DNA of 64,000 bases from Tepidibacter hydrothermalis (GTDB lineage: Bacteria; Bacillota; Clostridia; Peptostreptococcales; Peptostreptococcaceae): assembly GCF_029542625.1 (NCBI RefSeq), contig NZ_CP120733.1:1240001-1304000 (forward strand). The letters run 5' to 3'. The translations under genes were made by a program, and so were the position numbers. The notes under the pieces are model-generated. The model was not told where the DNA came from. It saw nothing but the letters and a program-made list of their open reading frames with translations, and did not search any database. The first letter of the stretch is position 1. Each line of letters opens with the position of its first letter. Below are positions 1 to 64,000 of this stretch, piece by piece.

Positions 1-398
1 CTTCCGATGTCAAGTTCTTCTCCGTCTTTTATAACATGACATTTAAATTCTGTATTTACTTGTTCTTTTAAGAATATACTAGCAGCCTTAGTACAGTAGA
101 CTTCTATATTAGGATTTATCTCTAGTATGTACTTTAAAGATCCAGAGTGATCTGGTTCAGTGTGATTTATTATTACGTAATCTATGTCTTTAATATCAGT
201 CAATTTAGATAATTTTTCAAGATATTCATCTTTAAAATTTGCTTTAACAGTATCTATCAATACTTTTTTCTCGTCATCTATAAAGTATGAATTATAAGTG
301 CTTCCAAACTCTGTCTTCATTATAATATCGAAGACTTCAAGACCTGGGTCTAATACTCCTGTCCAATGAATGTTATTTTTTATTTTAAATGATTCCAT
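1..398 (-). CDS. Flavodiiron protein (A-type flavoprotein), N-terminal part
   Basis: The reverse strand is open from an ATG at 398 to the window edge, so the 3' part lies outside. The protein begins MESFKIKNNIHWTGVLDPGL and carries the flavodiiron metal motif H-x-E-x-D-H at residues 79-84 (NHTEPDH), in a metallo-beta-lactamase fold. A GGGAGG ribosome site lies just upstream (rev. 411-416). Members of this family reduce O2 or NO to water or N2O at a non-haem di-iron centre, taking electrons from rubredoxin or a fused partner, and protect anaerobes from oxygen or nitric oxide in the cytoplasm. The flavodoxin domain expected at the C-terminus is not visible here, so fusion to rubredoxin or a flavin reductase cannot be judged. 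It is transcribed away from the next genes; the gap 399-667 is AT-rich and must hold both divergent promoters. Confidence 0.9.
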   Translation of the reverse strand, partial: MESFKIKNNIHWTGVLDPGLEVFDIIMKTEFGSTYNSYFIDDEKKVLIDTVKANFKDEYLEKLSKLTDIKDIDYVIINHTEPDHSGSLKYILEINPNIEVYCTKAASIFLKEQVNTEFKCHVIKDGEELDIG

Positions 399-667
399 TT
401 ATAAAATACCTCCCAAATTTATTATATTGACTATATACCCGTACAATATTAATTTAATCATAAAATATGGATAAAGTAAAACTTACTTTGACTGAATTTT
501 TAGATTTTGTATAAATTCTAGATTAAAATTTACTATATAAGTTAATTATTAAAATAATATAGGAATAATATTCATATAATTAAATATAAGATTATTACAT
601 AGGTGATACAGAGTTATTTATTTGAAGGTAAATTAAAAAGTTAATGTATATTAGGGAGGGGTTATTT

Positions 668-961
668 ATGATTAGGAAAAATAAGTTTAAAAGAAATTTA
701 AGAAGAAATAGGTTTAAAAAAACAGGATTTAACAAAAATACAAATAGAGTTAATAAACTTTTGATACAGTTTGTAATTTCATGTATAATTGTCTTATTGG
801 CTTTTGGGACAAAATTAAATATATATAACAGTCAGAGATATACAAATCAGCTTAAAACAGTCTTGGAATATAACGTAGACTTTAAAGAATATTCAAATGT
901 ATTACACAAAAAAGTGACGGAGGTATTGAAAATATATGACCAAAAAGGTGAACTTGAATGA
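668..961 (+). CDS. Small single-pass membrane protein, possible SpoIVFA-like remnant
   Basis: Product of 97 residues. I chose the ATG at 668 because AGGGAGGGG (653-661) sits at correct spacing; an in-frame ATG at 644 has no such site. The first 35 residues are very basic (MIRKNKFKRNLRRNRFKKTG), followed by one hydrophobic segment near residues 35-52 (LLIQFVISCIIVLLAFG) and an acidic-basic tail of about 45 residues. The 3' end overlaps the next gene by 26 nt, so the two are translationally linked. In many Clostridia the genes before this radical SAM pair are spoIVFA and spoIVFB; the basic N-terminus plus one membrane span resembles the start of SpoIVFA, but the M23-like peptidase domain and any spoIVFB are absent. 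That link is an inference from context. Function is unknown. Confidence 0.7.
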   Translation: MIRKNKFKRNLRRNRFKKTGFNKNTNRVNKLLIQFVISCIIVLLAFGTKLNIYNSQRYTNQLKTVLEYNVDFKEYSNVLHKKVTEVLKIYDQKGELE

Positions 962-2786
962 TATTTTAATGAAGGTTGAAAAGCCTGCAAGATATCTAGG
1001 AAATGAAATAAATGCTTATCATAAGGATACATCAAATGAAGATTTAATTAGATTTGGTTTTTCTTTTCCAGATGTATATGAAGTGGGAATGAGTCATTTA
1101 GGACTTCAAATATTATATGGAGTTTTAAATGAGAGAGAAGATATTTTATGTGAAAGAATATTTTCTCCAGGTATTGATATGGAAGAAAAAATGAGAGAAA
1201 ATAACATTCCAATGTTTGGATTGGAATCAAGAGAAAGTATTACTAACTTTGATTTTCTAGCATTTACGCTACAATATGAGCTTTCTTATACAAATATATT
1301 AAATATATTAGATTTAGCTAAGGTTGAAATTTTAGCTAAAGACAGAAAAAGAAATGATCCTTTTATATTAGTTGGAGGACCGTGTGCTTATAATAGTGAA
1401 CCTTTAGCAGATTTTGTTGATATTGTTTCTCTTGGAGAAGGAGAAGAAGTTTTATTAGAAGTAGTAGATAGATATAAGATGTGGAAGAATACAGATAAAT
1501 CTAGAGAAGAATTCTTATATGATTTAGCTAAAAATGTAGATGGGATATATATTCCTTCTTTATATGAGGTTGAATACAATGAGGATAATACAGTAAAAAG
1601 TGTTACTCCATCAAAAGATGATATACCTAAAAAAATTCAAAAGAGAATAATAAAGAATTTAGATGAGTGCTTTTTCCCAGAAAAAATAGTAGTTCCTTAT
1701 ATAAATATAGTGCACAATAGAATAATGCTTGAGTTATTTAGAGGATGTACAAGAGGATGTAGATTCTGTCAAGCGGGTATGATATACAGACCTATAAGGG
1801 AGAGAAGTGTAGATAGATTAAAAGATATTGCTAAGAAACTAGTTGAAAGTACTGGACATGAAGAGATGTCTTTAGCGTCTTTAAGTACTAGTGATTATTC
1901 AAATCTTGGAGCGATAACAGATCATTTAATTGAAGAGTATTCTAAAAAACAAAGAGTAGCTCTATCTCTTCCATCTTTAAGACTGGATAACTTCTCTTTA
2001 GAACTTGCACATAAGGTTCAAGAGGTTAGAAAGAGTGGATTAACATTTGCACCAGAAGCTGGAACTCAAAGACTTAGAGATGTTATAAATAAGGGAATTA
2101 CTGAATTTGATCTTGAAAATGCAACTAGAAAAGCATTTGGAAAAGGATGGAATAGTGTAAAGCTTTACTTTATGATAGGACTTCCTACAGAAAAGTATGA
2201 TGATTTAGATGGAATAAAGGATCTTGCTTATAAGGTAATAGATATATACAGAGATGTTCATGAAGGAAAGTTAACTAGAAACTTTGGTGTTACAGTTAGT
2301 ACATCTACATTTGTTCCAAAACCATTTACTCCATTCCAATGGCATGGACAAGATACTCAAGATGAAATTAGAGAAAAACAAATACATTTAACTAAAAAAT
2401 TAAAAAATAGAAATATTAAGTATAACTACCATGATAGTAAAACAAGCTTGTTAGAGGCTGTAATGGCAAGAGGAGATAGAAGAATAGGTCAGGTTATTTA
2501 TGATGCATATAAAAAAGGATGTAAGTTTGATGGATGGGGTGAGCACTTCAAATTTGATTTATGGGTAGAGGCTTTTGAAGAGAACAATATCGATATGGCT
2601 TTTTATGCTAACAGACATAGAGAGTATGATGAAGTATTCCCTTGGGATCATATAGATGTAGGTGTTAGTAAGAAGTTCTTAGAAAGAGAAAATGAACTTT
2701 CAAAAACTGAAACTTTAACTCCTGATTGTAGACATAAATGTAATGCTTGTGGTATAAATACTGACTTAGCAAGGGGGTTATGCTAA
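936..2786 (+). CDS. B12-binding-type radical SAM protein, TIGR03960 family
   Basis: A 616-residue protein starting at ATG 936 after CGGAGG (918-923). The radical SAM cluster motif CxxxCxxC is at Cys271, Cys275 and Cys278 (RGCTRGCRFCQAG), followed by a long barrel and a Cys-rich C-terminus (PDCRHKCNACGIN). The N-terminal 200 residues match the cobalamin-binding-like domain of this family (LGEGEEVLLEVVDRY region). The family is nearly always encoded beside a DUF2344 gene and often RNase G and rplU, exactly as here. The reaction is not established; co-occurrence with RNase G and ribosomal proteins suggests RNA or ribosome modification, which is inference. The family assignment is firm, the substrate is not. 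Confidence 0.9.
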   Translation: MTKKVNLNDILMKVEKPARYLGNEINAYHKDTSNEDLIRFGFSFPDVYEVGMSHLGLQILYGVLNEREDILCERIFSPGIDMEEKMRENNIPMFGLESRESITNFDFLAFTLQYELSYTNILNILDLAKVEILAKDRKRNDPFILVGGPCAYNSEPLADFVDIVSLGEGEEVLLEVVDRYKMWKNTDKSREEFLYDLAKNVDGIYIPSLYEVEYNEDNTVKSVTPSKDDIPKKIQKRIIKNLDECFFPEKIVVPYINIVHNRIMLELFRGCTRGCRFCQAGMIYRPIRERSVDRLKDIAKKLVESTGHEEMSLASLSTSDYSNLGAITDHLIEEYSKKQRVALSLPSLRLDNFSLELAHKVQEVRKSGLTFAPEAGTQRLRDVINKGITEFDLENATRKAFGKGWNSVKLYFMIGLPTEKYDDLDGIKDLAYKVIDIYRDVHEGKLTRNFGVTVSTSTFVPKPFTPFQWHGQDTQDEIREKQIHLTKKLKNRNIKYNYHDSKTSLLEAVMARGDRRIGQVIYDAYKKGCKFDGWGEHFKFDLWVEAFEENNIDMAFYANRHREYDEVFPWDHIDVGVSKKFLERENELSKTETLTPDCRHKCNACGINTDLARGLC

Positions 2787-3484
2787 TGAATGTTATAAGA
2801 TGTAAGTTTACTAAAGAAAAAGATATGATATATATATCTCATCTAGACCTTCAAAGACTTTTACAAAGAATTTTAAGAAAAGCTGGAATCAAGGTAGCTT
2901 ATTCTCAGGGATTCAATCCTCATCCAAAGATCTCATTTGGACAGGCACTATCTTTAGGTGTTATAAGTTATGGAGAGTACATCGATGTTGAACTTGAGGA
3001 TATAATTGAGGCAGAGGAATTTATGACTAGAGTAAATAATGCTCTTCCGGATGGAATAAAAATTCAAAAGGCAAAGTTCATAGACAAGACTACTACTAAG
3101 TCACTTAGTTCATCTATAAGCCATGGCTCATACTTAATAAGCATGAATATAAATTCTGATATAGAAGTTGAAGATATAAAAACAAAAGTTGATGAATTCA
3201 TGAAGCTTGATGAAATAATAAATATAAAAAAGAACAAAAAAGGGAAATTAAAAGAAGTAAACATAAGACCGTTAATAAAAACAGTAAAAGTGGTATCTTT
3301 AGAAGAAAACATACTTACTTTAAATATGTTAGTTTCAACTGGATCTAGTGCAAACTTAAATCCAAGTGTTTTACTAGATAAGTTAAATGGATTTTCTGAT
3401 ATAGGTATAGACCTTGAAAATCTTAAAATAATTAGAAATGATTTATATATAGAAGAGAATAATAAACTTTTAGCACCTATGTAG
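2786..3484 (+). CDS. DUF2344 / TIGR03936 radical-SAM-linked protein
   Basis: About 232 residues. Two in-frame ATGs exist at 2780 and 2786; the AAGGGGG site (about 2770-2776) is too close to the first, and family members begin with a sequence like MNVIRCKFTKEKDMIYISH, so 2786 is preferred. It overlaps the stop of the radical SAM gene in a TAATG junction, which implies translational coupling. The N-terminal SHLDLQRLLQRILRKAG and GFNPHPKISFGQALSLGV segments are the conserved signature. It is thought to be a dedicated partner of the radical SAM protein; in some bacteria the two are fused. No catalytic function is known to me. Confidence 0.88.
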   Translation: MNVIRCKFTKEKDMIYISHLDLQRLLQRILRKAGIKVAYSQGFNPHPKISFGQALSLGVISYGEYIDVELEDIIEAEEFMTRVNNALPDGIKIQKAKFIDKTTTKSLSSSISHGSYLISMNINSDIEVEDIKTKVDEFMKLDEIINIKKNKKGKLKEVNIRPLIKTVKVVSLEENILTLNMLVSTGSSANLNPSVLLDKLNGFSDIGIDLENLKIIRNDLYIEENNKLLAPM

Positions 3485-3495
3485 GATGTGATTTA

Positions 3496-4896
3496 ATGAA
3501 AAGATTATTAGTAGATATAGGTCTATATCAATCTAAGGTTGCTTATGTTGAGGATGATAAAATAGTTGATTTATTCATTCAAGATAAGATGGATGAGAAA
3601 CTACAAGGGAATATCTATAGAGGGATAGTAAAAAATGTGCTTCTTGGAATGGAAGCTGCATTTGTAGATATAGGAATTGATAAAAATGCGTATCTAAAGC
3701 TTTCTAAAGGTCATAATATAAAAACAGGACAAGAAGTGCTTGTTCAAGTTAACAAAGAAGCAATAAATGATAAAGGACCTAAAATCACTCAAGAAATAAG
3801 TATACCTGGCAGATACTTGGTATTAATGCCTACTAGAGATGATATAGCTATATCAAATAAGATAAAAGATAAAGAAGAAATAAAGAGAATCAAATCCATA
3901 ATAGAAGAAATAGATATTAAGGGTATGGGACTTATAATAAGAACTGATGCTATAGATAAAGAAAAAATAGACTTTGAAAATGATATAAATCAAACTTTAA
4001 AAACATGGAACGAAATTCAAACCAGTAATAAATTAGGTATGGGTTCAAAGGCTTTGTATAAGGATTTAGACATAACACTAAAGGTTATACGAGATGTTTT
4101 TACAAGTGATTTTGAAAAGATAATTGTAAATAACAAACAAGAATATGAAAAAATAGTTGATGTTTTAACTAAAATAGATAAGTCATTTAAAAATAAAGTT
4201 GAACACTTTGATGAAGGACTTGACTTGTTTGATTATTACAAAGTAAAAAAAGATTTAAAGACAGCTTTAAATAGGAAGGTATGGCTAAAAAATGGTGCTT
4301 ATATAATAATAGATAAGACAGAAGCCATGACTGTTATAGATGTAAATACAGGAAAGTTTACAGGTAAATTAGGGCTTGATGAAACTGTATTTAAAACAAA
4401 CTTAGAGGCGTGTAAAGAAATAGCTAGGCAAATAAGGCTTAGAAATGTAGCAGGAATTATAATTATAGATTTTATAGATATGAAAAAAGATAATTATAAA
4501 CAACAGATTTTAAAAAAGCTTCAAATATATTTAAATAAAGACAAAACAAAAGCAAGAGTACTAGGAATGACAAATTTAGGACTTGTAGAAGTTGTTAGGA
4601 AAAAATCTAATGATACACTAGATAAGTACTTTAAAACAGAATGTATTTATTGTAGTGGACAAGGTAGTTTGAAATCTAAGAACAAAATACTAAATGATAT
4701 AGAAAAGGAAATAATAAGAATTAAAAAACATACAAATCTTGAAAAAGTTATGTTTAAAGCTTCGAATCATATATTTAATTTAGTAAAAGAAGATGATTTT
4801 AAATATGTAAAAGAAATATCTAAATATTATGATATTAACATTGAATTTTCAGAGGATAAGGATTTGACTCCAAACAAGATAATAACTATATATTAA
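3496..4896 (+). CDS. rng: Ribonuclease G/E family endoribonuclease
   Basis: A 466-residue protein of RNase G length, without the long C-terminal scaffold of RNase E. It has an S1-like RNA-binding region near residues 35-105, a DNase-I-like catalytic region with the metal-binding aspartates at D282 (VIDVNTGKFTG) and D325 (IIIIDFIDM), 43 residues apart as in the enterobacterial enzyme, and the zinc-link CxxC at Cys383/Cys386 (CIYCSGQG). The family cuts single-stranded AU-rich RNA in the cytoplasm and matures rRNA and mRNA. It follows the DUF2344 gene by 11 nt and is probably the last gene of that operon; the next promoter lies at 4910-4938. Confidence 0.93.
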   Translation: MKRLLVDIGLYQSKVAYVEDDKIVDLFIQDKMDEKLQGNIYRGIVKNVLLGMEAAFVDIGIDKNAYLKLSKGHNIKTGQEVLVQVNKEAINDKGPKITQEISIPGRYLVLMPTRDDIAISNKIKDKEEIKRIKSIIEEIDIKGMGLIIRTDAIDKEKIDFENDINQTLKTWNEIQTSNKLGMGSKALYKDLDITLKVIRDVFTSDFEKIIVNNKQEYEKIVDVLTKIDKSFKNKVEHFDEGLDLFDYYKVKKDLKTALNRKVWLKNGAYIIIDKTEAMTVIDVNTGKFTGKLGLDETVFKTNLEACKEIARQIRLRNVAGIIIIDFIDMKKDNYKQQILKKLQIYLNKDKTKARVLGMTNLGLVEVVRKKSNDTLDKYFKTECIYCSGQGSLKSKNKILNDIEKEIIRIKKHTNLEKVMFKASNHIFNLVKEDDFKYVKEISKYYDINIEFSEDKDLTPNKIITIY

Positions 4897-4909
4897 AGTA
4901 AATATTTTC

Positions 4910-4938
4910 TTGACAACAAATCAAAACTTTGATAATAT
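4910..4938 (+). promoter_or_regulatory. Sigma-A type promoter of the rplU operon
   Basis: TTGACA at 4910-4915 and TAATAT at 4933-4938 are separated by 17 nt. The position just after the rng stop and before the L21 leader fits a promoter for the ribosomal protein operon. Transcription start not mapped. Confidence 0.65.
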
Positions 4939-4944
4939 TTATAT

Positions 4945-5022
4945 CTGTAGTAAGTAGCCGCACAATCCGGGTTACAAAATCCTAATTAGGTACCTAGAAT
5001 TGGCGAGACTGGTTTGAGGAGG
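4945..5022 (+). ncRNA. Probable ribosomal protein L21 leader (autoregulatory mRNA element)
   Basis: Between the promoter and the rplU ribosome site lies a more GC-rich, structured stretch with segments such as GTAGCCGCAC, CCGGGTTAC and GGCGAGACTGG. It resembles the L21 leader family of Firmicutes in position and in the GGCGAG.CTGG element close to the ribosome site. In that family, L21 is thought to bind the leader and repress its own operon. I recognised it by context and partial motif memory, not by a covariance search. Confidence 0.55.
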
Positions 5023-5031
5023 TGTAACATA

Positions 5032-5343
5032 ATGTACGCAATAGTAGAGACAGGTGGAAAGCAATACAGAGTTTCTGAGGGAGACGTATTATTCGTTGAA
5101 AAATTAGAAGCTAATGCAGGAGATGTTGTTACTTTAGACAAGGTATTAGTTTGTTCTAAAGACGGAAATCTTGTAGTAGGAAACCCAGTAGTTGATGGAG
5201 CTAAAGTTGAGGCTAAAGTTTTAGAGCAAGGAAAATCTAAAAAAGTTGTAGTTTTCAAATACAAGCCGAAAAAAGACTACAGAAGAAAGCAAGGACATCG
5301 TCAACCTTACACTAAGATAGTTATAGAAAAGATAAACGCTTAA
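5032..5343 (+). CDS. rplU: 50S ribosomal protein L21
   Basis: A 103-residue protein beginning [18 protein letters not shown], the universal L21 start. The ATG at 5032 is preferred over 5014 because GAGGAGGTG (5017-5025) precedes it. The [19 protein letters not shown] segment near the C-terminus is the rRNA-binding signature. L21 binds 23S rRNA in the large subunit. It leads the conserved rplU-prp-rpmA operon and is probably regulated by the leader upstream. Confidence 0.98.
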
Positions 5344-5347
5344 TTCT

Positions 5348-5680
5348 ATGATTAAAATTGTGATAAGAAGAGATTTTAAAAGTGATATAGTTGAATTTAA
5401 TGTAAAAGGTCATGCAGGTTTTGCAGAACATGGACAAGATATTGTCTGTGCAGCAGTTTCAGTATTGACTCAAACAGCACTAATTGGAATACATGAATAT
5501 GCGAAAGTAGAGTCAAAGTATCAAATTAGTGATGGAAATCTTAAATGCAAAATACCTTTTAATATTTCGGATGATAAAAGAAACATAATTAATCCTATAC
5601 TTGAGACTATGGTATTAGGACTTAAAAATATAAAAGAAGAATACTCTTCTTATATAAAAATTAAAGAAGAGGAGGTGTAA
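5348..5680 (+). CDS. prp: Prp cysteine protease that trims ribosomal protein L27 (YsxB)
   Basis: A 110-residue protein, 4 nt after rplU. It has the Prp dyad His22 ([10 protein letters not shown]) and Cys34 (DIVCAAVS). In Firmicutes Prp removes the N-terminal extension of L27 before or during 50S assembly. The adjacent rpmA does encode such an extension, so enzyme and substrate are both present. Annotated in older genomes as DUF464. Confidence 0.93.
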
Positions 5681-5685
5681 TTATG

Positions 5686-5976
5686 ATGTTAAAAATGAAC
5701 CTTCAGTTATTTGCCAGTAAAAAAGGAGTTGGTTCTTCTAAGAACGGACGTGACTCTATATCAAAAAGACTTGGAGTTAAGAGATATGACGGACAAGTTG
5801 TTACTGCTGGAAGTATAATAGTTAGACAAAGAGGAACTAAAATTCACCCAGGAACTAATGTAGGAAAAGGCGGAGACGATACATTATTTGCTAAGGTTGA
5901 TGGAGTAGTTAAGTTCGAAAGAAAAGATAAAAAAAGAAAGCAAGTTAGCATATATCCAGTTGCTGCTGCTGAATAA
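5686..5976 (+). CDS. rpmA: 50S ribosomal protein L27 with cleavable N-terminal extension
   Basis: About 96 residues. Tandem ATGs at 5683 and 5686; the second has better spacing to GGAGGTG (5671-5677) and gives [16 protein letters not shown], which lines up with other Firmicute L27s. The LQLFA/S segment is the Prp cleavage site: the mature protein would begin [14 protein letters not shown], whose flexible end reaches the peptidyl transferase centre. Followed by a strong terminator. Confidence 0.97.
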
Positions 5977-5978
5977 TC

Positions 5979-6012
5979 AAAAAGGAGTGTTTTTAAACAC
6001 TCCTTTTTATAA
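5979..6012 (+). terminator. Intrinsic terminator after rpmA
   Basis: Perfect stem AAAAAGGAGTGTTT (5979-5992) pairing with AAACACTCCTTTTT (5995-6008), ending in a T-run. It closes the rplU-prp-rpmA transcript. Confidence 0.9.
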
Positions 6013-6062
6013 TGAGTAGGAATTTCAAAGTAGACTACCTATATATTTAAATAAAGGTTACT

Positions 6063-6158
6063 TTATCCGAAAGCTAAGAATTCTACAGCTTCTGGATTAG
6101 TTCAACTAGAAATTCAGATAGAATAAAAGCTCTATCTGAATTAAGTTTCACTTTATAA
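6063..6158 (+). repeat. Repeat family A, copy 1
   Basis: About 96 bp in the 5977-6286 gap. It starts TTATCCGAAAGCTAAG and ends GAATTAAGTTTCACTTTAT; these ends are imperfect inverted repeats. Near the 3' end a perfect 11-bp hairpin (6112-6122 with 6133-6143) has a 10-nt loop. The same ends recur at six other intergenic places in the window. The rest of the gap (6159-6270) carries AT-rich DNA before the spo0B ribosome site; no gene seen. Confidence 0.8.
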
Positions 6159-6286
6159 TGAATAGGAAATTATCAACTTCTAATATTTAGCAAGTAATTT
6201 CTGTGAGAACATCAAAGTTAAAAGAGGACTGCCCTTTCAATTAGCAGAATTAAGATAATTATAAGTTGATATGAGGAGGGCTTTAT

Positions 6287-6841
6287 TTGAAAAAAATTAA
6301 TGATTCGGATTTAGAATATTGGAATTTAATAGAGGATTTATTGAAACAGCAAAGACATGATTACTTGAATGAAATACAAATAATATTTGGATATATAAAG
6401 CTTAATAAAATAGATGAAGCTGTTGAATATATAAATAAAATTAGAAATGAAGCATCTGTTAGTTCCAAATTATCAAATTTAAGCTGCATTGAATTGTATT
6501 TGATGCTTGAAAAAAAACTAAAGAAGTGCCGAAAAGAAGGCGTTAATATAGATTTTAATATATACACTAATGCTAAAAGAGAAAACTTTAAAGATAGACA
6601 AGTATCAAAAAGCTTGATATACATGGAAAAAGCGTTAGATAAAATATTTAGTTATATGAATAATAATAACGAATTTGAAGAATATATAATTTATATTGAA
6701 GAAACATCAGAGTATTTCATATTGAAAGTTGCTCTTGAATATTTAAAAGACATTGAAAGTATAAAAAAAGAGCTTGATTCAGATCTTGTGGAAGTTATTA
6801 TTGAAGAAGATCATTTGATATATGAAATTGAGCTTGAATAA
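6287..6841 (+). CDS. spo0B: Spo0B-like sporulation phosphotransferase
   Basis: A 184-residue protein with a TTG start at 6287 after GAGGAGGG (6273-6280). The phosphoacceptor segment QQRHDYLNEIQIIFGYIKL (His24) matches the four-helix-bundle dimerisation domain of Spo0B and Spo0B-like kinases; the remainder is a degenerate ATPase-like domain without N/G boxes. In Bacillus, Spo0B passes phosphate from Spo0F to Spo0A and its gene sits between rpmA and obg, as here. Many Clostridia lack Spo0F, so what this protein relays to is uncertain. Family and synteny are seen; the role in sporulation is inferred. Confidence 0.82.
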   Translation: MKKINDSDLEYWNLIEDLLKQQRHDYLNEIQIIFGYIKLNKIDEAVEYINKIRNEASVSSKLSNLSCIELYLMLEKKLKKCRKEGVNIDFNIYTNAKRENFKDRQVSKSLIYMEKALDKIFSYMNNNNEFEEYIIYIEETSEYFILKVALEYLKDIESIKKELDSDLVEVIIEEDHLIYEIELE

Positions 6842-6853
6842 AGGGTGATAAGA

Positions 6854-8131
6854 ATGTTTATAGATAAGGCTAGGATATTCGTTAAATCTGGAAAAGGTGG
6901 AAATGGAGCTGTAGCTTTCAGAAAAGAAAAGTACGTTCCTGCTGGAGGACCTGCTGGAGGAGACGGAGGTAACGGAGGTAACGTTGTATTTGAAGTTGAC
7001 GAAGGATTAAGAACATTAATGGACTTTAGATACAAGACAAAGTACAACGCTGAAAATGGAGAAGATGGAAAAAAGAAAAGAATGCATGGTAAGTCTGTTG
7101 AAGATTTAGTTCTTAAAGTTCCTCCAGGAACTTTGATAAGAGATGAGGAGACAAATCTTATAATAGCAGATCTTAGAAAGCATGGAGACCGAGCTATAGT
7201 TGCTAAGGGTGGAGCTGGAGGACGTGGTAATACTCATTTTACAACAGCTATAAGACAAGCTCCGAGTTTTGCAGAAGCTGGGAAAGCAGCTCAAGAGAGA
7301 TGGATTATACTAGAACTTAAAATGATAGCTGATGTTGGATTAGTGGGATTCCCAAATGTAGGTAAATCTACATTTTTATCTGTTGTAACAAAAGCTAAAC
7401 CAAAAATTGCAAATTATCATTTTACTACTATAAAGCCTAATCTAGGAGTAGTTCAAACTAAATTTGGAGATTCTTTTGTTCTTGCTGATATTCCTGGACT
7501 TATAGAAGGTGCTCATGAAGGAATAGGTCTTGGTCATGCGTTTTTAAGACATGTTGAAAGAACTAAGGTTCTTATTCATATAGTAGATATATCTGGAATA
7601 GAAGGTAGAGATCCTATAGAGGATTTTGATAAAATAAATGAAGAATTAAAATTATACAATGATAAGTTAACTACTAGATCTCAAATAGTAGTTGCAAATA
7701 AAATGGATATACCTGAATCTAGAGAAAACTATGAAAAATTCAAAGAAGAAATTGAAAAAAGAGGATATAAGGTATTTGGTATGTCTGCTGCTACAAGAGA
7801 TGGTATAGATGATGTAATAAACTATGCTGCAACTATTGTAAAGGAGACAGAAGATATAGAATTGGTATCAGAAGCTGAAATGTTAAAAGAAGAGGATGTA
7901 AAGCCTAAGAAAGAAGAAATAGAGATAACTAATGAAGGCGGAGTTTTTGTAATAGAAGGAAAATCTCTTCAAAGACTTTTATACTCTGTTAACTTTGAAG
8001 ATATGGAATCAGTTCAATACTTCCAAAAGATAATGGATAAAAAAGGTGTATTCCAAAGATTAAAAAATATGGGTGCACAAGACGGAGATACAGTTAGATT
8101 ATATGACTTAGAATTTGAATACTACGAGTAA
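6854..8131 (+). CDS. obgE: GTPase ObgE/CgtA
   Basis: A 425-residue protein from ATG 6854, placed 6-7 nt after AAAGGGTG; a GTG at 6845 lies inside that site and is rejected. The N-terminal Gly-rich Obg fold (MFIDKARIFVKSGKGG, then GGPAGGDGGNGG) is followed by a G domain (GFPNVGKST, DIPGLIEGA, NKMD) and a C-terminal OCT domain (from about residue 345). Obg proteins act in 50S maturation and stress or ppGpp signalling, and in Bacillus are needed for sporulation, in line with the neighbour spo0B. Confidence 0.97.
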   Translation: MFIDKARIFVKSGKGGNGAVAFRKEKYVPAGGPAGGDGGNGGNVVFEVDEGLRTLMDFRYKTKYNAENGEDGKKKRMHGKSVEDLVLKVPPGTLIRDEETNLIIADLRKHGDRAIVAKGGAGGRGNTHFTTAIRQAPSFAEAGKAAQERWIILELKMIADVGLVGFPNVGKSTFLSVVTKAKPKIANYHFTTIKPNLGVVQTKFGDSFVLADIPGLIEGAHEGIGLGHAFLRHVERTKVLIHIVDISGIEGRDPIEDFDKINEELKLYNDKLTTRSQIVVANKMDIPESRENYEKFKEEIEKRGYKVFGMSAATRDGIDDVINYAATIVKETEDIELVSEAEMLKEEDVKPKKEEIEITNEGGVFVIEGKSLQRLLYSVNFEDMESVQYFQKIMDKKGVFQRLKNMGAQDGDTVRLYDLEFEYYE

Positions 8132-8144
8132 AATGGAGGATATT

Positions 8145-8438
8145 ATGTTAAAAGGAAAACAAAGATCTTATTTAAAAGCTATGGCGAATAAAACAAAATC
8201 TATAACTCAAATCGGTAAGGAAGGCGTTACTGAAGCGTTTTTAAAACAATTAGAAGGCGCTTTAGAAGCTAGAGAAATAGTTAAAGTTACAGTACTTGAG
8301 AATAGTGGACTTGACGCAAAGGAAACTGCAAATGAAGTAGCAAAAGCGGTAAGAGGAGAATTTGTTCAAGCGATAGGATCGAAATTCACTATATATAAGA
8401 AAAATATTGAAAATCCTAAAATAGATTTACCTAAATAA
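8145..8438 (+). CDS. yhbY: CRM-domain RNA-binding protein YhbY
   Basis: A 97-residue single-domain CRM protein. ATG 8145 follows TGGAGGATATT; an earlier in-frame ATG at 8115 overlaps obgE and lacks a ribosome site. The signature KGKQRSYLKAMANK and the GKEGVT element (here QIGKEGVTEAFLKQ) are present. YhbY binds pre-50S particles; pairing with obgE is consistent with ribosome assembly. Confidence 0.93.
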   Translation: MLKGKQRSYLKAMANKTKSITQIGKEGVTEAFLKQLEGALEAREIVKVTVLENSGLDAKETANEVAKAVRGEFVQAIGSKFTIYKKNIENPKIDLPK

Positions 8439-8450
8439 TGGAGAGTTATA

Positions 8451-8490
8451 AATAATACCCGTATTAATTTTAATTAATACGGGTATTATT
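8451..8490. terminator. Bidirectional terminator between yhbY and recX
   Basis: Long near-perfect palindrome AATAATACCCGTATTAAT (8451-8468) with its complement up to 8490, flanked by A and T tracts, between convergent genes. Confidence 0.85.
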
Positions 8491-8494
8491 ATAT

Positions 8495-9127
8495 CTAAAA
8501 TTCAGTATTCATGATTTTGTTTACTACTTTTCGTACGGTGTCATATCCAAAACCTTTATAAGTGAGGTGGCTAGATAGTTTTTGATATATTTTGTTTTTA
8601 TCTTCGTTTTTTATTTTTTCATATCTTTTATTTCCTAGATAAAGTGCGTTCTCAAACTCTTTATCTTCATCTACTTCGGATTCTAAGGCGGTATTTATTG
8701 TTGAACTATCAATTCCTTTTGAATACAAAGCTTGCTTGATTCTATTTTTTCCGTATTTATTTATATTGAGTTTATCTTTTACCATATTTTTAGCTAGAAT
8801 TTCATCATCTATAAATTTATATTCTTTTAAAAAATCCAAAACTCTATCTATGGTTTTTTCGTTGAATTCATTTTTTGAAAGCTTATATACTATATTTTTT
8901 TGAGATTGAGGAGCTCTGGATAATATATTTAAAGCTTTGTTTTTTGCTTTTAGGTACATCTCGTCATCTATAATTTTTTGAACAGATTCTTTATCTATAT
9001 CGTTTCCTTTTTTTAGCTTTAAAGTGTAGACTAAGTCTGCATAGATCCCAATAAAGAACTCATCATCTACATAAATGTTTACTCTATCTTTATTTTTTTG
9101 TTCTTCTATTTTCGTTATCTTTGGCAT
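8495..9127 (-). CDS. recX: RecX regulatory protein
   Basis: About 210 residues on the reverse strand. The start is taken at the ATG at 9127 (MPKITKIEEQKNKDRVNIYV) behind AAAAAGGATG; a longer frame begins at 9181 but lacks a ribosome site. The three tandem three-helix RecX repeats are visible (ALNILSRAPQSQKNIVYKL, then KNRIKQALYSKGID). RecX binds RecA filaments and blocks or modulates strand exchange. It stands alone, with no recA in the window. Confidence 0.9.
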   Translation of the reverse strand: MPKITKIEEQKNKDRVNIYVDDEFFIGIYADLVYTLKLKKGNDIDKESVQKIIDDEMYLKAKNKALNILSRAPQSQKNIVYKLSKNEFNEKTIDRVLDFLKEYKFIDDEILAKNMVKDKLNINKYGKNRIKQALYSKGIDSSTINTALESEVDEDKEFENALYLGNKRYEKIKNEDKNKIYQKLSSHLTYKGFGYDTVRKVVNKIMNTEF

Positions 9128-9190
9128 ATAATCATCCTTTTTATATTTAGTAAAAAATTTTATAATTTTTAGTTTGCACATAATATTGAT

Positions 9191-9281
9191 AGGTAAGCGA
9201 AAGCATCAACTATTTTGAGCAACGGAGCCCGTTAGGACTCGTTGGCGACATGAGCTATGCGTTAGCATAAAGCGAATTTTT
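9191..9281 (-). repeat. Repeat family B, copy 1
   Basis: Read on the reverse strand: AATTCGCTTTATGC, a TATGC-TAAC-GCATA hairpin, CTCATGTCGCCAACG, a second hairpin, then GTTGCTCAAAATAGTTG. Its first stem differs in sequence from the other copies but stays paired. It fills the gap between recX and the M14 peptidase gene. Confidence 0.75.
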
Positions 9282-9297
9282 TTAATTTAGTAAGAAA

Positions 9298-10554
9298 CTA
9301 TATAACAGATGCTAGTAATAAAAGTTCCTCGTTATCATTGTATATCTTATCAAACTGAGATATAGGAAGTGGATTTACTCCTTTTCCGACCTCTACTGTA
9401 TATCCTGGTCTCTTATATTCTTTGATAAACCAATCTTTATAGCCAGAATAAGAAGTGATTCCAGTGGGTTCATCTAAAAGGTATCCACTAACTTCAGAAA
9501 AAGATTTTCCTATATCTTTTGCCTCTGGTGGAGCCATATTCATATAATTCCAGTAAATAACTTCTCCCTGAGAGTGATAAGCAAGGACTAATCGAGGATC
9601 TAAACTTCTAGTGAATTCTACAACTGCTTTTGATTCTGGTTCTGATTCTGGATATTCTCCTGAATATCTTGTAGGACCAGGACCGTCAATCCCGTATAGA
9701 GATTCTGCTTCTTTTGATAATTCCCAGGAGGCATCATAGTTGTGATTGAGATCCACGCCTCTGATGTTAGCGCTCCAATTTTTTGAAAAATCTGTACTTC
9801 CGTTATTCCATTTTATTAGATCGTCATAATAAGGGTTATCTTCTTGAAGTCCATTCAAAACTAAATCAACTCCATCTGGGTTTACCATAGGCATTATATA
9901 AATTGTACTTTGATCCCAAATATCTTTTGGATTATATCCTTTTATTGTTTTGTTTTTAGAATATGCTTTAGAAAAGTTTTCTATAAATTTCATCAAAAGA
10001 GGAGTTGTTATCCATTCAATAGCATGGTGAGATCCATTATAAAATACTTTGTTAGGTCCATTTCCTAGTTTAACGGAATAAAGGTTTTTGTCAAGAACGC
10101 TTTTTCCGGAAGTAGATACTTCTATAAATGGATATCTCTTTTTTAAAGCTGTTAAGTCTTTTTCTAAAATATCGTAAGTGTAATCTATATTAGTATCAAC
10201 TATATCAAAATTATATGGAATTGTAATGATTTCTCCTTCTTTTATATTATTTAAACTTATATTTGGATTTGCTGTTAATATAGAATTTATAGTAGTGTTA
10301 AAATTCTTTGCTATTTTTGAAAGTGTATCATCTTGTTTTATTTCATATTCTTGATATCCAAGAAGGTATTTTTGTAAAGCTTCATACGTTTGAGAATCTA
10401 ATTCCTTACTTGGAGTCAGGTTGTTCGCTATTTGAAATTGTTCAAGTGCTGTTTGAGTTTGAGATCCTAATACACCATCTATTGGTCCAGGATTAAAGGA
10501 TAATTTCTTTAAAAGTGATTGTAATTGTTTAATCTCTGTAGTGCTATAATTCAT
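9298..10554 (-). CDS. Peptidoglycan-binding LysM zinc carboxypeptidase (M14)
   Basis: A 418-residue protein. Residues 5-65 form a PG_binding_1 domain (LQSLLKKLSFNPGPIDGVLG), residues 70-115 a LysM domain (YEIKQDDTLSKIAKNFN), and the rest an M14 carboxypeptidase with the HxxE zinc pair (GSHHAIEW), the third ligand His in LAYHSQGEVIYW and the catalytic Glu in YTVEVGKG. Such proteins, like gamma-D-glutamyl-diaminopimelate peptidase I, cut peptidoglycan stem peptides, often in spore cortex or sporulating cells. No signal peptide is seen, so it may act inside the cell or the mother cell. Monocistronic, reverse-strand GGAGG-like site just upstream of the start. Confidence 0.9.
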   Translation of the reverse strand: MNYSTTEIKQLQSLLKKLSFNPGPIDGVLGSQTQTALEQFQIANNLTPSKELDSQTYEALQKYLLGYQEYEIKQDDTLSKIAKNFNTTINSILTANPNISLNNIKEGEIITIPYNFDIVDTNIDYTYDILEKDLTALKKRYPFIEVSTSGKSVLDKNLYSVKLGNGPNKVFYNGSHHAIEWITTPLLMKFIENFSKAYSKNKTIKGYNPKDIWDQSTIYIMPMVNPDGVDLVLNGLQEDNPYYDDLIKWNNGSTDFSKNWSANIRGVDLNHNYDASWELSKEAESLYGIDGPGPTRYSGEYPESEPESKAVVEFTRSLDPRLVLAYHSQGEVIYWNYMNMAPPEAKDIGKSFSEVSGYLLDEPTGITSYSGYKDWFIKEYKRPGYTVEVGKGVNPLPISQFDKIYNDNEELLLLASVI

Positions 10555-10668
10555 ATTATCAACCTCCGAAAATAATATTGTATTAATATTTTATAGAATT
10601 TCAGTTTTTTGGTGAACAATATAAATATAGATGTAGAATGCGTATTAACTTAAAGTCCTTAAAATAAT

Positions 10669-10818
10669 GTATCTAAAAGCTAAGAATTCTAAAACTTCAC
10701 TCATTTAAAGCTAGAGATAAGAATTCTACAGTTTCTGGATTAGTTTACCCCAGGGTACACGCAACTAGAAATTTAGATGGATTAAAAACTCCATCTGAAT
10801 CAAGTTTCACTTTATATA
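10669..10818 (+). repeat. Repeat family A, copy 2 (long form)
   Basis: About 150 bp in the 10555-10881 gap between divergent genes. It has the family ends (AAAGCTAAGAATTCT and AAGTTTCACTTTATAT), an internal duplication of the AAGCTAGAGATAAGAATTCT unit, and the 3' hairpin AATTTAGATGG / CCATCTGAAT. The base pairs in this stem differ from copy 1 in a compensating way. The rest of the gap holds promoters; no gene seen. Confidence 0.8.
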
Positions 10819-10881
10819 TCTTTAAATTTTAAAGGAAATATTATATAATATGTAGGTTAGTAATATAAAAGAGGTGTTTAA

Positions 10882-11562
10882 ATGAATGCGAGTTATATTT
10901 TAAAAAAAGCGATTATTATTAATAAAAAGAAATCTAAGAAATTATATACTAGGTCATCTTTGAAAAAAATAGGTGTAATGGGAGGCACTTTTAATCCTAT
11001 TCACTATGGTCATCTAGCAACAGCAGAAGCAGTTAGAAATAAATATGATTTAGATAAAATTATATTTATGCCATCTGGAACGCCCCCTCATAAATCAAAA
11101 AAAGAAATAATAGATAAAAAACATAGATACAATATGACTATGATTGCTACTATGAGCAATACATACTTTGAAGCATCTGATATTGAGATAAAAAGAGAGG
11201 GCATGACTTATACTGTTGATACTCTTGAAGAATTAAAAAGAATTTACAAAAATTCTCAAATATTCTTTATAACAGGTGCAGATGCATTGTGTGACATAGA
11301 TAGTTGGAAGTATCTTGAAAAAAACTTTGAATTAGCTACATTTGTGGGAGCTACAAGACCTGGAATAGAATGTGATGAGGTAAATCAAAAAATAAACCAA
11401 TTAAAGCAAAAATATGATGCAAACATACTTAATATATACGTTCCATCTCTTGATATATCTTCTACTGATTTGAGGAATAGAATTAAAAAAATAGAATCTA
11501 TTAAGTATTTACTTCCTGAAAATGTGGAAAAATATATTTATAAAAATAATTTATATAGGTGA
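10882..11562 (+). CDS. nadD: Nicotinate-nucleotide adenylyltransferase
   Basis: A 226-residue protein. The nucleotidyltransferase motif GGTFNPIHYGH starts near residue 34, and ISSTDLRNRI is the C-terminal signature. It joins ATP and nicotinate mononucleotide to form deamido-NAD in the cytoplasm. The start at 10882 follows GAGGTG at good spacing and gives a basic extension of about 29 residues (ILKKAIIINKKKSKK) compared with typical NadD; a TTG near 10960 could give a standard-length form but has a poor site. First gene of nadD-yqeK-LCP-rsfS. Confidence 0.94.
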   Translation: MNASYILKKAIIINKKKSKKLYTRSSLKKIGVMGGTFNPIHYGHLATAEAVRNKYDLDKIIFMPSGTPPHKSKKEIIDKKHRYNMTMIATMSNTYFEASDIEIKREGMTYTVDTLEELKRIYKNSQIFFITGADALCDIDSWKYLEKNFELATFVGATRPGIECDEVNQKINQLKQKYDANILNIYVPSLDISSTDLRNRIKKIESIKYLLPENVEKYIYKNNLYR

Positions 11563-11566
11563 TGTT

Positions 11567-12142
11567 ATGGAATTAAATGAGATGATACAAATATTAGAAA
11601 AAATAATAACTCCAAAGAGGCTAAAACATTCATTAGGAGTAGTTGAAAGTGCTAAAAAATTAGCAAGTATTTACAAAGAAGATATAGAGAAAGTAGAGGT
11701 TGCAGCTTTATTACATGACTGCGCAAAATGTCTAAACAAGGAAGAAGTATTACATTTAGTTCGAAAATGTGATATATTATTAGATGATATTGAAAAAAAA
11801 GAAACTGAACTTGCACATGGGAAAATAGGTGCTTATTTATGCAAAGAAAAATTTGGTGTCTATGATAATGACATATTATCAGCTATAACATACCACACAA
11901 CAGGTAAAAAAAACATGAGTAAACTTGAAAAAATAATATATTTAGCGGATTTTATAGAACCCAATAGAAATTATGATGGAGTTGATGAACTTAGGAATGT
12001 GGCTTATAATGAAGGATTAAATGAAGCCTTACTTATGGCATTCGACAACACTATTAAATACGTTATTTCTATAAAAAAGATTATTCATCCTAGAACTATT
12101 GAAGCTAGAAATTTTTTACTTGGAGAATTAAATGAAATATAG
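11567..12142 (+). CDS. yqeK: HD-domain diadenosine tetraphosphatase YqeK
   Basis: About 191 residues from ATG 11567, after AGGTGAT. HD-domain ligands are visible in LKHSLGVVESAKKLA, ALLHDCAK and the AHGKIGAYL region. Members of this family hydrolyse Ap4A to ADP symmetrically and are commonly encoded right after nadD in Firmicutes. Start codon lies 4 nt beyond the nadD stop. Confidence 0.92.
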   Translation: MELNEMIQILEKIITPKRLKHSLGVVESAKKLASIYKEDIEKVEVAALLHDCAKCLNKEEVLHLVRKCDILLDDIEKKETELAHGKIGAYLCKEKFGVYDNDILSAITYHTTGKKNMSKLEKIIYLADFIEPNRNYDGVDELRNVAYNEGLNEALLMAFDNTIKYVISIKKIIHPRTIEARNFLLGELNEI

Positions 12143-12153
12143 GAGTGATAACT

Positions 12154-13377
12154 TTGAAGCACTTTTTTAAAATTTTTATAGTTTTTTTCGTTATATTTAG
12201 TATGATATTTGGAACTAGTCTATATCTTATTGTAGCTAAAGAAAACGATCAATTAGTAAAAATTCCAATGCCTGATGAAGTAACTACAACTGTAGTTAAA
12301 GATGAAGATGAAAGAGTTAATGTATTGCTTCTTGGCGTGGATAGTTTAAATGGAGATAAAAAAGGTATTAGAACTGACACTATGATGGTTTTGAGTATGG
12401 ACCCTAAAAATGGAGATTCATCTATACTATCAATACCAAGAGATACTAGGGTTAAGATAAGAGGGAGAAAAGGATATGACAAGATAAATGCAGCACATGC
12501 ATATGGTGGAGTTGAATTAGCTGTTCAAGCTGCTAAAGATCTTTTAGGAATACCAATACATCATTATGTTAAAGTTGATTATCAAGCACTTTATAAAACT
12601 GTTGATGATGTAGGTGGTGTTGAAGTCAATATTCCTATTAATATGAATTATGATGATCGTTATGCTACACCACCTCTTCACATTCACTTTAAAAAGGGAA
12701 CGCAAGTATTAGATGGACAAGAAGCTATGGAATTCTTAAGATTTAGAAAAAATAACGGCGGCGGTGGTTATCCAAGAGGAGATTTAGATAGAATTGAAAC
12801 TCAACAGAAGTTTATGGATGCTTTAGCTAAAAAGGTTTTAAGTGCATCATCTATATTTAGAATAAAAAGTTATATAGACACTTTAAATGAGTATGTAGAT
12901 ACTGATATGAGTGTAGGTGAAATGGCATCACTTGGAATGCAAGCTAAAGATATAGACGTAAGTAATATAAGAAAAGAGACTGTTCCTGGAGTTGCTATGT
13001 ACATAAATGGAATTTCTTATTATAATCCTAATAATGATAAGATAAATAAATTAGTAAATGAGCTTTATTATGGTAATAATAATCAAAGTAATGTAGATTT
13101 GAATATTGCAGTATTTAATGGCTCTGGTTTATCTGGAGTTGCAACAGAAGTTTCTAATAAGCTTGCACGTCAAGGATTAAAACCTAATACAGTGGGTAAT
13201 GCTGATGATTTTAATAATCCTAAGACTATAATATATTATGATTCTAAAAAAGAAGAAGCTCAAAAAATAAAACAAATTATAGGTAAAGGCGAGTTGAGAA
13301 AAGATAAATCTAAGATTGAAGATAAAAATATGGATATAATAGTTTTAATAGGTAAAGATATTCGAGGAGGAAATTAA
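12154..13377 (+). CDS. LytR-CpsA-Psr family cell-wall polymer transferase with LytR_C domain
   Basis: About 407 residues. TTG at 12154 is chosen because AGGAGTG (12141-12147) sits 6 nt upstream; the GTG inside that site is rejected. A short cytoplasmic stretch leads to one membrane span (residues about 5-27), then the LCP catalytic domain (RVNVLLLGVDS, SIPRDTRVKI, FLRFRKNNGGGG) and a C-terminal LytR_C domain (IAVFNGSGLSGVATEVSNKL). LCP enzymes attach undecaprenyl-linked glycopolymers to peptidoglycan at the outer face of the membrane. The stop codon abuts the rsfS start. Confidence 0.92.
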   Translation: MKHFFKIFIVFFVIFSMIFGTSLYLIVAKENDQLVKIPMPDEVTTTVVKDEDERVNVLLLGVDSLNGDKKGIRTDTMMVLSMDPKNGDSSILSIPRDTRVKIRGRKGYDKINAAHAYGGVELAVQAAKDLLGIPIHHYVKVDYQALYKTVDDVGGVEVNIPINMNYDDRYATPPLHIHFKKGTQVLDGQEAMEFLRFRKNNGGGGYPRGDLDRIETQQKFMDALAKKVLSASSIFRIKSYIDTLNEYVDTDMSVGEMASLGMQAKDIDVSNIRKETVPGVAMYINGISYYNPNNDKINKLVNELYYGNNNQSNVDLNIAVFNGSGLSGVATEVSNKLARQGLKPNTVGNADDFNNPKTIIYYDSKKEEAQKIKQIIGKGELRKDKSKIEDKNMDIIVLIGKDIRGGN

Positions 13378-13734
13378 ATGATAGAAAGTATTGAACAAAT
13401 TGTAAAAGTAGCACACGATGCTATAGATGATAAATTAGGGGAAGATATAATTGTTTTAAATGTTGGAAAAATATCTTCTGTTGCTGATTACTTTATAATA
13501 GCTAGTGCACCATCAGAAAGACAAGTAAAGGCTATAGCTCATAATGTAGAAGATGAACTTAAAAAGAACGATATATGTGTTATATCAAAAGAAGGACAAG
13601 ATACATCAAGATGGATACTTCTTGATTATGGAGATATAGTAGTACATATATTCCATGATGATGAAAGAGATGTATATAGCTTAGAAAGATTATGGAAAGA
13701 TGCACCAAATGTAGATGTTGACAATTTAGCTTAA
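13378..13734 (+). CDS. rsfS: Ribosome silencing factor RsfS
   Basis: A 118-residue protein with the typical motifs DYFIIASAPSERQVKAIAHN and GDIVVHIFHDDERDVYSLERLW. RsfS binds L14 and blocks joining of subunits in starving cells. It starts directly after the LCP stop, behind CGAGGAGG. Last gene of this operon. Confidence 0.95.
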   Translation: MIESIEQIVKVAHDAIDDKLGEDIIVLNVGKISSVADYFIIASAPSERQVKAIAHNVEDELKKNDICVISKEGQDTSRWILLDYGDIVVHIFHDDERDVYSLERLWKDAPNVDVDNLA

Positions 13735-13751
13735 AAGTCGTATTATATATA

Positions 13752-13806
13752 AAATGAAACTTAATTCAGAAGCTGTATTATTACAATTAATAGCTTTAGG
13801 ATAATA
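13752..13806 (-). repeat. Repeat family A, copy 7 (short form)
   Basis: On the reverse strand it reads TTATCCTAAAGCTA..., then CTTCTGAATTAAGTTTCATT. Both family ends are present with a shortened middle. It lies between rsfS and the T-box leader, so it may fall inside or just before the leuS leader transcript. Confidence 0.6.
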
Positions 13807-13811
13807 ATAGT

Positions 13812-14014
13812 CTAGAGTAGTAAAAGGAAGTTGTTCTTTAAGAGAGCTAGTGTGTGGTGGAAACTAGTAGAACATGCCTTTGAACTTGCTAGTTAATACT
13901 ATTAGGGGTGGCTCCCTTATAAGCTACACTAAGAGGGCTTTTTAGCCAATTAGGGTGGTACCGCGAGATATAACTCCTCGTCCCTAAATATACAGGGATA
14001 GAGGGGTTTTTTTA
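13812..14014 (+). promoter_or_regulatory. T-box leader of leuS (tRNA-Leu sensing riboswitch)
   Basis: The T-box bulge sequence AGGGTGGTACCGCG is at 13952-13965. Upstream is a stem I region with AGAGAGCTAGTG and GGTGGAAACTAGTAGAAC, and a likely leucine specifier CTT at 13885-13887 in TGAACTTGC. Downstream, 13974-14012 forms the intrinsic terminator (CCTCGTCCCT with AGGGATAGAGG, then a T-run). Uncharged tRNA-Leu pairing with the bulge would favour the antiterminator and permit leuS transcription. The specifier assignment is inferred from the loop and the downstream gene. Confidence 0.9.
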
Positions 14015-14055
14015 TACAAAAATACAAATGGAATATAAATTTAGGAGGATTAAAT

Positions 14056-16464
14056 ATGTATGATTTTAAACAAATAGAACCATATTGGCAAAAAAAATGG
14101 GAAGATGAAAAAACTTTTGAAATTGTTGAAAATGATAAACCTAAATACTATGTTTTAGAGATGTTCCCGTATCCATCAGGAAAAATCCATATGGGACACG
14201 TTAGAAACTATTCAATAGGAGATGTAGTTGCAAGATTTATGAAAATGAATGGTTATAATGTACTTCATCCTATGGGATGGGATTCTTTTGGATTACCAGC
14301 AGAAAATGCAGCTATAAAGCATGGAATTCACCCTGATAAGTGGACAAAAGAAAATATACAAGAAATGAAAGAACAATTAAAACTTTTAGGTCTTAGCTAT
14401 GATTGGGATAGAGAAGTAGCTACTTGTCTTCCTGATTACTATAAATGGACTCAAGATTTATTCTTAAAGTTCTATGAAAAGGGACTAGCCTATAAGAAAA
14501 AATCATTCGTTAACTGGTGCCCATCTTGTGAAACTGTTTTAGCTAATGAACAAGTAGTTGGCGGAGAATGTGAAAGATGTGATTCAGCAGTAATTAAGAA
14601 AGATTTAGAACAATGGTACTTAAAGATAACTGATTATGCAGAAGTTCTTTTACAAGACATAGACAAGTTAGATGGATGGCCTGAAAAAGTTAAGATAATG
14701 CAAAAGAACTGGATAGGAAAGAGTACTGGAGCAGAAGCTGATTTTGAGATAAAGGGATCTGATAAAAAGTTAAAAATATTTACAACAAGACCTGATACTA
14801 TGTATGGTGTTACTTACATGGTGTTAGCTCCAGAGCATGAGTATGTTGAAGAACTTGTAAAAGGAACTGAGTATGAAGAAGCTGTTAAAGCTTTTAAAAC
14901 TAAAATTCAGCATATGAGTGAAATAGAAAGAACTTCTACTGATACTGAAAAAGAAGGTGTATTCATAGGTCAATACTGTATAAATCCTTTAAATGGAAAA
15001 GAAATTCCTATTTATATAGCTAATTATGTAATGGTAGATTATGGAACGGGAGCTATAATGGCAGTTCCAGCACATGATGATAGAGATGAAGAATTTGCAA
15101 ACAAATATAAATTAGATATAGTACCTGTTATAGATGAAGATTCAAAAATGATAAATTCAGAAGAGTTCAATGGAATGGATTCTAAGGAAGCCTTTGAAAA
15201 AATAGTTCAAAAACTTGAAGAGGCTAAGATAGGTAAGAAGACTATAAACTACAGATTAAGAGACTGGCTAATATCAAGACAAAGATATTGGGGTTGTCCA
15301 ATTCCGATAGTTTACTGTGATGATTGTGGAGCGGTTCCTGTTGAAAGAGAAAACCTACCTGTTAAATTACCTACTGATGTTGAGTTTACAGGAAAAGGAC
15401 AATCTCCTTTAATAACTTCTGAAAGTTTTATGAATACAACATGCCCTAAGTGTTCAAAACCAGCTAGAAGAGAAATGGATACTATGGATACATTCATAGA
15501 TTCATCTTGGTATTTCTTAAGATATATAGATGCTAAGAATGAAAATGAAGCTTTTAATAAAGAATTAGCACAAAAGTGGATGCCTGTTGATCAATATATA
15601 GGAGGAGTAGAGCATGCTATACTTCACCTACTTTATTCAAGATTCTTTGTTAAGGTTTTAAAGGATTTAGGAATGGTAGACTTTGATGAGCCATTTAAAA
15701 ATTTATTAACTCAGGGAATGGTATTAAAAGAAGGAGCTAAAATGTCAAAATCTAAAGGTAATGTAGTTAGTCCTTTAGAGATAATTGAAAAATATGGAGC
15801 AGATACTGCTAGATTATTTGTACTATTCGCTGCACCTCCTGAGAGGGATTTAGATTGGGCTGAACAAGGTGTAGAGGGATGTTACAGATTTATAAACAGA
15901 GTATTTAGATTGATAGAAGAACTTAAGGATTGTGTAAATGCAAAGGATGAGCTTAATAATTTAACAAAAGAAGACAAGCAAGCTAGATTTGTTATACATT
16001 CTACAATCAAAAAAGTTACTGACGATATATCTGGTAAATTTGGATTTAACACTGCAATATCAGCTCTTATGGAACTTGTAAATGAAATGTACAAGTATAA
16101 AGAAAATGAAAATAGAAAAGAGTGTATATTAAAGGAAGGTATAGAAGCTATAGTTACTATAATTTCACCATTCACACCACATGTTGGAGAGCAACTATGG
16201 ACTATGATAGGAAAAGAAGGTAGTGTATCAGAAATATCATGGCCTAAGTATGATGAAACTGCTCTTGTTAAGGATGAGATAGAAGTTGTAGTTCAAATTA
16301 ATGGTAAGGTTAGAGGTAAGTTAAACTTAAGTGCTAATGTTACAAGAGAAGAAATGCAAGAAATGGCATTAGCAGATGAAAAAATAAAAGAACTTATTGA
16401 TGGTAAAGAAATAGTTAAAGTTATAGCTGTTCCTAAAAAATTAGTTAATATAGTTGTTAAATAA
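14056..16464 (+). CDS. leuS: Leucyl-tRNA synthetase
   Basis: An 802-residue class I synthetase of bacterial length. HIGH motif HMGH at residues 45-48 ([11 protein letters not shown]), zinc-finger-like CPSC...CERC after residue 150, a CP1 editing domain ([27 protein letters not shown]), KMSKS at 562-566, and the C-terminal anticodon and tRNA-binding domains. It charges tRNA-Leu and edits mischarged products. Ribosome site TAGGAGG at 14041-14047. Controlled by the T-box upstream. Confidence 0.98.
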
Positions 16465-16473
16465 AAAAAGTCT

Positions 16474-16512
16474 AACAGCTTAAGCATTTTTATAATGCTT
16501 AAGCTGTTTTTT
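16474..16512 (+). terminator. Intrinsic terminator after leuS
   Basis: Stem AACAGCTTAAGCATT pairs with AATGCTTAAGCTGTT and is followed by a T-run. Confidence 0.9.
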
Positions 16513-16814
16513 GCTTTATAGGATATTATAAAGTTATCAATTTATGGATATTACATATTGAGTATAGTATGTCTTTAATACTCGTTGTTAAACGTGTGAA
16601 TGACTGTGTATACAAGACCATTTGTAAGTGAAAATAATGAGATTGTTTGATGAAAAAACACATAAAAAAATATAATAAAAACATAAAATATTGAAAAAGA
16701 AAATGCTGAAATAAGTCTGAAAAGAGAGGAAAAAACGAAAAGAAATGTCTAGTACGTGTGAACATCAGTGTATTTGGCGTGGAATTGTAATAGTTCGATA
16801 AATTATAAAATTGT

Positions 16815-16859
16815 GAAAACGATTTTCTTGTTGATTTTTAGCAAAATACCATGTAAAAT
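16815..16859 (+). promoter_or_regulatory. Promoter of the threonine deaminase gene with cre-like palindrome
   Basis: TTGATT (16831-16836) and TAAAAT (16854-16859) are 17 nt apart. Directly upstream lies the palindromic GAAAACGATTTTC (16815-16827), similar to CcpA cre sites (centre CG, flanked by A and T). A related GGAAAACGATTTA occurs upstream of sdaAB (18728-18740). The rest of the 16515-16896 gap is AT-rich; I see no gene in it. Binding by CcpA is inference. Confidence 0.5.
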
Positions 16860-16896
16860 ACATCTTGTAGAATAATTAACTTAGGGAGTGATAATA

Positions 16897-18114
16897 ATGG
16901 CAAAAGTTACTTTAGAAGATGTTAAAAAAGCAAGAGAAGCAATTAGTGGTATAGCAGTTAAAACTAAATTACTAGAATGTTCAGCTCTTAGCAAGATGAG
17001 CAATAATAGAGTATTTTTAAAATTAGAAAACTTACAAAAAACAGGATCTTTCAAAATAAGAGGAGCTGTTAATAAAATAGCTAACTTAACTGAAGAAGAA
17101 AAGAAATGTGGAGTTATAGCATCAAGTGCAGGAAACCATGCACAAGGAGTTGCTTTAGGAGCTAAAATGAACGGTATCAAAGCTACTATAGCTATGCCTG
17201 CTACTGCACCACTTGCAAAAGTATCTGCTACTAAGTCTTATGGAGCAGAAGTTGTATTAAACGGACTTGTATATGATGATGCTTATGCAAAGGCTGTAGA
17301 AATACAAAAGGAAACAGGAGCTACATTCCTTCACCCATTCAATGATCCATATGTTATAGCAGGACAAGGTACTATAGCACTTGAAATATTTGAAGATCTT
17401 GAAAACGTTGACATAATATTAGCACCAATTGGTGGTGGCGGTATAATATCTGGTATTGCTGTTGCCGCAAAAGCATTAAATCCAAATGTTAAAATAATAG
17501 GTGTTCAATCAGAAAACATAGGTTCTATGAAGGCATCAAGAGAAGCTGGAAAGGTTACAACATTCTTTAAAGCTCCAACAATAGCTGATGGAATAGCTGT
17601 AAAAACTCCTGGAGATTTAACTTTTGAAATAATAGAAGAGTTTGTAGATGAAATAGTAACTGTAACTGAAGAAGAAATAGCTCAAGCAATTCTTTTCTTA
17701 ACAGAAAAAGATAAGATAGTAGCAGAAGGTGCTGGTGCTGTTTGTACAGCTGCTATAATGAGTGGAAAAGTAAAAGAAACTAACAAGAATGTAGTAGGAG
17801 TAATTTCTGGTGGAAACATAGATGTAAATATGCTTTACAGAATAATAGATAAAGGTTTAGAAAAAGAAGGAAGAAGATTATGCTTTAACACTATGCTTCC
17901 AGATAAGTGTGGAGAAATGTTAAAGTTCATAAACTTAATAGCTGAAACTAAGGCTAATATACTTCATATAAACCAAAGTAGAATGGGTAATGAAGTTATA
18001 TTAGGAACTCAAGAAGTAGATATAGTTCTTGAAACTTTTGATAAAGAGCATATAGCTCAGATAATATCTAAGGTTGAAGAAAATGGATACGAAGTAAAAG
18101 TTAAAAATAAATAA
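16897..18114 (+). CDS. ilvA: Threonine ammonia-lyase, short ACT-containing form
   Basis: About 405 residues from ATG 16897, after TAGGGAGTG. PLP-binding Lys53 in TGSFKIRGA, substrate-loop SSAGNHAQGVA, phosphate-binding Gly loop PIGGGGI and a C-terminal ACT-like region (residues about 330-405). It converts L-threonine to 2-oxobutanoate and ammonia through a reactive imine. The length matches the short TdcB/ilvA_1Cterm group, so the role may be catabolic rather than isoleucine synthesis. ridA follows 81 nt downstream, and serine dehydratase genes come next. Confidence 0.92.
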   Translation: MAKVTLEDVKKAREAISGIAVKTKLLECSALSKMSNNRVFLKLENLQKTGSFKIRGAVNKIANLTEEEKKCGVIASSAGNHAQGVALGAKMNGIKATIAMPATAPLAKVSATKSYGAEVVLNGLVYDDAYAKAVEIQKETGATFLHPFNDPYVIAGQGTIALEIFEDLENVDIILAPIGGGGIISGIAVAAKALNPNVKIIGVQSENIGSMKASREAGKVTTFFKAPTIADGIAVKTPGDLTFEIIEEFVDEIVTVTEEEIAQAILFLTEKDKIVAEGAGAVCTAAIMSGKVKETNKNVVGVISGGNIDVNMLYRIIDKGLEKEGRRLCFNTMLPDKCGEMLKFINLIAETKANILHINQSRMGNEVILGTQEVDIVLETFDKEHIAQIISKVEENGYEVKVKNK

Positions 18115-18195
18115 TAGAAAGTAAAATTTACCTTTTATTATTATAAATTTATAGTATAATTATAGTAAATTAAAGATTTTTAGGAGGGTTTTAAC

Positions 18196-18579
18196 ATGAA
18201 CAATCAAATAATACACACAGATAATGCACCAAAAGCTATAGGACCATATTCTCAAGCAGTAAAGGCTGGAAACTTATTATTCGTATCTGGACAAGTTCCA
18301 TTTGACCCAGCTACTATGGAAGTAGTTGAAGGTGGAGTTAAAGAGCAAACTGCTAGATCATTAAAAAATGTAAAAGCTATATTAGAAGAAGCAGGAGCTA
18401 CTTTTGCAGACGTAGTAAAGAGTACTGTATTCATTAAAGATATGAATGAGTTCGGACAAATCAACGAAGTATACGCTGAGTACTTCGGAGATAACAAGCC
18501 AGCTAGAGCTTGTGTAGAAGTTGCTAGACTTCCAAGAGACGTTAAAGTTGAAATCGAAGTTATAGCAGTTGTAAAATAA
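18196..18579 (+). CDS. ridA: 2-iminobutanoate/2-iminopropanoate deaminase RidA
   Basis: A 127-residue Rid/YjgF protein with [23 protein letters not shown] and the active-site arginine region [13 protein letters not shown]. RidA hydrolyses the reactive enamine/imine released by PLP-dependent threonine and serine dehydratases. It lies next to both, a direct functional link. A GTATAAT-like promoter element is visible in the 81-nt gap, so it may be expressed both with and without ilvA. Confidence 0.96.
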
Positions 18580-18591
18580 TAATTGATTATT

Positions 18592-18623
18592 AATGACCAA
18601 GTTTAACTTGGTCATTTTTTTTT
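18592..18623 (+). terminator. Intrinsic terminator after ridA
   Basis: AATGACCAAG (18592-18601) pairs with CTTGGTCATT (18607-18616), followed by a T-run. Confidence 0.88.
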
Positions 18624-18727
18624 GCATTAAAAATCTTCAAAGAAAGATTTTAAAAAACATATTTTTTTAAAATTAATAATATCGCTGAAATAGTAAATAA
18701 TATATATGAATTTATTGAAAAAAATCG

Positions 18728-18740
18728 GGAAAACGATTTA
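18728..18740 (+). promoter_or_regulatory. cre-like operator upstream of sdaAB
   Basis: GGAAAACGATTTA resembles the palindrome before the threonine deaminase gene. It lies about 160 nt before sdaAB in an AT-rich 320-nt gap that also contains TATAAT-like boxes near 18820-18850; no gene is seen in the gap. Confidence 0.35.
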
Positions 18741-18901
18741 TTACACGAAGACATAGACTATACTTGATAGAATGTAAAAAAATACACAATAAAAAAATAT
18801 GCAATATATTGAAAAGAAATATAGTATAATGATAATTTTTGTAGTATAATTAGTTTGTAATAATTAAACTATCATATTGTGTAATTTGAAAGGAGAAACC
18901 A

Positions 18902-19576
18902 ATGAAAGACTATAGTGTTTTTGATGTAGTAGGGCCTAATATGATTGGACCTTCAAGTTCTCATACAGCAGGTGCTGCGAAGTTAGGGAGTATGGCAAGA
19001 AAAATGGCAGGGGGAAATGTTAAAAAGGTAAAGTTTTTACTTCATGGATCTTTTGCTCAAACTTATAAAGGTCACGGTACGGATAAGGCTCTTGTAGGAG
19101 GAATATTAGGATTTTCTCCTGATGATGACAGAATAAAAACATCTTTTGATATAGCTAAAGAAAGAGGAGTAGAGTTTGAAATGATTCCAACAGATTTAGG
19201 AGACGATAAGCATCCTAATACTGTTAAGTTTATAATCGAGACAGAGGATAATAGAAAAGTAGAGGTTATGGGAGCTTCAATCGGAGGCGGAAATATAAAA
19301 ATAACTGAATTAAATGGATTAGCTATACAGTTTACAGGTGCATATCCAACTTTAGTAGTTAAACAATGGGATTTACCGGGAGCTGCAGCCCATATAACTA
19401 ATTGTGTTGCTAAGAATAATATTAATATAGCGTTTATGAGTATATATAGAGAAGAAAAAGGAAATGAAGCATTTACTATAATAGAAGCAGATGACATAAT
19501 AAATTCTAATGTAATAATTGATATAAAATCTAATAATAAGTTAATACAGGATGCAATTATAATAGAAGGAATGTAA
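18902..19576 (+). CDS. sdaAB: L-serine dehydratase, iron-sulfur-dependent, beta subunit
   Basis: A 224-residue protein with DVVGPNMIGPSSSHTAGAAK, the conserved start of the beta subunit, HGSFAQTYKGHGTDKALVGG, and a C-terminal ACT domain (from about residue 150). With the alpha subunit it converts L-serine to pyruvate and ammonia. Ribosome site GAAAGGAG; the alpha gene starts 25 nt downstream. Confidence 0.95.
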   Translation: MKDYSVFDVVGPNMIGPSSSHTAGAAKLGSMARKMAGGNVKKVKFLLHGSFAQTYKGHGTDKALVGGILGFSPDDDRIKTSFDIAKERGVEFEMIPTDLGDDKHPNTVKFIIETEDNRKVEVMGASIGGGNIKITELNGLAIQFTGAYPTLVVKQWDLPGAAAHITNCVAKNNINIAFMSIYREEKGNEAFTIIEADDIINSNVIIDIKSNNKLIQDAIIIEGM

Positions 19577-19601
19577 AAATTATAGAGGAAAGGTGACGTT
19601 T

Positions 19602-20474
19602 ATGAATTTTACTAATGGTAAAGAATTATTAGATATATGTGAGCAACAAAATAAAACTATATATGAAGTTTGTATAGAAAGAGAAATAGATTTGACTTCA
19701 AAAACTAGAGAAGAAATAATAGAAAGAATGTCTCGTAGTTTAGAAATAATGAAAAACTCTATTAATAAGAGTTTAACAGAAGATATAAAGTCGGTTGGAG
19801 GACTTATAGGCGGAGAAGCAAAGCTTATAAAAAATAGATTAGAAACTGGAAAAACAGTATGTGGATCATTAATGTCAAGAGCTATAAGTGCTGCTATGGG
19901 AGTTTTAGAAGTTAATGCTTCTATGGGTCTTATCGTTGCAGCTCCAACAGCAGGATCTTGTGGAATACTTCCAGCTGCTATAATAACAGTTGCTCAGGAA
20001 TATGATCTAAGTGATGAAGATATGATAAATGCAATATTTGCTGGAGCTGCTATAGGAGCTATAATAACAAGAAATGCTACCGTTGCAGGAGCAGAGGGTG
20101 GATGTCAGGCTGAAACTGGTGCAGCAGCAGCTATGGCGGCAGCTGGTGTAGTTGAGATGATGGGAGGTAGCCCAAGACAAGCTATACATGCAGCAGCTAC
20201 TACATTAAAGAATATAATGGGACTTGTATGTGATCCAATAGCTGGACTTGTAGAGGCTCCATGTCAAAAGAGAAATGCAATAGGGGTTGCAAATGCATTA
20301 ATATCAGCTGAAATGGGACTTGCTGGAGTTGAAAGTATAATACCATTTGATGAGGTTGTAGAAGCTATGTATAAGGTAGGAAAAGCTCTTCCTATGGAAC
20401 TTAGAGAAACAGCTTTAGGTGGTGTAGCATCTACTTGTACAGGATGCGCTATAACTAAGAAAGTATTTGGATAA
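19602..20474 (+). CDS. sdaAA: L-serine dehydratase, iron-sulfur-dependent, alpha subunit
   Basis: 290 residues from ATG 19602, after AAAGGTGA. Catalytic-subunit motifs APTAGSCGILPA, LVCDPIAGLVEAPCQKRNA and TCTGCAITKK supply the cysteines that hold the oxygen-labile 4Fe-4S cluster. Two-subunit organisation is the usual one in Firmicutes. The original terminator after this gene is now split by an insertion sequence. Confidence 0.95.
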   Translation: MNFTNGKELLDICEQQNKTIYEVCIEREIDLTSKTREEIIERMSRSLEIMKNSINKSLTEDIKSVGGLIGGEAKLIKNRLETGKTVCGSLMSRAISAAMGVLEVNASMGLIVAAPTAGSCGILPAAIITVAQEYDLSDEDMINAIFAGAAIGAIITRNATVAGAEGGCQAETGAAAAMAAAGVVEMMGGSPRQAIHAAATTLKNIMGLVCDPIAGLVEAPCQKRNAIGVANALISAEMGLAGVESIIPFDEVVEAMYKVGKALPMELRETALGGVASTCTGCAITKKVFG

Positions 20475-20561
20475 AAATTCGTCTACTCGCTAACGCGATG
20501 ACTCATGTTGCCAACGATCCCTATGGGATCCGTTGCTCAAAAATAGTTGGAAGTGTAGTTA
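20474..20561 (+). repeat. Repeat family B, copy 2
   Basis: Begins AAAATTCGTCTACTCGC right after the sdaAA stop, has the small hairpin TCGC-TAAC-GCGA, ACTCATGTTGCC, the second hairpin CAAC-GATCCC-TAT-GGGATC-C-GTTG, and ends CTCAAAAATAGTTGGAAG. Confidence 0.8.
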
Positions 20562-20565
20562 AGCA

Positions 20566-20590
20566 TAAAAAATAAGGTGTTGGGAATCCA
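20566..20590 (+). terminator. Left part of an intrinsic terminator interrupted by the insertion sequence
   Basis: AAAAATAAGGTGTTGGGAAT before the element and CCAACACCTTATTTTTTT after it (22058-22075) are two arms of one hairpin. Removing the element and one copy of the 3-bp duplication CCA restores a stem with a GAAT loop and T-run, the shared terminator of sdaAA and the convergent carboxypeptidase gene. Confidence 0.82.
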
Positions 20591-20596
20591 TAAAAT

Positions 20597-20652
20597 GGTA
20601 CCTATAGATTGGACACATAAAAAAGAGTGTCTAGTTTATAGGTACTTTTTTG
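20597..20652 (+). terminator. Terminator-like hairpin in the left end of the insertion sequence
   Basis: GGTACCTATA (20597-20606) pairs with TATAGGTAC (20637-20645) and inner GACAC (20612-20616) with GTGTC (20627-20631), followed by TTTTTT. It precedes the transposase TATAAT-like box (20655-20660). It could block read-through from outside into the transposase gene and stand in for the host terminator that was broken. Confidence 0.65.
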
Positions 20653-20686
20653 TGTATAATTATCATTGAATATGGAGGCCTTTAGT

Positions 20687-22018
20687 ATGAGTAAAATTAC
20701 ATTTTCAAAAGACAATATTGAAAGATTAAATAAGAACCCTTATGTAAAGCGCGTTAGCGAGAAGTCAATAACATACTCTGACGAGTTTAAAATAATGTTT
20801 ATTGAGGAGTATTTAAGAGGAAGCACACCACGAACTATTTTCATTGATGCTGGATTTGACGTTGAAATACTTGGTGTCAAGCGCTATGAACAGGCGGCAG
20901 CCAGATGGATAAAAGCGTACAAGAAAGATGGAATTATAGGATTAAGTGATACTAGAAGAGTGAATTCAGGCAGACCAAGTAATGCTCCAGTTTCAAAGGA
21001 CGATATTATTAGCAAACAAGAAGCTAAAATAAAACTGCTTGAGGAACAATTAGAATTGCTAAAAAAGCTCGACGTGACAGAAAGGAGGCTGGTAAACAAC
21101 TGCGTAAATCTAACAAATAATGAAGTATATGAGTTAATTTTAAAGACTGTGTCTAAAAAAGATTATTCAGGCACAGTTTCTTATTGCTGCTCAATTTTAG
21201 GGGTTTCACGTTCAGGTTATTATCATTATTTAAAGACAGCACCTTCTAGAACTATAAGGGAGAATGAAGATTTAAAAGCTAGAGATATTATATTAAAGGC
21301 TTATAATTATAGAGGTTATAAGAAAGGTTCTAGATCAATTAAAATGACACTAGAAAATGAGTTTGGTATTATATACAGTAGAAAAAAAATCCAAAGGATT
21401 ATGCGAAAATACAGTATAGTATGTCCTATAAGAAAAGCCAATCCGTATAGAAGAATAGCCAAAGCGACAAAAGAACATAGAGTAGTACCTAATCTGCTAC
21501 AGAGAAATTTCAAACAGGGTATTCCTGGCAAGGTGCTACTTACTGATATCACATACATCCCTTACGGGATAAATAAAATGGCATATTTATCAGCTATCAA
21601 AGATAGCTCTAGTAACGATATTCTAGCATATCATGTATCTGATCGAATTACTTTAGATATAGCTACAATTACAATTAAAAAATTAGTTAATACACATAAA
21701 GCTGATTTACATGATGAAGCTTTTATCCATTCTGACCAAGGGGTCCACTATACAAGCCCTAAATTCCAAAAATTACTAAAAAGCCATAATCTAGGACAAT
21801 CCATGTCTAGACGTGGTAACTGCTGGGATAATGCACCTCAAGAATCCTTCTTTGGTCATATGAAGGATGAAGTAGATTTCAAAACATGTTCTACACTTGA
21901 AGAAGTAATTAATAAAGTTGATAATTACATGGATTACTATAATAATTATAGATGTCAATGGGGATTAAAAAAGATGACTCCTAAACAATTTAGAAATCAT
22001 CTTTTGAATGCAGCTTAA
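20687..22018 (+). CDS. IS3-family transposase, single-frame OrfAB
   Basis: 443 residues from ATG 20687 behind TATGGAGG. The N-terminal part is a helix-turn-helix region (FKIMFIEEYLRGSTPRTIF, ARWIKAYKKDGIIGL) with a coiled coil (EAKIKLLEEQLELLKKL, about residues 105-130). The C-terminal part is an rve integrase core with D287 (LLTDITY), D350 (HSDQGVHYTS) and E386 (QESFFGHMK): 35 residues lie between the last two, the DD35E signature of IS3. Unlike most IS3 members there is one continuous frame, so no programmed -1 frameshift is needed, although an A6G run survives at the junction. Confidence 0.95.
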   Translation: MSKITFSKDNIERLNKNPYVKRVSEKSITYSDEFKIMFIEEYLRGSTPRTIFIDAGFDVEILGVKRYEQAAARWIKAYKKDGIIGLSDTRRVNSGRPSNAPVSKDDIISKQEAKIKLLEEQLELLKKLDVTERRLVNNCVNLTNNEVYELILKTVSKKDYSGTVSYCCSILGVSRSGYYHYLKTAPSRTIRENEDLKARDIILKAYNYRGYKKGSRSIKMTLENEFGIIYSRKKIQRIMRKYSIVCPIRKANPYRRIAKATKEHRVVPNLLQRNFKQGIPGKVLLTDITYIPYGINKMAYLSAIKDSSSNDILAYHVSDRITLDIATITIKKLVNTHKADLHDEAFIHSDQGVHYTSPKFQKLLKSHNLGQSMSRRGNCWDNAPQESFFGHMKDEVDFKTCSTLEEVINKVDNYMDYYNNYRCQWGLKKMTPKQFRNHLLNAA

Positions 22019-22065
22019 CCCTTTTTTTATAATGTCCTTGACAAAGGGTCCATTTTACCAACACC

Positions 22066-23331
22066 TTATTTTTTTCTTTTATTTATGAATCTTATTAAAA
22101 GCATTATAGAGAAAACTACAAATAAGATTGATAGTATTATTTTTAATCCAAACCATAGTATTCTTAATATTTTATTTATATCTACATTGAAGAATATAGA
22201 GTTTACGTCTTCTGAGGCAACTAATTTAACAGAAGATATTACTTTGTTATTTCTTGAAATTTGTACTTTACCTACATAATCACCTTTTTTTATAGGTATT
22301 TCAAGAGGTTCTTTTAATATTATTTTGGTTTTTATATTATCTATATTGTCGTCTTTTTTAGTAACTATATTGAAATTTTCTTCCGCTTTGTATTTTAGAA
22401 TTTTTTCTTTAGTAAATGATATTTTTTTACTTCCTATTTCCGCATCTTTGTTTATAATATTGTGCTCTGTATAATTGTCAAAGCCATAATCTAATAGAGT
22501 TCTAGAATCTTTATAGACTTCATTTCCTTCTGATTTTAATACGACTGAAATTAATCTAAATCCATCTTTTTGTCCACTAGATACTAAGCATTTTCTTGCA
22601 ACATCTGTATATCCTGTCTTTATTCCATCTACCAAATCATACTTTATATCTACAATAGATCCTTTATACTCTATTGTATTACCACCTCTAACACCCCATA
22701 AAAACTTATTTGTACTCTTGAAAACTCTGTCATATGGATATTGCTCAGTTGCGGCGATTTTAATATATTTAGATTTAACTATTTCTCTAAACCTATCATA
22801 TTTCATAGCTTCTCTTGCTATTAAAGCTAAATCGTATGAACTTGTGTAGTGATTCTCATCTGGAAGCCCATTAGGGTTGTTAAAATGAGTGTTTTTTGTT
22901 TTTAGTTCTTTAGCTTTTTTGTTCATAAGTTTTGCAAATTCTTCTGTAGAACCTGAAATGTGATTAGCTAAAACTACAGCTGCATCATTTGCAGATTTAA
23001 TAAGAAGAGCTCTTAAAAGTGTCTCTACTGTAAATGATTCTCCTTGCTTAATATAAATGCTACTACCACCTATATTTCCTAAATCATAATCTATTGTTAC
23101 TACTTCATTTAGATCACAATTTTCAAGAGTTAAAAGAGCTGTCATAATCTTTGTTGTTGAAGCTGGATACATTTTTTTATGTATATTTTTACCGTACAAA
23201 ATTTTTCCTGTATCATAATCCATTAAAATTGCTGATTCCCCCAGAACACTAGGTTTTTCATTTGCAAAAGAAGTTATAAAGGAAGATGATATTAAAAATA
23301 TTGCTAGAACTAATGATATGATTTTTTTCAT
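22066..23331 (-). CDS. dacF: Serine-type D-Ala-D-Ala carboxypeptidase (PBP5/DacF type)
   Basis: A 421-residue S11 peptidase. Signal peptide 1-23 (cleavage after SFA), catalytic Ser58 and Lys61 (PASTTK), Ser113-Asn115 (KSANDAA) and the KTG triad at 238-240. A C-terminal PBP5_C domain and a hydrophobic anchor (about residues 391-412) follow. It trims the terminal D-Ala from peptidoglycan pentapeptides outside the membrane. The gene end lies 8 bp from the insertion sequence, whose entry split its terminator. dacF versus dacB as name is uncertain. Confidence 0.92.
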   Translation of the reverse strand: MKKIISLVLAIFLISSSFITSFANEKPSVLGESAILMDYDTGKILYGKNIHKKMYPASTTKIMTALLTLENCDLNEVVTIDYDLGNIGGSSIYIKQGESFTVETLLRALLIKSANDAAVVLANHISGSTEEFAKLMNKKAKELKTKNTHFNNPNGLPDENHYTSSYDLALIAREAMKYDRFREIVKSKYIKIAATEQYPYDRVFKSTNKFLWGVRGGNTIEYKGSIVDIKYDLVDGIKTGYTDVARKCLVSSGQKDGFRLISVVLKSEGNEVYKDSRTLLDYGFDNYTEHNIINKDAEIGSKKISFTKEKILKYKAEENFNIVTKKDDNIDNIKTKIILKEPLEIPIKKGDYVGKVQISRNNKVISSVKLVASEDVNSIFFNVDINKILRILWFGLKIILSILFVVFSIMLLIRFINKRKK

Positions 23332-23412
23332 ATATACCCCCTTATTTGAAAACGCAATATGATTTTAGTATATCATATTTTTGTCAATAATATAAAATAG
23401 GAGGGATATTTT

Positions 23413-24105
23413 ATGAATTTTAATAAAAGAAGCTTAATTGTATTTGTTAGTATATTATTGATTGTTATTATAAGTATGTTTGCAACTAATAAAATAAATT
23501 TTGGGAAAACTGAATATGTTGTAAGTCCTAAAGAAGATAAGTATATTGATAACGAAGAAAGTGATAGTAGGGAAGAAATAAGTTTAGAGGGTGAAGATAT
23601 AGATGTTGAAAATGAAAATTCTGAGATTGTGGTATTTATAAGTGGAGAGGTAAGTACTTGTGGAGTTGTGAAAATGGGATCTAATTCAAGGCTTGTAGAT
23701 GCAGTTGAAAAACTTGGTGGTCTTACCCAAAATGCAGACATGAATAGAGTTAATTTAGCTATAAAAGTAGAAGATGGTGCTCATTATATAATTCCGAGTG
23801 TCTATAATGATGAAAGTCAAGTAATTGATAATGAAGTAAACAGTAATGATAGTGAAGAATGTTTAAAGCAGGATAGTTATAATAATTCTAATTCAAGGCA
23901 AAGTACCTCGTCTAAAATAGATATAAATAAAGCGAGTTCTAGTGAACTTAAATCTTTAACGGGAATTGGAGATGTTACAGCTTCAAAGATTATAGAATAT
24001 AGAAGTCAAAATGGAAAATTTAAAACTATAGATGAGATAAGAATGGTAAAAGGAATAGGTGAAAAAAAGTTTGAATCGATAAAAAATGATATAAAAGTAA
24101 ATTAA
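23413..24105 (+). CDS. comEA: ComEA-type DNA-binding competence protein
   Basis: A 230-residue protein: N-terminal membrane anchor (residues 6-24), acidic linker, an SLBB domain (about 72-125, VVFISGEVSTCGVVKM), a low-complexity Asn/Ser linker, then two helix-hairpin-helix motifs (SSELKSLTGIGDVTASKII, IRMVKGIGEKKFESI). ComEA receives double-stranded DNA at the outer membrane face during transformation. comEC lies 26 kb away in this window. Confidence 0.9.
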   Translation: MNFNKRSLIVFVSILLIVIISMFATNKINFGKTEYVVSPKEDKYIDNEESDSREEISLEGEDIDVENENSEIVVFISGEVSTCGVVKMGSNSRLVDAVEKLGGLTQNADMNRVNLAIKVEDGAHYIIPSVYNDESQVIDNEVNSNDSEECLKQDSYNNSNSRQSTSSKIDINKASSSELKSLTGIGDVTASKIIEYRSQNGKFKTIDEIRMVKGIGEKKFESIKNDIKVN

Positions 24106-24200
24106 ATACAACTATAAAACAAAATATGATATTATATACTTATATTTCGTAGTTAATAGGAAATTATACAATTTTGTTCTAAGAAGGACGGTGGAGCTAA

Positions 24201-25238
24201 ATGGAAAATAAAATAAGATTAACTCAGATGACGACTTCTGCAGGATGAGCCGCAAAAATTGGGCCAGAGGATCTGGCTAAAGCTCTTAGTAATCTGCCGA
24301 AAATAGAAAGTGATAAGCTTATTGTTGGTCTTGATACAGCAGATGATGCTGCTGTTTATAAATTAAATGAAGAAATGGCATTGATACAGACTTTAGACTT
24401 TTTTACACCTGTTGTAGATGACCCTTATTTATTCGGTCAAATAGCAGCTACAAATTCATTATCTGATATATATGCAATGGGAGGAAAACCTACAGTTGCT
24501 ATGAATATAGTGTGTTTTCCATCTTGTAAAGATATGGGAATACTTGGTGAAATATTAAAGGGTGGATTTGATAAAGTCAAGGAAGCTGGTGCTTTGTTGG
24601 TGGGAGGACATACGGTTGATGATAAAGAACCTAAATATGGTCTTTCTGTATCTGGACTTGTACATCCTGATAAGGTTTTATCTAATGCAGGGGCTAAGCC
24701 TGGAGATGTGCTAGTGATAACAAAGCCTATAGGAACAGGGATAATAAATACAGCTATAAAAGCTGATATGGTAGATAAGTCTGTGGAAGATGAAGCAATT
24801 AGAGTTATGACTCACTTGAATAAGTATGCAGCTATTGCATTTGATGATGTAGATGTAAACTCAGTAACAGATATAACAGGGTTTGGACTTTTAGGACATA
24901 CTCTTGAAATGGCAAAAGCATCTGATGTCTGTATTGAAATTGATTCTAGAGAAGTTCCTATAATAGATTCTGCAATTGATTTTGCAAAGATGGGTATAAT
25001 TCCTGAGGGAATGTATAAAAATATGAGCTATATATCTGGTGATGTAGAAAGCGAAGGTGTTCAGCAGCATATAATGGATATTTTATACGACCCACAGACA
25101 TCTGGAGGATTGTTAGTTTCAGTTGAAAAAGAAAAAGCAGATGAATTGATAAAGAAAATGATAGAGAATAAGTCTATAGAAGCTAAAATAATAGGAAGTG
25201 TAGTTAAAAAAGAAGGTAAATATATAAAAGTTAAGTAA
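24201..25238 (+). CDS. selD: Selenophosphate synthetase, selenocysteine-containing (in-frame UGA)
   Basis: The full frame is 345 residues, from ATG 24201 behind GGTGGAG, with an in-frame TGA at codon 16 (24246-24248) in the glycine-rich active-site segment [15 protein letters not shown], exactly where the catalytic Cys or Sec of SelD lies. The ATP-binding Lys (AAK) and the rest of the AIRS-fold domains ([37 protein letters not shown]) are intact. It makes selenophosphate from selenide and ATP. Tools that treat TGA as stop would start this gene falsely at 24375. A hairpin follows the TGA, and selA, selB and tRNA-Sec are nearby. Confidence 0.95.
24246..24280 (+). promoter_or_regulatory. Bacterial SECIS element of selD
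   Basis: The TGA is followed after 14 nt by the hairpin GCCAG-AGGAT-CTGGC (24263-24277), of the size and position needed for SelB binding. The stem lies in the coding sequence (GPEDLAK). Confidence 0.7.
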
Positions 25239-25263
25239 AGAGGGTAACCCCTCTTTATTTTTT
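25237..25263 (+). terminator. Intrinsic terminator after selD
   Basis: AAAGAGGG (25237-25244) pairs with CCCTCTTT (25249-25256), followed by ATTTTTTT. It overlaps the selD stop, so selA is probably transcribed partly from its own promoter in 25264-25340. Confidence 0.75.
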
Positions 25264-25358
25264 TATATTTTAAAATGTGTTATAATTGATTGTAAAAAAT
25301 ATTTTTTAGGAAAAGTTATATATTAGTCAAACTAAAAATAGATGAAGGGGCGATCAAG

Positions 25359-26762
25359 TTGAATAAGAAGAAGCTATTTTCTTTATTACCATCTGTAGAT
25401 GAGGTACTAAATGATAAAACTATAATAGAATTAATCGAAGAATACCCTAGAAGTTTAGTTGTTGATACAATAAGAAAAAATATAAATAGTATAAGAAAAA
25501 CTATAATAAATTTAAAGGAAGAACAAGCAGAAGATTTTTCTATTGATTATGATAAATTTATAAAGGCTATTGTAAATGAATTGACATTATCATATTCTCT
25601 TTCTCTAAAGAAGGTTATAAATGCAACTGGAGTAGTTATACACACGAATTTAGGTAGATCTCTTTTGTCTGATAGTATAAAAGAGGATGTTTGGCAAGTG
25701 GCATCAAGATATTCTAATTTAGAATACGACATAGATAAAGGTAAGAGAGGATCTAGATATTCTCACCTTGAAGATATAATAAAAAAAATAACAGGAGCTG
25801 AAGATGTACTTGTAGTAAATAACAATGCTGCTGCTGTTTTACTTGTTTTAAGTACTATGTCAAAGAATAGAGAGGCTATAGTATCAAGAGGAGAACTTGT
25901 TGAGGTAGGAGGATCGTTTAGAATACCTAAGGTTATGGAGGAAAGTGGCACAATATTAAAAGAGATAGGTGCTACTAATAAAACTCATTTGAGAGATTAT
26001 GAAGAAGCTATAAATGAGAATACAGGAGTATTACTTAAGGTACACACTAGTAATTATAGAGTGTTAGGTTTTACTGATAGTGTTGAGATAGATGAATTAT
26101 CTAAATTATCAAAGGAATATGATATACCTGTAATTGAAGATTTAGGTAGTGGATTATTCGTTGATATATCAAAGTATGGTTTAAGTTATGAGCCGACGGT
26201 TATAGATTCTCTTAGAAAAGGTGCTGATATAGTAACTTTTAGTGGAGATAAGATACTTGGAGGTCCTCAGGCTGGAATAATTGTAGGTAAGAAAGAATAT
26301 ATAGAAAAGATGAAGAAAAACCAATTAACTCGTGCATTAAGAGTAGATAAGCTTACTATAGCAGCTCTTGAGGCTACTTTTAGACTTTATTTAGATGAGC
26401 AAAAGGCAGTTAAACAAATACCTACTTTAAGAATGCTTACTTATTCTATAGATGAATTAAATGATAAAGCCAAAAGATTTTATGAAATGATAAAGAATGA
26501 GAATTTAGATGCTGATATAAGAATAGAAGATGGACATTCTCAAGTTGGAGGAGGGTCTATGCCTCTTGAAACTATAGATACAAAGGTTATAACTGTAATT
26601 CCTAATAATATGGGTGTATCGGAGCTTGAAGAAAGATTAAGACTTAGCGAGGATAGCATTATTGCTAGAGTATATGATAACAAATATGTTTTAGATGTTA
26701 GAACTATCTTTGATGATGAGTTTGAAGTTATATCAAAACAACTAGCTACTGCACTAAAATAG
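25359..26762 (+). CDS. selA: L-seryl-tRNA(Sec) selenium transferase
   Basis: 467 residues with a TTG start at 25359, 8 nt after AAGGGG. N-terminal domain, the [19 protein letters not shown] signature, and PLP-binding Lys298 ([14 protein letters not shown]). It turns seryl-tRNA-Sec into selenocysteyl-tRNA using selenophosphate from SelD. selB starts 10 nt downstream. Confidence 0.97.
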
Positions 26763-26772
26763 GAGGTTTAGT

Positions 26773-28653
26773 ATGAAAAATATAATAATAGGAACAGCAG
26801 GACATATAGATCATGGAAAAACAACTCTTATAAAATCTCTTACAGGAAGAGAGACTGATAGATTAAAGGAAGAACAAAAAAGGGGTATATCAATAGATTT
26901 AGGATTTACTTACTTTGATTTACCTAGTGGCAAAAGAGCTGGTATAGTAGATGTTCCAGGTCATGAGAAGTTTATAAAAAACATGTTAGCAGGTATATCT
27001 GGTATAGATATGGTTTTACTTGTTGTTGCTGCTGATGAAGGTGTTATGCCTCAGACTGTTGAGCATTTAGATATTATGAGTTTCTTGAATATAGAAAAAG
27101 GAATTATAGTAATAACAAAGTGTGATATGGTAGAAGATGATTTTTTAGAGCTTATAAAAGAAGATGTAAGGGAGAAGGTTCAAGATACTTTCTTAAAAGA
27201 TGTGTCTATAATAGAAGTTGATTCTATAAGCAAAAGAGGAATAGATGAATTAATAAGCGAAATTGATAGTATAAGTGATGAGGTTAAAAATAAAAACTTA
27301 AATGCTCAGCCTAGATTAAATATAGATAGAGCTTTTTCTGTTAAAGGATTTGGAACTGTAGTTACTGGTACATTAATAGAGGGAAGTATAGATGTAGATG
27401 ATACTTTAAATATATACCCTCAAAATAAGGGAACAAAGATTAGAAGTATACAAGTTCATGGAAAATCTGTAAAAACAGCTTATGCAGGCCAAAGAGTTGC
27501 TATAAATTTATCTAATATTAAAGTTGATGAAGTTGAAAGAGGAAATGTATTAGCTTATCCTGAATCATTAAGTGAATCTATGATGTTAGATGTTAAGCTT
27601 TCACTAGTTAAGCATTCTGATAGAATGGTAAAATACTGGGATAGAATAAGATTTTATCATGGTACTAGAGAAATTTTAGGAAGAATAGTTCCTATTGATA
27701 AAGAAGTTTTAAATCCAGGAGAAGAAGGGTATTGCCAAATAAGACTTGAAGAAACTATTGTGGCTAAGAATAAGGATATGTTCGTAATAAGATTCTATTC
27801 TCCTATGGAAACTATAGGTGGAGGAATTATACTTGATTCAAATCCTAAAAAACATAAAAGATTTGATATGGATGTTGTTAGTTCTCTTCAGCTAAAGGAG
27901 AAAGGCGATCTAAAAGAAATAATAGAAGAAATTATAAAAAAACATAGCAAAGAATATCCTGTTTTAAATGATATTGCTGTTTATATTGGTGAAAAAAGGG
28001 AAATAATACAACAAGAGATAGATGTTTTATGTGAACAAAGCAAGATCATGAATATAAACAATATATATATACACAAAAGTTTTTATGATGATTTAAAAAG
28101 TAATGTTGTAAGAGTATTATCTAATTTTCATAAAAACAATCCTCTTAAAAAAGGGATATCTAAAGAAGAATTAAGAACTAGAATAGAGAAAAATTTAAAG
28201 ACTAAAGATTTTGATATTTTATTAAATCTTATAGTAAAAGATGGCGATATAAAGATTGTAGACAATATATCTAGTCTGTATGATTTTGAAGTTGCATTTA
28301 ATAAGTCACAGTTAAATATACAAAAGGATATAGAAGCTAAGCTGAAAAATGACAAGTTAACACCTAGAAATATATCTGAAATTATACAAGATAGAAAAGA
28401 GTATCAAGAAGTTTTAGAAGCATTATTAGGAGATACACTTGTTATGGTTACTGAAGATATTGTATATCATAAGGAAAATTATGATATGGCAGTTGATATG
28501 GTCAAAAAATATTTGACAGAAAATAAGACTTTGACTTTATCGGAATTTAGGGATTTAATAGGTGCGAGTAGAAAGTATGCCATGGCCCTTTTAGAAGATT
28601 TTGATAGAAATAAAATAACAAGAAGACTAGGAGACAAAAGAATGCTTTTCTAG
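26773..28653 (+). CDS. selB: Selenocysteine-specific elongation factor
   Basis: 626 residues. EF-Tu-like G domain (GTAGHIDHGKTTLIKSLTG, DVPGHEKFIKNM, TKCDMVE), two beta-barrel domains, and a C-terminal set of winged helices (from about residue 375) that bind the SECIS hairpin. It delivers selenocysteyl-tRNA at UGA codons followed by such a hairpin. Ribosome site TAGGAGG. Confidence 0.97.
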   Translation: MKNIIIGTAGHIDHGKTTLIKSLTGRETDRLKEEQKRGISIDLGFTYFDLPSGKRAGIVDVPGHEKFIKNMLAGISGIDMVLLVVAADEGVMPQTVEHLDIMSFLNIEKGIIVITKCDMVEDDFLELIKEDVREKVQDTFLKDVSIIEVDSISKRGIDELISEIDSISDEVKNKNLNAQPRLNIDRAFSVKGFGTVVTGTLIEGSIDVDDTLNIYPQNKGTKIRSIQVHGKSVKTAYAGQRVAINLSNIKVDEVERGNVLAYPESLSESMMLDVKLSLVKHSDRMVKYWDRIRFYHGTREILGRIVPIDKEVLNPGEEGYCQIRLEETIVAKNKDMFVIRFYSPMETIGGGIILDSNPKKHKRFDMDVVSSLQLKEKGDLKEIIEEIIKKHSKEYPVLNDIAVYIGEKREIIQQEIDVLCEQSKIMNINNIYIHKSFYDDLKSNVVRVLSNFHKNNPLKKGISKEELRTRIEKNLKTKDFDILLNLIVKDGDIKIVDNISSLYDFEVAFNKSQLNIQKDIEAKLKNDKLTPRNISEIIQDRKEYQEVLEALLGDTLVMVTEDIVYHKENYDMAVDMVKKYLTENKTLTLSEFRDLIGASRKYAMALLEDFDRNKITRRLGDKRMLF

Positions 28654-28664
28654 GGGGAATGTTT

Positions 28665-29348
28665 ATGGTGAAAATATTAATAATAGATTCTCAGTTATTA
28701 TTAATAAAGGAAATAAAATATGCATTTGAACATGAAGAATATAAAATAGATAAAGTTTGCAACTCACAAGAGGCTTTAGGGAAAAACTATAGTGATTACG
28801 ATATAATAATAATAGATTCTGAAATAGGGAAAAAAGACGGATTTCAATTATGTAAAGAAATAAGGAATATATCGTCAGTACCTATAATAATGATAACCCC
28901 ACAAGGAGAAGACTATAAAAAAATAATGGCTCTTGAGATTGGAGCGGATGATTGTCTATCAAAGCCTGTTAATATATTAGAACTTAAGGCTAGAATAAAG
29001 GTTATATTAAGAAGAATTCAAAAAATCGAAGATGTAGGAGTGTCGTCTGAGTTCAAGGTTGGAAACTTTGAAATAAACACACTGGGTAGAAAAGTTATGT
29101 ACAAAAAAGAGTATATAAATTTAACAGGTAAAGAATTTGATTTATTATTATTTCTAATAACTAATCCGGGAGAAGTATTTGATAGAGAGTATTTACTTCA
29201 AAAAATATGGGGGTATGAATATTATGGAGATTTAAGGACTGTAGATGTTCATATAAGAAGACTTAGAGAAAAAATAGAAATGAACTCTTCAAGCCCTAGA
29301 TACATATTAACTAAATGGGGAAAGGGATATTACTTTAAAAAAAGTTAA
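28665..29348 (+). CDS. OmpR/PhoB-family response regulator (orphan)
   Basis: About 227 residues; the ATG at 28665 has the best spacing to AGGGGG (28652-28657). The receiver domain has the phospho-Asp (DIIIIDSEIG), Thr (IMITPQG) and Lys (CLSKPVN), but the N-terminal acidic pair is reduced to one Asp (ILIIDSQ instead of ILxVDDD). A C-terminal winged helix (LTGKEFDLLLFLITNPGEVF, RTVDVHIRRLREKIE) binds DNA. No histidine kinase is adjacent. It follows selB by 11 nt and precedes the GerM lipoprotein by 29 nt, so it may be co-transcribed with both. Targets unknown. Confidence 0.88.
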   Translation: MVKILIIDSQLLLIKEIKYAFEHEEYKIDKVCNSQEALGKNYSDYDIIIIDSEIGKKDGFQLCKEIRNISSVPIIMITPQGEDYKKIMALEIGADDCLSKPVNILELKARIKVILRRIQKIEDVGVSSEFKVGNFEINTLGRKVMYKKEYINLTGKEFDLLLFLITNPGEVFDREYLLQKIWGYEYYGDLRTVDVHIRRLREKIEMNSSSPRYILTKWGKGYYFKKS

Positions 29349-29377
29349 GAAATACCTATTTAGTTTAGGAGGTAAAT

Positions 29378-30280
29378 ATGAGAAAAAAAATATATTTTAT
29401 AATTATGATATCTGTTTTGATGATATTTGCAGCTGGATGCAATAATAAAGCATCAAACAGTGATATTGAAAAAGAAGAAGTTAAACTTTATTATACTAGT
29501 AATGATAATTCAAAAATAAACTGGATTACAAGACCAATTGAGTATATTAATGATGAAAAATATGAGGCCACTTTAAAAGCGTTATTAAATGGACCGTATT
29601 CTTCTGATATGGTTAGAAGTATAAATGAAAAAACAAAAATATTATCTATAAACAAAAAAAGTGATGTATTATATATAGATCTATCTAAAGAATTTTTTAA
29701 CTTTAAATCAGATGTTGATGAAGTTAATTCTGTGATAACTATTAGTAATACTTTAAACCAATTTGAAGAAATAAATGGAATAGAAATAAAAATTGAAGGT
29801 AAAGATTTGATATCTCCTGATGGTGAAAGATATGGATTGTTAAAAGAATTTGATTTAACGGATGAGAAAAGTGCTGCTCTTACTCTATACCTTCCAGATG
29901 AAAACTTGGAATACCTTGTTCCTATTAAAAAGAATGTTGTGATTAAAGAGGGAGAGATAATAGGTGAAAAAGTTATCCAAGAGCTTATAAATGAATCTGA
30001 TAAACAAGGTTATAATGTAGTACCTAAGGGAACTAAATTATTAAACTATTCACAAGATAATGGAATAGCTACAGTAGACTTAAGTCAAGAATTTATAAAA
30101 AATTCAAGTGGTGGTTCAATAGCACAGACTATGGCTATATACAGCATAGTGAGTTCTTTAACAGAATTTGAAAATATAAATAGTGTATTATTTTTAATAG
30201 ATGGAAAAAGTGTAGAAGATTTTTCTCATTATGAATTTAATAAACCTTTTTCTAGGGATGAAAGCTTGATAAAGCATTAA
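29378..30280 (+). CDS. GerM-domain (GerMN) spore-type lipoprotein
   Basis: 300 residues. Lipoprotein signal with lipobox FAAGC (Cys21), then two GerMN repeats (about 35-150 and 165-285; VKLYYTSNDNSKINWITRP and ALTLYLPDENLEYLVPIKK). GerM in Bacillus is a sporulation lipoprotein that stabilises the engulfment channel complex; many vegetative lipoproteins also carry the domain. Ribosome site TTAGGAGG. Confidence 0.87.
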   Translation: MRKKIYFIIMISVLMIFAAGCNNKASNSDIEKEEVKLYYTSNDNSKINWITRPIEYINDEKYEATLKALLNGPYSSDMVRSINEKTKILSINKKSDVLYIDLSKEFFNFKSDVDEVNSVITISNTLNQFEEINGIEIKIEGKDLISPDGERYGLLKEFDLTDEKSAALTLYLPDENLEYLVPIKKNVVIKEGEIIGEKVIQELINESDKQGYNVVPKGTKLLNYSQDNGIATVDLSQEFIKNSSGGSIAQTMAIYSIVSSLTEFENINSVLFLIDGKSVEDFSHYEFNKPFSRDESLIKH

Positions 30281-30318
30281 TTAAAAGCCATATGAATTTT
30301 AATTCATATGGCTTTTAA
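30281..30318 (+). terminator. Intrinsic-terminator-like palindrome after the GerM gene
   Basis: TTAAAAGCCATATGAATT pairs perfectly with AATTCATATGGCTTTTAA; the T-run is formed by the right arm. Confidence 0.75.
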
Positions 30319-30391
30319 ATGGATTACAAAGTATAAAGTATAAGGGGGAAAGAGACCTGCATTAAGTTGTTTGATGGACAGGTTGGAGTAT

Positions 30392-31111
30392 ATGAAAAAA
30401 ATGAAATGGCAGATTAAACTAGGAAGTATGTTACTGATATTATCAGCTGTATTGTATTATATAAATTATGTTATATTTCATGATCTTCACCATATGTTTT
30501 TATTTTTCTTAGAAGATTTAGCATTTATACCTATAGAAGTTCTTGTTGTAACAATGATTATTGATAGAGTTATTGAAAAAAGAGAGAAACAACATCTCAT
30601 TCAAAAACTAAATATAATTATAGGAGTATTTTTTACTGAGGCTGGAACAGAAATATTGAAGTTTTGTGCAAGTAATGATGAAAATGTAGGGGATATAAAA
30701 GATGAGTTGATTATTACAAATAGTTGGTCAGATTCTGATTTTAATAAGGCTACAAAACTTATAAATAATCATAAATATTCTATAAAAATAGAAGATGTTG
30801 ATCTTGAAAAGGTAAAGTCTTTTCTTGTAAGTAAAAAAGATTTTACAATGAGGCTTTTAGAAAACCCTAATTTAATTGAGCATGAAACTTTTACAGAATT
30901 ATTGAATTCTATATTACATCTAGAGCAGGAGCTTATAAGTAGAGATATATCTACTCTATCTAAAGATGATATAGATCATATGGAAATTGATATTAAAAGG
31001 GTATATAAATACATATTAATTGAATGGGTATATTATATGAGACATTTAAAAAAGAAATATCCTTATTTATTTGTAACTGCTATTGATAATAATCCGTTCA
31101 AGAAAATTTAA
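30392..31111 (+). CDS. Conserved two-TM membrane protein of unknown function
   Basis: About 239 residues. Two membrane spans lie at the N-terminus (IKLGSMLLILSAVLYYINYV and IPIEVLVVTMIIDRVIE regions), followed by a cytoplasmic alpha-helical domain of about 170 residues rich in charged residues. The start is uncertain: ATGs at 30374, 30392 and 30401 are in frame, and none has ideal spacing; GGTTGGAG precedes 30392 closely. I recall similar proteins in other Clostridia, with no assigned function. It has its own terminator. Confidence 0.75.
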   Translation: MKKMKWQIKLGSMLLILSAVLYYINYVIFHDLHHMFLFFLEDLAFIPIEVLVVTMIIDRVIEKREKQHLIQKLNIIIGVFFTEAGTEILKFCASNDENVGDIKDELIITNSWSDSDFNKATKLINNHKYSIKIEDVDLEKVKSFLVSKKDFTMRLLENPNLIEHETFTELLNSILHLEQELISRDISTLSKDDIDHMEIDIKRVYKYILIEWVYYMRHLKKKYPYLFVTAIDNNPFKKI

Positions 31112-31142
31112 AAATATAATTAAATATAATAAAAATATATTT

Positions 31143-31182
31143 AGACTGTTGGCAGAGCTGTGCCAACAGTCTTCTTTATTTT
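31143..31182 (+). terminator. Intrinsic terminator
   Basis: AGACTGTTGGCA (31143-31154) pairs with TGCCAACAGTCT (31161-31172), then TCTTTATTTT. Confidence 0.88.
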
Positions 31183-31192
31183 ATAGGAAATT

Positions 31193-31212
31193 ATAGCAGC
31201 TAGACGAATTTT
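31193..31212 (-). repeat. Repeat family B, terminal fragment
   Basis: TAGACGAATTTTTT, the outer end of family B in reverse orientation, is present without the rest of the element. It sits right before the blaI-like promoter. Confidence 0.45.
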
Positions 31213-31224
31213 TTATTTAATCTA

Positions 31225-31276
31225 TTGACTTTTTGTAATTACAACTGTAATATATAGATGTAATTACAATTGTAAT
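31225..31276 (+). promoter_or_regulatory. Promoter with two BlaI-type operators
   Basis: TTGACT (31225-31230) and TAATAT (31248-31253) are 17 nt apart. Two palindromes of the BlaI/MecI operator form TACAnnTGTA flank or overlap the -10 region: TTACAACTGTAA (31239-31250) and ATTACAATTGTAAT (31263-31276). This supports autorepression of the following pair. Confidence 0.82.
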
Positions 31277-31291
31277 AGAAAGGGTGACTTT

Positions 31292-31669
31292 ATGAAACAA
31301 ATACCTAAAATTTCAGATGCAGAGTATGAAATTATGAAAATTATATGGAAAAATGAGCCTCTTAAAGCTAGTGAGATTGTTGAACTTGTGGATACTGAAT
31401 GCTGGAATGAAAACACTATAAGAACCATGGTAAATAGGCTTTTAAAAAAAGGTGCTATAGGATATGAAAAAAAGGGAAAGGCATATTTTTATCATTCTAT
31501 TGTAAGTGAAACGGAATACAGAAAGTATGAAGGCACTAACTTTTTAAAAAAACTTTATAGTGGATCACTTAGTGCAATGTTTGCAAATTTTGTACACGAT
31601 GAAAATGTATCAAAAGATGATCTTAAAGAATTAAAAGGGATTCTAGAAAAGGAACTCAAAGATGAATAG
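31292..31669 (+). CDS. blaI: BlaI/MecI-family transcriptional repressor
   Basis: A 125-residue Penicillinase_R protein: ISDAEYEIMKIIWKNEPLKASEIVEL winged helix, NTIRTMVNRLLKKGAIGYEKKGKAYFYH, and a C-terminal dimerisation helix. Repressors of this type are cleaved after the BlaR1 sensor is activated. Its stop overlaps the start of the sensor gene by 8 nt. No beta-lactamase gene is visible nearby, so the regulon is unknown. Confidence 0.93.
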   Translation: MKQIPKISDAEYEIMKIIWKNEPLKASEIVELVDTECWNENTIRTMVNRLLKKGAIGYEKKGKAYFYHSIVSETEYRKYEGTNFLKKLYSGSLSAMFANFVHDENVSKDDLKELKGILEKELKDE

Positions 31670-33803
31670 TTTTATTACTTTAATTGCTATTATGTCGTTA
31701 AAAGCTTCTGTACTAGTGGGAGTTATTTTAGTAGCTAAAAAGATTTTGGGGAATATATTAACTCCGTCACAGCATTACATAATCTGGATAATGATATTTT
31801 TTGTATTGAGTATTCCAAGACTCCCTCAAACAAATATAAGTGCATATAATCTTATAGACTCTACTCATAATGTATCCAATGTGTTAAATGCTGAAAAAAT
31901 GTTTATTGAGAGTATAAAAGATGAAAAAGCAAATAGTGTATTATTTGAGGAGAAAGATAGCAATTTGCAAGAAAAAAGCCAAGGTGGAGTTGAGGAAACT
32001 CAGGTTATTAATACTAGTAAAAATAGTTTTGATATTTTAGAGAATTGGATGTTTATTTTATGGATATTTGGATTTTCTGTTTATGCATTTATATCTGTAT
32101 TGAGGATGTACTCATCTGTTAATATGGCAAAAAAGGAAATAGAATATGGAAATTTTGAACTTGAAGAAATGTTGAATGAATGTAGGGGAAAGTTGAAAAT
32201 TAAGAAAGAAGTGAAATTGGTATTTTCAAATGAATTTGGTGTGCCGTGCATATTTGGAGTATTAAGGCCTGTAATATTCATACCTGAAAGTCTTAGGAAT
32301 ATGGATGAAAACAAACTTAGAATGATTATACTTCACGAATTAGCTCATTTTAAAAGAAATGATATCGTTGTAAAGGTAGTTGTTCTTTTGTATCAGTGGG
32401 TGTATTGGTTTAATCCTATATTAATACTAGCCTTTCAAAAAATGAAAAATGATATGGAACCAGCGTGTGACTATATGGTGTTAAAAAATATAGAAAAAAA
32501 TGAACGAGCTGAGTATGGAAGAGCACTTTTACATGTTCTTGAAAAATTATCAGTAGAGAGGTATCCAATATCTGTTGGAATAGCAGAGAGTAAAAAAGAA
32601 CTTAGGAGGAGGATAATATTGATAGGAAGATATAAGAAAAAATCAAAATTGGCTATTATTAATGGAATACTAGTAATGCTACTTATTGGATGTAGTTTTG
32701 CAAGTGATCCTAATGCAGATGCACAAAACAGTGGGTTTTCAGATAATAATAACACTATAGTTGATGATATGAATAAAAAACAGATAACTGAAGAGGTTGC
32801 AAAAAGCATTTATAATAACAAAGATAAAATGTTAGGGAGTGATGGTGGAGATGCTTTAAAGGATTATAAACCATATGTATCTACATATTACTTTGATACA
32901 AAGGGTGCTACTCTAGAGCAGAACCTTATGGACATGGTTGGGGAATTAGTATATCCAATAAAATCATCAAAGATGAGTAGAGCTCTTTATATTTATAAAG
33001 ATTCTACTGGTAAAATTCTAGATATTAAAATAGATGGATTTGATGGAACTGTTAGTGACTTTTATAGAAATACTGAATATATAGTGAACTTTTACAATAG
33101 AAAAAGTGGAATACGTGTTGACAAGAATATGACTGCAGATGAAATTGTTGGATTCACAGGAGATGAAGTTGATGATTTTCAAAAAAAGTTTGATACAGGA
33201 AAACCATCTGTAATAGCTAAAAATAGAAGTGGCTTAACAGAAGTTTACTATTATCCAGTTTATTTTGAGGAAGGGATAGAGCCTATGGCTGGAATTTATA
33301 TTTTAAGTAAAGATTCAAAGATACTTAACATAAAAGTAGATGAGCCAAACTTCTTGTTCGATAGACTTAAAGAACATTTTGGAAAATCTATACCAACAGG
33401 GTCTTTCTTAGAACCTGAGAAAATTAATGTATATTCTGAAGAAAAAAAGACTTATGGTCAAGATGATATTATGTATATGAAGTTGATGGAAAGCTTCAGA
33501 ACTAGCCTTGCAGATGAGGCTAATCCACTAAGAGTAGATGACTTAAATAAACACATTAAAGATATAAAAAAAGGTAAAGATGCAGGTATTGAGTTGGTAT
33601 ACCCTAAGACTATGAAGATAATGTATCCTGATATTGAAGGAAATCCAATAACATATGAATTTGACTCTATATTTGTTACTGCTGATGAGTATACTCCAAT
33701 GATGGCATTTGGAATAAAAGGAGATTACGGAACCGCTCCTATTTACATGGCAGATAAAAATCCACTGGTTGAACTTATAAGAAACAAGTCAAAGATTAAA
33801 TAG
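31662..33803 (+). CDS. BlaR1-like M56 metalloprotease with an unusual C-terminal sensor region
   Basis: 713 residues. Membrane spans near 5-24, 36-52 and 128-148 frame an M56 protease domain with HELAH at 225-229 (zinc site), and a fourth span with a lipobox-like Cys (MLLIGCSFAS, about 331-346). The last 365 residues face outwards and do not show the penicillin-binding STxK / SxN / KTG motifs of BlaR1; they seem to hold two repeated alpha/beta units (SRALYIYKDSTGKILDIKI; AGIYILSKDSKILNIKV). So it probably senses something other than a beta-lactam. Ligand and target genes unknown. Confidence 0.88.
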   Translation: MNSFITLIAIMSLKASVLVGVILVAKKILGNILTPSQHYIIWIMIFFVLSIPRLPQTNISAYNLIDSTHNVSNVLNAEKMFIESIKDEKANSVLFEEKDSNLQEKSQGGVEETQVINTSKNSFDILENWMFILWIFGFSVYAFISVLRMYSSVNMAKKEIEYGNFELEEMLNECRGKLKIKKEVKLVFSNEFGVPCIFGVLRPVIFIPESLRNMDENKLRMIILHELAHFKRNDIVVKVVVLLYQWVYWFNPILILAFQKMKNDMEPACDYMVLKNIEKNERAEYGRALLHVLEKLSVERYPISVGIAESKKELRRRIILIGRYKKKSKLAIINGILVMLLIGCSFASDPNADAQNSGFSDNNNTIVDDMNKKQITEEVAKSIYNNKDKMLGSDGGDALKDYKPYVSTYYFDTKGATLEQNLMDMVGELVYPIKSSKMSRALYIYKDSTGKILDIKIDGFDGTVSDFYRNTEYIVNFYNRKSGIRVDKNMTADEIVGFTGDEVDDFQKKFDTGKPSVIAKNRSGLTEVYYYPVYFEEGIEPMAGIYILSKDSKILNIKVDEPNFLFDRLKEHFGKSIPTGSFLEPEKINVYSEEKKTYGQDDIMYMKLMESFRTSLADEANPLRVDDLNKHIKDIKKGKDAGIELVYPKTMKIMYPDIEGNPITYEFDSIFVTADEYTPMMAFGIKGDYGTAPIYMADKNPLVELIRNKSKIK

Positions 33804-34054
33804 TATGGGAATATATGCTATTAAAAAAATAAATAGAATTTTATTTTTATTTTAGGACATACTATATAAGAAAATTAAATAATCTTGCATATAAATATTA
33901 GCAAAGCTAGTATAGAAATATATTATATTTCTATCTAGCTTTATTAATGTTTTTAATCACAACCGTCAAAATGTAAGCAAAAATGACAAAAAATACTTGC
34001 AAAAATACAGTATCCATGTTATTATATAAATGTGCCAAGGGAAAGGCATAACAT

Positions 34055-34151
34055 GGGAGTAGATGGTGGCTGGTGTTGCCTCTGGTCTTCAAAACCAGTT
34101 CGGGGAGTTAAGAGCTTCCTGGGTAGGTTCGATTCCTACATATTCCCGCCA
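34055..34151 (+). tRNA. selC: tRNA-Sec (anticodon UCA)
   Basis: A 97-nt gene. The anticodon stem-loop CTGGT-CTTCAAA-ACCAG shows anticodon TCA. It has the long variable arm (from TTCGGGGAG to CTTCCTGGG), T arm GTAGG-TTCGATT-CCTAC, the extended acceptor stem typical of tRNA-Sec, discriminator G and an encoded CCA. It sits 5.4 kb downstream of selB, with a TATAAA-like promoter upstream. Confidence 0.96.
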
Positions 34152-34166
34152 ATTATAAGTAATAAG

Positions 34167-34209
34167 AAATGGTTCCAACATAATTATGTTGGAACCATTT
34201 TTTATTTTT
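34167..34209 (+). terminator. Intrinsic terminator of tRNA-Sec
   Basis: AAATGGTTCCAACATAAT pairs with TATGTTGGAACCATTT, followed by a T-rich tail. Confidence 0.9.
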
Positions 34210-34343
34210 GATTTTTTATTAAGCACCATTTTATATAAATCATCAAATGATTGTGATATTGGTACTAACAATAACATATTATTTAGAAGATGGAACCGAA
34301 ATTAAAATAAAGCAACTAAGAAATAATATCTTGGGGGGATACT

Positions 34344-34787
34344 ATGGTGCTACTTAAGAGGTTGATTTTATTTTTAATAGGTGGAAGCATATATTACTCG
34401 GTAGAAATATTGTATGATGGAACAAGCCATTGTAGCATGTTTATACTTGGTGGCTTGTGTTTTTTAATAGGAGGGTTGATAAATGAATATTCACCTAAAC
34501 TTAAAATATGGAAACAGTCAGTTATAATAACAACTGTAATAGTTATATTTGAGTATTTTACAGGGGTGCTAGTAAATATTAAATTGGGATTAGGAATATG
34601 GGATTACTCAAATATGCCATTTAATTTACACGGTCAAATATGTCTTACATTTGTGGTTATATGGTATTTTTTATTTTGTCCACTCATTATATGGTTTGAT
34701 GATTATTTAAGATGGAAGTTGTTTGGTGAGAAACAAGTTAAAAAAAGTTTGTTTAGTATATATAAAGACTTAATTATGTTTAAGTAA
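34344..34787 (+). CDS. CmpB-like putative ABC transporter permease (PF06541-type membrane protein)
   Basis: 147 residues with four predicted membrane spans (about 5-25, 30-46, 57-78, 97-118). The signature GxWDYSxMPFNLHGQICL is that of the putative ABC-transporter type IV/CmpB family. No ATPase gene is adjacent, and the true role of the family is unclear. ATG 34344 follows TTGGGGGG. Monocistronic with its own terminator. Confidence 0.75.
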   Translation: MVLLKRLILFLIGGSIYYSVEILYDGTSHCSMFILGGLCFLIGGLINEYSPKLKIWKQSVIITTVIVIFEYFTGVLVNIKLGLGIWDYSNMPFNLHGQICLTFVVIWYFLFCPLIIWFDDYLRWKLFGEKQVKKSLFSIYKDLIMFK

Positions 34788-34840
34788 AAGTATGATTTCA
34801 CAGACTTTCAACTCTAAATATTTCCGTTAATGAAAAAAAC

Positions 34841-34877
34841 AACGGTTACAGCTATTTAGCTTGTAGCCGTTTTTTTT
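34841..34877 (+). terminator. Intrinsic terminator
   Basis: AACGGTTACAGC pairs imperfectly with GCTTGTAGCCGTT (two mismatches) and is followed by eight T. The rest of the 34788-35104 gap is AT-rich promoter DNA for the sigma-54 activator gene, without a visible gene. Confidence 0.8.
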
Positions 34878-35104
34878 ATTCGCAAAAATACCTCTTTTTT
34901 AATATCTGTAATCAATTCTAACTAATACTTCAACCCTACATTTTTAGTAATTTATACCTTGTATTTTTTAGTATTCACTATGATTGATTTTAAATTTAAA
35001 AAATAGTTAATTTGTAATAAACTAATGCATAAAATATATATGACACATATAAATATATAAAAAATTATTAGAAAGTAAGTTTAGGGGCTTAGGGGGGGGA
35101 TGGA

Positions 35105-36517
35105 ATGAGTAAAGATACATTTGAAAAAGAATATAAAAAAAAACTAGATAGGAAGACTTTAAAAAAAATATTAGATAATTCATATGATGAAATTTTTGTA
35201 ACTGATGGTGATGGAAATGCTATTTATGTTAATGAGGCATGTGAAAGAAATTATACTTTAAAGCCTTATGAAGTGATTGGCAAAAATCCATGGCAGTTAA
35301 CAGAGGAAGGATTTTGCTTTCCTCCAATCACACCGATAGTTCTAAGAGATAAGAAACAGGTCACTTTAGAACAAAAGACAAATATAGGTACTAGGTTAGT
35401 TGTTACAGCTACACCTGTATTCGATAATGAAGGAAATCTTGAAATGATAGTACAAAATAGTAGAGATATGACTCAAATAGAGGAAATTAAGAAAGATTTA
35501 GACCAAACAAAACAGTTGTTATTAAGATACAAAGAAGAAGTGAAAGAGCTTAGAAAGAAAGAAATAATGGTTACAGATTTGGTTGCTAATAGTAAGGAAA
35601 TGAGAAATTTAATAGAACTTGCTTACAGAGGTGCTTTAGTAGATTCGAATATTTTAATTTTAGGAGAATCTGGAACAGGAAAAAGTGTTATGGCAAGAAA
35701 TATACATAAAATGAGTAATCGAAAAGAAGGGTCTTTTATAACAATAAATTGTGCTGCTATTCCTGAACAACTTATAGAGTCTGAATTATTTGGATATGTT
35801 TCAGGGGCATTCACTGGAGCTGATAAAAAAGGTAAAATAGGGCTTATAGAACTGGCGGATGATGGAACATTATTTTTAGATGAAATAGCTGAAATTCCTC
35901 TTAGACTTCAAGCAAAACTTCTAGAAGTGATACAGGAGAGAAGATTTATTCCTGTTGGAGGTAGAGAAGTTAAAAAAATAGACTGCAGAATCATAGCAGC
36001 TACAAATCGTGACCTAGGGAAAATGGTGAAAAGAGGAAAATTTAGAGAAGATCTTTATTATAGGCTCAATGTAATTGAACTTAATATGATTCCTTTAAGA
36101 GAAAGAATTGAAGATATTGTCCCACTTATTCATTTCTTTCTTAAAAGATTTAATAAAAAATATAAAGTTTCTCGTATGTTTTCTCCGGAATGTATAGATA
36201 TGTTAATTCAGTATTCTTGGCCTGGAAATATTCGAGAGCTTGAGCATACAATCGAAAGGTTGGTAATAACTGTTCAAGATTCATTAATTGACACTCATCA
36301 TTTACCTGAAATTTTTAATAAAAAATCCTGTGATAAAGATAATGTAAGTTTTTCTGACCTTATTCCTTTAGATTTTGCTGTTGAGCAAATTGAAAAAGAA
36401 TTAGTTTTAAAATCATATAATCAGTTGGGAAGTTCCTATAAAGTTGCTAAAGTACTGGATATTAGTCAAAGTAAAGCATCTAGGTTAATTCGTAAATACA
36501 TTAAAAAAAGTGATTAA
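35105..36517 (+). CDS. PAS-domain sigma-54-dependent transcriptional activator
   Basis: 470 residues. An N-terminal PAS domain (about 17-130; ILDNSYDEIFVTDGDGNAIYV) is the likely sensor, followed by a coiled-coil linker, an AAA+ domain with Walker A GESGTGKS (187-194) and the sigma-54 contact loop GAFTGA (234-239), and a Fis-type helix-turn-helix (about 435-468). Such proteins remodel RNA polymerase-sigma-54 at -24/-12 promoters. A near-consensus -24/-12 promoter lies ahead of the methyltransferase gene 1.7 kb downstream, which makes these transport and demethylation genes its likely target. Confidence 0.95.
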   Translation: MSKDTFEKEYKKKLDRKTLKKILDNSYDEIFVTDGDGNAIYVNEACERNYTLKPYEVIGKNPWQLTEEGFCFPPITPIVLRDKKQVTLEQKTNIGTRLVVTATPVFDNEGNLEMIVQNSRDMTQIEEIKKDLDQTKQLLLRYKEEVKELRKKEIMVTDLVANSKEMRNLIELAYRGALVDSNILILGESGTGKSVMARNIHKMSNRKEGSFITINCAAIPEQLIESELFGYVSGAFTGADKKGKIGLIELADDGTLFLDEIAEIPLRLQAKLLEVIQERRFIPVGGREVKKIDCRIIAATNRDLGKMVKRGKFREDLYYRLNVIELNMIPLRERIEDIVPLIHFFLKRFNKKYKVSRMFSPECIDMLIQYSWPGNIRELEHTIERLVITVQDSLIDTHHLPEIFNKKSCDKDNVSFSDLIPLDFAVEQIEKELVLKSYNQLGSSYKVAKVLDISQSKASRLIRKYIKKSD

Positions 36518-36570
36518 GTTTAAAATGGTTGAGTCAAATTAGACTTGAATATTTTTAAAGGAGGTTTTAA

Positions 36571-38073
36571 GTGGACAATTCAAAAATTGATAATAAAATA
36601 TTTTGGCCTTCATTAGTGGTAATCATTGGTACTACTGTTTTGTTGATGATGCTACCAGATTCAATGAAAGCAATAGATTCAGTGTTATCATTTATTACTC
36701 ATACATTTGATTGGTTATTTTTAATAGTAGTATTTTCTGCAATGGTTTGGCTGACATGGTTGGTATTAGGACCTTATGGTAATATAAAATTTGGTCAAGT
36801 TAATGAAAAACCAGAGTTCTCCACTTTTAGTTGGATAGCCATGTTATTTTGTGCTGGTATAGGTTCCGCTTTAATTTATTGGGCTATGGTTGAACCTATT
36901 TATTATATAAGTGGACCTCCATTTGGAATTGAACCTAATACTAAGAAAGCTGCTGAATGGGCAATTACTTATGGTATGTTTCATTGGGGATTTAGTGCGT
37001 GGAGTATATATACAATTCCTGCCCTTGCAATTACATATTCTTTACATGTAAGGAAACAACAAGTACTTAGGCCTAGTGTAGTTTGCCATGGAGTTTTAGG
37101 TGATCGTGTTAATGGATGGTTAGGAAAGATTATAGATATTATAATTATGTTTGGGTTAGTTGGTGGTGTTGGTACGACTTTAGGGGTGAACGTTCCAATG
37201 ATATCGGCAGTAGTAGGTAAAATGTTTAATATACCACAGTCTATATGGCTCAAGATAGTAATTATTGCAATTTGGACGGTTTTATTTGGAACAAGTGCTT
37301 ATTTAGGAATAGAGAAAGGGATAAAGAAACTTAGCAATATAAATATAATATCAGCAATACTATTACTAATATTTATTCTTATTGTAGGACCTACAAGATT
37401 TATTTTATCAAATTTTACTAATAGTTTAGGTATTTTGTGTCAGAATTTTTTTAGAATGAGCTTATATACTGATTCAATTATGGAATCTGGTTTTCCACAA
37501 AATTGGACTGTATTTTATTGGGCATGGTGGTTTGCCTATTCTGTATATATGGGACTTTTTGTAGCTAGAATATCTAAAGGCAGAACGGTAAGAGAATTAA
37601 TTATTGCTGAGGTTGTATGGGGGAGTTTAGGGTGCTTTGTGTTTTTTACAGTTTTTGGAGGATATGCTGTACATTTAGATATTCATGGGGTTATGCCTTT
37701 GGTAAAAATTATATCTGAACAAGGTCCTAATGCTGTGATTGTTTCAATGCTTGATTCTTTGCCTTTAAGCAAAGTGATTATGCCGTTATTTATTATTGTA
37801 AGTCTTATTTTTCAGGCAACTACTCTTGATTCTTCTGCTTATACCCTGGCTACAATTTGTACTAAAAGAACTAATGATTTTCAGGAACCTGCAAAGTGGC
37901 ATAGACTGTTTTGGGCACTGGTTTTAGGATTTGTAGCAATTGCATTAATGGTTGTAGGAGGATTGAAAGTTGTACAGCTGTCTTCTGTAATTGTAGCACT
38001 TCCTATAGTATTTATTTTTATTTTATACATAATTTCATTTATGAAATATATTAAACAAGATTATGGAAAGTAG
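36571..38073 (+). CDS. BCCT-family betaine/carnitine/choline transporter 1
   Basis: 500 residues, GTG start at 36571 behind AAAGGAGG. About twelve membrane spans with the BCCT tryptophan-box segment NWTVFYWAWWFAYSVYMG (residues 311-328) and RISKGRTVRELI after it. It is close in motif to CaiT-like and betaine carriers. The family moves quaternary ammonium compounds by sodium symport or by substrate/product antiport. Position 53 nt after the activator gene and before the methyltransferase suggests import of the substrate. The exact ligand is not readable from sequence. Confidence 0.94.
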   Translation: MDNSKIDNKIFWPSLVVIIGTTVLLMMLPDSMKAIDSVLSFITHTFDWLFLIVVFSAMVWLTWLVLGPYGNIKFGQVNEKPEFSTFSWIAMLFCAGIGSALIYWAMVEPIYYISGPPFGIEPNTKKAAEWAITYGMFHWGFSAWSIYTIPALAITYSLHVRKQQVLRPSVVCHGVLGDRVNGWLGKIIDIIIMFGLVGGVGTTLGVNVPMISAVVGKMFNIPQSIWLKIVIIAIWTVLFGTSAYLGIEKGIKKLSNINIISAILLLIFILIVGPTRFILSNFTNSLGILCQNFFRMSLYTDSIMESGFPQNWTVFYWAWWFAYSVYMGLFVARISKGRTVRELIIAEVVWGSLGCFVFFTVFGGYAVHLDIHGVMPLVKIISEQGPNAVIVSMLDSLPLSKVIMPLFIIVSLIFQATTLDSSAYTLATICTKRTNDFQEPAKWHRLFWALVLGFVAIALMVVGGLKVVQLSSVIVALPIVFIFILYIISFMKYIKQDYGK

Positions 38074-38075
38074 TA

Positions 38076-38112
38076 AAGTCAAAATTGATTTAACATAAGT
38101 ATATTTTGACTT
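38076..38112. promoter_or_regulatory. Inverted repeat, possible activator-binding site
   Basis: AAGTCAAAAT (38076-38085) and ATTTTGACTT (38103-38112) form perfect 10-bp arms with a 17-nt spacer. It lies about 140 nt upstream of the -24/-12 promoter, the usual distance for an enhancer-like site. A related AGTCAAAT half occurs before the first BCCT gene (about 36533). Activator binding is inference; it could also be part of a terminator. Confidence 0.4.
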
Positions 38113-38205
38113 CTAAGTTAAAATTAATAGTTTTTATTTAAGTATTTTTATAGATAAAGAGTTTTATAGAAAATTAAAAAGGATAAAATATCAGTGTTTT
38201 TAAAG

Positions 38206-38232
38206 AAAGAGGTTATTTAACCTCTTTTATTT
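38206..38232 (+). terminator. Intrinsic terminator after BCCT transporter 1
   Basis: AAAGAGGTTA pairs with TAACCTCTTT, followed by TATTTT. It isolates the first carrier gene from the sigma-54 promoter. Confidence 0.8.
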
Positions 38233-38248
38233 TGCGAAAATTCAAAAT

Positions 38249-38264
38249 TGGCACATGGTTTGCT
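38249..38264 (+). promoter_or_regulatory. Sigma-54 (-24/-12) promoter of the methyltransferase gene
   Basis: TGGCAC-ATGGT-TTGCT matches the consensus TGGCACN5TTGCW at every defined base. The methyltransferase start codon is about 42 nt downstream of the -12 element. It is the only full match I found in the cluster. Confidence 0.88.
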
Positions 38265-38305
38265 TTAATAATTTAGTGAATATATTTTTAAAGGGGGAAT
38301 TTAAA

Positions 38306-39739
38306 ATGAACTTAGCTTCTAATTTAAGAATACTTAAAAAAGGTGACCTAGATAGAATTCATGAGGCCACAGTTAAAATTCTTGAGGAAACTGGAATTAA
38401 ATTTGTATCATTAGAAGTTAGAGAAATATTTAAAAAACATGGAGCAAAAGTTGAAGGTGAAATTGTTTATATTTCTAGAAAAATGCTTGATGATGCTTTA
38501 AAAACAGCTCCAAGTTCTTTTAAGTGGTGGGGAGTTGATGAATCCAATTCAATTATTATGGGAGAAGGGCAGAAAAGAACACATATTTCACCTAATAATG
38601 GACCTATATATATTCAGGACTTAGATAATGGAAAAAGACTTGGTACAATGGAGGATCTTATAAATTTATATAAATTATGTCAAGCATTTGATGTTGTAGA
38701 TATTATTGGAGCTATTCCTGTTGATCCGAGTGATATTGACAATAATGGTAAACATCTTCAGGTTATGTATCAATTATTAAAACATACTAATAAACCATTA
38801 ATAGGTTTTACAGGTACTAAAGAGGAAATTAATCAAATGTTTGATATGGTGGAAATTGTGATTGGAAAAAAAGATTATCTTTTAGATCATCCTACTATTG
38901 GAGTAAGTGTTAATCCTTTAAGTCCGTTAAAATTTGATGATAGAGGATGTACGACTATCTTAGAATATGCGAGAAAAGGTCAACCAATTTTTATACTTAC
39001 TTGTGCATTAGCTGGCGTATCTGGACCAATATCATTAATGGGAACAGCAGTGCTTCAAAATGCTGAAATACTAGCCGGGATGGTTTTAACACAATTAATT
39101 AATCCTGGTACACCATTTGTTTATTCACCAGCTTCTACGGTTGCAAATATGAAAAAAGCTAGTTATATAACTGGTACACCTGAAGCAAATATTATTAATA
39201 TTGCTTGCATGCAACTTGCTCATGAAGTATACAATTTGCCTAGTAGATCAATGGCTGGTCTTACTGATTCAAAAGTTGTTGATTGTCAAGCTGGATATGA
39301 AACTATGCAAAATGTTTTTGGATTAATGACATCGGGTACTCAATTGATTAATGAATGTTTAGGTGTTATTGATTCTATAATGACAACTTCATATGAAAAA
39401 TTTATTCTTGATGTAGAGATGATGAGCAGAGTTCTTAGATTTATGGAGGGAATGGATACATCAGAAAAATCGTTATCTATAGATGTTATTAAAGAGGTTG
39501 GTCATGAAGGATCATATATTACTCATCCGAGTACATTTAAAAAGTTTAGAAGTTTATGGACTCCTTTAGTATCGGATTGGAACTCTTATAATGAATGGGA
39601 AGAAAAAGGTAAAGAAGATGTAGTGATAGCAGCAAATAGAAAATATAAAGAGATATTAAAAAAATGTCCAGAATCAGTAATAGATTTACAGACTGATAAA
39701 GATTTAAAAAATTATATAAAAAGAGTTTGTTTTAGATAG
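38306..39739 (+). CDS. MttB-family (non-pyrrolysine) betaine:corrinoid methyltransferase
   Basis: 477 residues from ATG 38306 behind AAGGGGG. It belongs to COG5598/MttB (TIGR-like core: LEETGIKFVSLEVREIFKKHG, SPNNGPIYIQDLDNGKRLG, GAIPVDPSDI). There is no in-frame amber codon, so it is of the pyrrolysine-free type, of which MtgB of Desulfitobacterium hafniense demethylates glycine betaine; other members act on proline betaine, carnitine or butyrobetaine. It would transfer a methyl group to a corrinoid protein. No such protein or its reactivase is encoded nearby. Flanked by two BCCT carriers, and expressed from a sigma-54 promoter. Confidence 0.92.
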   Translation: MNLASNLRILKKGDLDRIHEATVKILEETGIKFVSLEVREIFKKHGAKVEGEIVYISRKMLDDALKTAPSSFKWWGVDESNSIIMGEGQKRTHISPNNGPIYIQDLDNGKRLGTMEDLINLYKLCQAFDVVDIIGAIPVDPSDIDNNGKHLQVMYQLLKHTNKPLIGFTGTKEEINQMFDMVEIVIGKKDYLLDHPTIGVSVNPLSPLKFDDRGCTTILEYARKGQPIFILTCALAGVSGPISLMGTAVLQNAEILAGMVLTQLINPGTPFVYSPASTVANMKKASYITGTPEANIINIACMQLAHEVYNLPSRSMAGLTDSKVVDCQAGYETMQNVFGLMTSGTQLINECLGVIDSIMTTSYEKFILDVEMMSRVLRFMEGMDTSEKSLSIDVIKEVGHEGSYITHPSTFKKFRSLWTPLVSDWNSYNEWEEKGKEDVVIAANRKYKEILKKCPESVIDLQTDKDLKNYIKRVCFR

Positions 39740-39782
39740 GAGCAGAGAATTGATTTTAATATAATTCAAAAGGAGGTTTAAA

Positions 39783-41345
39783 ATGAGAAAACCTAAACTT
39801 GATCCTAAAATATTCTGGCCCTCTATAATAATTATTGTAAGTGTATTAATTATGCTTGTAATTAATCCTGAAGCAGGGAGACAGACAATTGGTAGGGTGC
39901 TTGATTTTATTACGCATAAGTTAGACTCATTCTTTGAATGGGTAGTTCTTCTAGGTTTTGGATGGCTTATGTGGATAGCATTTGGAAGGTATGGAAATAT
40001 AAAATTAGGTAGATCTGATGAAAAGCCTGAGTTTTCTACAATTAGCTGGATTGGTATAATGATTACTTCGGGGTCGGGTATGGCTCTTATGTATTGGGCT
40101 TGTGTTGAACCGGTGTTTTATTTGATTGGGCCACCTTTTGGGATTGAACCAAATTCTGCTGAGGCTGCTAAATATGCTATTACCTATGGTATATTCCATT
40201 GGGGATTTAGTGCATGGGCGCTATACTGCTTACCTGCAGTTGGTATAGCTTATGCTTATCATGTACGTAAGTCTCCTCATCTTAAAGCTAGTGTTGCTTG
40301 TGAAGGTGTTTTAGGAAAATACTCAAAAGGCATAGTTGGAAAAATAATAGATATAATAATTTTAGTTGGTTTAGTAGGGGGGATTGGAACCTCTTTAGGA
40401 GTGGTTGTTCCATTAATGTCAGCTTGCTTTAATGAAGTGTTTGGTATTCAGCAGGGGTTATGGTTAGATACTTTAGTTATTATAATTTGGACTGTAATGT
40501 TTGGTACTACTGCTTATCTAGGATTAGAAAAAGGAATTAAAAAGTTATCTGATATTAATACAATAGGAGCAATAGGGTTATTAATCTTTATACTTATAGT
40601 TGGACCAACAGCATTTTTATTATCATATTTTGGTGAAAGCGTTGGATTAATGTTTCAAAATTTCATAAGACTGAGTACTTACACTGATTCTATTTCTAAG
40701 TCAAGTTGGCCTCAAAGTTGGACTGTTTTTTACTGGGCTTGGTGGGGTGTATATGCAGTTTATATGGGATTGTTTATTGCTAGAGTTTCTAAAGGTCGTA
40801 CATTAAAAGAAATGATTATTGGTGCTGTTATATGGCCAACTGTTGGTACTGCCTTTTTCTATTTGACTTTAGGGGGTTACAGTATAGATCTTCATTTTAA
40901 TCAAGGTTTAGATATGATTAAGGTGTTAAATGAGCAAGGTGGAGGTTATTTGGTAGTTACTTTATTAAAATCTTTACCGTTATCTAAAGTTCTAATACCA
41001 TTATTTATGGTTATAGGATTTATATATCAAGCTACAACTTTTCAAGGAGCGGCTTATACACTTGCATCAATGGCTACGGATGAACTTCTTCCTAATGAAC
41101 AACCAGCGCCATGGCATAGATTATTCTGGGCTATTCTTTTAGGTGGTGTAGGATATGTAATGATGGTAATTGGAGGATTGAAAGTTGTTCAGTTAGCTTC
41201 CGTAATTTTAGCAGCACCTGTGTTTGTTATAATACTATTCACAGTATTTTCGTTTATGAAGTGGGTAAAACAAGATTTTGGTAAAATGTGTGCTCCAAAA
41301 GTAATAACGTTAGATAATGATAGAGAAGAGGTAGCTCAAGAATAA
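39783..41345 (+). CDS. BCCT-family betaine/carnitine/choline transporter 2
   Basis: 520 residues, ATG 39783 behind AAAGGAGG. Paralogue of the upstream carrier, with the same W-box segment SWTVFYWAWWGVYAVYMG (from residue 312) and a short hydrophilic tail. 43 nt after the methyltransferase, so probably in the sigma-54 transcript. Two carriers around one demethylase could serve substrate uptake and product exchange, or two related substrates; this is inference. An insertion sequence has entered its terminator. Confidence 0.94.
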   Translation: MRKPKLDPKIFWPSIIIIVSVLIMLVINPEAGRQTIGRVLDFITHKLDSFFEWVVLLGFGWLMWIAFGRYGNIKLGRSDEKPEFSTISWIGIMITSGSGMALMYWACVEPVFYLIGPPFGIEPNSAEAAKYAITYGIFHWGFSAWALYCLPAVGIAYAYHVRKSPHLKASVACEGVLGKYSKGIVGKIIDIIILVGLVGGIGTSLGVVVPLMSACFNEVFGIQQGLWLDTLVIIIWTVMFGTTAYLGLEKGIKKLSDINTIGAIGLLIFILIVGPTAFLLSYFGESVGLMFQNFIRLSTYTDSISKSSWPQSWTVFYWAWWGVYAVYMGLFIARVSKGRTLKEMIIGAVIWPTVGTAFFYLTLGGYSIDLHFNQGLDMIKVLNEQGGGYLVVTLLKSLPLSKVLIPLFMVIGFIYQATTFQGAAYTLASMATDELLPNEQPAPWHRLFWAILLGGVGYVMMVIGGLKVVQLASVILAAPVFVIILFTVFSFMKWVKQDFGKMCAPKVITLDNDREEVAQE

Positions 41346-41396
41346 TGTTAATGAGTTCATTTTTTTATTATGTATAGCTTAATAAACTAAACAAAA

Positions 41397-41421
41397 AAAG
41401 ACCTTTTGTTATAAAAAGGTC
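41397..41421 (+). terminator. Terminator hairpin cut from its T-run by the insertion sequence
   Basis: AAAGACCTTTT-GTTAT-AAAAAGGTC is intact up to 41421, but its T-run (CTTTTTTATT) now lies beyond the element at 42891-42900. Removal of the element and one GTC copy restores a normal terminator between convergent genes. Confidence 0.82.
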
Positions 41422-42888
41422 TAAAATGGTACCTATAGATTGGACACATAAAAAAGAGTGTCTAGTTTATAGGTACTTTTTTGTGTATAATTATCATTGA
41501 ATATGGAGGCCTTTAGTATGAGTAAAATTACATTTTCAAAAGACAATATTGAAAGATTAAATAAGAACCCTTATGTAAAGCGCGTTAGCGAGAAGTCAAT
41601 AACATACTCTGACGAGTTTAAAATAATGTTTATTGAGGAGTATTTAAGAGGAAGCACACCACGAACTATTTTCATTGATGCTGGATTTGACGTTGAAATA
41701 CTTGGTGTCAAGCGCTATGAACAGGCGGCAGCCAGATGGATAAAAGCGTACAAGAAAGATGGAATTATAGGATTAAGTGATACTAGAAGAGTGAATTCAG
41801 GCAGACCAAGTAATGCTCCAGTTTCAAAGGACGATATTATTAGCAAACAAGAAGCTAAAATAAAACTGCTTGAGGAACAATTAGAATTGCTAAAAAAGCT
41901 CGACGTGACAGAAAGGAGGCTGGTAAACAACTGCGTAAATCTAACAAATAATGAAGTATATGAGTTAATTTTAAAGACTGTGTCTAAAAAAGATTATTCA
42001 GGCACAGTTTCTTATTGCTGCTCAATTTTAGGGGTTTCACGTTCAGGTTATTATCATTATTTAAAGACAGCACCTTCTAGAACTATAAGGGAGAATGAAG
42101 ATTTAAAAGCTAGAGATATTATATTAAAGGCTTATAATTATAGAGGTTATAAGAAAGGTTCTAGATCAATTAAAATGACACTAGAAAATGAGTTTGGTAT
42201 TATATACAGTAGAAAAAAAATCCAAAGGATTATGCGAAAATACAGTATAGTATGTCCTATAAGAAAAGCCAATCCGTATAGAAGAATAGCCAAAGCGACA
42301 AAAGAACATAGAGTAGTACCTAATCTGCTACAGAGAAATTTCAAACAGGGTATTCCTGGCAAGGTGCTACTTACTGATATCACATACATCCCTTACGGGA
42401 TAAATAAAATGGCATATTTATCAGCTATCAAAGATAGCTCTAGTAACGATATTCTAGCATATCATGTATCTGATCGAATTACTTTAGATATAGCTACAAT
42501 TACAATTAAAAAATTAGTTAATACACATAAAGCTGATTTACATGATGAAGCTTTTATCCATTCTGACCAAGGGGTCCACTATACAAGCCCTAAATTCCAA
42601 AAATTACTAAAAAGCCATAATCTAGGACAATCCATGTCTAGACGTGGTAACTGCTGGGATAATGCACCTCAAGAATCCTTCTTTGGTCATATGAAGGATG
42701 AAGTAGATTTCAAAACATGTTCTACACTTGAAGAAGTAATTAATAAAGTTGATAATTACATGGATTACTATAATAATTATAGATGTCAATGGGGATTAAA
42801 AAAGATGACTCCTAAACAATTTAGAAATCATCTTTTGAATGCAGCTTAACCCTTTTTTTATAATGTCCTTGACAAAGGGTCCATTTTA
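41422..42888 (+). mobile_element. IS3-family insertion sequence, copy 2 (1467 bp)
   Basis: Same length and ends as copy 1, with target duplication GTC (41419-41421 and 42889-42891). Inserted at the foot of a terminator stem. Same orientation as copy 1, 20,831 bp away, so recombination between them could delete or amplify the interval. The left-end terminator-like hairpin is at 41428-41483. Confidence 0.92.
41518..42849 (+). CDS. IS3-family transposase, single-frame OrfAB (copy 2)
   Basis: 443 residues, identical in protein sequence to the transposase of copy 1, with ATG 41518 behind TATGGAGG. HTH region, coiled coil and DD35E core (D287, D350, E386) are intact, so it should be active. Identity between the copies points to recent transposition. 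Confidence 0.95.
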   Translation: MSKITFSKDNIERLNKNPYVKRVSEKSITYSDEFKIMFIEEYLRGSTPRTIFIDAGFDVEILGVKRYEQAAARWIKAYKKDGIIGLSDTRRVNSGRPSNAPVSKDDIISKQEAKIKLLEEQLELLKKLDVTERRLVNNCVNLTNNEVYELILKTVSKKDYSGTVSYCCSILGVSRSGYYHYLKTAPSRTIRENEDLKARDIILKAYNYRGYKKGSRSIKMTLENEFGIIYSRKKIQRIMRKYSIVCPIRKANPYRRIAKATKEHRVVPNLLQRNFKQGIPGKVLLTDITYIPYGINKMAYLSAIKDSSSNDILAYHVSDRITLDIATITIKKLVNTHKADLHDEAFIHSDQGVHYTSPKFQKLLKSHNLGQSMSRRGNCWDNAPQESFFGHMKDEVDFKTCSTLEEVINKVDNYMDYYNNYRCQWGLKKMTPKQFRNHLLNAA

Positions 42889-42895
42889 GTCTTTT

Positions 42896-43693
42896 TTATT
42901 CATTTAATTGTTTTTTTTCTGTTAATTTAAAAGTCTTCTCATTTTTATCCCAGGTGTATAGCTCTTGCTGGGAAGTTTTGCTGATTTCTTTAAAGTCTTC
43001 TTTTTTTGGTGTATTAGTAGATTTTGCTTTTGATTTAATATTTGTAGTTATTGCAAGTATTTTAGGAATATCCTCATCTAGATAATCTATTGATGACTTT
43101 TGGATATTTTTATTCCAGATATCATTAGGAGCATTTTTATCAAGCCAAATTTCTTTATATATTTCATCGTAATAAATAGATTTTTTGAAGGTATTTTTAA
43201 ATGAATTTTTATCAAAATAGAATACTTCAACAAAATTATCTATAAAAAAAGCACCTAAACGTTCATCTAATAACTGTTCTACTACTAAAAAATCCTTAAA
43301 TGAAGATATGTTTTTTACTGGAGACAGATTTGTTATTTTATTTTTGTAAAAATACTTATCATTCATAGTATCTTCATATATGGCTATTAAGGCGTTGTCT
43401 TTGGATAAGTTTAGACTAAATAGAATATCTTGTTTATCATTAGGTAAAACATCTAACTTATATATTTTAAGGTCTATATAATCTATGTATTCATTCCAAT
43501 TGTTATAGCCAGTAGCATTTAGCACATTTTTTATTATTTGTTTTCTTAAAACCTCGTTTTTTGGTTCATCTTCTGAAGAATTTAAATAACTTTCCACTAC
43601 ACCTTTATCTATTAAGCTATTATAGCACTTAGGAAAAAGTATAAAACAGTTAATTCCTATTAAAATACTTAAAATAAATATTAATTTTTTCAA
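42896..43693 (-). CDS. Secreted or membrane-anchored hypothetical protein
   Basis: About 265 residues. The TTG at 43693 behind AAGGGGTG is the best start and gives an N-terminal hydrophobic segment (LKKLIFILSILIGINCFILF, residues 1-20) that acts as signal or anchor. The rest is hydrophilic, rich in Asp, Lys and Asn, ending with KTFKLTEKKQLNE. I recognise no domain. It is convergent with the second BCCT gene and shared its now-broken terminator; the insertion sequence lies 8 bp from its stop codon. Confidence 0.7.
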   Translation of the reverse strand: MKKLIFILSILIGINCFILFPKCYNSLIDKGVVESYLNSSEDEPKNEVLRKQIIKNVLNATGYNNWNEYIDYIDLKIYKLDVLPNDKQDILFSLNLSKDNALIAIYEDTMNDKYFYKNKITNLSPVKNISSFKDFLVVEQLLDERLGAFFIDNFVEVFYFDKNSFKNTFKKSIYYDEIYKEIWLDKNAPNDIWNKNIQKSSIDYLDEDIPKILAITTNIKSKAKSTNTPKKEDFKEISKTSQQELYTWDKNEKTFKLTEKKQLNE

Positions 43694-43747
43694 AAAATCA
43701 CCCCTTACATATTTATTAATATATGGCTTGGGCATATTCTAATATTT

Positions 43748-43900
43748 TTATCCGAAAGCTAAGAATTCTAAAATTCTGTCCTCTTAAGGCTAGAGATAAG
43801 AATTCTACAGCTTCTGGATTAGTTTACCCAAAAGGGCACTCACGTAACTAGAAATTTAGATGGAATAAAAACTCCATCTGAATTAAGTTTCACTTTATAT
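43748..43900 (+). repeat. Repeat family A, copy 3 (long form)
   Basis: About 153 bp, with TTATCCGAAAGCTAAGAATT at one end and GAATTAAGTTTCACTTTATA at the other, the internal AAGGCTAGAGATAAGAATTC duplication, and the 11-bp hairpin AATTTAGATGG (43853-43863) with CCATCTGAATT (43874-43884). Very similar to copy 2, about 33 kb away. Confidence 0.82.
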
Positions 43901-43907
43901 AAAGAAA

Positions 43908-44483
43908 TTATATACTTTTTAGGGCGTTTATCTCATCTAATATTTTTTTTATAAATCCATTGTCAAGATCAAACAACGAGTATATTTGTTTTTTATTGGA
44001 ATTTAAATTAGACTTTAGAATTTCTTCATTAAACAACAAATAATTTTCATTACTTAAATATATTCCTGCTGATCTTAAAGTATCTTTATAAGTTGATATT
44101 AGTTTGGACATTTTAGTTATAGGATAATTATTTATATACTTTGATGATTTTTTAAAATATAGTATAGATTCATTGTATTTATTTACAAAATTTCTTAGAG
44201 CAAATATTATATCTTTATCTTTTTGTGTTAAAGTAACATTTTTTTTATTTGGTTTTTTGTAAGCAATATTTGTAGGTGTTTTTTTGAATTTTATATTGTT
44301 TTTTTTCTTGTTTTGTAGTTTACTATAAAAATGGTCTGAATTTAATACAAAATTAGAGCTTAGAGTATCATTTGTAGGTTTGTTGATTTTATTTATTGGA
44401 TCGATTTGGGGTATATTATTAACTGGAGACTTGTTGGTGATTTTCATAATGTTGATTCTAGAGCTATTTATTTTGTTTACCAT
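43908..44483 (-). CDS. Hypothetical protein with a weak FliD-like C-terminal pattern
   Basis: About 191 residues from an ATG at 44483 (reverse GGAAGGTGATATT precedes it). The first 90 residues are low-complexity Asn/Lys/Pro-rich. The second half has the periodicity of flagellar cap or hook-associated proteins: FALRNFVNKYNESILYFKKS, then LRSAGIYLSNENYLLFNEE and a final FIKKILDEINAL. No flagellar genes are near, so the assignment is weak and function is unknown. Divergent from tcdA with about 87 nt between starts. Confidence 0.65.
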   Translation of the reverse strand: MVNKINSSRINIMKITNKSPVNNIPQIDPINKINKPTNDTLSSNFVLNSDHFYSKLQNKKKNNIKFKKTPTNIAYKKPNKKNVTLTQKDKDIIFALRNFVNKYNESILYFKKSSKYINNYPITKMSKLISTYKDTLRSAGIYLSNENYLLFNEEILKSNLNSNKKQIYSLFDLDNGFIKKILDEINALKSI

Positions 44484-44570
44484 AATATCACCTTCCTTTA
44501 ATGATATATCGTTAATATTATATGATTTATATAGGTGTTTTAGATTAAAAATAAAAATAGGAGGTATAAT

Positions 44571-45281
44571 ATGCAAAAAAATTTTTCTATGAGAACAGAA
44601 CTTTTATTAGGAAATGAAGGAATGACTAAGCTTAAAAATTCAAAAGTAGCAGTTTTTGGAGTAGGTGGAGTTGGAAGTTTCACATGTGAAGCTTTAGCTA
44701 GAGCCGGAGTAGGAACTTTAATAATGATAGATCATGATGATATAGATATAACTAATATAAATAGACAATTACCAGCTCTTCACAGTACTGTGGGGAAAGG
44801 CAAGGTTGAGTGTATGAAGGAAAGAATACTTGATATAAACCCTGATATAAATGTTATAGATCATAAAAGATTATATGACAAAGATAGTGCAGATGAACTG
44901 TTAAGCAAAGATTATGACTATGTAGTAGATGCTATTGATATGGTGTCGTCTAAAATAGATTTAATAGAGAGATGCTATAAAAATGATATAAAAATAATAA
45001 GTTCTATGGGCATGGGAAATAAGTTAGACCCTACTAAGATAGAGGTTACAGATATAACTAAGACTCACATGTGCCCTTTAGCTAAGGTTATGAGAAAAGA
45101 ATTGAAGATTAGAAATATCAAAAAACTAAAGGTTGTATACTCAACAGAAAAACCTATAAAACCTGTTACTAGTATATCTAGTGAGTCAAAGAGAGAAACT
45201 CCTGGAAGCACATCTTTTGTTCCATCTGTAGGAGGTCTTGTGATAGCATCTGTTGTAGTTAATGATATAGTTAATCAATAA
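44571..45281 (+). CDS. tcdA: tRNA threonylcarbamoyladenosine dehydratase (ThiF/E1-like)
   Basis: 236 residues. The nucleotide-binding loop VFGVGGVGSFTCEALARAG, the ITNINRQLPALHSTVGKGK segment and DYVVDAIDMVSSKIDLIE define the YgdL/CsdL group of E1-like enzymes. TcdA uses ATP to cyclise t6A37 of tRNAs to ct6A. AGGAGG ribosome site. Its 3' end overlaps the convergent DUF3006 gene by about 10 nt. Confidence 0.93.
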   Translation: MQKNFSMRTELLLGNEGMTKLKNSKVAVFGVGGVGSFTCEALARAGVGTLIMIDHDDIDITNINRQLPALHSTVGKGKVECMKERILDINPDINVIDHKRLYDKDSADELLSKDYDYVVDAIDMVSSKIDLIERCYKNDIKIISSMGMGNKLDPTKIEVTDITKTHMCPLAKVMRKELKIRNIKKLKVVYSTEKPIKPVTSISSESKRETPGSTSFVPSVGGLVIASVVVNDIVNQ

Positions 45282-45486
45282 AAAGTTCGTTCATTAAATC
45301 ATTTATTTCTTTTTTTAGGTTATTTGTTTCATTTAAATCCAAGGAGATGTTATCTTTATTTATTAATATGACATCTCCTTCTTTTGCTGATTTAGGAATT
45401 TTTGATCTGTTTATATTTATTAATGATTTATTTTCAAGTTCTACTACTGCTAGTTTATTTTCAAATCTATCTATTATACCTTTCAT
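45271..45486 (-). CDS. DUF3006 protein
   Basis: A 71-residue protein beginning MKGIIDRFENKLAVVELE, from an ATG at 45486 behind AGGAGATG. DUF3006 proteins are small beta-rich proteins of unknown function commonly encoded directly after a ComEC-type metallo-beta-lactamase gene, as is the case here (5 nt gap). Confidence 0.8.
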   Translation of the reverse strand: MKGIIDRFENKLAVVELENKSLININRSKIPKSAKEGDVILINKDNISLDLNETNNLKKEINDLMNELFID

Positions 45487-45491
45487 TAAAA

Positions 45492-46367
45492 TCATCTCCT
45501 ATATATAGTTAAAGGTTTCTTGTAACTAAAAATTTTATAACCATCACAAAAGAGAACTATATCTCCTTGCTTATCGGTTCTATATAAAGGTATATTATAT
45601 TTTCTTAAAAGAGCCAATGTTTTTTCACTGGGATGATGGTATTTGTTGTTGCATTTGCAAGAAATCACTGCAATATCTGGTTTTACCTTTAATAAGAAAT
45701 TTTCACTGGTTGAAGAGGAGCTTCCATGATGTCCTACTTTTAAAATATCTGATTCTAAATTGTAATTTGATTTTATCATATCTTGTTCATTTTGAAATTC
45801 AGCATCTCCTGTAAATAAAAAACTTTTGTTTTTATAAGTGGATTTTATAACTAGTGAACATAGGTTATTGTTATCATAGTTCTTTGTAGGACTTAAAACA
45901 TTACATTTGATAAATTTACCTAAAGAAAAATTCATTCCTGATTTAGTTTTATGGATTTTTAGATTTTTATTTTTAGCTGCTGATAAAACATCTTTAAATG
46001 TATTGGTATTGTGAGCTTTATTAGGCATGCAGAATAAGCCTATATCAAAATGGTTTATTACATAATCAAGACCTCCTATATGATCTGCATCTGGATGAGT
46101 TCCTATTAGAATATCTATTTTTTTTATATTAAGCTTATTTAAATAATTAACTACTTTTTTTCCGTGAGAATTATCTCCCGCATCTATTAACATAGTTTTA
46201 TTGTCTGGAGAAATTAAAAGAGTACTATCTCCTTGTGCTACATCTATAAAGTGAACAGAAAGTGAATTATCACTTAAGCTACAATTTATAGATTCTTCAT
46301 TAGTTTGTGTACAAGCACAAAGAATGATTGATAACATAATAAGTATTATTAAGAGTGTTCTTTTCAT
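45492..46367 (-). CDS. ComEC/Rec2-type metallo-beta-lactamase lipoprotein
   Basis: 291 residues. Lipoprotein signal with lipobox (IILCACTQ, Cys18 or so), then an MBL domain: HFIDVAQGDSTLLISPDN, the metal motif HPDADHIGG and VGHHGSSSSTSENFL. It matches the C-terminal nuclease-like domain of ComEC as a separate exported protein. It may cut DNA at the cell surface; that is inference. Reverse GGAGGTGCC site upstream. Confidence 0.88.
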   Translation of the reverse strand: MKRTLLIILIMLSIILCACTQTNEESINCSLSDNSLSVHFIDVAQGDSTLLISPDNKTMLIDAGDNSHGKKVVNYLNKLNIKKIDILIGTHPDADHIGGLDYVINHFDIGLFCMPNKAHNTNTFKDVLSAAKNKNLKIHKTKSGMNFSLGKFIKCNVLSPTKNYDNNNLCSLVIKSTYKNKSFLFTGDAEFQNEQDMIKSNYNLESDILKVGHHGSSSSTSENFLLKVKPDIAVISCKCNNKYHHPSEKTLALLRKYNIPLYRTDKQGDIVLFCDGYKIFSYKKPLTIYRR

Positions 46368-46546
46368 AAGGCACCTCCATTTAATATTATTGAGCTATTT
46401 TACAAAATTAATAAGTGTATCAAATAAGAAAATGGGGAATATATTAAAAAGTTGCTAGAGGATTTAACTTTGTGATTATAAATACCTGTTGAGGGTATAT
46501 AACGATATATGATAGAATGGATAAGGTATGAAGGAGGTAGATTCAA

Positions 46547-47431
46547 ATTTTTAGACCAATAGATATAGAAGCTAAAATCGAACTAGACGAATATTTAAAC
46601 GTTTTAAATCATGAAGCTTGTGAATATAGTTTTACAACTTTATTCATGTGGCAGAATTTATATAAAACTATGTACTATAAAGGAAAAAACTTTATAGTGA
46701 TTATAGGTGAGTACGAGGATCAAAAATTCACGGTGATACCTCTTGCTAAAAAAGAAAATTTAAAAGATGCATTTGAATTCATTGTAAAGCATTTCAAAGA
46801 TAATAATCAAAAGATTCATTTAAGAGCTGCAACAGGAGAATTTGTTGAATTTTTAAAGGAAAATTACAAGGGAAAATTTGATTATATAGAAGAAAGAGAT
46901 TATTTCGATTATGTTTATTTAGGTGAGAGCTTAAGAAATCTTCCGGGTAGAAAATATCAAAAGAAAAGAAATCATATTAATTATTTTTTAAAAGAATATG
47001 AAGGAAGATTTGAGTATAAAAGATTGAATGAGGAAGATTTTGATGAATGTTTAAATCTTTTAGAAAAGTGGACTGAAAATAAAGAAGATGATGAAAGTAT
47101 ATTAAGTGAAAAAATTGCAATTGAGAAGGTATTTAAAAACTATGATAAACTGGATGTGAAAGTGGGAGGAATCTATATAGATTCTAAATTAGAAGCATTT
47201 ACATTTGGAGAATATTTAAATGACAATATGGCACTTATACATGTAGAAAAAGCTAATGCAGAAATAAGAGGATTATATCCTATAATAAACAAATTATTTT
47301 TAGAAAATGAATTTGAAGATGTTGAATTTGTAAATAGAGAAGAAGATCTAGGTGTTGCAGGGTTAAGAAAAGCTAAGTTATCTTATTATCCTCATAAATT
47401 TGTAGAGAAGTATACTGTATTGGAGGTTTAA
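46547..47431 (+). CDS. DUF2156 protein (aminoacyl-transferase-like) with probable ATT start
   Basis: A DUF2156 protein of about 294 residues. The first ATG in frame (46646) would remove the conserved N-terminus. Upstream codons read I-F-R-P-I-D-I-E...EYSFTTLFMW, which matches the usual family beginning (M-x-F-x-P-I). The frame is open back to a TAG at 46538, and no ATG, GTG or TTG lies between; ATT at 46547 is 9 nt after AAGGAGGT (46531-46538). The C-terminal half has GNAT-like folds (GRKYQKKRNHINYF, LYPIINKLFLENEFEDVEFVNREEDLGV). The enzyme's substrate is unknown. Co-transcribed with the next gene, 1 nt away. Confidence 0.8.
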   Translation: MFRPIDIEAKIELDEYLNVLNHEACEYSFTTLFMWQNLYKTMYYKGKNFIVIIGEYEDQKFTVIPLAKKENLKDAFEFIVKHFKDNNQKIHLRAATGEFVEFLKENYKGKFDYIEERDYFDYVYLGESLRNLPGRKYQKKRNHINYFLKEYEGRFEYKRLNEEDFDECLNLLEKWTENKEDDESILSEKIAIEKVFKNYDKLDVKVGGIYIDSKLEAFTFGEYLNDNMALIHVEKANAEIRGLYPIINKLFLENEFEDVEFVNREEDLGVAGLRKAKLSYYPHKFVEKYTVLEV

Positions 47432-47432
47432 T

Positions 47433-48578
47433 ATGAAGATTAGATTTGCACAGGAGGAAGACCTACAGAAAATAAAAAATATGTGGGAATACTGTTTTGG
47501 TGATACTGAAATGTTTATGAATTATTATTTTGACCATAAATATAAATGCGAAAACACATTGGTAGTTGAAGATGGTAGTAGCGTAATATCATCTCTTCAA
47601 TTAAATCAATATAAAATAAAAATAAATAACAATATATATGATACATCTTATGTCGTAGGTGTATCTACACTCCCGGAGGCTAGAGGTGTTGGTGCTATGA
47701 AAGATTTGATGAGCACTATGCTTAATGAACTCTATAATAAAAAGCAAGTAGTATCTATACTTATGCCTATAGATTATAGATTGTATAGAAGGTTTGGATA
47801 TGAACACTGCTATGATCAGATGAATTATGAAATAGACATGGAACTTTTAAAAGATTTTAGATCAAAGGGTGTTTTTAAAAAAGCTTCAAATAAAGATATA
47901 GATTTTATTATAAATATTTATGATTGTTTTTTGAAAGATAAAAATGGATACGTAAAAAGGGATAAAAATTACTATGATAATTTATTTAAAGAAATAGAAT
48001 CGGAAAGTGGTTATGTATATATACATGAAAATAAGGAACTAATGGATGGATATATAATATATTTCAAAATGGATGATACTATGTTTGTAAGAGAAATTGC
48101 TTATAAAAATATAGATGCTTTAAAATCTATATTGAAATTTATATACAACCACAATACTCAATTTAAAAAAGTTAGTATTAACTCTATTATAGATGACAAA
48201 ATAAAGCTTATAATTCCAGCACTTAAAAAAATAGATATGAATATAAAGCCATTTATGATGGGAAGGGTAATAAATGTTGAAAACTTTATAAAAGATTTAA
48301 ACATAAAGGAAGATATAAATTTAAAATTAAGAGTAAAAGATGAATTTATAGATCAAAACAACAAGACATTTTTGATAAATAATAAAGGAATAGTATTTAC
48401 TGATGAAAAAGAAGATGTTTCAATAGATATAAACACATTTAGTCAATTGGCTTTTTCTTATATAGATGTAGATGAAGCTGTATTTTTAGGAAATATAGAT
48501 ATGAAAGATACTAGTTATATTGATAATTTGAAAAAAATGTTTAATAAAAAAACTAACTATATAAATGAATATGTATAA
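47433..48578 (+). CDS. Eis-like GNAT acetyltransferase
   Basis: 381 residues. The N-terminal GNAT domain (FAQEEDLQKIKNMWEYCFGD, VVGVSTLPEARGVGAMKDLM with the acetyl-CoA-binding R-G-x-G-A) is followed by a second GNAT-like fold and a C-terminal SCP2-like region, the architecture of Eis-type enzymes. They acetylate amines such as aminoglycosides or peptides; the natural substrate here is unknown. Starts right after the DUF2156 stop. Confidence 0.88.
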   Translation: MKIRFAQEEDLQKIKNMWEYCFGDTEMFMNYYFDHKYKCENTLVVEDGSSVISSLQLNQYKIKINNNIYDTSYVVGVSTLPEARGVGAMKDLMSTMLNELYNKKQVVSILMPIDYRLYRRFGYEHCYDQMNYEIDMELLKDFRSKGVFKKASNKDIDFIINIYDCFLKDKNGYVKRDKNYYDNLFKEIESESGYVYIHENKELMDGYIIYFKMDDTMFVREIAYKNIDALKSILKFIYNHNTQFKKVSINSIIDDKIKLIIPALKKIDMNIKPFMMGRVINVENFIKDLNIKEDINLKLRVKDEFIDQNNKTFLINNKGIVFTDEKEDVSIDINTFSQLAFSYIDVDEAVFLGNIDMKDTSYIDNLKKMFNKKTNYINEYV

Positions 48579-48600
48579 AGGGCCGAGTGCCCTTTTTTTA
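48577..48600 (+). terminator. Intrinsic terminator
   Basis: AAAGGG pairs with CCCTTT around a CCGAGTG loop, followed by a T-run. Confidence 0.75.
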
Positions 48601-48635
48601 GTTTTTGAATAAATATAGTATAGGAGGTGGATTTT

Positions 48636-48881
48636 ATGGACGGTTATTCAAATCCTATAATACTATCTTTAATAGTAGGTATAACTCAAGTTATAAAAAC
48701 AGCAGGAGTTCCTAAAAGGTTTGCACCATTAGTATCATTAGTTACAGGAATAGTTCTGTGTGTATTTTATGAAAGTAGTGTAGGTATGAAAAAGAGTATC
48801 TTAGATGGAATAATAGCGGGACTTACTGCTAGTGGCTTGTTCTCTGGCTATAAAAGTGTTTCTAAATGTGATAAAAAGTAA
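48636..48881 (+). CDS. Holin-like small membrane protein
   Basis: 81 residues from ATG 48636 behind TAGGAGGTGG. Two hydrophobic segments (IILSLIVGITQVIKTAG and FAPLVSLVTGIVLCVFY) with a basic tail (SVSKCDKK), the shape of a class II holin. No phage genes or endolysin flank it; similar orphan genes occur in Clostridium genomes. Role in lysis or transport is unproven. Confidence 0.7.
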   Translation: MDGYSNPIILSLIVGITQVIKTAGVPKRFAPLVSLVTGIVLCVFYESSVGMKKSILDGIIAGLTASGLFSGYKSVSKCDKK

Positions 48882-48967
48882 AATTGTATCGGTTCAATAA
48901 TTATTGTTATATGAAATTTTCCCTGATATAATGAAGTTGAAATAATATTATAGGGGGGAAACTTTTT

Positions 48968-49486
48968 ATGAAGAATACAAAATTATCTAACTTGGTTCTC
49001 ATGGGGCTTATGACTAGTATGGTTTGTATCGGTACAATGCTAATTCAAATTCCTGTACCTGCAACTAATGGTTTTATAAATATTGGGGACAGTATAATAT
49101 TCATAACATCTGCTTTATTTGGACCTGTAGCTGGTATGGTAGCTGGAGGAATAGGCTCAGCTCTTGCTGACCTCTTAAGTGGTTATGCACATTGGGCATT
49201 ATTTACATTGATAATAAAAGGTTTGGAAGGGTTAGTTGTAGGAATTTTAGTGAAAAAATATAAAAATAAATTTATACTATCTGCATCAATGATTATAGGG
49301 TCTGTGGTTATGGTAGTTGGATATTATATTGGTGGAGGAATATTAAAAGGAAGTTTCATAGTATCTTTAGAATCTATTCCTTGGAATGTAGTACAGGGAG
49401 TATCTAGTACTATAATAGGAGTTTTGGTATCTAGTGCAATAATGAAAACTAACTATATGAAAGTAAATAAGGTTTTGAAAAATTAA
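48968..49486 (+). CDS. ECF transporter substrate-binding S component
   Basis: 172 residues, with about five or six membrane spans; INIGDSIIFITSALFGPVAGMVAGGIGSALADLLSGY is the PF07155-type signature. The S component binds a vitamin and works with shared EcfA/EcfT proteins that are not in this window. No riboswitch is seen in the 86-nt gap before it, so the vitamin cannot be named. ATG 48968 behind AGGGGGGA. Confidence 0.88.
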   Translation: MKNTKLSNLVLMGLMTSMVCIGTMLIQIPVPATNGFINIGDSIIFITSALFGPVAGMVAGGIGSALADLLSGYAHWALFTLIIKGLEGLVVGILVKKYKNKFILSASMIIGSVVMVVGYYIGGGILKGSFIVSLESIPWNVVQGVSSTIIGVLVSSAIMKTNYMKVNKVLKN

Positions 49487-49500
49487 ATTCGAATATATTT

Positions 49501-49540
49501 AAAATCCCGGAATTATAAAAAGTAATTCAGGGATTTTTGT
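49501..49540 (+). terminator. Intrinsic terminator
   Basis: AAATCCC..AATT pairs with AATT..GGGATTT, then a T-rich tail, after the ECF gene. Confidence 0.75.
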
Positions 49541-49585
49541 TTGTTTATATAGGTCTTTGATTATAATATTAAATACTTATTATAT

Positions 49586-49637
49586 AAAGTGAAACTTAAT
49601 TTAGATGGAGTCTTAGAACTCTTAGCTTTTGGATAAA
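49586..49637 (-). repeat. Repeat family A, copy 6 (short form)
   Basis: On the reverse strand: TTATCCAAAAGCTAAGAGTT and ACTCCATCTAAATTAAGTTTCACTTTAT without the middle. Lies before comEC. Confidence 0.65.
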
Positions 49638-49651
49638 AAGGAATGATATAT

Positions 49652-50914
49652 ATGAGAAGGCCTATTGTACTTATTTTGCTTATAAGTATTATAATTTCAT
49701 TTGTATATACAAAAAACTATAAGGATAAATTCTACGATATAGAAGGTAAGTATATAGAAGTTGAAGGTATTATTAAAGATGCTATTTATAAAGAATACTA
49801 TTATGAATACGAAGTTGGAAATTTTTTAATAAGAGATTTTAATAAAGAACAAAAAATAAATATAGGAGAATATATTAGAGCAAAAGGGATTTTTAAAAGT
49901 TCATATAATATGGTTATAGATGAATTTGATTATGGAATGTACTTGAAATCAAAAGGTATAGATGGAATATTAAATTGTGAATATATAAAATCATCTAAAT
50001 CTCATAATATATATTCTTGCATTAAGAATTTAAAAAATAGTTTAGAATATGTAATAGAAGATATTTTTAGAGAAAATTCCTCGTTTATAAATGCTTTAAT
50101 ATTAGGTGATAAGTCTGAATTAGATATAAATATCAAAGAAGCATTTTCAAGGGCTGGAGTCAGCCATATAATAGCTTTATCGGGTCTTCATATAGGTATA
50201 GTTATATATATTATGACGTTGATTATAGGTAGAATTAATAATGTAGTGAAGTTTTTTACAATAAGTGCATTAATATTATTATATTGCATTATTGTGGGTT
50301 TTAGAGGATCAATGTTTAGAGCCTGTATTTTTAGTTTTATAATATATTTAGCTGTATTTATACAAAGAGAGTACGATGGTATATCGGCACTTTGCCTTGT
50401 TGGAATTGTTTTATGTATAATAAATCCATTTAATATATATGATATAGGGGTTCAGTTATCTTTTTTAGCTACTTTATCTATAATATACTTTTATAATAAA
50501 ATTGATAAGTATATAAAATGTCCTTTAGTATCTACAACATTATCTGCAAGTATATTGACTATACCTGTTGTTTATTATAAATTCAATATTATATCCAATG
50601 TATTTCTAATAAGTAATGTTCTAATAGTTCCTACAGTAGGAATTCTTATAGGGTTGATTTTTATTGGTATTATTTTTTACTATATTAAAGTTAATATTAT
50701 ATATTTGATGATATCTAAAATAGTTTGTTTTATAATTTTTTATATAAAATCTATTGTATTTTATTTATCTGATATAAAATACTCATATATAGAATTTGAA
50801 ACTGTTAGTTTGAAATTAGTTGTGCTTTATTATATACTTTTAATGACATATATGATATATAACGAAAGAAAAACAGTAAAGGAGCAATTAAATGAAGTAC
50901 GGGGATATAATTAA
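49652..50914 (+). CDS. comEC: ComEC/Rec2 competence channel lacking the C-terminal nuclease domain
   Basis: About 420 residues from ATG 49652; an ATG at 49643 is too near the ribosome site AAAGGA. Parts: N-terminal membrane span and the DUF4131 region (residues about 25-120), then the Competence domain with at least eight membrane spans (SGLHIGIVIYIMTLIIGR, GFRGSMFRACIFSFII). ComEC is the DNA uptake channel of transformation. The usual third part, an MBL nuclease, is missing; a separate MBL lipoprotein lies 3.3 kb upstream. Overlaps holA by 23 nt. Confidence 0.88.
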   Translation: MRRPIVLILLISIIISFVYTKNYKDKFYDIEGKYIEVEGIIKDAIYKEYYYEYEVGNFLIRDFNKEQKINIGEYIRAKGIFKSSYNMVIDEFDYGMYLKSKGIDGILNCEYIKSSKSHNIYSCIKNLKNSLEYVIEDIFRENSSFINALILGDKSELDINIKEAFSRAGVSHIIALSGLHIGIVIYIMTLIIGRINNVVKFFTISALILLYCIIVGFRGSMFRACIFSFIIYLAVFIQREYDGISALCLVGIVLCIINPFNIYDIGVQLSFLATLSIIYFYNKIDKYIKCPLVSTTLSASILTIPVVYYKFNIISNVFLISNVLIVPTVGILIGLIFIGIIFYYIKVNIIYLMISKIVCFIIFYIKSIVFYLSDIKYSYIEFETVSLKLVVLYYILLMTYMIYNERKTVKEQLNEVRGYN

Positions 50915-51923
50915 AGATATAAAAGTGAATAAATACGAGAAAATATATACATTTTATGGAAAAGAAAGTTATCTTATAGATAAATTGATAAAAAAATTTA
51001 AGGAAAGTTTAAATGGTGCTTTTATAGATTTTAATTTTTCTACAATAGACGGGAGTCAAACTAGTTTAGATGAAATTATAAGTAGCTTAGAAACTATTCC
51101 TTTTATGGATGATAAAAAGATTATAGTTATTAAAAATTTTGAGATTTTGACTAATAAGAGAAAGAATTTTACACAACAAGATGAAGAAGAAATTTGCAAA
51201 TATATAAAAAATACTCCAGATCATGCAATATTAATATTTGCAAGTTACTCTGATATAGATAAGAGAAAGAAGTTTAGTAAAGAACTTGGAAAACATGGGA
51301 TTTTATTAAACTGCAATAAACTAGATAATAATGAACTTTTAAAATGGGCTCAAAAAAAGTTTAAAAAAGAGAATGTACAGATAGATAATGCTACATTAAA
51401 TTATTTTTTAAATAATTTAGATTATCAAAATAAGAACTCAGATAAAACATTGCGTGATGTAGAAAATGAAATTATAAAGATAACTTCATTTGTAGGATCA
51501 GGTAAAAAAGCTTCTACAAGCGATATAGATCAGTTGTCTGCTAAAAAAATAGAAAATGATATATTTAAATTGATAGATTTTATAGGAAATAAAAATGGTA
51601 GTGAAGCAATAAAAATATTTAATGACATGGTAGTTAAAGGAGAATCTCCTTTGATGGTTCTGAGCATGATTTCGAGACAGTTTAAAATAATAATACAGGC
51701 TAAGACATTAAGTAGTAAAGGCGAATCAGAAAATATAATAGCAAAATCTTTGGGGATTCATCCATATGTTATAAAAAAAGCATTGATACAAAGTAGGAAA
51801 TTTGATAATTCTACAATAATAAGATTACAAAATGAGCTGTTGAGAGCTGATCATAGCATAAAGAATGGTCTTAAAAAAGATATACTGGCATTAGAAATTA
51901 TAATATCTAAATTCTGCATATAA
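50892..51923 (+). CDS. holA: DNA polymerase III delta subunit
   Basis: 343 residues. Starts inside the comEC end (ATG 50892). N-terminal AAA-like fold (YTFYGKESYLIDKLIKKFKE, SLETIPFMDDKKIIVIKNFE) and C-terminal collar domain. HolA opens the beta clamp as part of the clamp loader. comEC-holA-rpsT is a conserved order in Firmicutes. Confidence 0.94.
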   Translation: MKYGDIIKDIKVNKYEKIYTFYGKESYLIDKLIKKFKESLNGAFIDFNFSTIDGSQTSLDEIISSLETIPFMDDKKIIVIKNFEILTNKRKNFTQQDEEEICKYIKNTPDHAILIFASYSDIDKRKKFSKELGKHGILLNCNKLDNNELLKWAQKKFKKENVQIDNATLNYFLNNLDYQNKNSDKTLRDVENEIIKITSFVGSGKKASTSDIDQLSAKKIENDIFKLIDFIGNKNGSEAIKIFNDMVVKGESPLMVLSMISRQFKIIIQAKTLSSKGESENIIAKSLGIHPYVIKKALIQSRKFDNSTIIRLQNELLRADHSIKNGLKKDILALEIIISKFCI

Positions 51924-51924
51924 A

Positions 51925-51948
51925 ATTCGCTTTATGCGAACTCATAGA
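51925..51948 (+). repeat. Repeat family B, terminal fragment
   Basis: AATTCGCTTTATGCGAACTCAT, a variant of the outer end seen also in copy 1 and near 55443, right after the holA stop. Confidence 0.45.
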
Positions 51949-51959
51949 TCATAATAAAA

Positions 51960-51986
51960 AAAACCCCAGAGATACTGGGGTTTTCT
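51960..51986. terminator. Bidirectional terminator between holA and rpsT
   Basis: AAAACCCCAG (51960-51969) pairs with CTGGGGTTTT (51975-51984), flanked by A and T tracts, between convergent genes. Confidence 0.9.
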
Positions 51987-51993
51987 TAGTATA

Positions 51994-52260
51994 TTAACCT
52001 GCTATAGTGTTTAACTTTTTAGCTAGTTTAGATACTTTTCTAGCAGCAGCGTTCTTATGCATAGTTCCTTTTGCAGCTACTTGGTATATTTTCTTCTCAG
52101 CAGATCTGAAGTTGTTTATTGCTTCTTCTTTGTTTCCCGCAACTAAAGACTCTTCAAATTTTCTTATAGCAGTTTTAACTTGAGATTTTCTAGCTTTATT
52201 TAAAGCTGTTTTCTTAGCTATAACGTTTATTCTTTTTTTAGCCGATTTAATGTTAGCCAA
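51994..52260 (-). CDS. rpsT: 30S ribosomal protein S20
   Basis: 88 residues with a TTG start at 52260 behind AAGGGGGTG, giving MANIKSAKKRINVIAKKTA, the normal S20 beginning. A longer frame to 52296 is not family-like. S20 binds 16S rRNA helices in the small subunit. The gap upstream (52261-52935) is largely repeats. Confidence 0.96.
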   Translation of the reverse strand: MANIKSAKKRINVIAKKTALNKARKSQVKTAIRKFEESLVAGNKEEAINNFRSAEKKIYQVAAKGTMHKNAAARKVSKLAKKLNTIAG

Positions 52261-52437
52261 TCTGTTCACCCCCTTGTATGTATAATGGTTCTTCAAATAT
52301 CAACAAAGTAGATTTTATCAGAAAAAAAACTAAAAATCAAGGATAAATATATATTAATGATATTTTAAAACGGTGACTTTTAATATAATAGACAAAAATT
52401 GAATAAAATATAATAAATTCGTTTAATTTGTCTTAAA

Positions 52438-52573
52438 AAAATTCGTCTACTCGCTAACGCGGTGACTCATGTCGCCAACGATCCTTACAGTTTCCGTTCT
52501 CAAAATTCACATAGTTCATGGCGCCAACAAGTCTCACGACTCTGTTGCTTAAAAATAGTTGCAAGTATAGGCT
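52438..52573 (+). repeat. Repeat family B, copy 3 (extended)
   Basis: Starts AAAAATTCGTCTACTCGC with the TCGC-TAAC-GCGG hairpin and ATGTCGCCAACGATCC, then a second partial unit (TTCATGGCGCCAACAAG ... CTCTGTTGCTTAAAAATAG). An internal duplication makes it longer than copies 1, 2 and 5. Confidence 0.72.
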
Positions 52574-52626
52574 TTTCAATAAGTTATCCACAAAACAAAA
52601 AATGATATAGTTCCCTTAAGAATAAA

Positions 52627-52756
52627 AAATTCGTCTACTCACTACGTGCTGACTCATATCGTCAATGATCTATAATGTCATTCCCTGTCAAAATTTAAAT
52701 ACGTCCATGATCATAACAAGTATGGTGATTGGATTGCTTAAAAATAGTTGTAAATG
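52627..52756 (+). repeat. Repeat family B, copy 4 (decayed)
   Basis: AAAAATTCGTCTACTCACTACGTGCTGACTCAT..., with the first stem changed to CAC-TAC-GTG but still paired, then diverged. Lies 55 nt after copy 3 in the same orientation, so a tandem pair. Confidence 0.65.
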
Positions 52757-52851
52757 TAGTTCTTTAATCAATTATTTTAAATTTAAATAATATATGTTTA
52801 TATGAAGTTATAAAAAAATAAAAATTGTAAAAAATATATTTATAGTAAATA

Positions 52852-52914
52852 TTTATCCGAAACTTAAAAATTCAGTTAGAGTAAAAACTCCATCTGATTA
52901 AGTTTCGATTTATT
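52852..52914 (+). repeat. Repeat family A, copy 4 (short form)
   Basis: TTATCCGAAACTTAAAAATTCAG ... CCATCTGATTAAGTTTCG, directly before the gpr ribosome site. The rest of the 52574-52935 gap is AT-rich with no gene seen. Confidence 0.65.
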
Positions 52915-52935
52915 AAAGATTATGGAGGTGTACTT

Positions 52936-53883
52936 TTGAAGAATATAAGAACAGATTTGGCTATTGAAGCAAGAGAAATGTATAGTGAAGATAGAGATGT
53001 TGAAATACCTGGTGTTAAAGTTGATCAAGAAGAAAATGAAGATTATACAGTCACTAGAATTGAGATTATGGATGAAAAAGGAAAGGAAATAATGAAAAAA
53101 GAAAAAGGTACTTATATTACTATAGAATCTAAGTATTTGACATTTGACGATGAAGAATCTAGAAATACAATTGTTGGATGTGTAAGTGAGGAATTAAATA
53201 AGTTATTTGGAGAGGAAAATAATAAAAAAACATTGATAATAGGTCTTGGAAATTGGAATATAACATCTGATGCACTTGGTCCAAAAACTGTATCAAAGAC
53301 CTTGGTTACTAGACATCTATTCAAAGCGTATAACAAAGAAGAAGATAAAGACTTAAGTGAAGTAGCAGCTCTTAGTCCTGGAGTTATGGGTATAACAGGT
53401 ATAGAAACTAGTGAGACGGTTAAAGCACTGGTGGATATGATAAAACCTGATAGAGTAGTAGCCATAGATGCCTTAGCTTCTAGAAAGTTAGAAAGAGTTA
53501 ATAAAACTATACAAATATCTACTGCTGGAATATCTCCAGGAGCTGGAATTGGAAATATAAGAAAATCTTTAAATGAAGAGTATCTAAATGTTCCTGTAAT
53601 CGCAATTGGAGTTCCTACAGTTGTTGATGCTGCAACTTTAACGTCTGATGTTATAGATATGACTATAGATAGTCTTATAGAAGAAAGTTCAAATGGAAAA
53701 CAATTTTATAACATGTTAAAAGAATTAAAAGAAGAAGAAAAATACAGATTAATTAAAGAATTATTGGAGCCATTTGATCAAAATGTAGTAGTTACACCTA
53801 AGGATATAGATGAAATAATAGATAATTTATCTATAATACTTAGCATGTCTTTAAATAAATCACTACATCCAGGAATAAATTAA
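52936..53883 (+). CDS. gpr: Germination protease GPR
   Basis: 315 residues, TTG start at 52936 behind TGGAGGTG. The A25 peptidase signatures are present: the N-terminal prosegment (EAREMYSEDRDVEIPGV), IIGLGNWNITSDALGP, VVAIDALASRKLERVN and the catalytic-region STAGISPGAGIGNIRKS. GPR starts degradation of small acid-soluble spore proteins upon germination. spoIIP follows, as in other Firmicutes. Confidence 0.96.
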   Translation: MKNIRTDLAIEAREMYSEDRDVEIPGVKVDQEENEDYTVTRIEIMDEKGKEIMKKEKGTYITIESKYLTFDDEESRNTIVGCVSEELNKLFGEENNKKTLIIGLGNWNITSDALGPKTVSKTLVTRHLFKAYNKEEDKDLSEVAALSPGVMGITGIETSETVKALVDMIKPDRVVAIDALASRKLERVNKTIQISTAGISPGAGIGNIRKSLNEEYLNVPVIAIGVPTVVDAATLTSDVIDMTIDSLIEESSNGKQFYNMLKELKEEEKYRLIKELLEPFDQNVVVTPKDIDEIIDNLSIILSMSLNKSLHPGIN

Positions 53884-53960
53884 TATACTTTCTCATATAT
53901 ATGTATAAATGAATTTAATATTTTTTACTAAAGTGGACAAGAATTAGGGGAGGTATACAA

Positions 53961-54950
53961 ATGAAAAGAAAATCAATAATATTAAGTATTATTTTGAGTA
54001 TATCTTTTGTGGCTATTTTTTCTATTACAAGCAAAGCTATTAGTTCAAATGAAGAAGACTTTTTGAAATATCTAATAACTAAGACATATCCTGAACTAAA
54101 AGAAGAAAAAAAGAGCAAGGGGATTATCAAGATTGGCGCTAATATGTTAAAAAAAGAGGATAAGGAAATTGAAAATCATAAAAGCGAAGAATTCATAAAA
54201 ATAACTGTTAATGATAAAAAAGGTACAAAGAGCAATAACCAAATAGCAACCAATAATAAAGCTGTAAAAAAAGAAAAACAGACGAAACCTCAGGTACCCC
54301 AAAAAGTAGAACTTGTTAATGGGAAACCTCAAATCTTGATATATCATACTCATGGTACTGAAAGTTATGAACCAGAAAGAACAGGTAATTACCATTCTTT
54401 AAATAGAAAATACTCAGTACTAGCTGTAGGTGAAGAGTTAAAAAAGAATTTAGAGAAAAAAGGATACAGTGTTTTACATAATCAAGAGTATCATGATTAT
54501 CCATCTTTTAATGGGTCGTATAGTAGATCGTTAAAAACGGCTAGAGGTGTATTAAGTAAATACGATAGTATAAAATTTATATTTGATATACATCGAGATG
54601 GAATAGATATAAAAAATGAAGAAATGAGAAGTAAAGTGAGGAAGCAGGAGACTACTACTATAAATGGAGAAAAAGTAGCGAGATTTTCTATAGTTGTGGG
54701 ACCTGAAAGTCCTAACCGAAAAGAAGTAGAGAAATTTGCTAACTATATAATGAGTATAAGTAATAAAAAATATCCAGGGCTTGCAAAAAAAGTTATAGTA
54801 AAGCCATATGGAAGGTTTAATCAATTTTTATCAAATAATTACGCTTTAATAGAGATAGGAGGAAATGCAAATACTATACAGGAATCTTTGAATACTGCTA
54901 AATATTTATCAGAGATACTAGATGAAGCTTTAAAAAATATGAAAAGGTGA
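53961..54950 (+). CDS. spoIIP: Stage II sporulation protein P (engulfment amidase/endopeptidase)
   Basis: 329 residues. N-terminal membrane anchor (residues 7-26), Lys-rich linker (to about 120), and the SpoIIP amidase domain: ILIYHTHGTESYEP (zinc His and Glu), FIFDIHRDGID and ALIEIGGNANTIQESL. SpoIIP removes stem peptides from peptidoglycan during forespore engulfment. GGGGAGG ribosome site. Confidence 0.94.
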   Translation: MKRKSIILSIILSISFVAIFSITSKAISSNEEDFLKYLITKTYPELKEEKKSKGIIKIGANMLKKEDKEIENHKSEEFIKITVNDKKGTKSNNQIATNNKAVKKEKQTKPQVPQKVELVNGKPQILIYHTHGTESYEPERTGNYHSLNRKYSVLAVGEELKKNLEKKGYSVLHNQEYHDYPSFNGSYSRSLKTARGVLSKYDSIKFIFDIHRDGIDIKNEEMRSKVRKQETTTINGEKVARFSIVVGPESPNRKEVEKFANYIMSISNKKYPGLAKKVIVKPYGRFNQFLSNNYALIEIGGNANTIQESLNTAKYLSEILDEALKNMKR

Positions 54951-54955
54951 TCTTT

Positions 54956-55165
54956 ATGGGAAGACTAGAAAGAACTATAGAAAATAAGAAAAACAAAAAG
55001 AACAAAAGAACTAGAAGAATATTTACTTGGGTTACCTTTATAATATTTTTATATTGTATAAATATAGTTGACTATAGAACTAGAACTTTTATGGGGATTT
55101 ACGATGAACCTATTTATATGAAAGTATATACATTTGTTGAAGGCTTATCTTATAAAATAAGATAA
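54956..55165 (+). CDS. Small single-pass membrane protein after spoIIP
   Basis: 69 residues from ATG 54956 behind AAAAGGTGA, 5 nt after spoIIP. Basic start (ENKKNKKNKRTRRIFTWV), one span (residues about 25-40) and a short outer tail (RTRTFMGIYDEPIYMKVY). Probably co-expressed with spoIIP in sporulation; function unknown. Confidence 0.75.
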   Translation: MGRLERTIENKKNKKNKRTRRIFTWVTFIIFLYCINIVDYRTRTFMGIYDEPIYMKVYTFVEGLSYKIR

Positions 55166-55198
55166 GTCTTGTTTAGTTTATACAAAAGGAGACTTACG

Positions 55199-55252
55199 TA
55201 GTTAAAATTCAGTTAAAGTAAAAACTTTATCTGAATTAAGTTTCACTTTATA
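55199..55252 (+). repeat. Repeat family A, copy 5 (3' part)
   Basis: AATTCAGTTAAAG pairs with CTTTATCTGAATT, followed by AAGTTTCACTTTATAT. The AAAG/CTTT pairs replace the ATAG/CTAT and ATGG/CCAT of other copies. The 55166-55506 gap is otherwise AT-rich with no gene seen. Confidence 0.7.
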
Positions 55253-55442
55253 TTAAAAAAATAGGTATTATATATTAGTATTTATAATTAAAAAATAGAT
55301 ATTTAAAATAGATAAATAGTAAATGAATAAAAATTTATTGAAATATAGATAATTACATTATAAAATAAAGATTATATTGCTTATTAAAATAAGTATATAT
55401 ACATATTTTAATCTATAATGGAATTATATAATTTTTAATATG

Positions 55443-55479
55443 TGCATAAGTCATGCTTTAGCATGAAGCGAATTTTTTA
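55443..55479 (-). repeat. Repeat family B, terminal fragment
   Basis: The hairpin CATGC-TTTA-GCATG followed by AAGCGAATTTTTT is the variant outer end of family B, just before lepA. Confidence 0.55.
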
Positions 55480-55506
55480 ATATAGATGAGGAGGAAACAT
55501 AAAGTA

Positions 55507-57306
55507 ATGAGTAAACAAAGTAGAACTCGTAATTTCAGTATAATAGCTCATATAGATCATGGAAAATCTACTCTAGCAGATAGACTGATTCAAAAGACAG
55601 GACTTGTTAGCGAAAGAGATATGAAGGATCAGCTCCTGGATAATATGGACTTAGAGAGAGAAAGAGGAATAACTATAAAGCTTCAAAATATAAGATTATT
55701 GTACAAGGCTAAAGACGGAAATGAATATTATCTGAATTTAATAGATACTCCAGGACATGTCGATTTTAACTATGAAGTATCAAGAAGTCTTGCAGCTTGT
55801 GAGGGAGGACTTTTAGTAGTTGATGCAGCGCAAGGTGTTGAAGCGCAAACTCTTGCTAATGTATATTTAGCAATAGATCAAGATCTTGAAATAGTACCCG
55901 TTATAAACAAGATAGATCTTCCAAGTGCTAGACCAGATGAAATAAAGGAAGAGATTGAGGATATAATCGGAATTGATGCATCAGAGGCACCTTTAGTATC
56001 TGCAAAAGAAGGACTTAATATAGAAGATGTACTTGAGGCTATAGTTAAAAACATACCTGCTCCAACAGGTGATAAAGATGCTCCTTTAAAAGCATTAATA
56101 TTTGATTCATATTATGATAGCTACAAAGGAGTTGTGGCATATATAAGAGTGTTTGAAGGAACTCTTAAAAAAGGTATGAAAATAAGAATGATGAACACTA
56201 AAAAAACTTTTGAAGTTACAGAAGTTGGAGTAATGGCACCTGGACAAGTACCTGTAGATGAATTATGCGCAGGGGATGTAGGTTATGTTGCTGCTAGTAT
56301 AAAAGAGATAAGAAGCTGTCAAGTTGGAGATACTATAACAGATGATGAAAATCCAACAGATGAGCATATGCCTGGTTACAAGAAGGCAACACCTATGGTT
56401 TATTGTGGTATTTATCCAGCAGAAGGTGAAAAGTATGAAGATATAAGAGATGCACTTGAAAAATTACAAGTAAATGATGCTGCTCTTGAATTCGAAGCAG
56501 AAACATCAGCGGCTTTAGGATTTGGATTTAGATGTGGATTCTTAGGACTTCTTCATATGGAAATAATGCAAGAAAGACTAGATAGAGAGTTTAATCTTAA
56601 CATAATAACTACTGCTCCATCTGTTATATATAGAGTTACTAAACATGATGGAGAAGTATTAATGATACAAAATCCAACGAATCTTCCTCCTGTTACTGAA
56701 ATAGAAATGATGGAAGAGCCTATTGTTACATCTAATATAATAGTTCCTAATGATTACGTAGGAGTTGTTATGGAACTTGCACAAGAAAGACGTGGAGAAA
56801 TGAAAAATATGGAGTATATAGATACAAGAAGAGTTATGCTTCATTATGAACTGCCACTGAACGAGGTTATATATGATTTCTTTGATGCTCTAAAATCTAG
56901 AACAAGAGGATATGGATCTTTAGATTATGAGTTTAAAGAATATAGAAAATCTAATCTAGTTAAATTAGATATACTTATAAATAAAGAACAAGTAGATGCC
57001 CTATCTTTTATAGTGCATGAAAGTACAGCATATAATAGAGGTAAGGTTATGTGTGAGAAATTAAAGGATGAAATACCAAGACATCAATTTGTAATTCCAA
57101 TACAAGCTTCTGTAGGAAATAAGGTTATTTCAAGAGAAACTGTAAGAGCGCTTAGAAAAGACGTTTTAGCTAAGTGTTACGGTGGAGATATTTCTCGTAA
57201 GAAGAAATTACTTCAAAAGCAAAAAGAAGGTAAGAAGAGAATGAGACAAATAGGATCTGTAGAAGTTCCTCAAAAAGCATTTATGTCAGTACTAAAAATA
57301 GATTAA
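55507..57306 (+). CDS. lepA: Elongation factor 4 (LepA)
   Basis: 599 residues. The ATG at 55507 ([20 protein letters not shown]) fits the family start; GAGGAGG (55488-55494) lies 12 nt upstream, slightly far. G domain ([24 protein letters not shown]), EF-G-like domains and the C-terminal LepA domain ([20 protein letters not shown]). It remodels stalled or misaligned ribosomes. lepA-hemW-hrcA order is conserved in Firmicutes. Confidence 0.97.
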
Positions 57307-57311
57307 CAATA

Positions 57312-57350
57312 AAAGTCCTAAAATACTATAAGCCAGTATTTTAGGACTTT
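57312..57350 (+). terminator. Hairpin after lepA, probable terminator
   Basis: AAAGTCCTAAAATACT (57312-57327) pairs perfectly with AGTATTTTAGGACTTT (57335-57350); the T-run is weak. Confidence 0.7.
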
Positions 57351-57409
57351 AATATTCTATACGAAATTATATGATTTTGAATGTATGGATAACATTGGTT
57401 AAAGAACTA

Positions 57410-57488
57410 TACTTGCAACTATTTTTAAGCAACGGAGCCCGTAGGGATCGTTGGCGACATGAGTCACCGCGGAGCGAGTAGACGAATT
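57410..57488 (-). repeat. Repeat family B, copy 5
   Basis: On the reverse strand: AATTCGTCTACTCGCTCCGCGGTGACTCATGTCGCC, then CAACGATCCCTACGGGCTCCGTTG and CTTAAAAATAGTTGC. It ends in a T-run 8 nt before the hemW ribosome site, so it is likely within the hemW leader RNA. Confidence 0.78.
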
Positions 57489-57509
57489 TTTTTATTAGGA
57501 GGAATTATA

Positions 57510-58646
57510 TTGGAAAAAGGACTTTATGTACATGTACCCTTTTGTATAAAAAAGTGTAATTATTGTGATTTTAATTCTTTTAAATTAAATGAAGAAGATA
57601 AGAAAGAATATATTGAAGGAATAATAACTGAAATGAATCTTTACTCTAAAAAATTTGATAAAGATTGTTTTTCAACTGTATTCATAGGAGGGGGAACTCC
57701 GAGTATTTTAGAAAGTGAAGAGCTTAAGTTGTTAATAGATAATATACACAGTAACTTTAATATATCAGATGGTGCTGAAATAAGTATTGAAGCAAATCCT
57801 GGAACTTTAACTAAAGAAAAATTAGAGATTTTGTATTTAGCAGGTGTAAATAGACTTAGTATGGGTCTTCAATCTAGTAATAAAAAACATTTAGAGTCTC
57901 TTGGTAGAATACATTCATATGAAGAATTTAAAAAGAATTTTGAAATAGCAAGAGAAATTGGATTTGAGAATATAAATGTAGACTTGATGTTTTCTCTTCC
58001 TAATCAAACTTTTGATGAGTGGAAACAAACACTTGAAGATGTTGTTAAGCTAAATCCAACTCATATATCTGCATATTCTCTTATAATAGAGGATGGGACG
58101 GTATTTGGAAGATTATATGATGAAGGAAAATTAGAAATAATAGATGAAGAATTATATTTAAAAATGTATTATTATACAAGAGATTATTTAAAAGAAAATG
58201 GATATAATCAATATGAAATTTCAAATTATGCAAAAGATAAGAAGGAATGTAAGCATAATGTATTATATTGGAAATGTGGTCACTACTTAGGCCTTGGACC
58301 TGGATCACACTCTTATTTAAATGAAGAAAGATTTTCAAATTATAAGGATATAAAAACATATTGTGAAAAACTAAAAGAGTATGAATTGCCTGTAGAAAAT
58401 ATAGAGAAGCTTGATAAAAAAGATATGATGGAAGAAAAAATAATTATGGGGCTTAGAATGAATGAAGGCATAGATTTAGAAAAAATTAATGAAAAATTTG
58501 AAGTGGATTTTATGAAAATATATAAAAGTGAAGTAGAATCTTTAAAAAATAAAGGTCTTATAAAACTTGAAAACTCTAAAATGTGCTTGACGCATAAAGG
58601 AATAGATATAAGCAATAAAGTGTTTATAGAATTTTTGAAAAAGTAA
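57510..58646 (+). CDS. hemW: Radical SAM haem chaperone HemW
   Basis: 378 residues with a TTG start at 57510, 7 nt after AGGAGG; a longer frame runs into the repeat and is rejected. It begins MEKGLYVHVPFCIKKCNYCDF, with the CxxxCxxC radical SAM motif, then GGGTPS and a C-terminal HemW domain (QYEISNYAKDKKECKHNVLYW). HemW binds haem and inserts it into proteins; it was long misnamed coproporphyrinogen III oxidase. hrcA follows 92 nt later. Confidence 0.94.
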   Translation: MEKGLYVHVPFCIKKCNYCDFNSFKLNEEDKKEYIEGIITEMNLYSKKFDKDCFSTVFIGGGTPSILESEELKLLIDNIHSNFNISDGAEISIEANPGTLTKEKLEILYLAGVNRLSMGLQSSNKKHLESLGRIHSYEEFKKNFEIAREIGFENINVDLMFSLPNQTFDEWKQTLEDVVKLNPTHISAYSLIIEDGTVFGRLYDEGKLEIIDEELYLKMYYYTRDYLKENGYNQYEISNYAKDKKECKHNVLYWKCGHYLGLGPGSHSYLNEERFSNYKDIKTYCEKLKEYELPVENIEKLDKKDMMEEKIIMGLRMNEGIDLEKINEKFEVDFMKIYKSEVESLKNKGLIKLENSKMCLTHKGIDISNKVFIEFLKK

Positions 58647-58648
58647 TC

Positions 58649-58719
58649 TTGACAAAATTGAATAATAGTGGTATTTTAAATGCATAAGGTTTTTAGCACT
58701 CGGATGTGGTGAGTGCTAA
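58649..58719 (+). promoter_or_regulatory. Heat-shock promoter with CIRCE operator
   Basis: TTGACA (58649-58654) and TATTTT (58672-58677), spacing 17. The operator TTAGCACTC-N9-GAGTGCTAA at 58693-58719 is a perfect CIRCE element, the binding site of HrcA. It controls hrcA-grpE-dnaK-dnaJ. Confidence 0.96.
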
Positions 58720-58738
58720 CAGCAAAGAGGTGATTCTT

Positions 58739-59773
58739 GTGAGTTTAACTGAAAGAAAAAGAAAAATACTGGAGGCAATAATAAAGGATTATATTGAGAA
58801 TGCTGAAGCTGTAGGATCTAGAACCATATCAAAAAAGTATGAATTAGGAGTGAGTGCAGCTACAATACGAAATGAGATGTCTGACTTAGAAGAAATGGGC
58901 TATTTAATTCAGCCACATACCTCTTCTGGTAGAGTGCCATCTGAAAAAGGATATAAACTATATGTAAATAGCTTGATGAGTGAAGATGATTTAACAGACC
59001 CAGAAAGACAAATTATAAAGCAATCTATAATAAAAAATATGGGTGAAGTTAAATATTTATTAGAAGATACTCTAAAGCTTCTTTCGAAATTTACTAATTG
59101 TACATCGCTGGCATTAACACCGAAGGCTAGTGAAATTAAAATAAAGCATTTACAAATAGTATATGTTAATGAAAATAGCATTTTACTCATTATAATAACT
59201 GATAAAGGTGTTGTTAAAAATACCTTAATAAAACATAAGATGCAAATGAATGAAGAAAAAATTAATATAATCTCTAAAATGTTAAGTGAGCATTTTACTG
59301 GTAAGACAATGAGAGATTTGGATGAAGAGTTTATAAAATATGTAAATTCTCAAATGTTAAATTATAATAACCTTTTGGATAATATATTAGATGGAATATA
59401 TTATAATTTATCCCAAACCGATGATTTAGAGGTTTTATTAAATGGCGTAACCAATATATTCAATTTTCCAGAATTTAATGATATAGTAAAGGCCAAAGCT
59501 TTTCTAAATGTATTAGAGGAAAAGCAGATGGTTGCAAATATATTGAACACGAAAGGTATAACTAAAGAACATCTCAATATAGTTATAGGTAGTGATAATT
59601 ATCACAATATAATAAAGGATTGCAGTGTTATAACAGCTACTTGTGATATAGATGGAATAGTTATAGGGAAAATAGGTATTATTGGACCTACTAGAATGGA
59701 TTATTCTAAGATGTGTTCTATAGTCAATTGTGTAGGAGAAGTACTGAAAAAATCTATTGAGAAAAAGCTGTAA
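58739..59773 (+). CDS. hrcA: Heat-inducible transcription repressor HrcA
   Basis: 344 residues with a GTG start at 58739 behind AGAGGTGA (MSLTERKRKILEAIIKDYIE). Winged helix (GSRTISKKYELGVSAATIRNEMSDLEEMGYL), then the HrcA GAF-like and dimerisation domains. It binds CIRCE and represses its own operon until chaperone demand rises. Confidence 0.96.
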   Translation: MSLTERKRKILEAIIKDYIENAEAVGSRTISKKYELGVSAATIRNEMSDLEEMGYLIQPHTSSGRVPSEKGYKLYVNSLMSEDDLTDPERQIIKQSIIKNMGEVKYLLEDTLKLLSKFTNCTSLALTPKASEIKIKHLQIVYVNENSILLIIITDKGVVKNTLIKHKMQMNEEKINIISKMLSEHFTGKTMRDLDEEFIKYVNSQMLNYNNLLDNILDGIYYNLSQTDDLEVLLNGVTNIFNFPEFNDIVKAKAFLNVLEEKQMVANILNTKGITKEHLNIVIGSDNYHNIIKDCSVITATCDIDGIVIGKIGIIGPTRMDYSKMCSIVNCVGEVLKKSIEKKL

Positions 59774-59798
59774 TATAGTTTGTTAAGGGGTGAAAGCT

Positions 59799-60332
59799 TT
59801 GAAAGAAAAAGAAATACTTGAAAATGAAATGGACCAAGAGATTGAACAAGATGATGACCAATCACAAGAGACAGGAGAATCTTGTGAAAATATAGATTCT
59901 AAAGACAAAGAACTAGAAGAAGTTAAAGATTCATTACAAAGACTTCAAGCAGATTTTAACAATTATAGAAGAAGAGTAGAAAAAGAAAAAAGTGATATAA
60001 GCTTATTTGCAAATGAAAAGATAATAACAGAATTACTTCCAGTAATGGATAATATGCAAAGAGCTATTGATTCTTCAACTGAAGATGAAAAAGAAAGTGG
60101 TATTTACAAAGGTGTAGAGCTTGTATTAAAACAATTAGTAGATACTTTTAATAAGTTTGGGGTAGAAGAAATACAAACTGATGAGTGTGATTTTGACCCA
60201 AATTATCATTATGCTGTACTTCAAGATGAAATAGAAGGAGTAGAAGCTAATAAAGTTGTAGATGTATTACAAAGAGGATACAAATTTACAAACAAAGTTA
60301 TAAGACCAGCAATGGTTAAAGTATCAAAATAG
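59799..60332 (+). CDS. grpE: Nucleotide exchange factor GrpE
   Basis: 177 residues; TTG at 59799, 8 nt after AAGGGG (59785-59790). Acidic disordered start (EMDQEIEQDDDQ), long coiled coil (about 40-90; ADFNNYRRRVEKEKSD), and the C-terminal beta domain (DPNYHYAVLQDE, LQRGYKFTNKVIRPAMVKVSK). It releases ADP from DnaK. Confidence 0.95.
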   Translation: MKEKEILENEMDQEIEQDDDQSQETGESCENIDSKDKELEEVKDSLQRLQADFNNYRRRVEKEKSDISLFANEKIITELLPVMDNMQRAIDSSTEDEKESGIYKGVELVLKQLVDTFNKFGVEEIQTDECDFDPNYHYAVLQDEIEGVEANKVVDVLQRGYKFTNKVIRPAMVKVSK

Positions 60333-60369
60333 ATAAATATAATATTGAATTTAAAAGGAGGATATAGAT

Positions 60370-62208
60370 ATGAGCAAAGTAATAGGAATCGATTTAGGAA
60401 CAACTAATTCATGTGTATCAGTACTTGAGGGAGGAGAGCCAACTGTTATAACTAATGCAGAGGGATTAAGAACTACTCCATCTATAGTAGCTTTTGGAAA
60501 AGATGGTGAAATAATAGTAGGAGAGCCTGCAAAAAGACAAGCTGTTACTAATCCTGAAAAAACTATAATGTCTATAAAAAGACATATGGGAACTGATTAT
60601 AAAGTTAATATAGATGGAAAAGATTATAGCCCACAAGAAATTTCAGCTATGGTACTTCAAAAGTTAAAATCTGATGCAGAAGCACACTTAGGAGAGACTG
60701 TTAAAGAAGCTGTTATAACTGTTCCAGCTTATTTTACAGATGCTCAAAGACAAGCAACTAAGGATGCTGGTAGAATAGCAGGACTTGAAGTTAAGAGAAT
60801 TATAAATGAGCCAACTGCTGCAGCTTTAGCATATGGTCTTGATAAAGCTAATGAAGATCAAAAAATATTAGTATTTGACTTAGGTGGAGGAACTTTTGAT
60901 ATATCTATACTTGAAATTGGAGATGGAGCATTCGAAGTTCTAGCTACTAATGGAAACAACCACTTAGGTGGAGATGATTTTGATGAGGTTATAATAAACT
61001 ATATAGCTGAGGACTTTAAAAATCAAGAAGGAGTAGATTTAAGAGCTGATAAGATGAGTCTTCAAAGATTAAAAGAAGCTGCTGAGAAGGCTAAAAAAGA
61101 GCTTTCAAGTGTTATGACTACAAACATAAATTTACCATTCATAACTGCAACAGCTACTGGACCAAAGCACTTAAATATGGATCTTTCAAGAGCTAAATTT
61201 GAAGAACTTTCAGCTAAATTAGTAGAAAATACTATGGAGCCAACAAGAAAAGCATTAGCAGATGCTGGTCTTAATCCATCAGAAATAGATAAGGTATTAT
61301 TAGTTGGAGGATCAACTCGTATACCAGCTGTTCAAGAAGGTATTAAAAAGTTTATAGGTAAGGATTCTCATAAAGGAATAAACCCAGATGAGTGTGTATC
61401 TGTAGGAGCATCAATTCAAGGTGGAGTATTAACTGGAGAAGTTAAAGATTTATTACTTTTAGATGTTACTCCTTTATCTCTTGGAATTGAAACTTTAGGA
61501 GGAGTATTAACTAAGATAATAGAAAGAAATACTACTATACCAACTAAGAAGTCTCAAGTATTCTCTACAGCTGCTGATAATCAAACTGCTGTTGATATTC
61601 ATGTTCTTCAAGGTGAAAGATCTATGGCAACTGACAATACTACACTTGGAAGATTCCAATTAACAGATATTCCACCAGCACCAAGAGGAGTACCTCAAGT
61701 AGAAGTTACTTTTGATATAGATGCAAATGGTATTGTTCATGTTTCAGCTAAGGATATGGGAACAGGTAAAGAGCAAAAAATAACTATTACATCTGATACA
61801 AATCTTTCAGAAGAAGAGATAGAAAGAAAAGTTAAAGAAGCAGAGATGAATGCTCAACAAGATAAAGAAAGAAAAGAAAAGATAGAAGCTGTTAATAATG
61901 CAGAATCTACTATATATCAAACAGAGAAGACTTTAAATGAATTAGGAGATAAAGTTTCTGCAAATGATAAAACAGAAATAGAAGCCGCTATTAAAAACCT
62001 AAAAGAGGTTAAAGAGAAGCAGGATGCAACTTCAGAAGAACTTAAGAAGGCTACTGAAGATGTAATGACTAAATTCCATAAAGTTTCTCAAGAGATGTAT
62101 CAACAAGCAGCTGCAGATCAACAAGCACAAGGAGATGCAGGTCAAGAAGGTCCTAAGGACGATAATGTTGTTGATGCAGATTATGAAGTTGTTGATGACG
62201 AAAAATAA
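60370..62208 (+). CDS. dnaK: Molecular chaperone DnaK (Hsp70)
   Basis: 612 residues. ATPase domain ([45 protein letters not shown]), substrate domain from about residue 360 and the usual C-terminal tail ([16 protein letters not shown]). Ribosome site AAAGGAGG. Third gene of the CIRCE operon. Confidence 0.98.
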
Positions 62209-62212
62209 TACA

Positions 62213-62243
62213 AATAGCTTGTGGCAAATAAAGTCACAAGCTA
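62213..62243 (+). terminator. Hairpin between dnaK and dnaJ
   Basis: AATAGCTTGTG pairs with CACAAGCTATT. No proper T-run follows, so it may be an mRNA processing or stability element that lowers dnaJ relative to dnaK. Confidence 0.6.
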
Positions 62244-62270
62244 TTATTATGATATGGGCGGTGATATAAG

Positions 62271-63398
62271 TTGAGTAAAAGGGATTATTATGAAGTGCTA
62301 GGTGTTGAAAAAGGTGCTTCAGACCAGGAATTGAAAAAGGCATACAGAAAGCTTGCTATGAAATATCATCCAGACAGAAATCCAGATAATAAAGAAGCTG
62401 AGGATAAATTTAAAGAAGCAAATGAAGCTTATGAAGTTCTTTCGGATGCTCAAAAAAGACAAAATTATGATCAGTTTGGTCATGCTGGAGCAAATGGAGG
62501 CCATGGCGGATTCGACTTTAATGGATCTGGATTCGGTGGATTTGAAGATATATTTGGAGATATGTTTGGGGACATATTTGGAGGCGGAAGATCAAGAAGA
62601 AGAAATGGACCAGAAAGAGGGTCTGACATTAGATATAGAATGACTATTTCTTTTGAGGACGCTGCATTTGGAATTGAAAAAGAAATAACTATAAATAGAA
62701 GTGAAAGCTGTGATGAATGCTCTGGAACAGGAGCAAAACCAGGAACATCTAAAAAAACTTGTCCTACTTGTGGCGGTTCAGGTGAGGTAAAACAAGCTCA
62801 GAGAACTCCTTTTGGAACTATGATGAACGTTAGACCTTGTCATGCTTGTTCAGGTAGTGGAAGTATAATAGAAACGCCTTGCTCTAAATGTTCTGGTAAA
62901 GGTGAAGTAAACAAGAAAAAACAAGTAAATATTAAGATACCTGCAGGAATAGATGATGGTTCTGCAATAAGACTTTCTGGAGAAGGTGAATTAGGCCTAA
63001 GAGGAGGTCCAAGAGGAGATTTATATGTTGTAATAGATGTATTACCTCATAAACTATTTGAAAGAGATGGAAATGATGTATACTGTGAAATGCCTATAAC
63101 ATTTGCACAAGCTGCTCTTGGAGATGAGGTTGAAGTACCTACTCTTGATGGTAAGGTTAAATATAAGATACCTGAGGGAACTCAAACAGGAACTGTATTT
63201 AGACTAAGAGAAAAAGGTATACCAAGACTTAGATCTAAAACAAGAGGAGATCAGTATGTAAAAGTTGTAGTAGAGGTTCCTAAAAAACTTTCAGAAAACC
63301 AAAAAGATCTTTTAAAACAATTTGCAAAAGAAAGTGGAGAAGAGGTTCATGAGCAACGTAAAAACTTCTTTGATAAAATGAAAGATTTACTTAAATAG
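62271..63398 (+). CDS. dnaJ: Chaperone protein DnaJ (Hsp40)
   Basis: 375 residues; TTG start at 62271 behind GGGCGGTGAT. J domain with HPD (YHPDRN), Gly/Phe-rich linker ([18 protein letters not shown]), four CxxCxGxG zinc repeats ([32 protein letters not shown]) and the substrate-binding C-terminus. It delivers clients to DnaK. Confidence 0.97.
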
Positions 63399-63410
63399 AA
63401 TATATTAAAA

Positions 63411-63450
63411 AGAAAACAGCTGGTGTTATATACCAGCTGTTTATTTTTTT
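63411..63450. terminator. Bidirectional terminator after dnaJ
   Basis: AAACAGCTGGT (63414-63424) pairs with ACCAGCTGTTT (63432-63442), followed by ATTTTTTTT, between convergent genes. Confidence 0.85.
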
Positions 63451-64000
63451 TGATTTTCGCTATCTAAATAAGGATACTTTCCTCTAGGGGTAAAGGTTGT
63501 ATGAAGATACTTATGAGATACATCAGATAGAGGTTTTCCTAGGAATTCTTTGTAAATTTGATGTATTCTTGGATTGTTGTGTGACTGTCTTATAATTTTA
63601 CTTTTATCAATATTATATAAAGTGTCAGCTCTATTATGTCTGTAACTTAATGAGATATACTTATAATCTCTATTAGCGAGTATTGGTTGACCTCCACCGC
63701 CTACACATCCTCCGGGACAGGCCATAACTTCTAGGTAATCGAATTTTTTCTTACCTGATTTAAAATCTTCTATAGCTATTCTAGCGTTTTTTGTACCGTG
63801 GGCTATAGCAATTGTAATAGTTTTATCTCCAATTTTTACAGTTCCATATTTTAGACCGCTTTGCCCTCTGGCTTCTTCATAATCAGGAATTGACATCTCT
63901 TCTCCTGTAATCAATCTATGAGCACTTCTAACAGCAGCCTCTAATACTCCTCCTGTTGCTCCAAATATCATACCAGCACCGCTAAATTGATCAAAAGGCT
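63441..64000 (-). CDS. [FeFe]-hydrogenase catalytic subunit, C-terminal part
   Basis: The reverse-strand frame is open to the window edge, so the N-terminal part lies outside. The last 186 residues are seen: FDQFSGAGMIFGATGGVLEAA and MACPGGCVGGGGQP are H-cluster motifs (two of the cysteine ligands are in the latter), followed by the small-subunit-like C-terminus (HNNPRIHQIYKEFLGKPLSD, HKYLHTTF). The enzyme makes or consumes H2, often with ferredoxin or as an electron-bifurcating complex with NADH. Which type cannot be told from this end. Confidence 0.93.
   Translation of the reverse strand, partial: PFDQFSGAGMIFGATGGVLEAAVRSAHRLITGEEMSIPDYEEARGQSGLKYGTVKIGDKTITIAIAHGTKNARIAIEDFKSGKKKFDYLEVMACPGGCVGGGGQPILANRDYKYISLSYRHNRADTLYNIDKSKIIRQSHNNPRIHQIYKEFLGKPLSDVSHKYLHTTFTPRGKYPYLDSENQKK

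Follow-up and report, generated by a model that had tools for sequence, protein, structure and literature searches.

Two copies of one insertion sequence lie in the window analysed here, a 64,000-nucleotide stretch of the Tepidibacter hydrothermalis genome, and each has a hairpin followed by a run of T near its left end. A preliminary description proposed that the hairpin is a terminator of the element's own, which would stop incoming transcripts before they activate the transposase and might replace the host terminator that the insertion breaks. This raises the question of what such a hairpin does for the element and for the genes beside it. On comparison of the element with its relatives and their insertion sites, the proposal is supported in outline and appears to extend to both ends of the element; it had missed a second hairpin at the right end, a preference in targets and the arrangement of a predicted promoter. 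We consider it probable that this IS3-family element has intrinsic terminators as its homing target and is self-insulated at its two ends.

The element and its left-end hairpin

The element is a single-ORF insertion sequence of 1467 bp that begins and ends TAAAATGG...CCATTTTA. There are 19 copies in the genome, reported as 100% identical. Both hairpin stretches in the window belong to element copies, and the repeat at copy 2 is 100% identical to the copy 1 region over 300 nt. The features first needed are these.

20591-22057, plus strand: copy 1 of the IS3-family element, matching the IS3 transposase model, with 18 further copies in the genome and a 3-bp target duplication, CCA
20588-20590: left CCA duplication of copy 1, the right one being at 22058-22060
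20687-22018, plus strand: transposase ORF, 443 codons counted from the ATG
20597-20651, plus strand: left-end hairpin and T-run of copy 1, with the left inverted repeat as 5' arm
41422-42888, plus strand: copy 2, with a GTC duplication at 41419-41421 and 42889-42891
41428-41482, plus strand: left-end hairpin of copy 2 (stem-loop 41428-41477, T-run to 41482), the same as in copy 1

The transposase passed the IS3 model NF033516 with 294.4 bits against a cut-off of 160, and rve, rve_2 and HTH_21 also matched. IS3 elements make direct repeats of 3-5 bp. Target duplications of 3 bp were found at all 18 singly read sites in this genome and at the outer copy of a nested pair, and the relatives show 3 or 4 bp. 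In two respects the element departs from the family pattern. IS3 ends read 5'-TG...CA-3', whereas the tips here are TA...TA, with TGG and CCA 5 nt inside; and two overlapping ORFs with a frameshift are usual, if not universal, in the family, whereas this element is one open frame, some relatives being split in two. One search for relatives kept the best 80 of 568; the relatives are not independent of each other.

In copy 1, a 5' arm, GGTACCTATAGATTGGACAC (20597-20616), is followed by a 10-nt loop (20617-20626), a 3' arm, GTGTCTAGTTTATAGGTACT (20627-20646), and a T-run (20646-20651). The positions and stems had been given correctly, and the two stems named separately form one continuous helix of 20 pairs when G-U pairs are allowed. 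The plus-strand RNA folds at -31.5 kcal/mol (z -9.6), with none of 200 shuffles equally stable; the opposite strand reaches only -17.2 kcal/mol because several pairs of the stem are G-U. The same hairpin had been claimed for copy 2, which is indeed an identical repeat: a covariance model built from the relatives and this element gives 75.1 bits for both window copies. A stable stem followed by a U-run is the build of an intrinsic terminator, and the position of the hairpin, between the left end and the transposase ATG at 20687, is that of an insertion-sequence 5' terminator. Thus, the left hairpin has terminator-type anatomy, and termination is predicted. A simple consensus terminator scan of the window listed neither this hairpin nor its right-end counterpart, the left one having been missed because its 10-nt loop exceeds the 8-nt limit of the scanner. 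An Rfam search of 19500-23500 returned no family at E up to 1. The T-run had been placed just before the transposase promoter region; TGTATAAT, which follows it, looks promoter-like by eye, but is absent from the lists of the promoter scans of the window. The upstream genes are both on the plus strand and oriented into the left hairpin of their respective copies: the gene at 19593-20474, which matches annotated sdaAA, points toward copy 1, and the gene at 39783-41345, for which "BCCT" is the label of the preliminary description, toward copy 2.

A hairpin with a T-run occurs at the same place, in other sequence, in records from Romboutsia, Clostridium, Bacillus-type organisms and Paenibacillus, with paired arms such as GGTACC.../...GGTAC, GGATCC.../...GGATC, GTACCC.../...GGGTA and AACCCG.../...CGGGTT. 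A covariation survey of related elements, suggested in the preliminary description, found the hairpin kept. A set of 41 left ends was aligned by sequence only. The set was assembled by sequence pattern and folding, with four manual additions and no near-identical entries, and is therefore enriched for hairpin formers. In this alignment, pairing holds in 87.9% of cells, and both sides have changed in 12 of the 20 pairs and in 135 cells. Values this high arose in none of 500 shuffles, and with the partner shifted by 1-3 columns the counts were 2-7 pairs and 3-24 cells. The shuffle statistics and the covariation rule out a chance stem. A folding-based count covered 56 loci, including copies that share a genome, and required a fold of -18 kcal/mol or lower in the 150 nt upstream. 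By this measure a terminator precedes the transposase gene in 24/24 relatives at 55% identity or more and in 16/32 below that, compared with a hit in 8/222 control windows. This count replaced an earlier bulge-free search, in which 31/56 loci scored at least 10 against 9.2% of 671 controls. A covariance model of the left ends also matches 51 of 71 genomes of the host's taxonomic family at E up to 1e-4, although the weaker matches may be ordinary terminators.

Two kinds of variant were seen. L023, a relative at 62% identity, has a left end (from about 1418) that seems to have lost most of the 3' arm and folds at -8.7 kcal/mol, a natural broken version of the hairpin. The distant IS3-type relatives L044, L045, L051 and L097 (about 3249) have ends that start GATATGCTCCC and a hairpin that closes directly before the ATG, which, judging by this placement, might hide the translation start besides ending transcripts.

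Insertion sites in the window and in other genomes

The preliminary description held that the element breaks a natural terminator. This is borne out at both window copies, where a host terminator is split.

20573-20590: left half of the host terminator split by copy 1, the right half starting at 22058

Copy 1 interrupts AATAAGGTGTTGG-GAAT-CCAACACCTTATTTTTTT, between sdaAA on the plus strand and a minus-strand gene at 22066-23331, putatively encoding a D-Ala-D-Ala carboxypeptidase. Copy 2 splits a similar hairpin between the plus-strand gene at 39783-41345 and a minus-strand gene at 42896-43735. From the strands of the flanking genes, both copies therefore lie between convergent genes.

The same holds beyond the window. 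Of 75 reconstructed sites of the element and its relatives, 50 score at least 10 as terminators on a home-made, untrained scale and 25 fall below that threshold, compared with 3.2% of 900 positions drawn at random from the same flanks and 3.0% of 600 located 70-130 nt away. The 75 exclude L097, L100, L136, L139, L154, L160 and L164, for which the ends were wrong or unresolved, and include one site, L002, inside another copy of the element. By genome, 15 of the 19 sites in this genome (G000) and 9 of the 17 in G040 score as terminators. Sites without a duplication were kept in the 75 and omitted from the dyad analysis, leaving 62 sites, of which 47 are at or above the threshold and 15 below. 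At 34 of the 47 the cut is no more than 4 nt from the dyad; the sequence around the cuts is A-rich starting at about -12 and T-rich starting at about +12. At the 15 sub-threshold sites the bias persists, with A at 0.50 to the left and T at 0.53 to the right, and one of them, L031, is by eye a terminator with a loop longer than the score allows. Judged by these scores, the element and its relatives insert mostly in predicted intrinsic terminator hairpins, usually near the dyad.

Neighbouring genes were called by a crude ORF rule at 60 sites with enough flank, 51 of them callable on both sides: 23 are convergent, 18 both leftward, 10 both rightward and none divergent. Thus, many hosts read into the right end. 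Tandem pairs gave no orientation bias placing the left end toward the host gene (10 versus 18).

We also looked at relatives in which hairpins are missing, among them several of Lachnospiraceae type without both. Of 20 loci examined as lacking the left hairpin, five gave end pairs flanked by a duplication. L145, L148 and L151 lie outside terminators, L155, whose left hairpin is weaker (-16.9 kcal/mol), is in one, and L139 apparently has a wrong end. Nine multi-copy loci were put through a lenient scan, six of them from genomes that have neither hairpin (those of L149 and L150) and three from the L143 genome, which has only the right one; one of nine scored at least 10. When control groups of IS3 elements were put through the lenient scan, which takes the best of many offsets, the small numbers gave a mixed picture: none of three scored sites in G091 (two of five unscorable), none of five in a first group from G056 (two of seven unscorable), three of four in a second group from G056 and two of four in G046, with ends in G056 and G046 not reliably fixed. 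Since two distant IS3 groups have terminator-like sites, homing may extend beyond this clade.

In the genome of L143 (Aedoeadaptatus urinae), the relative lies in GC-rich sequence at L192, L203 and L207, and at L192 and L203 its site falls within a GGGACGGGGGAAA...TTTCCCCCGTCCC palindrome that may be a REP-like target. In the window, a 62-nt repeat, 89% identical between 20473-20534 and 52437-52498, is intergenic and GC-richer than its surroundings (TCGTCTACTCGCTAACGCG...); its first copy falls directly after sdaAA and before the split terminator. The window also holds an 80-nt repeat family at 6110, 10769, 43852, 52868 and 55205 and a 94-nt family at 10670 and 43749. Identity is 61-81%; one family contains an inverted stretch internally and shares a GTTTCACTTTATA-like end, and members of the two are neighbours at 10.7 kb and 43.8 kb.

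A second hairpin, antisense in the transposase gene

About 50 nt inside the right end, the minus strand reads AAAAGATGATTTCTAAA-TTG-TTTAGGAGTCATCTTTT, a second terminator-like hairpin that faces transcripts entering from the right, which copy the minus strand.

21967-22005, minus strand: terminator-like hairpin of copy 1, antisense to the last transposase codons (stem 22005-21969, T-run 21972-21967)
42798-42836, minus strand: the corresponding hairpin of copy 2, the same in sequence

Here too a stem is followed by a U-run, which comes from the lysine codons of KKMTP and partly pairs with an A-run. We suspect that the simple scan missed the hairpin because this pairing hides its tail. The hairpin is found in all 38 distinct elements selected by the C-terminal protein motif, the window's own included. 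Synonymous recodings of the 15 codons, by each element's codon use, were less stable than the natural sequence, with z below -2 in 37 of the 38 and a median of -4.1. A palindrome is expected to stand out on either strand, and the median z of the plus strand is indeed close (-4.0); even so, the minus strand is more stable in 37/38. Moreover, 8 of 17 pairs and 40 cells have changed on both sides, as against 1-4 pairs and 1-9 cells in slid controls. When elements were taken without regard to the motif, the right hairpin passed -14 kcal/mol in 31/51 relatives (17 of the 19 close ones, 14 of the 32 distant ones), compared with 9/255 flank windows and 10/255 antisense windows inside ORFs. These comparisons argue that the right hairpin is kept beyond the constraint of the protein. 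Both hairpins are present in 30 of the 51 relatives, neither in 15, the left alone in five and the right alone in one; shared descent may account for much of this co-occurrence.

These data bear on what the hairpins are for. The left hairpin could be an ordinary 5' terminator that guards against read-through activation of the transposase, with any benefit to the host incidental and targeting a separate property of the transposase. Terminators with this role are described for IS3 and other families (PMC2965389), yet this reading leaves unexplained both the antisense hairpin kept beyond the protein constraint and the joint presence of the two; as a full account we consider it unlikely. Homing combined with insulation at both ends takes in these observations. 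The claim that the element's terminator replaces the broken one is partly supported: terminator anatomy, covariation and split host terminators speak for it, but the left hairpin by itself serves only genes that enter from the left.

It would be more surprising still if the hairpins acted as DNA, as palindromes bound by the transposase or copies of its target, with RNA pairing a by-product. The 5' arm of the left hairpin is, after all, the inverted repeat itself, and the transposase targets palindromes: in a nested pair (G000:C1:3729272-3732207) one copy has entered the right-end hairpin of another, off centre and with a CAT duplication, a single event from which it follows that the transposase can treat this hairpin like host terminators. 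The two strands, however, are not equivalent. Among the left ends, with the outermost pair excluded, G-U cells outnumber A-C cells by 50 to 25 and the plus strand is the more stable in 27/41, a modest sign that the plus-strand RNA is what counts; the minus strand is favoured in nearly all right hairpins, as given above; and the T-runs are on the strand that read-through would copy. A DNA-level role thus appears improbable. Finally, the left hairpin might hide the ribosome-binding site in read-through transcripts rather than terminate them, as is known for IS200 (PMC12594629) and as similar hairpins directly before the ATG in the distant relatives L044 and L045 would allow, but in the predicted fold GGAGG lies more than 20 nt beyond the T-run, unpaired with the hairpin, which leaves this idea unsupported and very improbable.

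A predicted promoter at the circle junction and the proposed mechanism

IS3 elements transpose via circles in which the ends are joined. In such a circle of this element, the junction would, by prediction, create a promoter.

22038-22043, plus strand: TTGACA, -35 of the predicted circle-junction promoter, with the -10, TAAAAT, at 20591-20596, across a 3-bp spacer

Among 39 end pairs, 27 have a predicted junction -35 in the right end (TTGACA, TTTACA or, once, TTGACT) and a -10 at the left tip, spaced by 17 in all but one (18). The predicted start, about seven bases past the -10, falls within the 5' arm of the hairpin, so that only transcripts from outside would form the full left terminator. 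For the window element, the junction transcript folds at -14.9 kcal/mol with 14 pairs and leaves five unpaired bases before the U-run, whereas the full left hairpin, in the comparison fold, reaches -27.4 kcal/mol with a stem that extends to the U-run. Over the 41 left ends, the mean fold goes from -24.8 in full to -13.0 when started at the predicted junction start. The other 12 end pairs, all with TGAACT- or TGAAAT-type tips, have no junction promoter, and most keep the hairpin; hairpin and junction promoter are therefore not tied throughout. For these 12, the proposed escape would not work in the form given here, which is the main argument against tying hairpin to promoter.

We propose the following mechanism. 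The left inverted repeat also supplies the 5' arm of a terminator-type hairpin that faces transcripts from the left, and the second hairpin, antisense in the last transposase codons, faces those from the right. If both terminate transcription, as we infer, transcripts of host genes with a split terminator would still end nearby, and outside transcription would be kept from reaching the transposase gene from the left or crossing it from the right. Circularisation would join the right-end -35 and the left-tip -10 into a promoter, and a transcript starting near base 13 would leave the outer six pairs unformed, with five unpaired bases before the U-run, and so would run on into the transposase. 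The left hairpin would thus separate outside transcripts from the element's own.

Parts of this scheme have precedents. IS200 and Tn10/IS10 are reportedly protected against outside transcription at the RNA level, according to work by Beuzon in 1999 and Davis in 1985; they share the RNA-level guard proposed here and belong to other families, with other structures, than this element. For IS200, the sections consulted of PMC12594629 have RNA structure keep outside transcription from making transposase. Naville and Gautheret (2010, PMC2965389), in the portions available, describe insertion-sequence 5' terminators, or "mobile attenuators", upstream of the transposase, IS3-type elements included, and these are thought to block externally driven expression. 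A terminator upstream of the transposase in IS3-type elements is common to both cases; terminator homing, the hairpin built on the inverted repeat, the putative antisense terminator in the transposase gene and the proposed escape from the junction promoter go beyond that description. Hairpins, including several confirmed terminators, are also the target of IS1272/TnSha1 (IS1182 family), which removes part of the hairpin on insertion without making a duplication, whereas this element has an IS3 rather than an IS1182-family transposase and a 3-bp duplication in place of a target deletion; it also carries predicted terminators of its own, which the excerpts of PMC4923244 do not mention for IS1272/TnSha1. 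IS1397, ISKpn1 and ISPsy8 are IS3 members that target REP palindromes and, like this element, insert at or near the palindrome axis, ISPsy8 with a 3-bp duplication; as presented in the excerpts of PMC1525189, their target is a repeated palindrome, whereas that of this element is terminators in general. A search of the open-access literature found no paper in which IS3 elements home to terminators and carry terminators of their own, nor one with an antisense hairpin in the transposase gene. Thus, the 5' terminator, terminator targeting and palindrome targeting are each precedented, and the combination looks new.

Whether the whole scheme holds for the clade is, in our judgement, evenly balanced: a Firmicutes clade of IS3 elements would have evolved terminator homing together with self-insulation, in which the termination destroyed on both sides is restored by a pair of terminators pointing inward, the left inverted repeat forming part of the first and the transposase C-terminus carrying the second in antisense, and in which, in most lineages, a junction promoter starting inside the stem disarms the left terminator for the element's own transcript only. 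If true, this would help to explain how an insertion sequence reaches 19 copies beside active genes, by picking the 3' ends of genes and replacing the signal it breaks. Target choice and transcriptional insulation would be coupled in one element, with a conserved RNA signal overprinted antisense on coding sequence and a simple RNA test by which an insertion sequence tells outside transcripts from its own. The two inward hairpins could protect both host genes and element from run-on transcription, and such elements would spread terminators for both directions around genomes.
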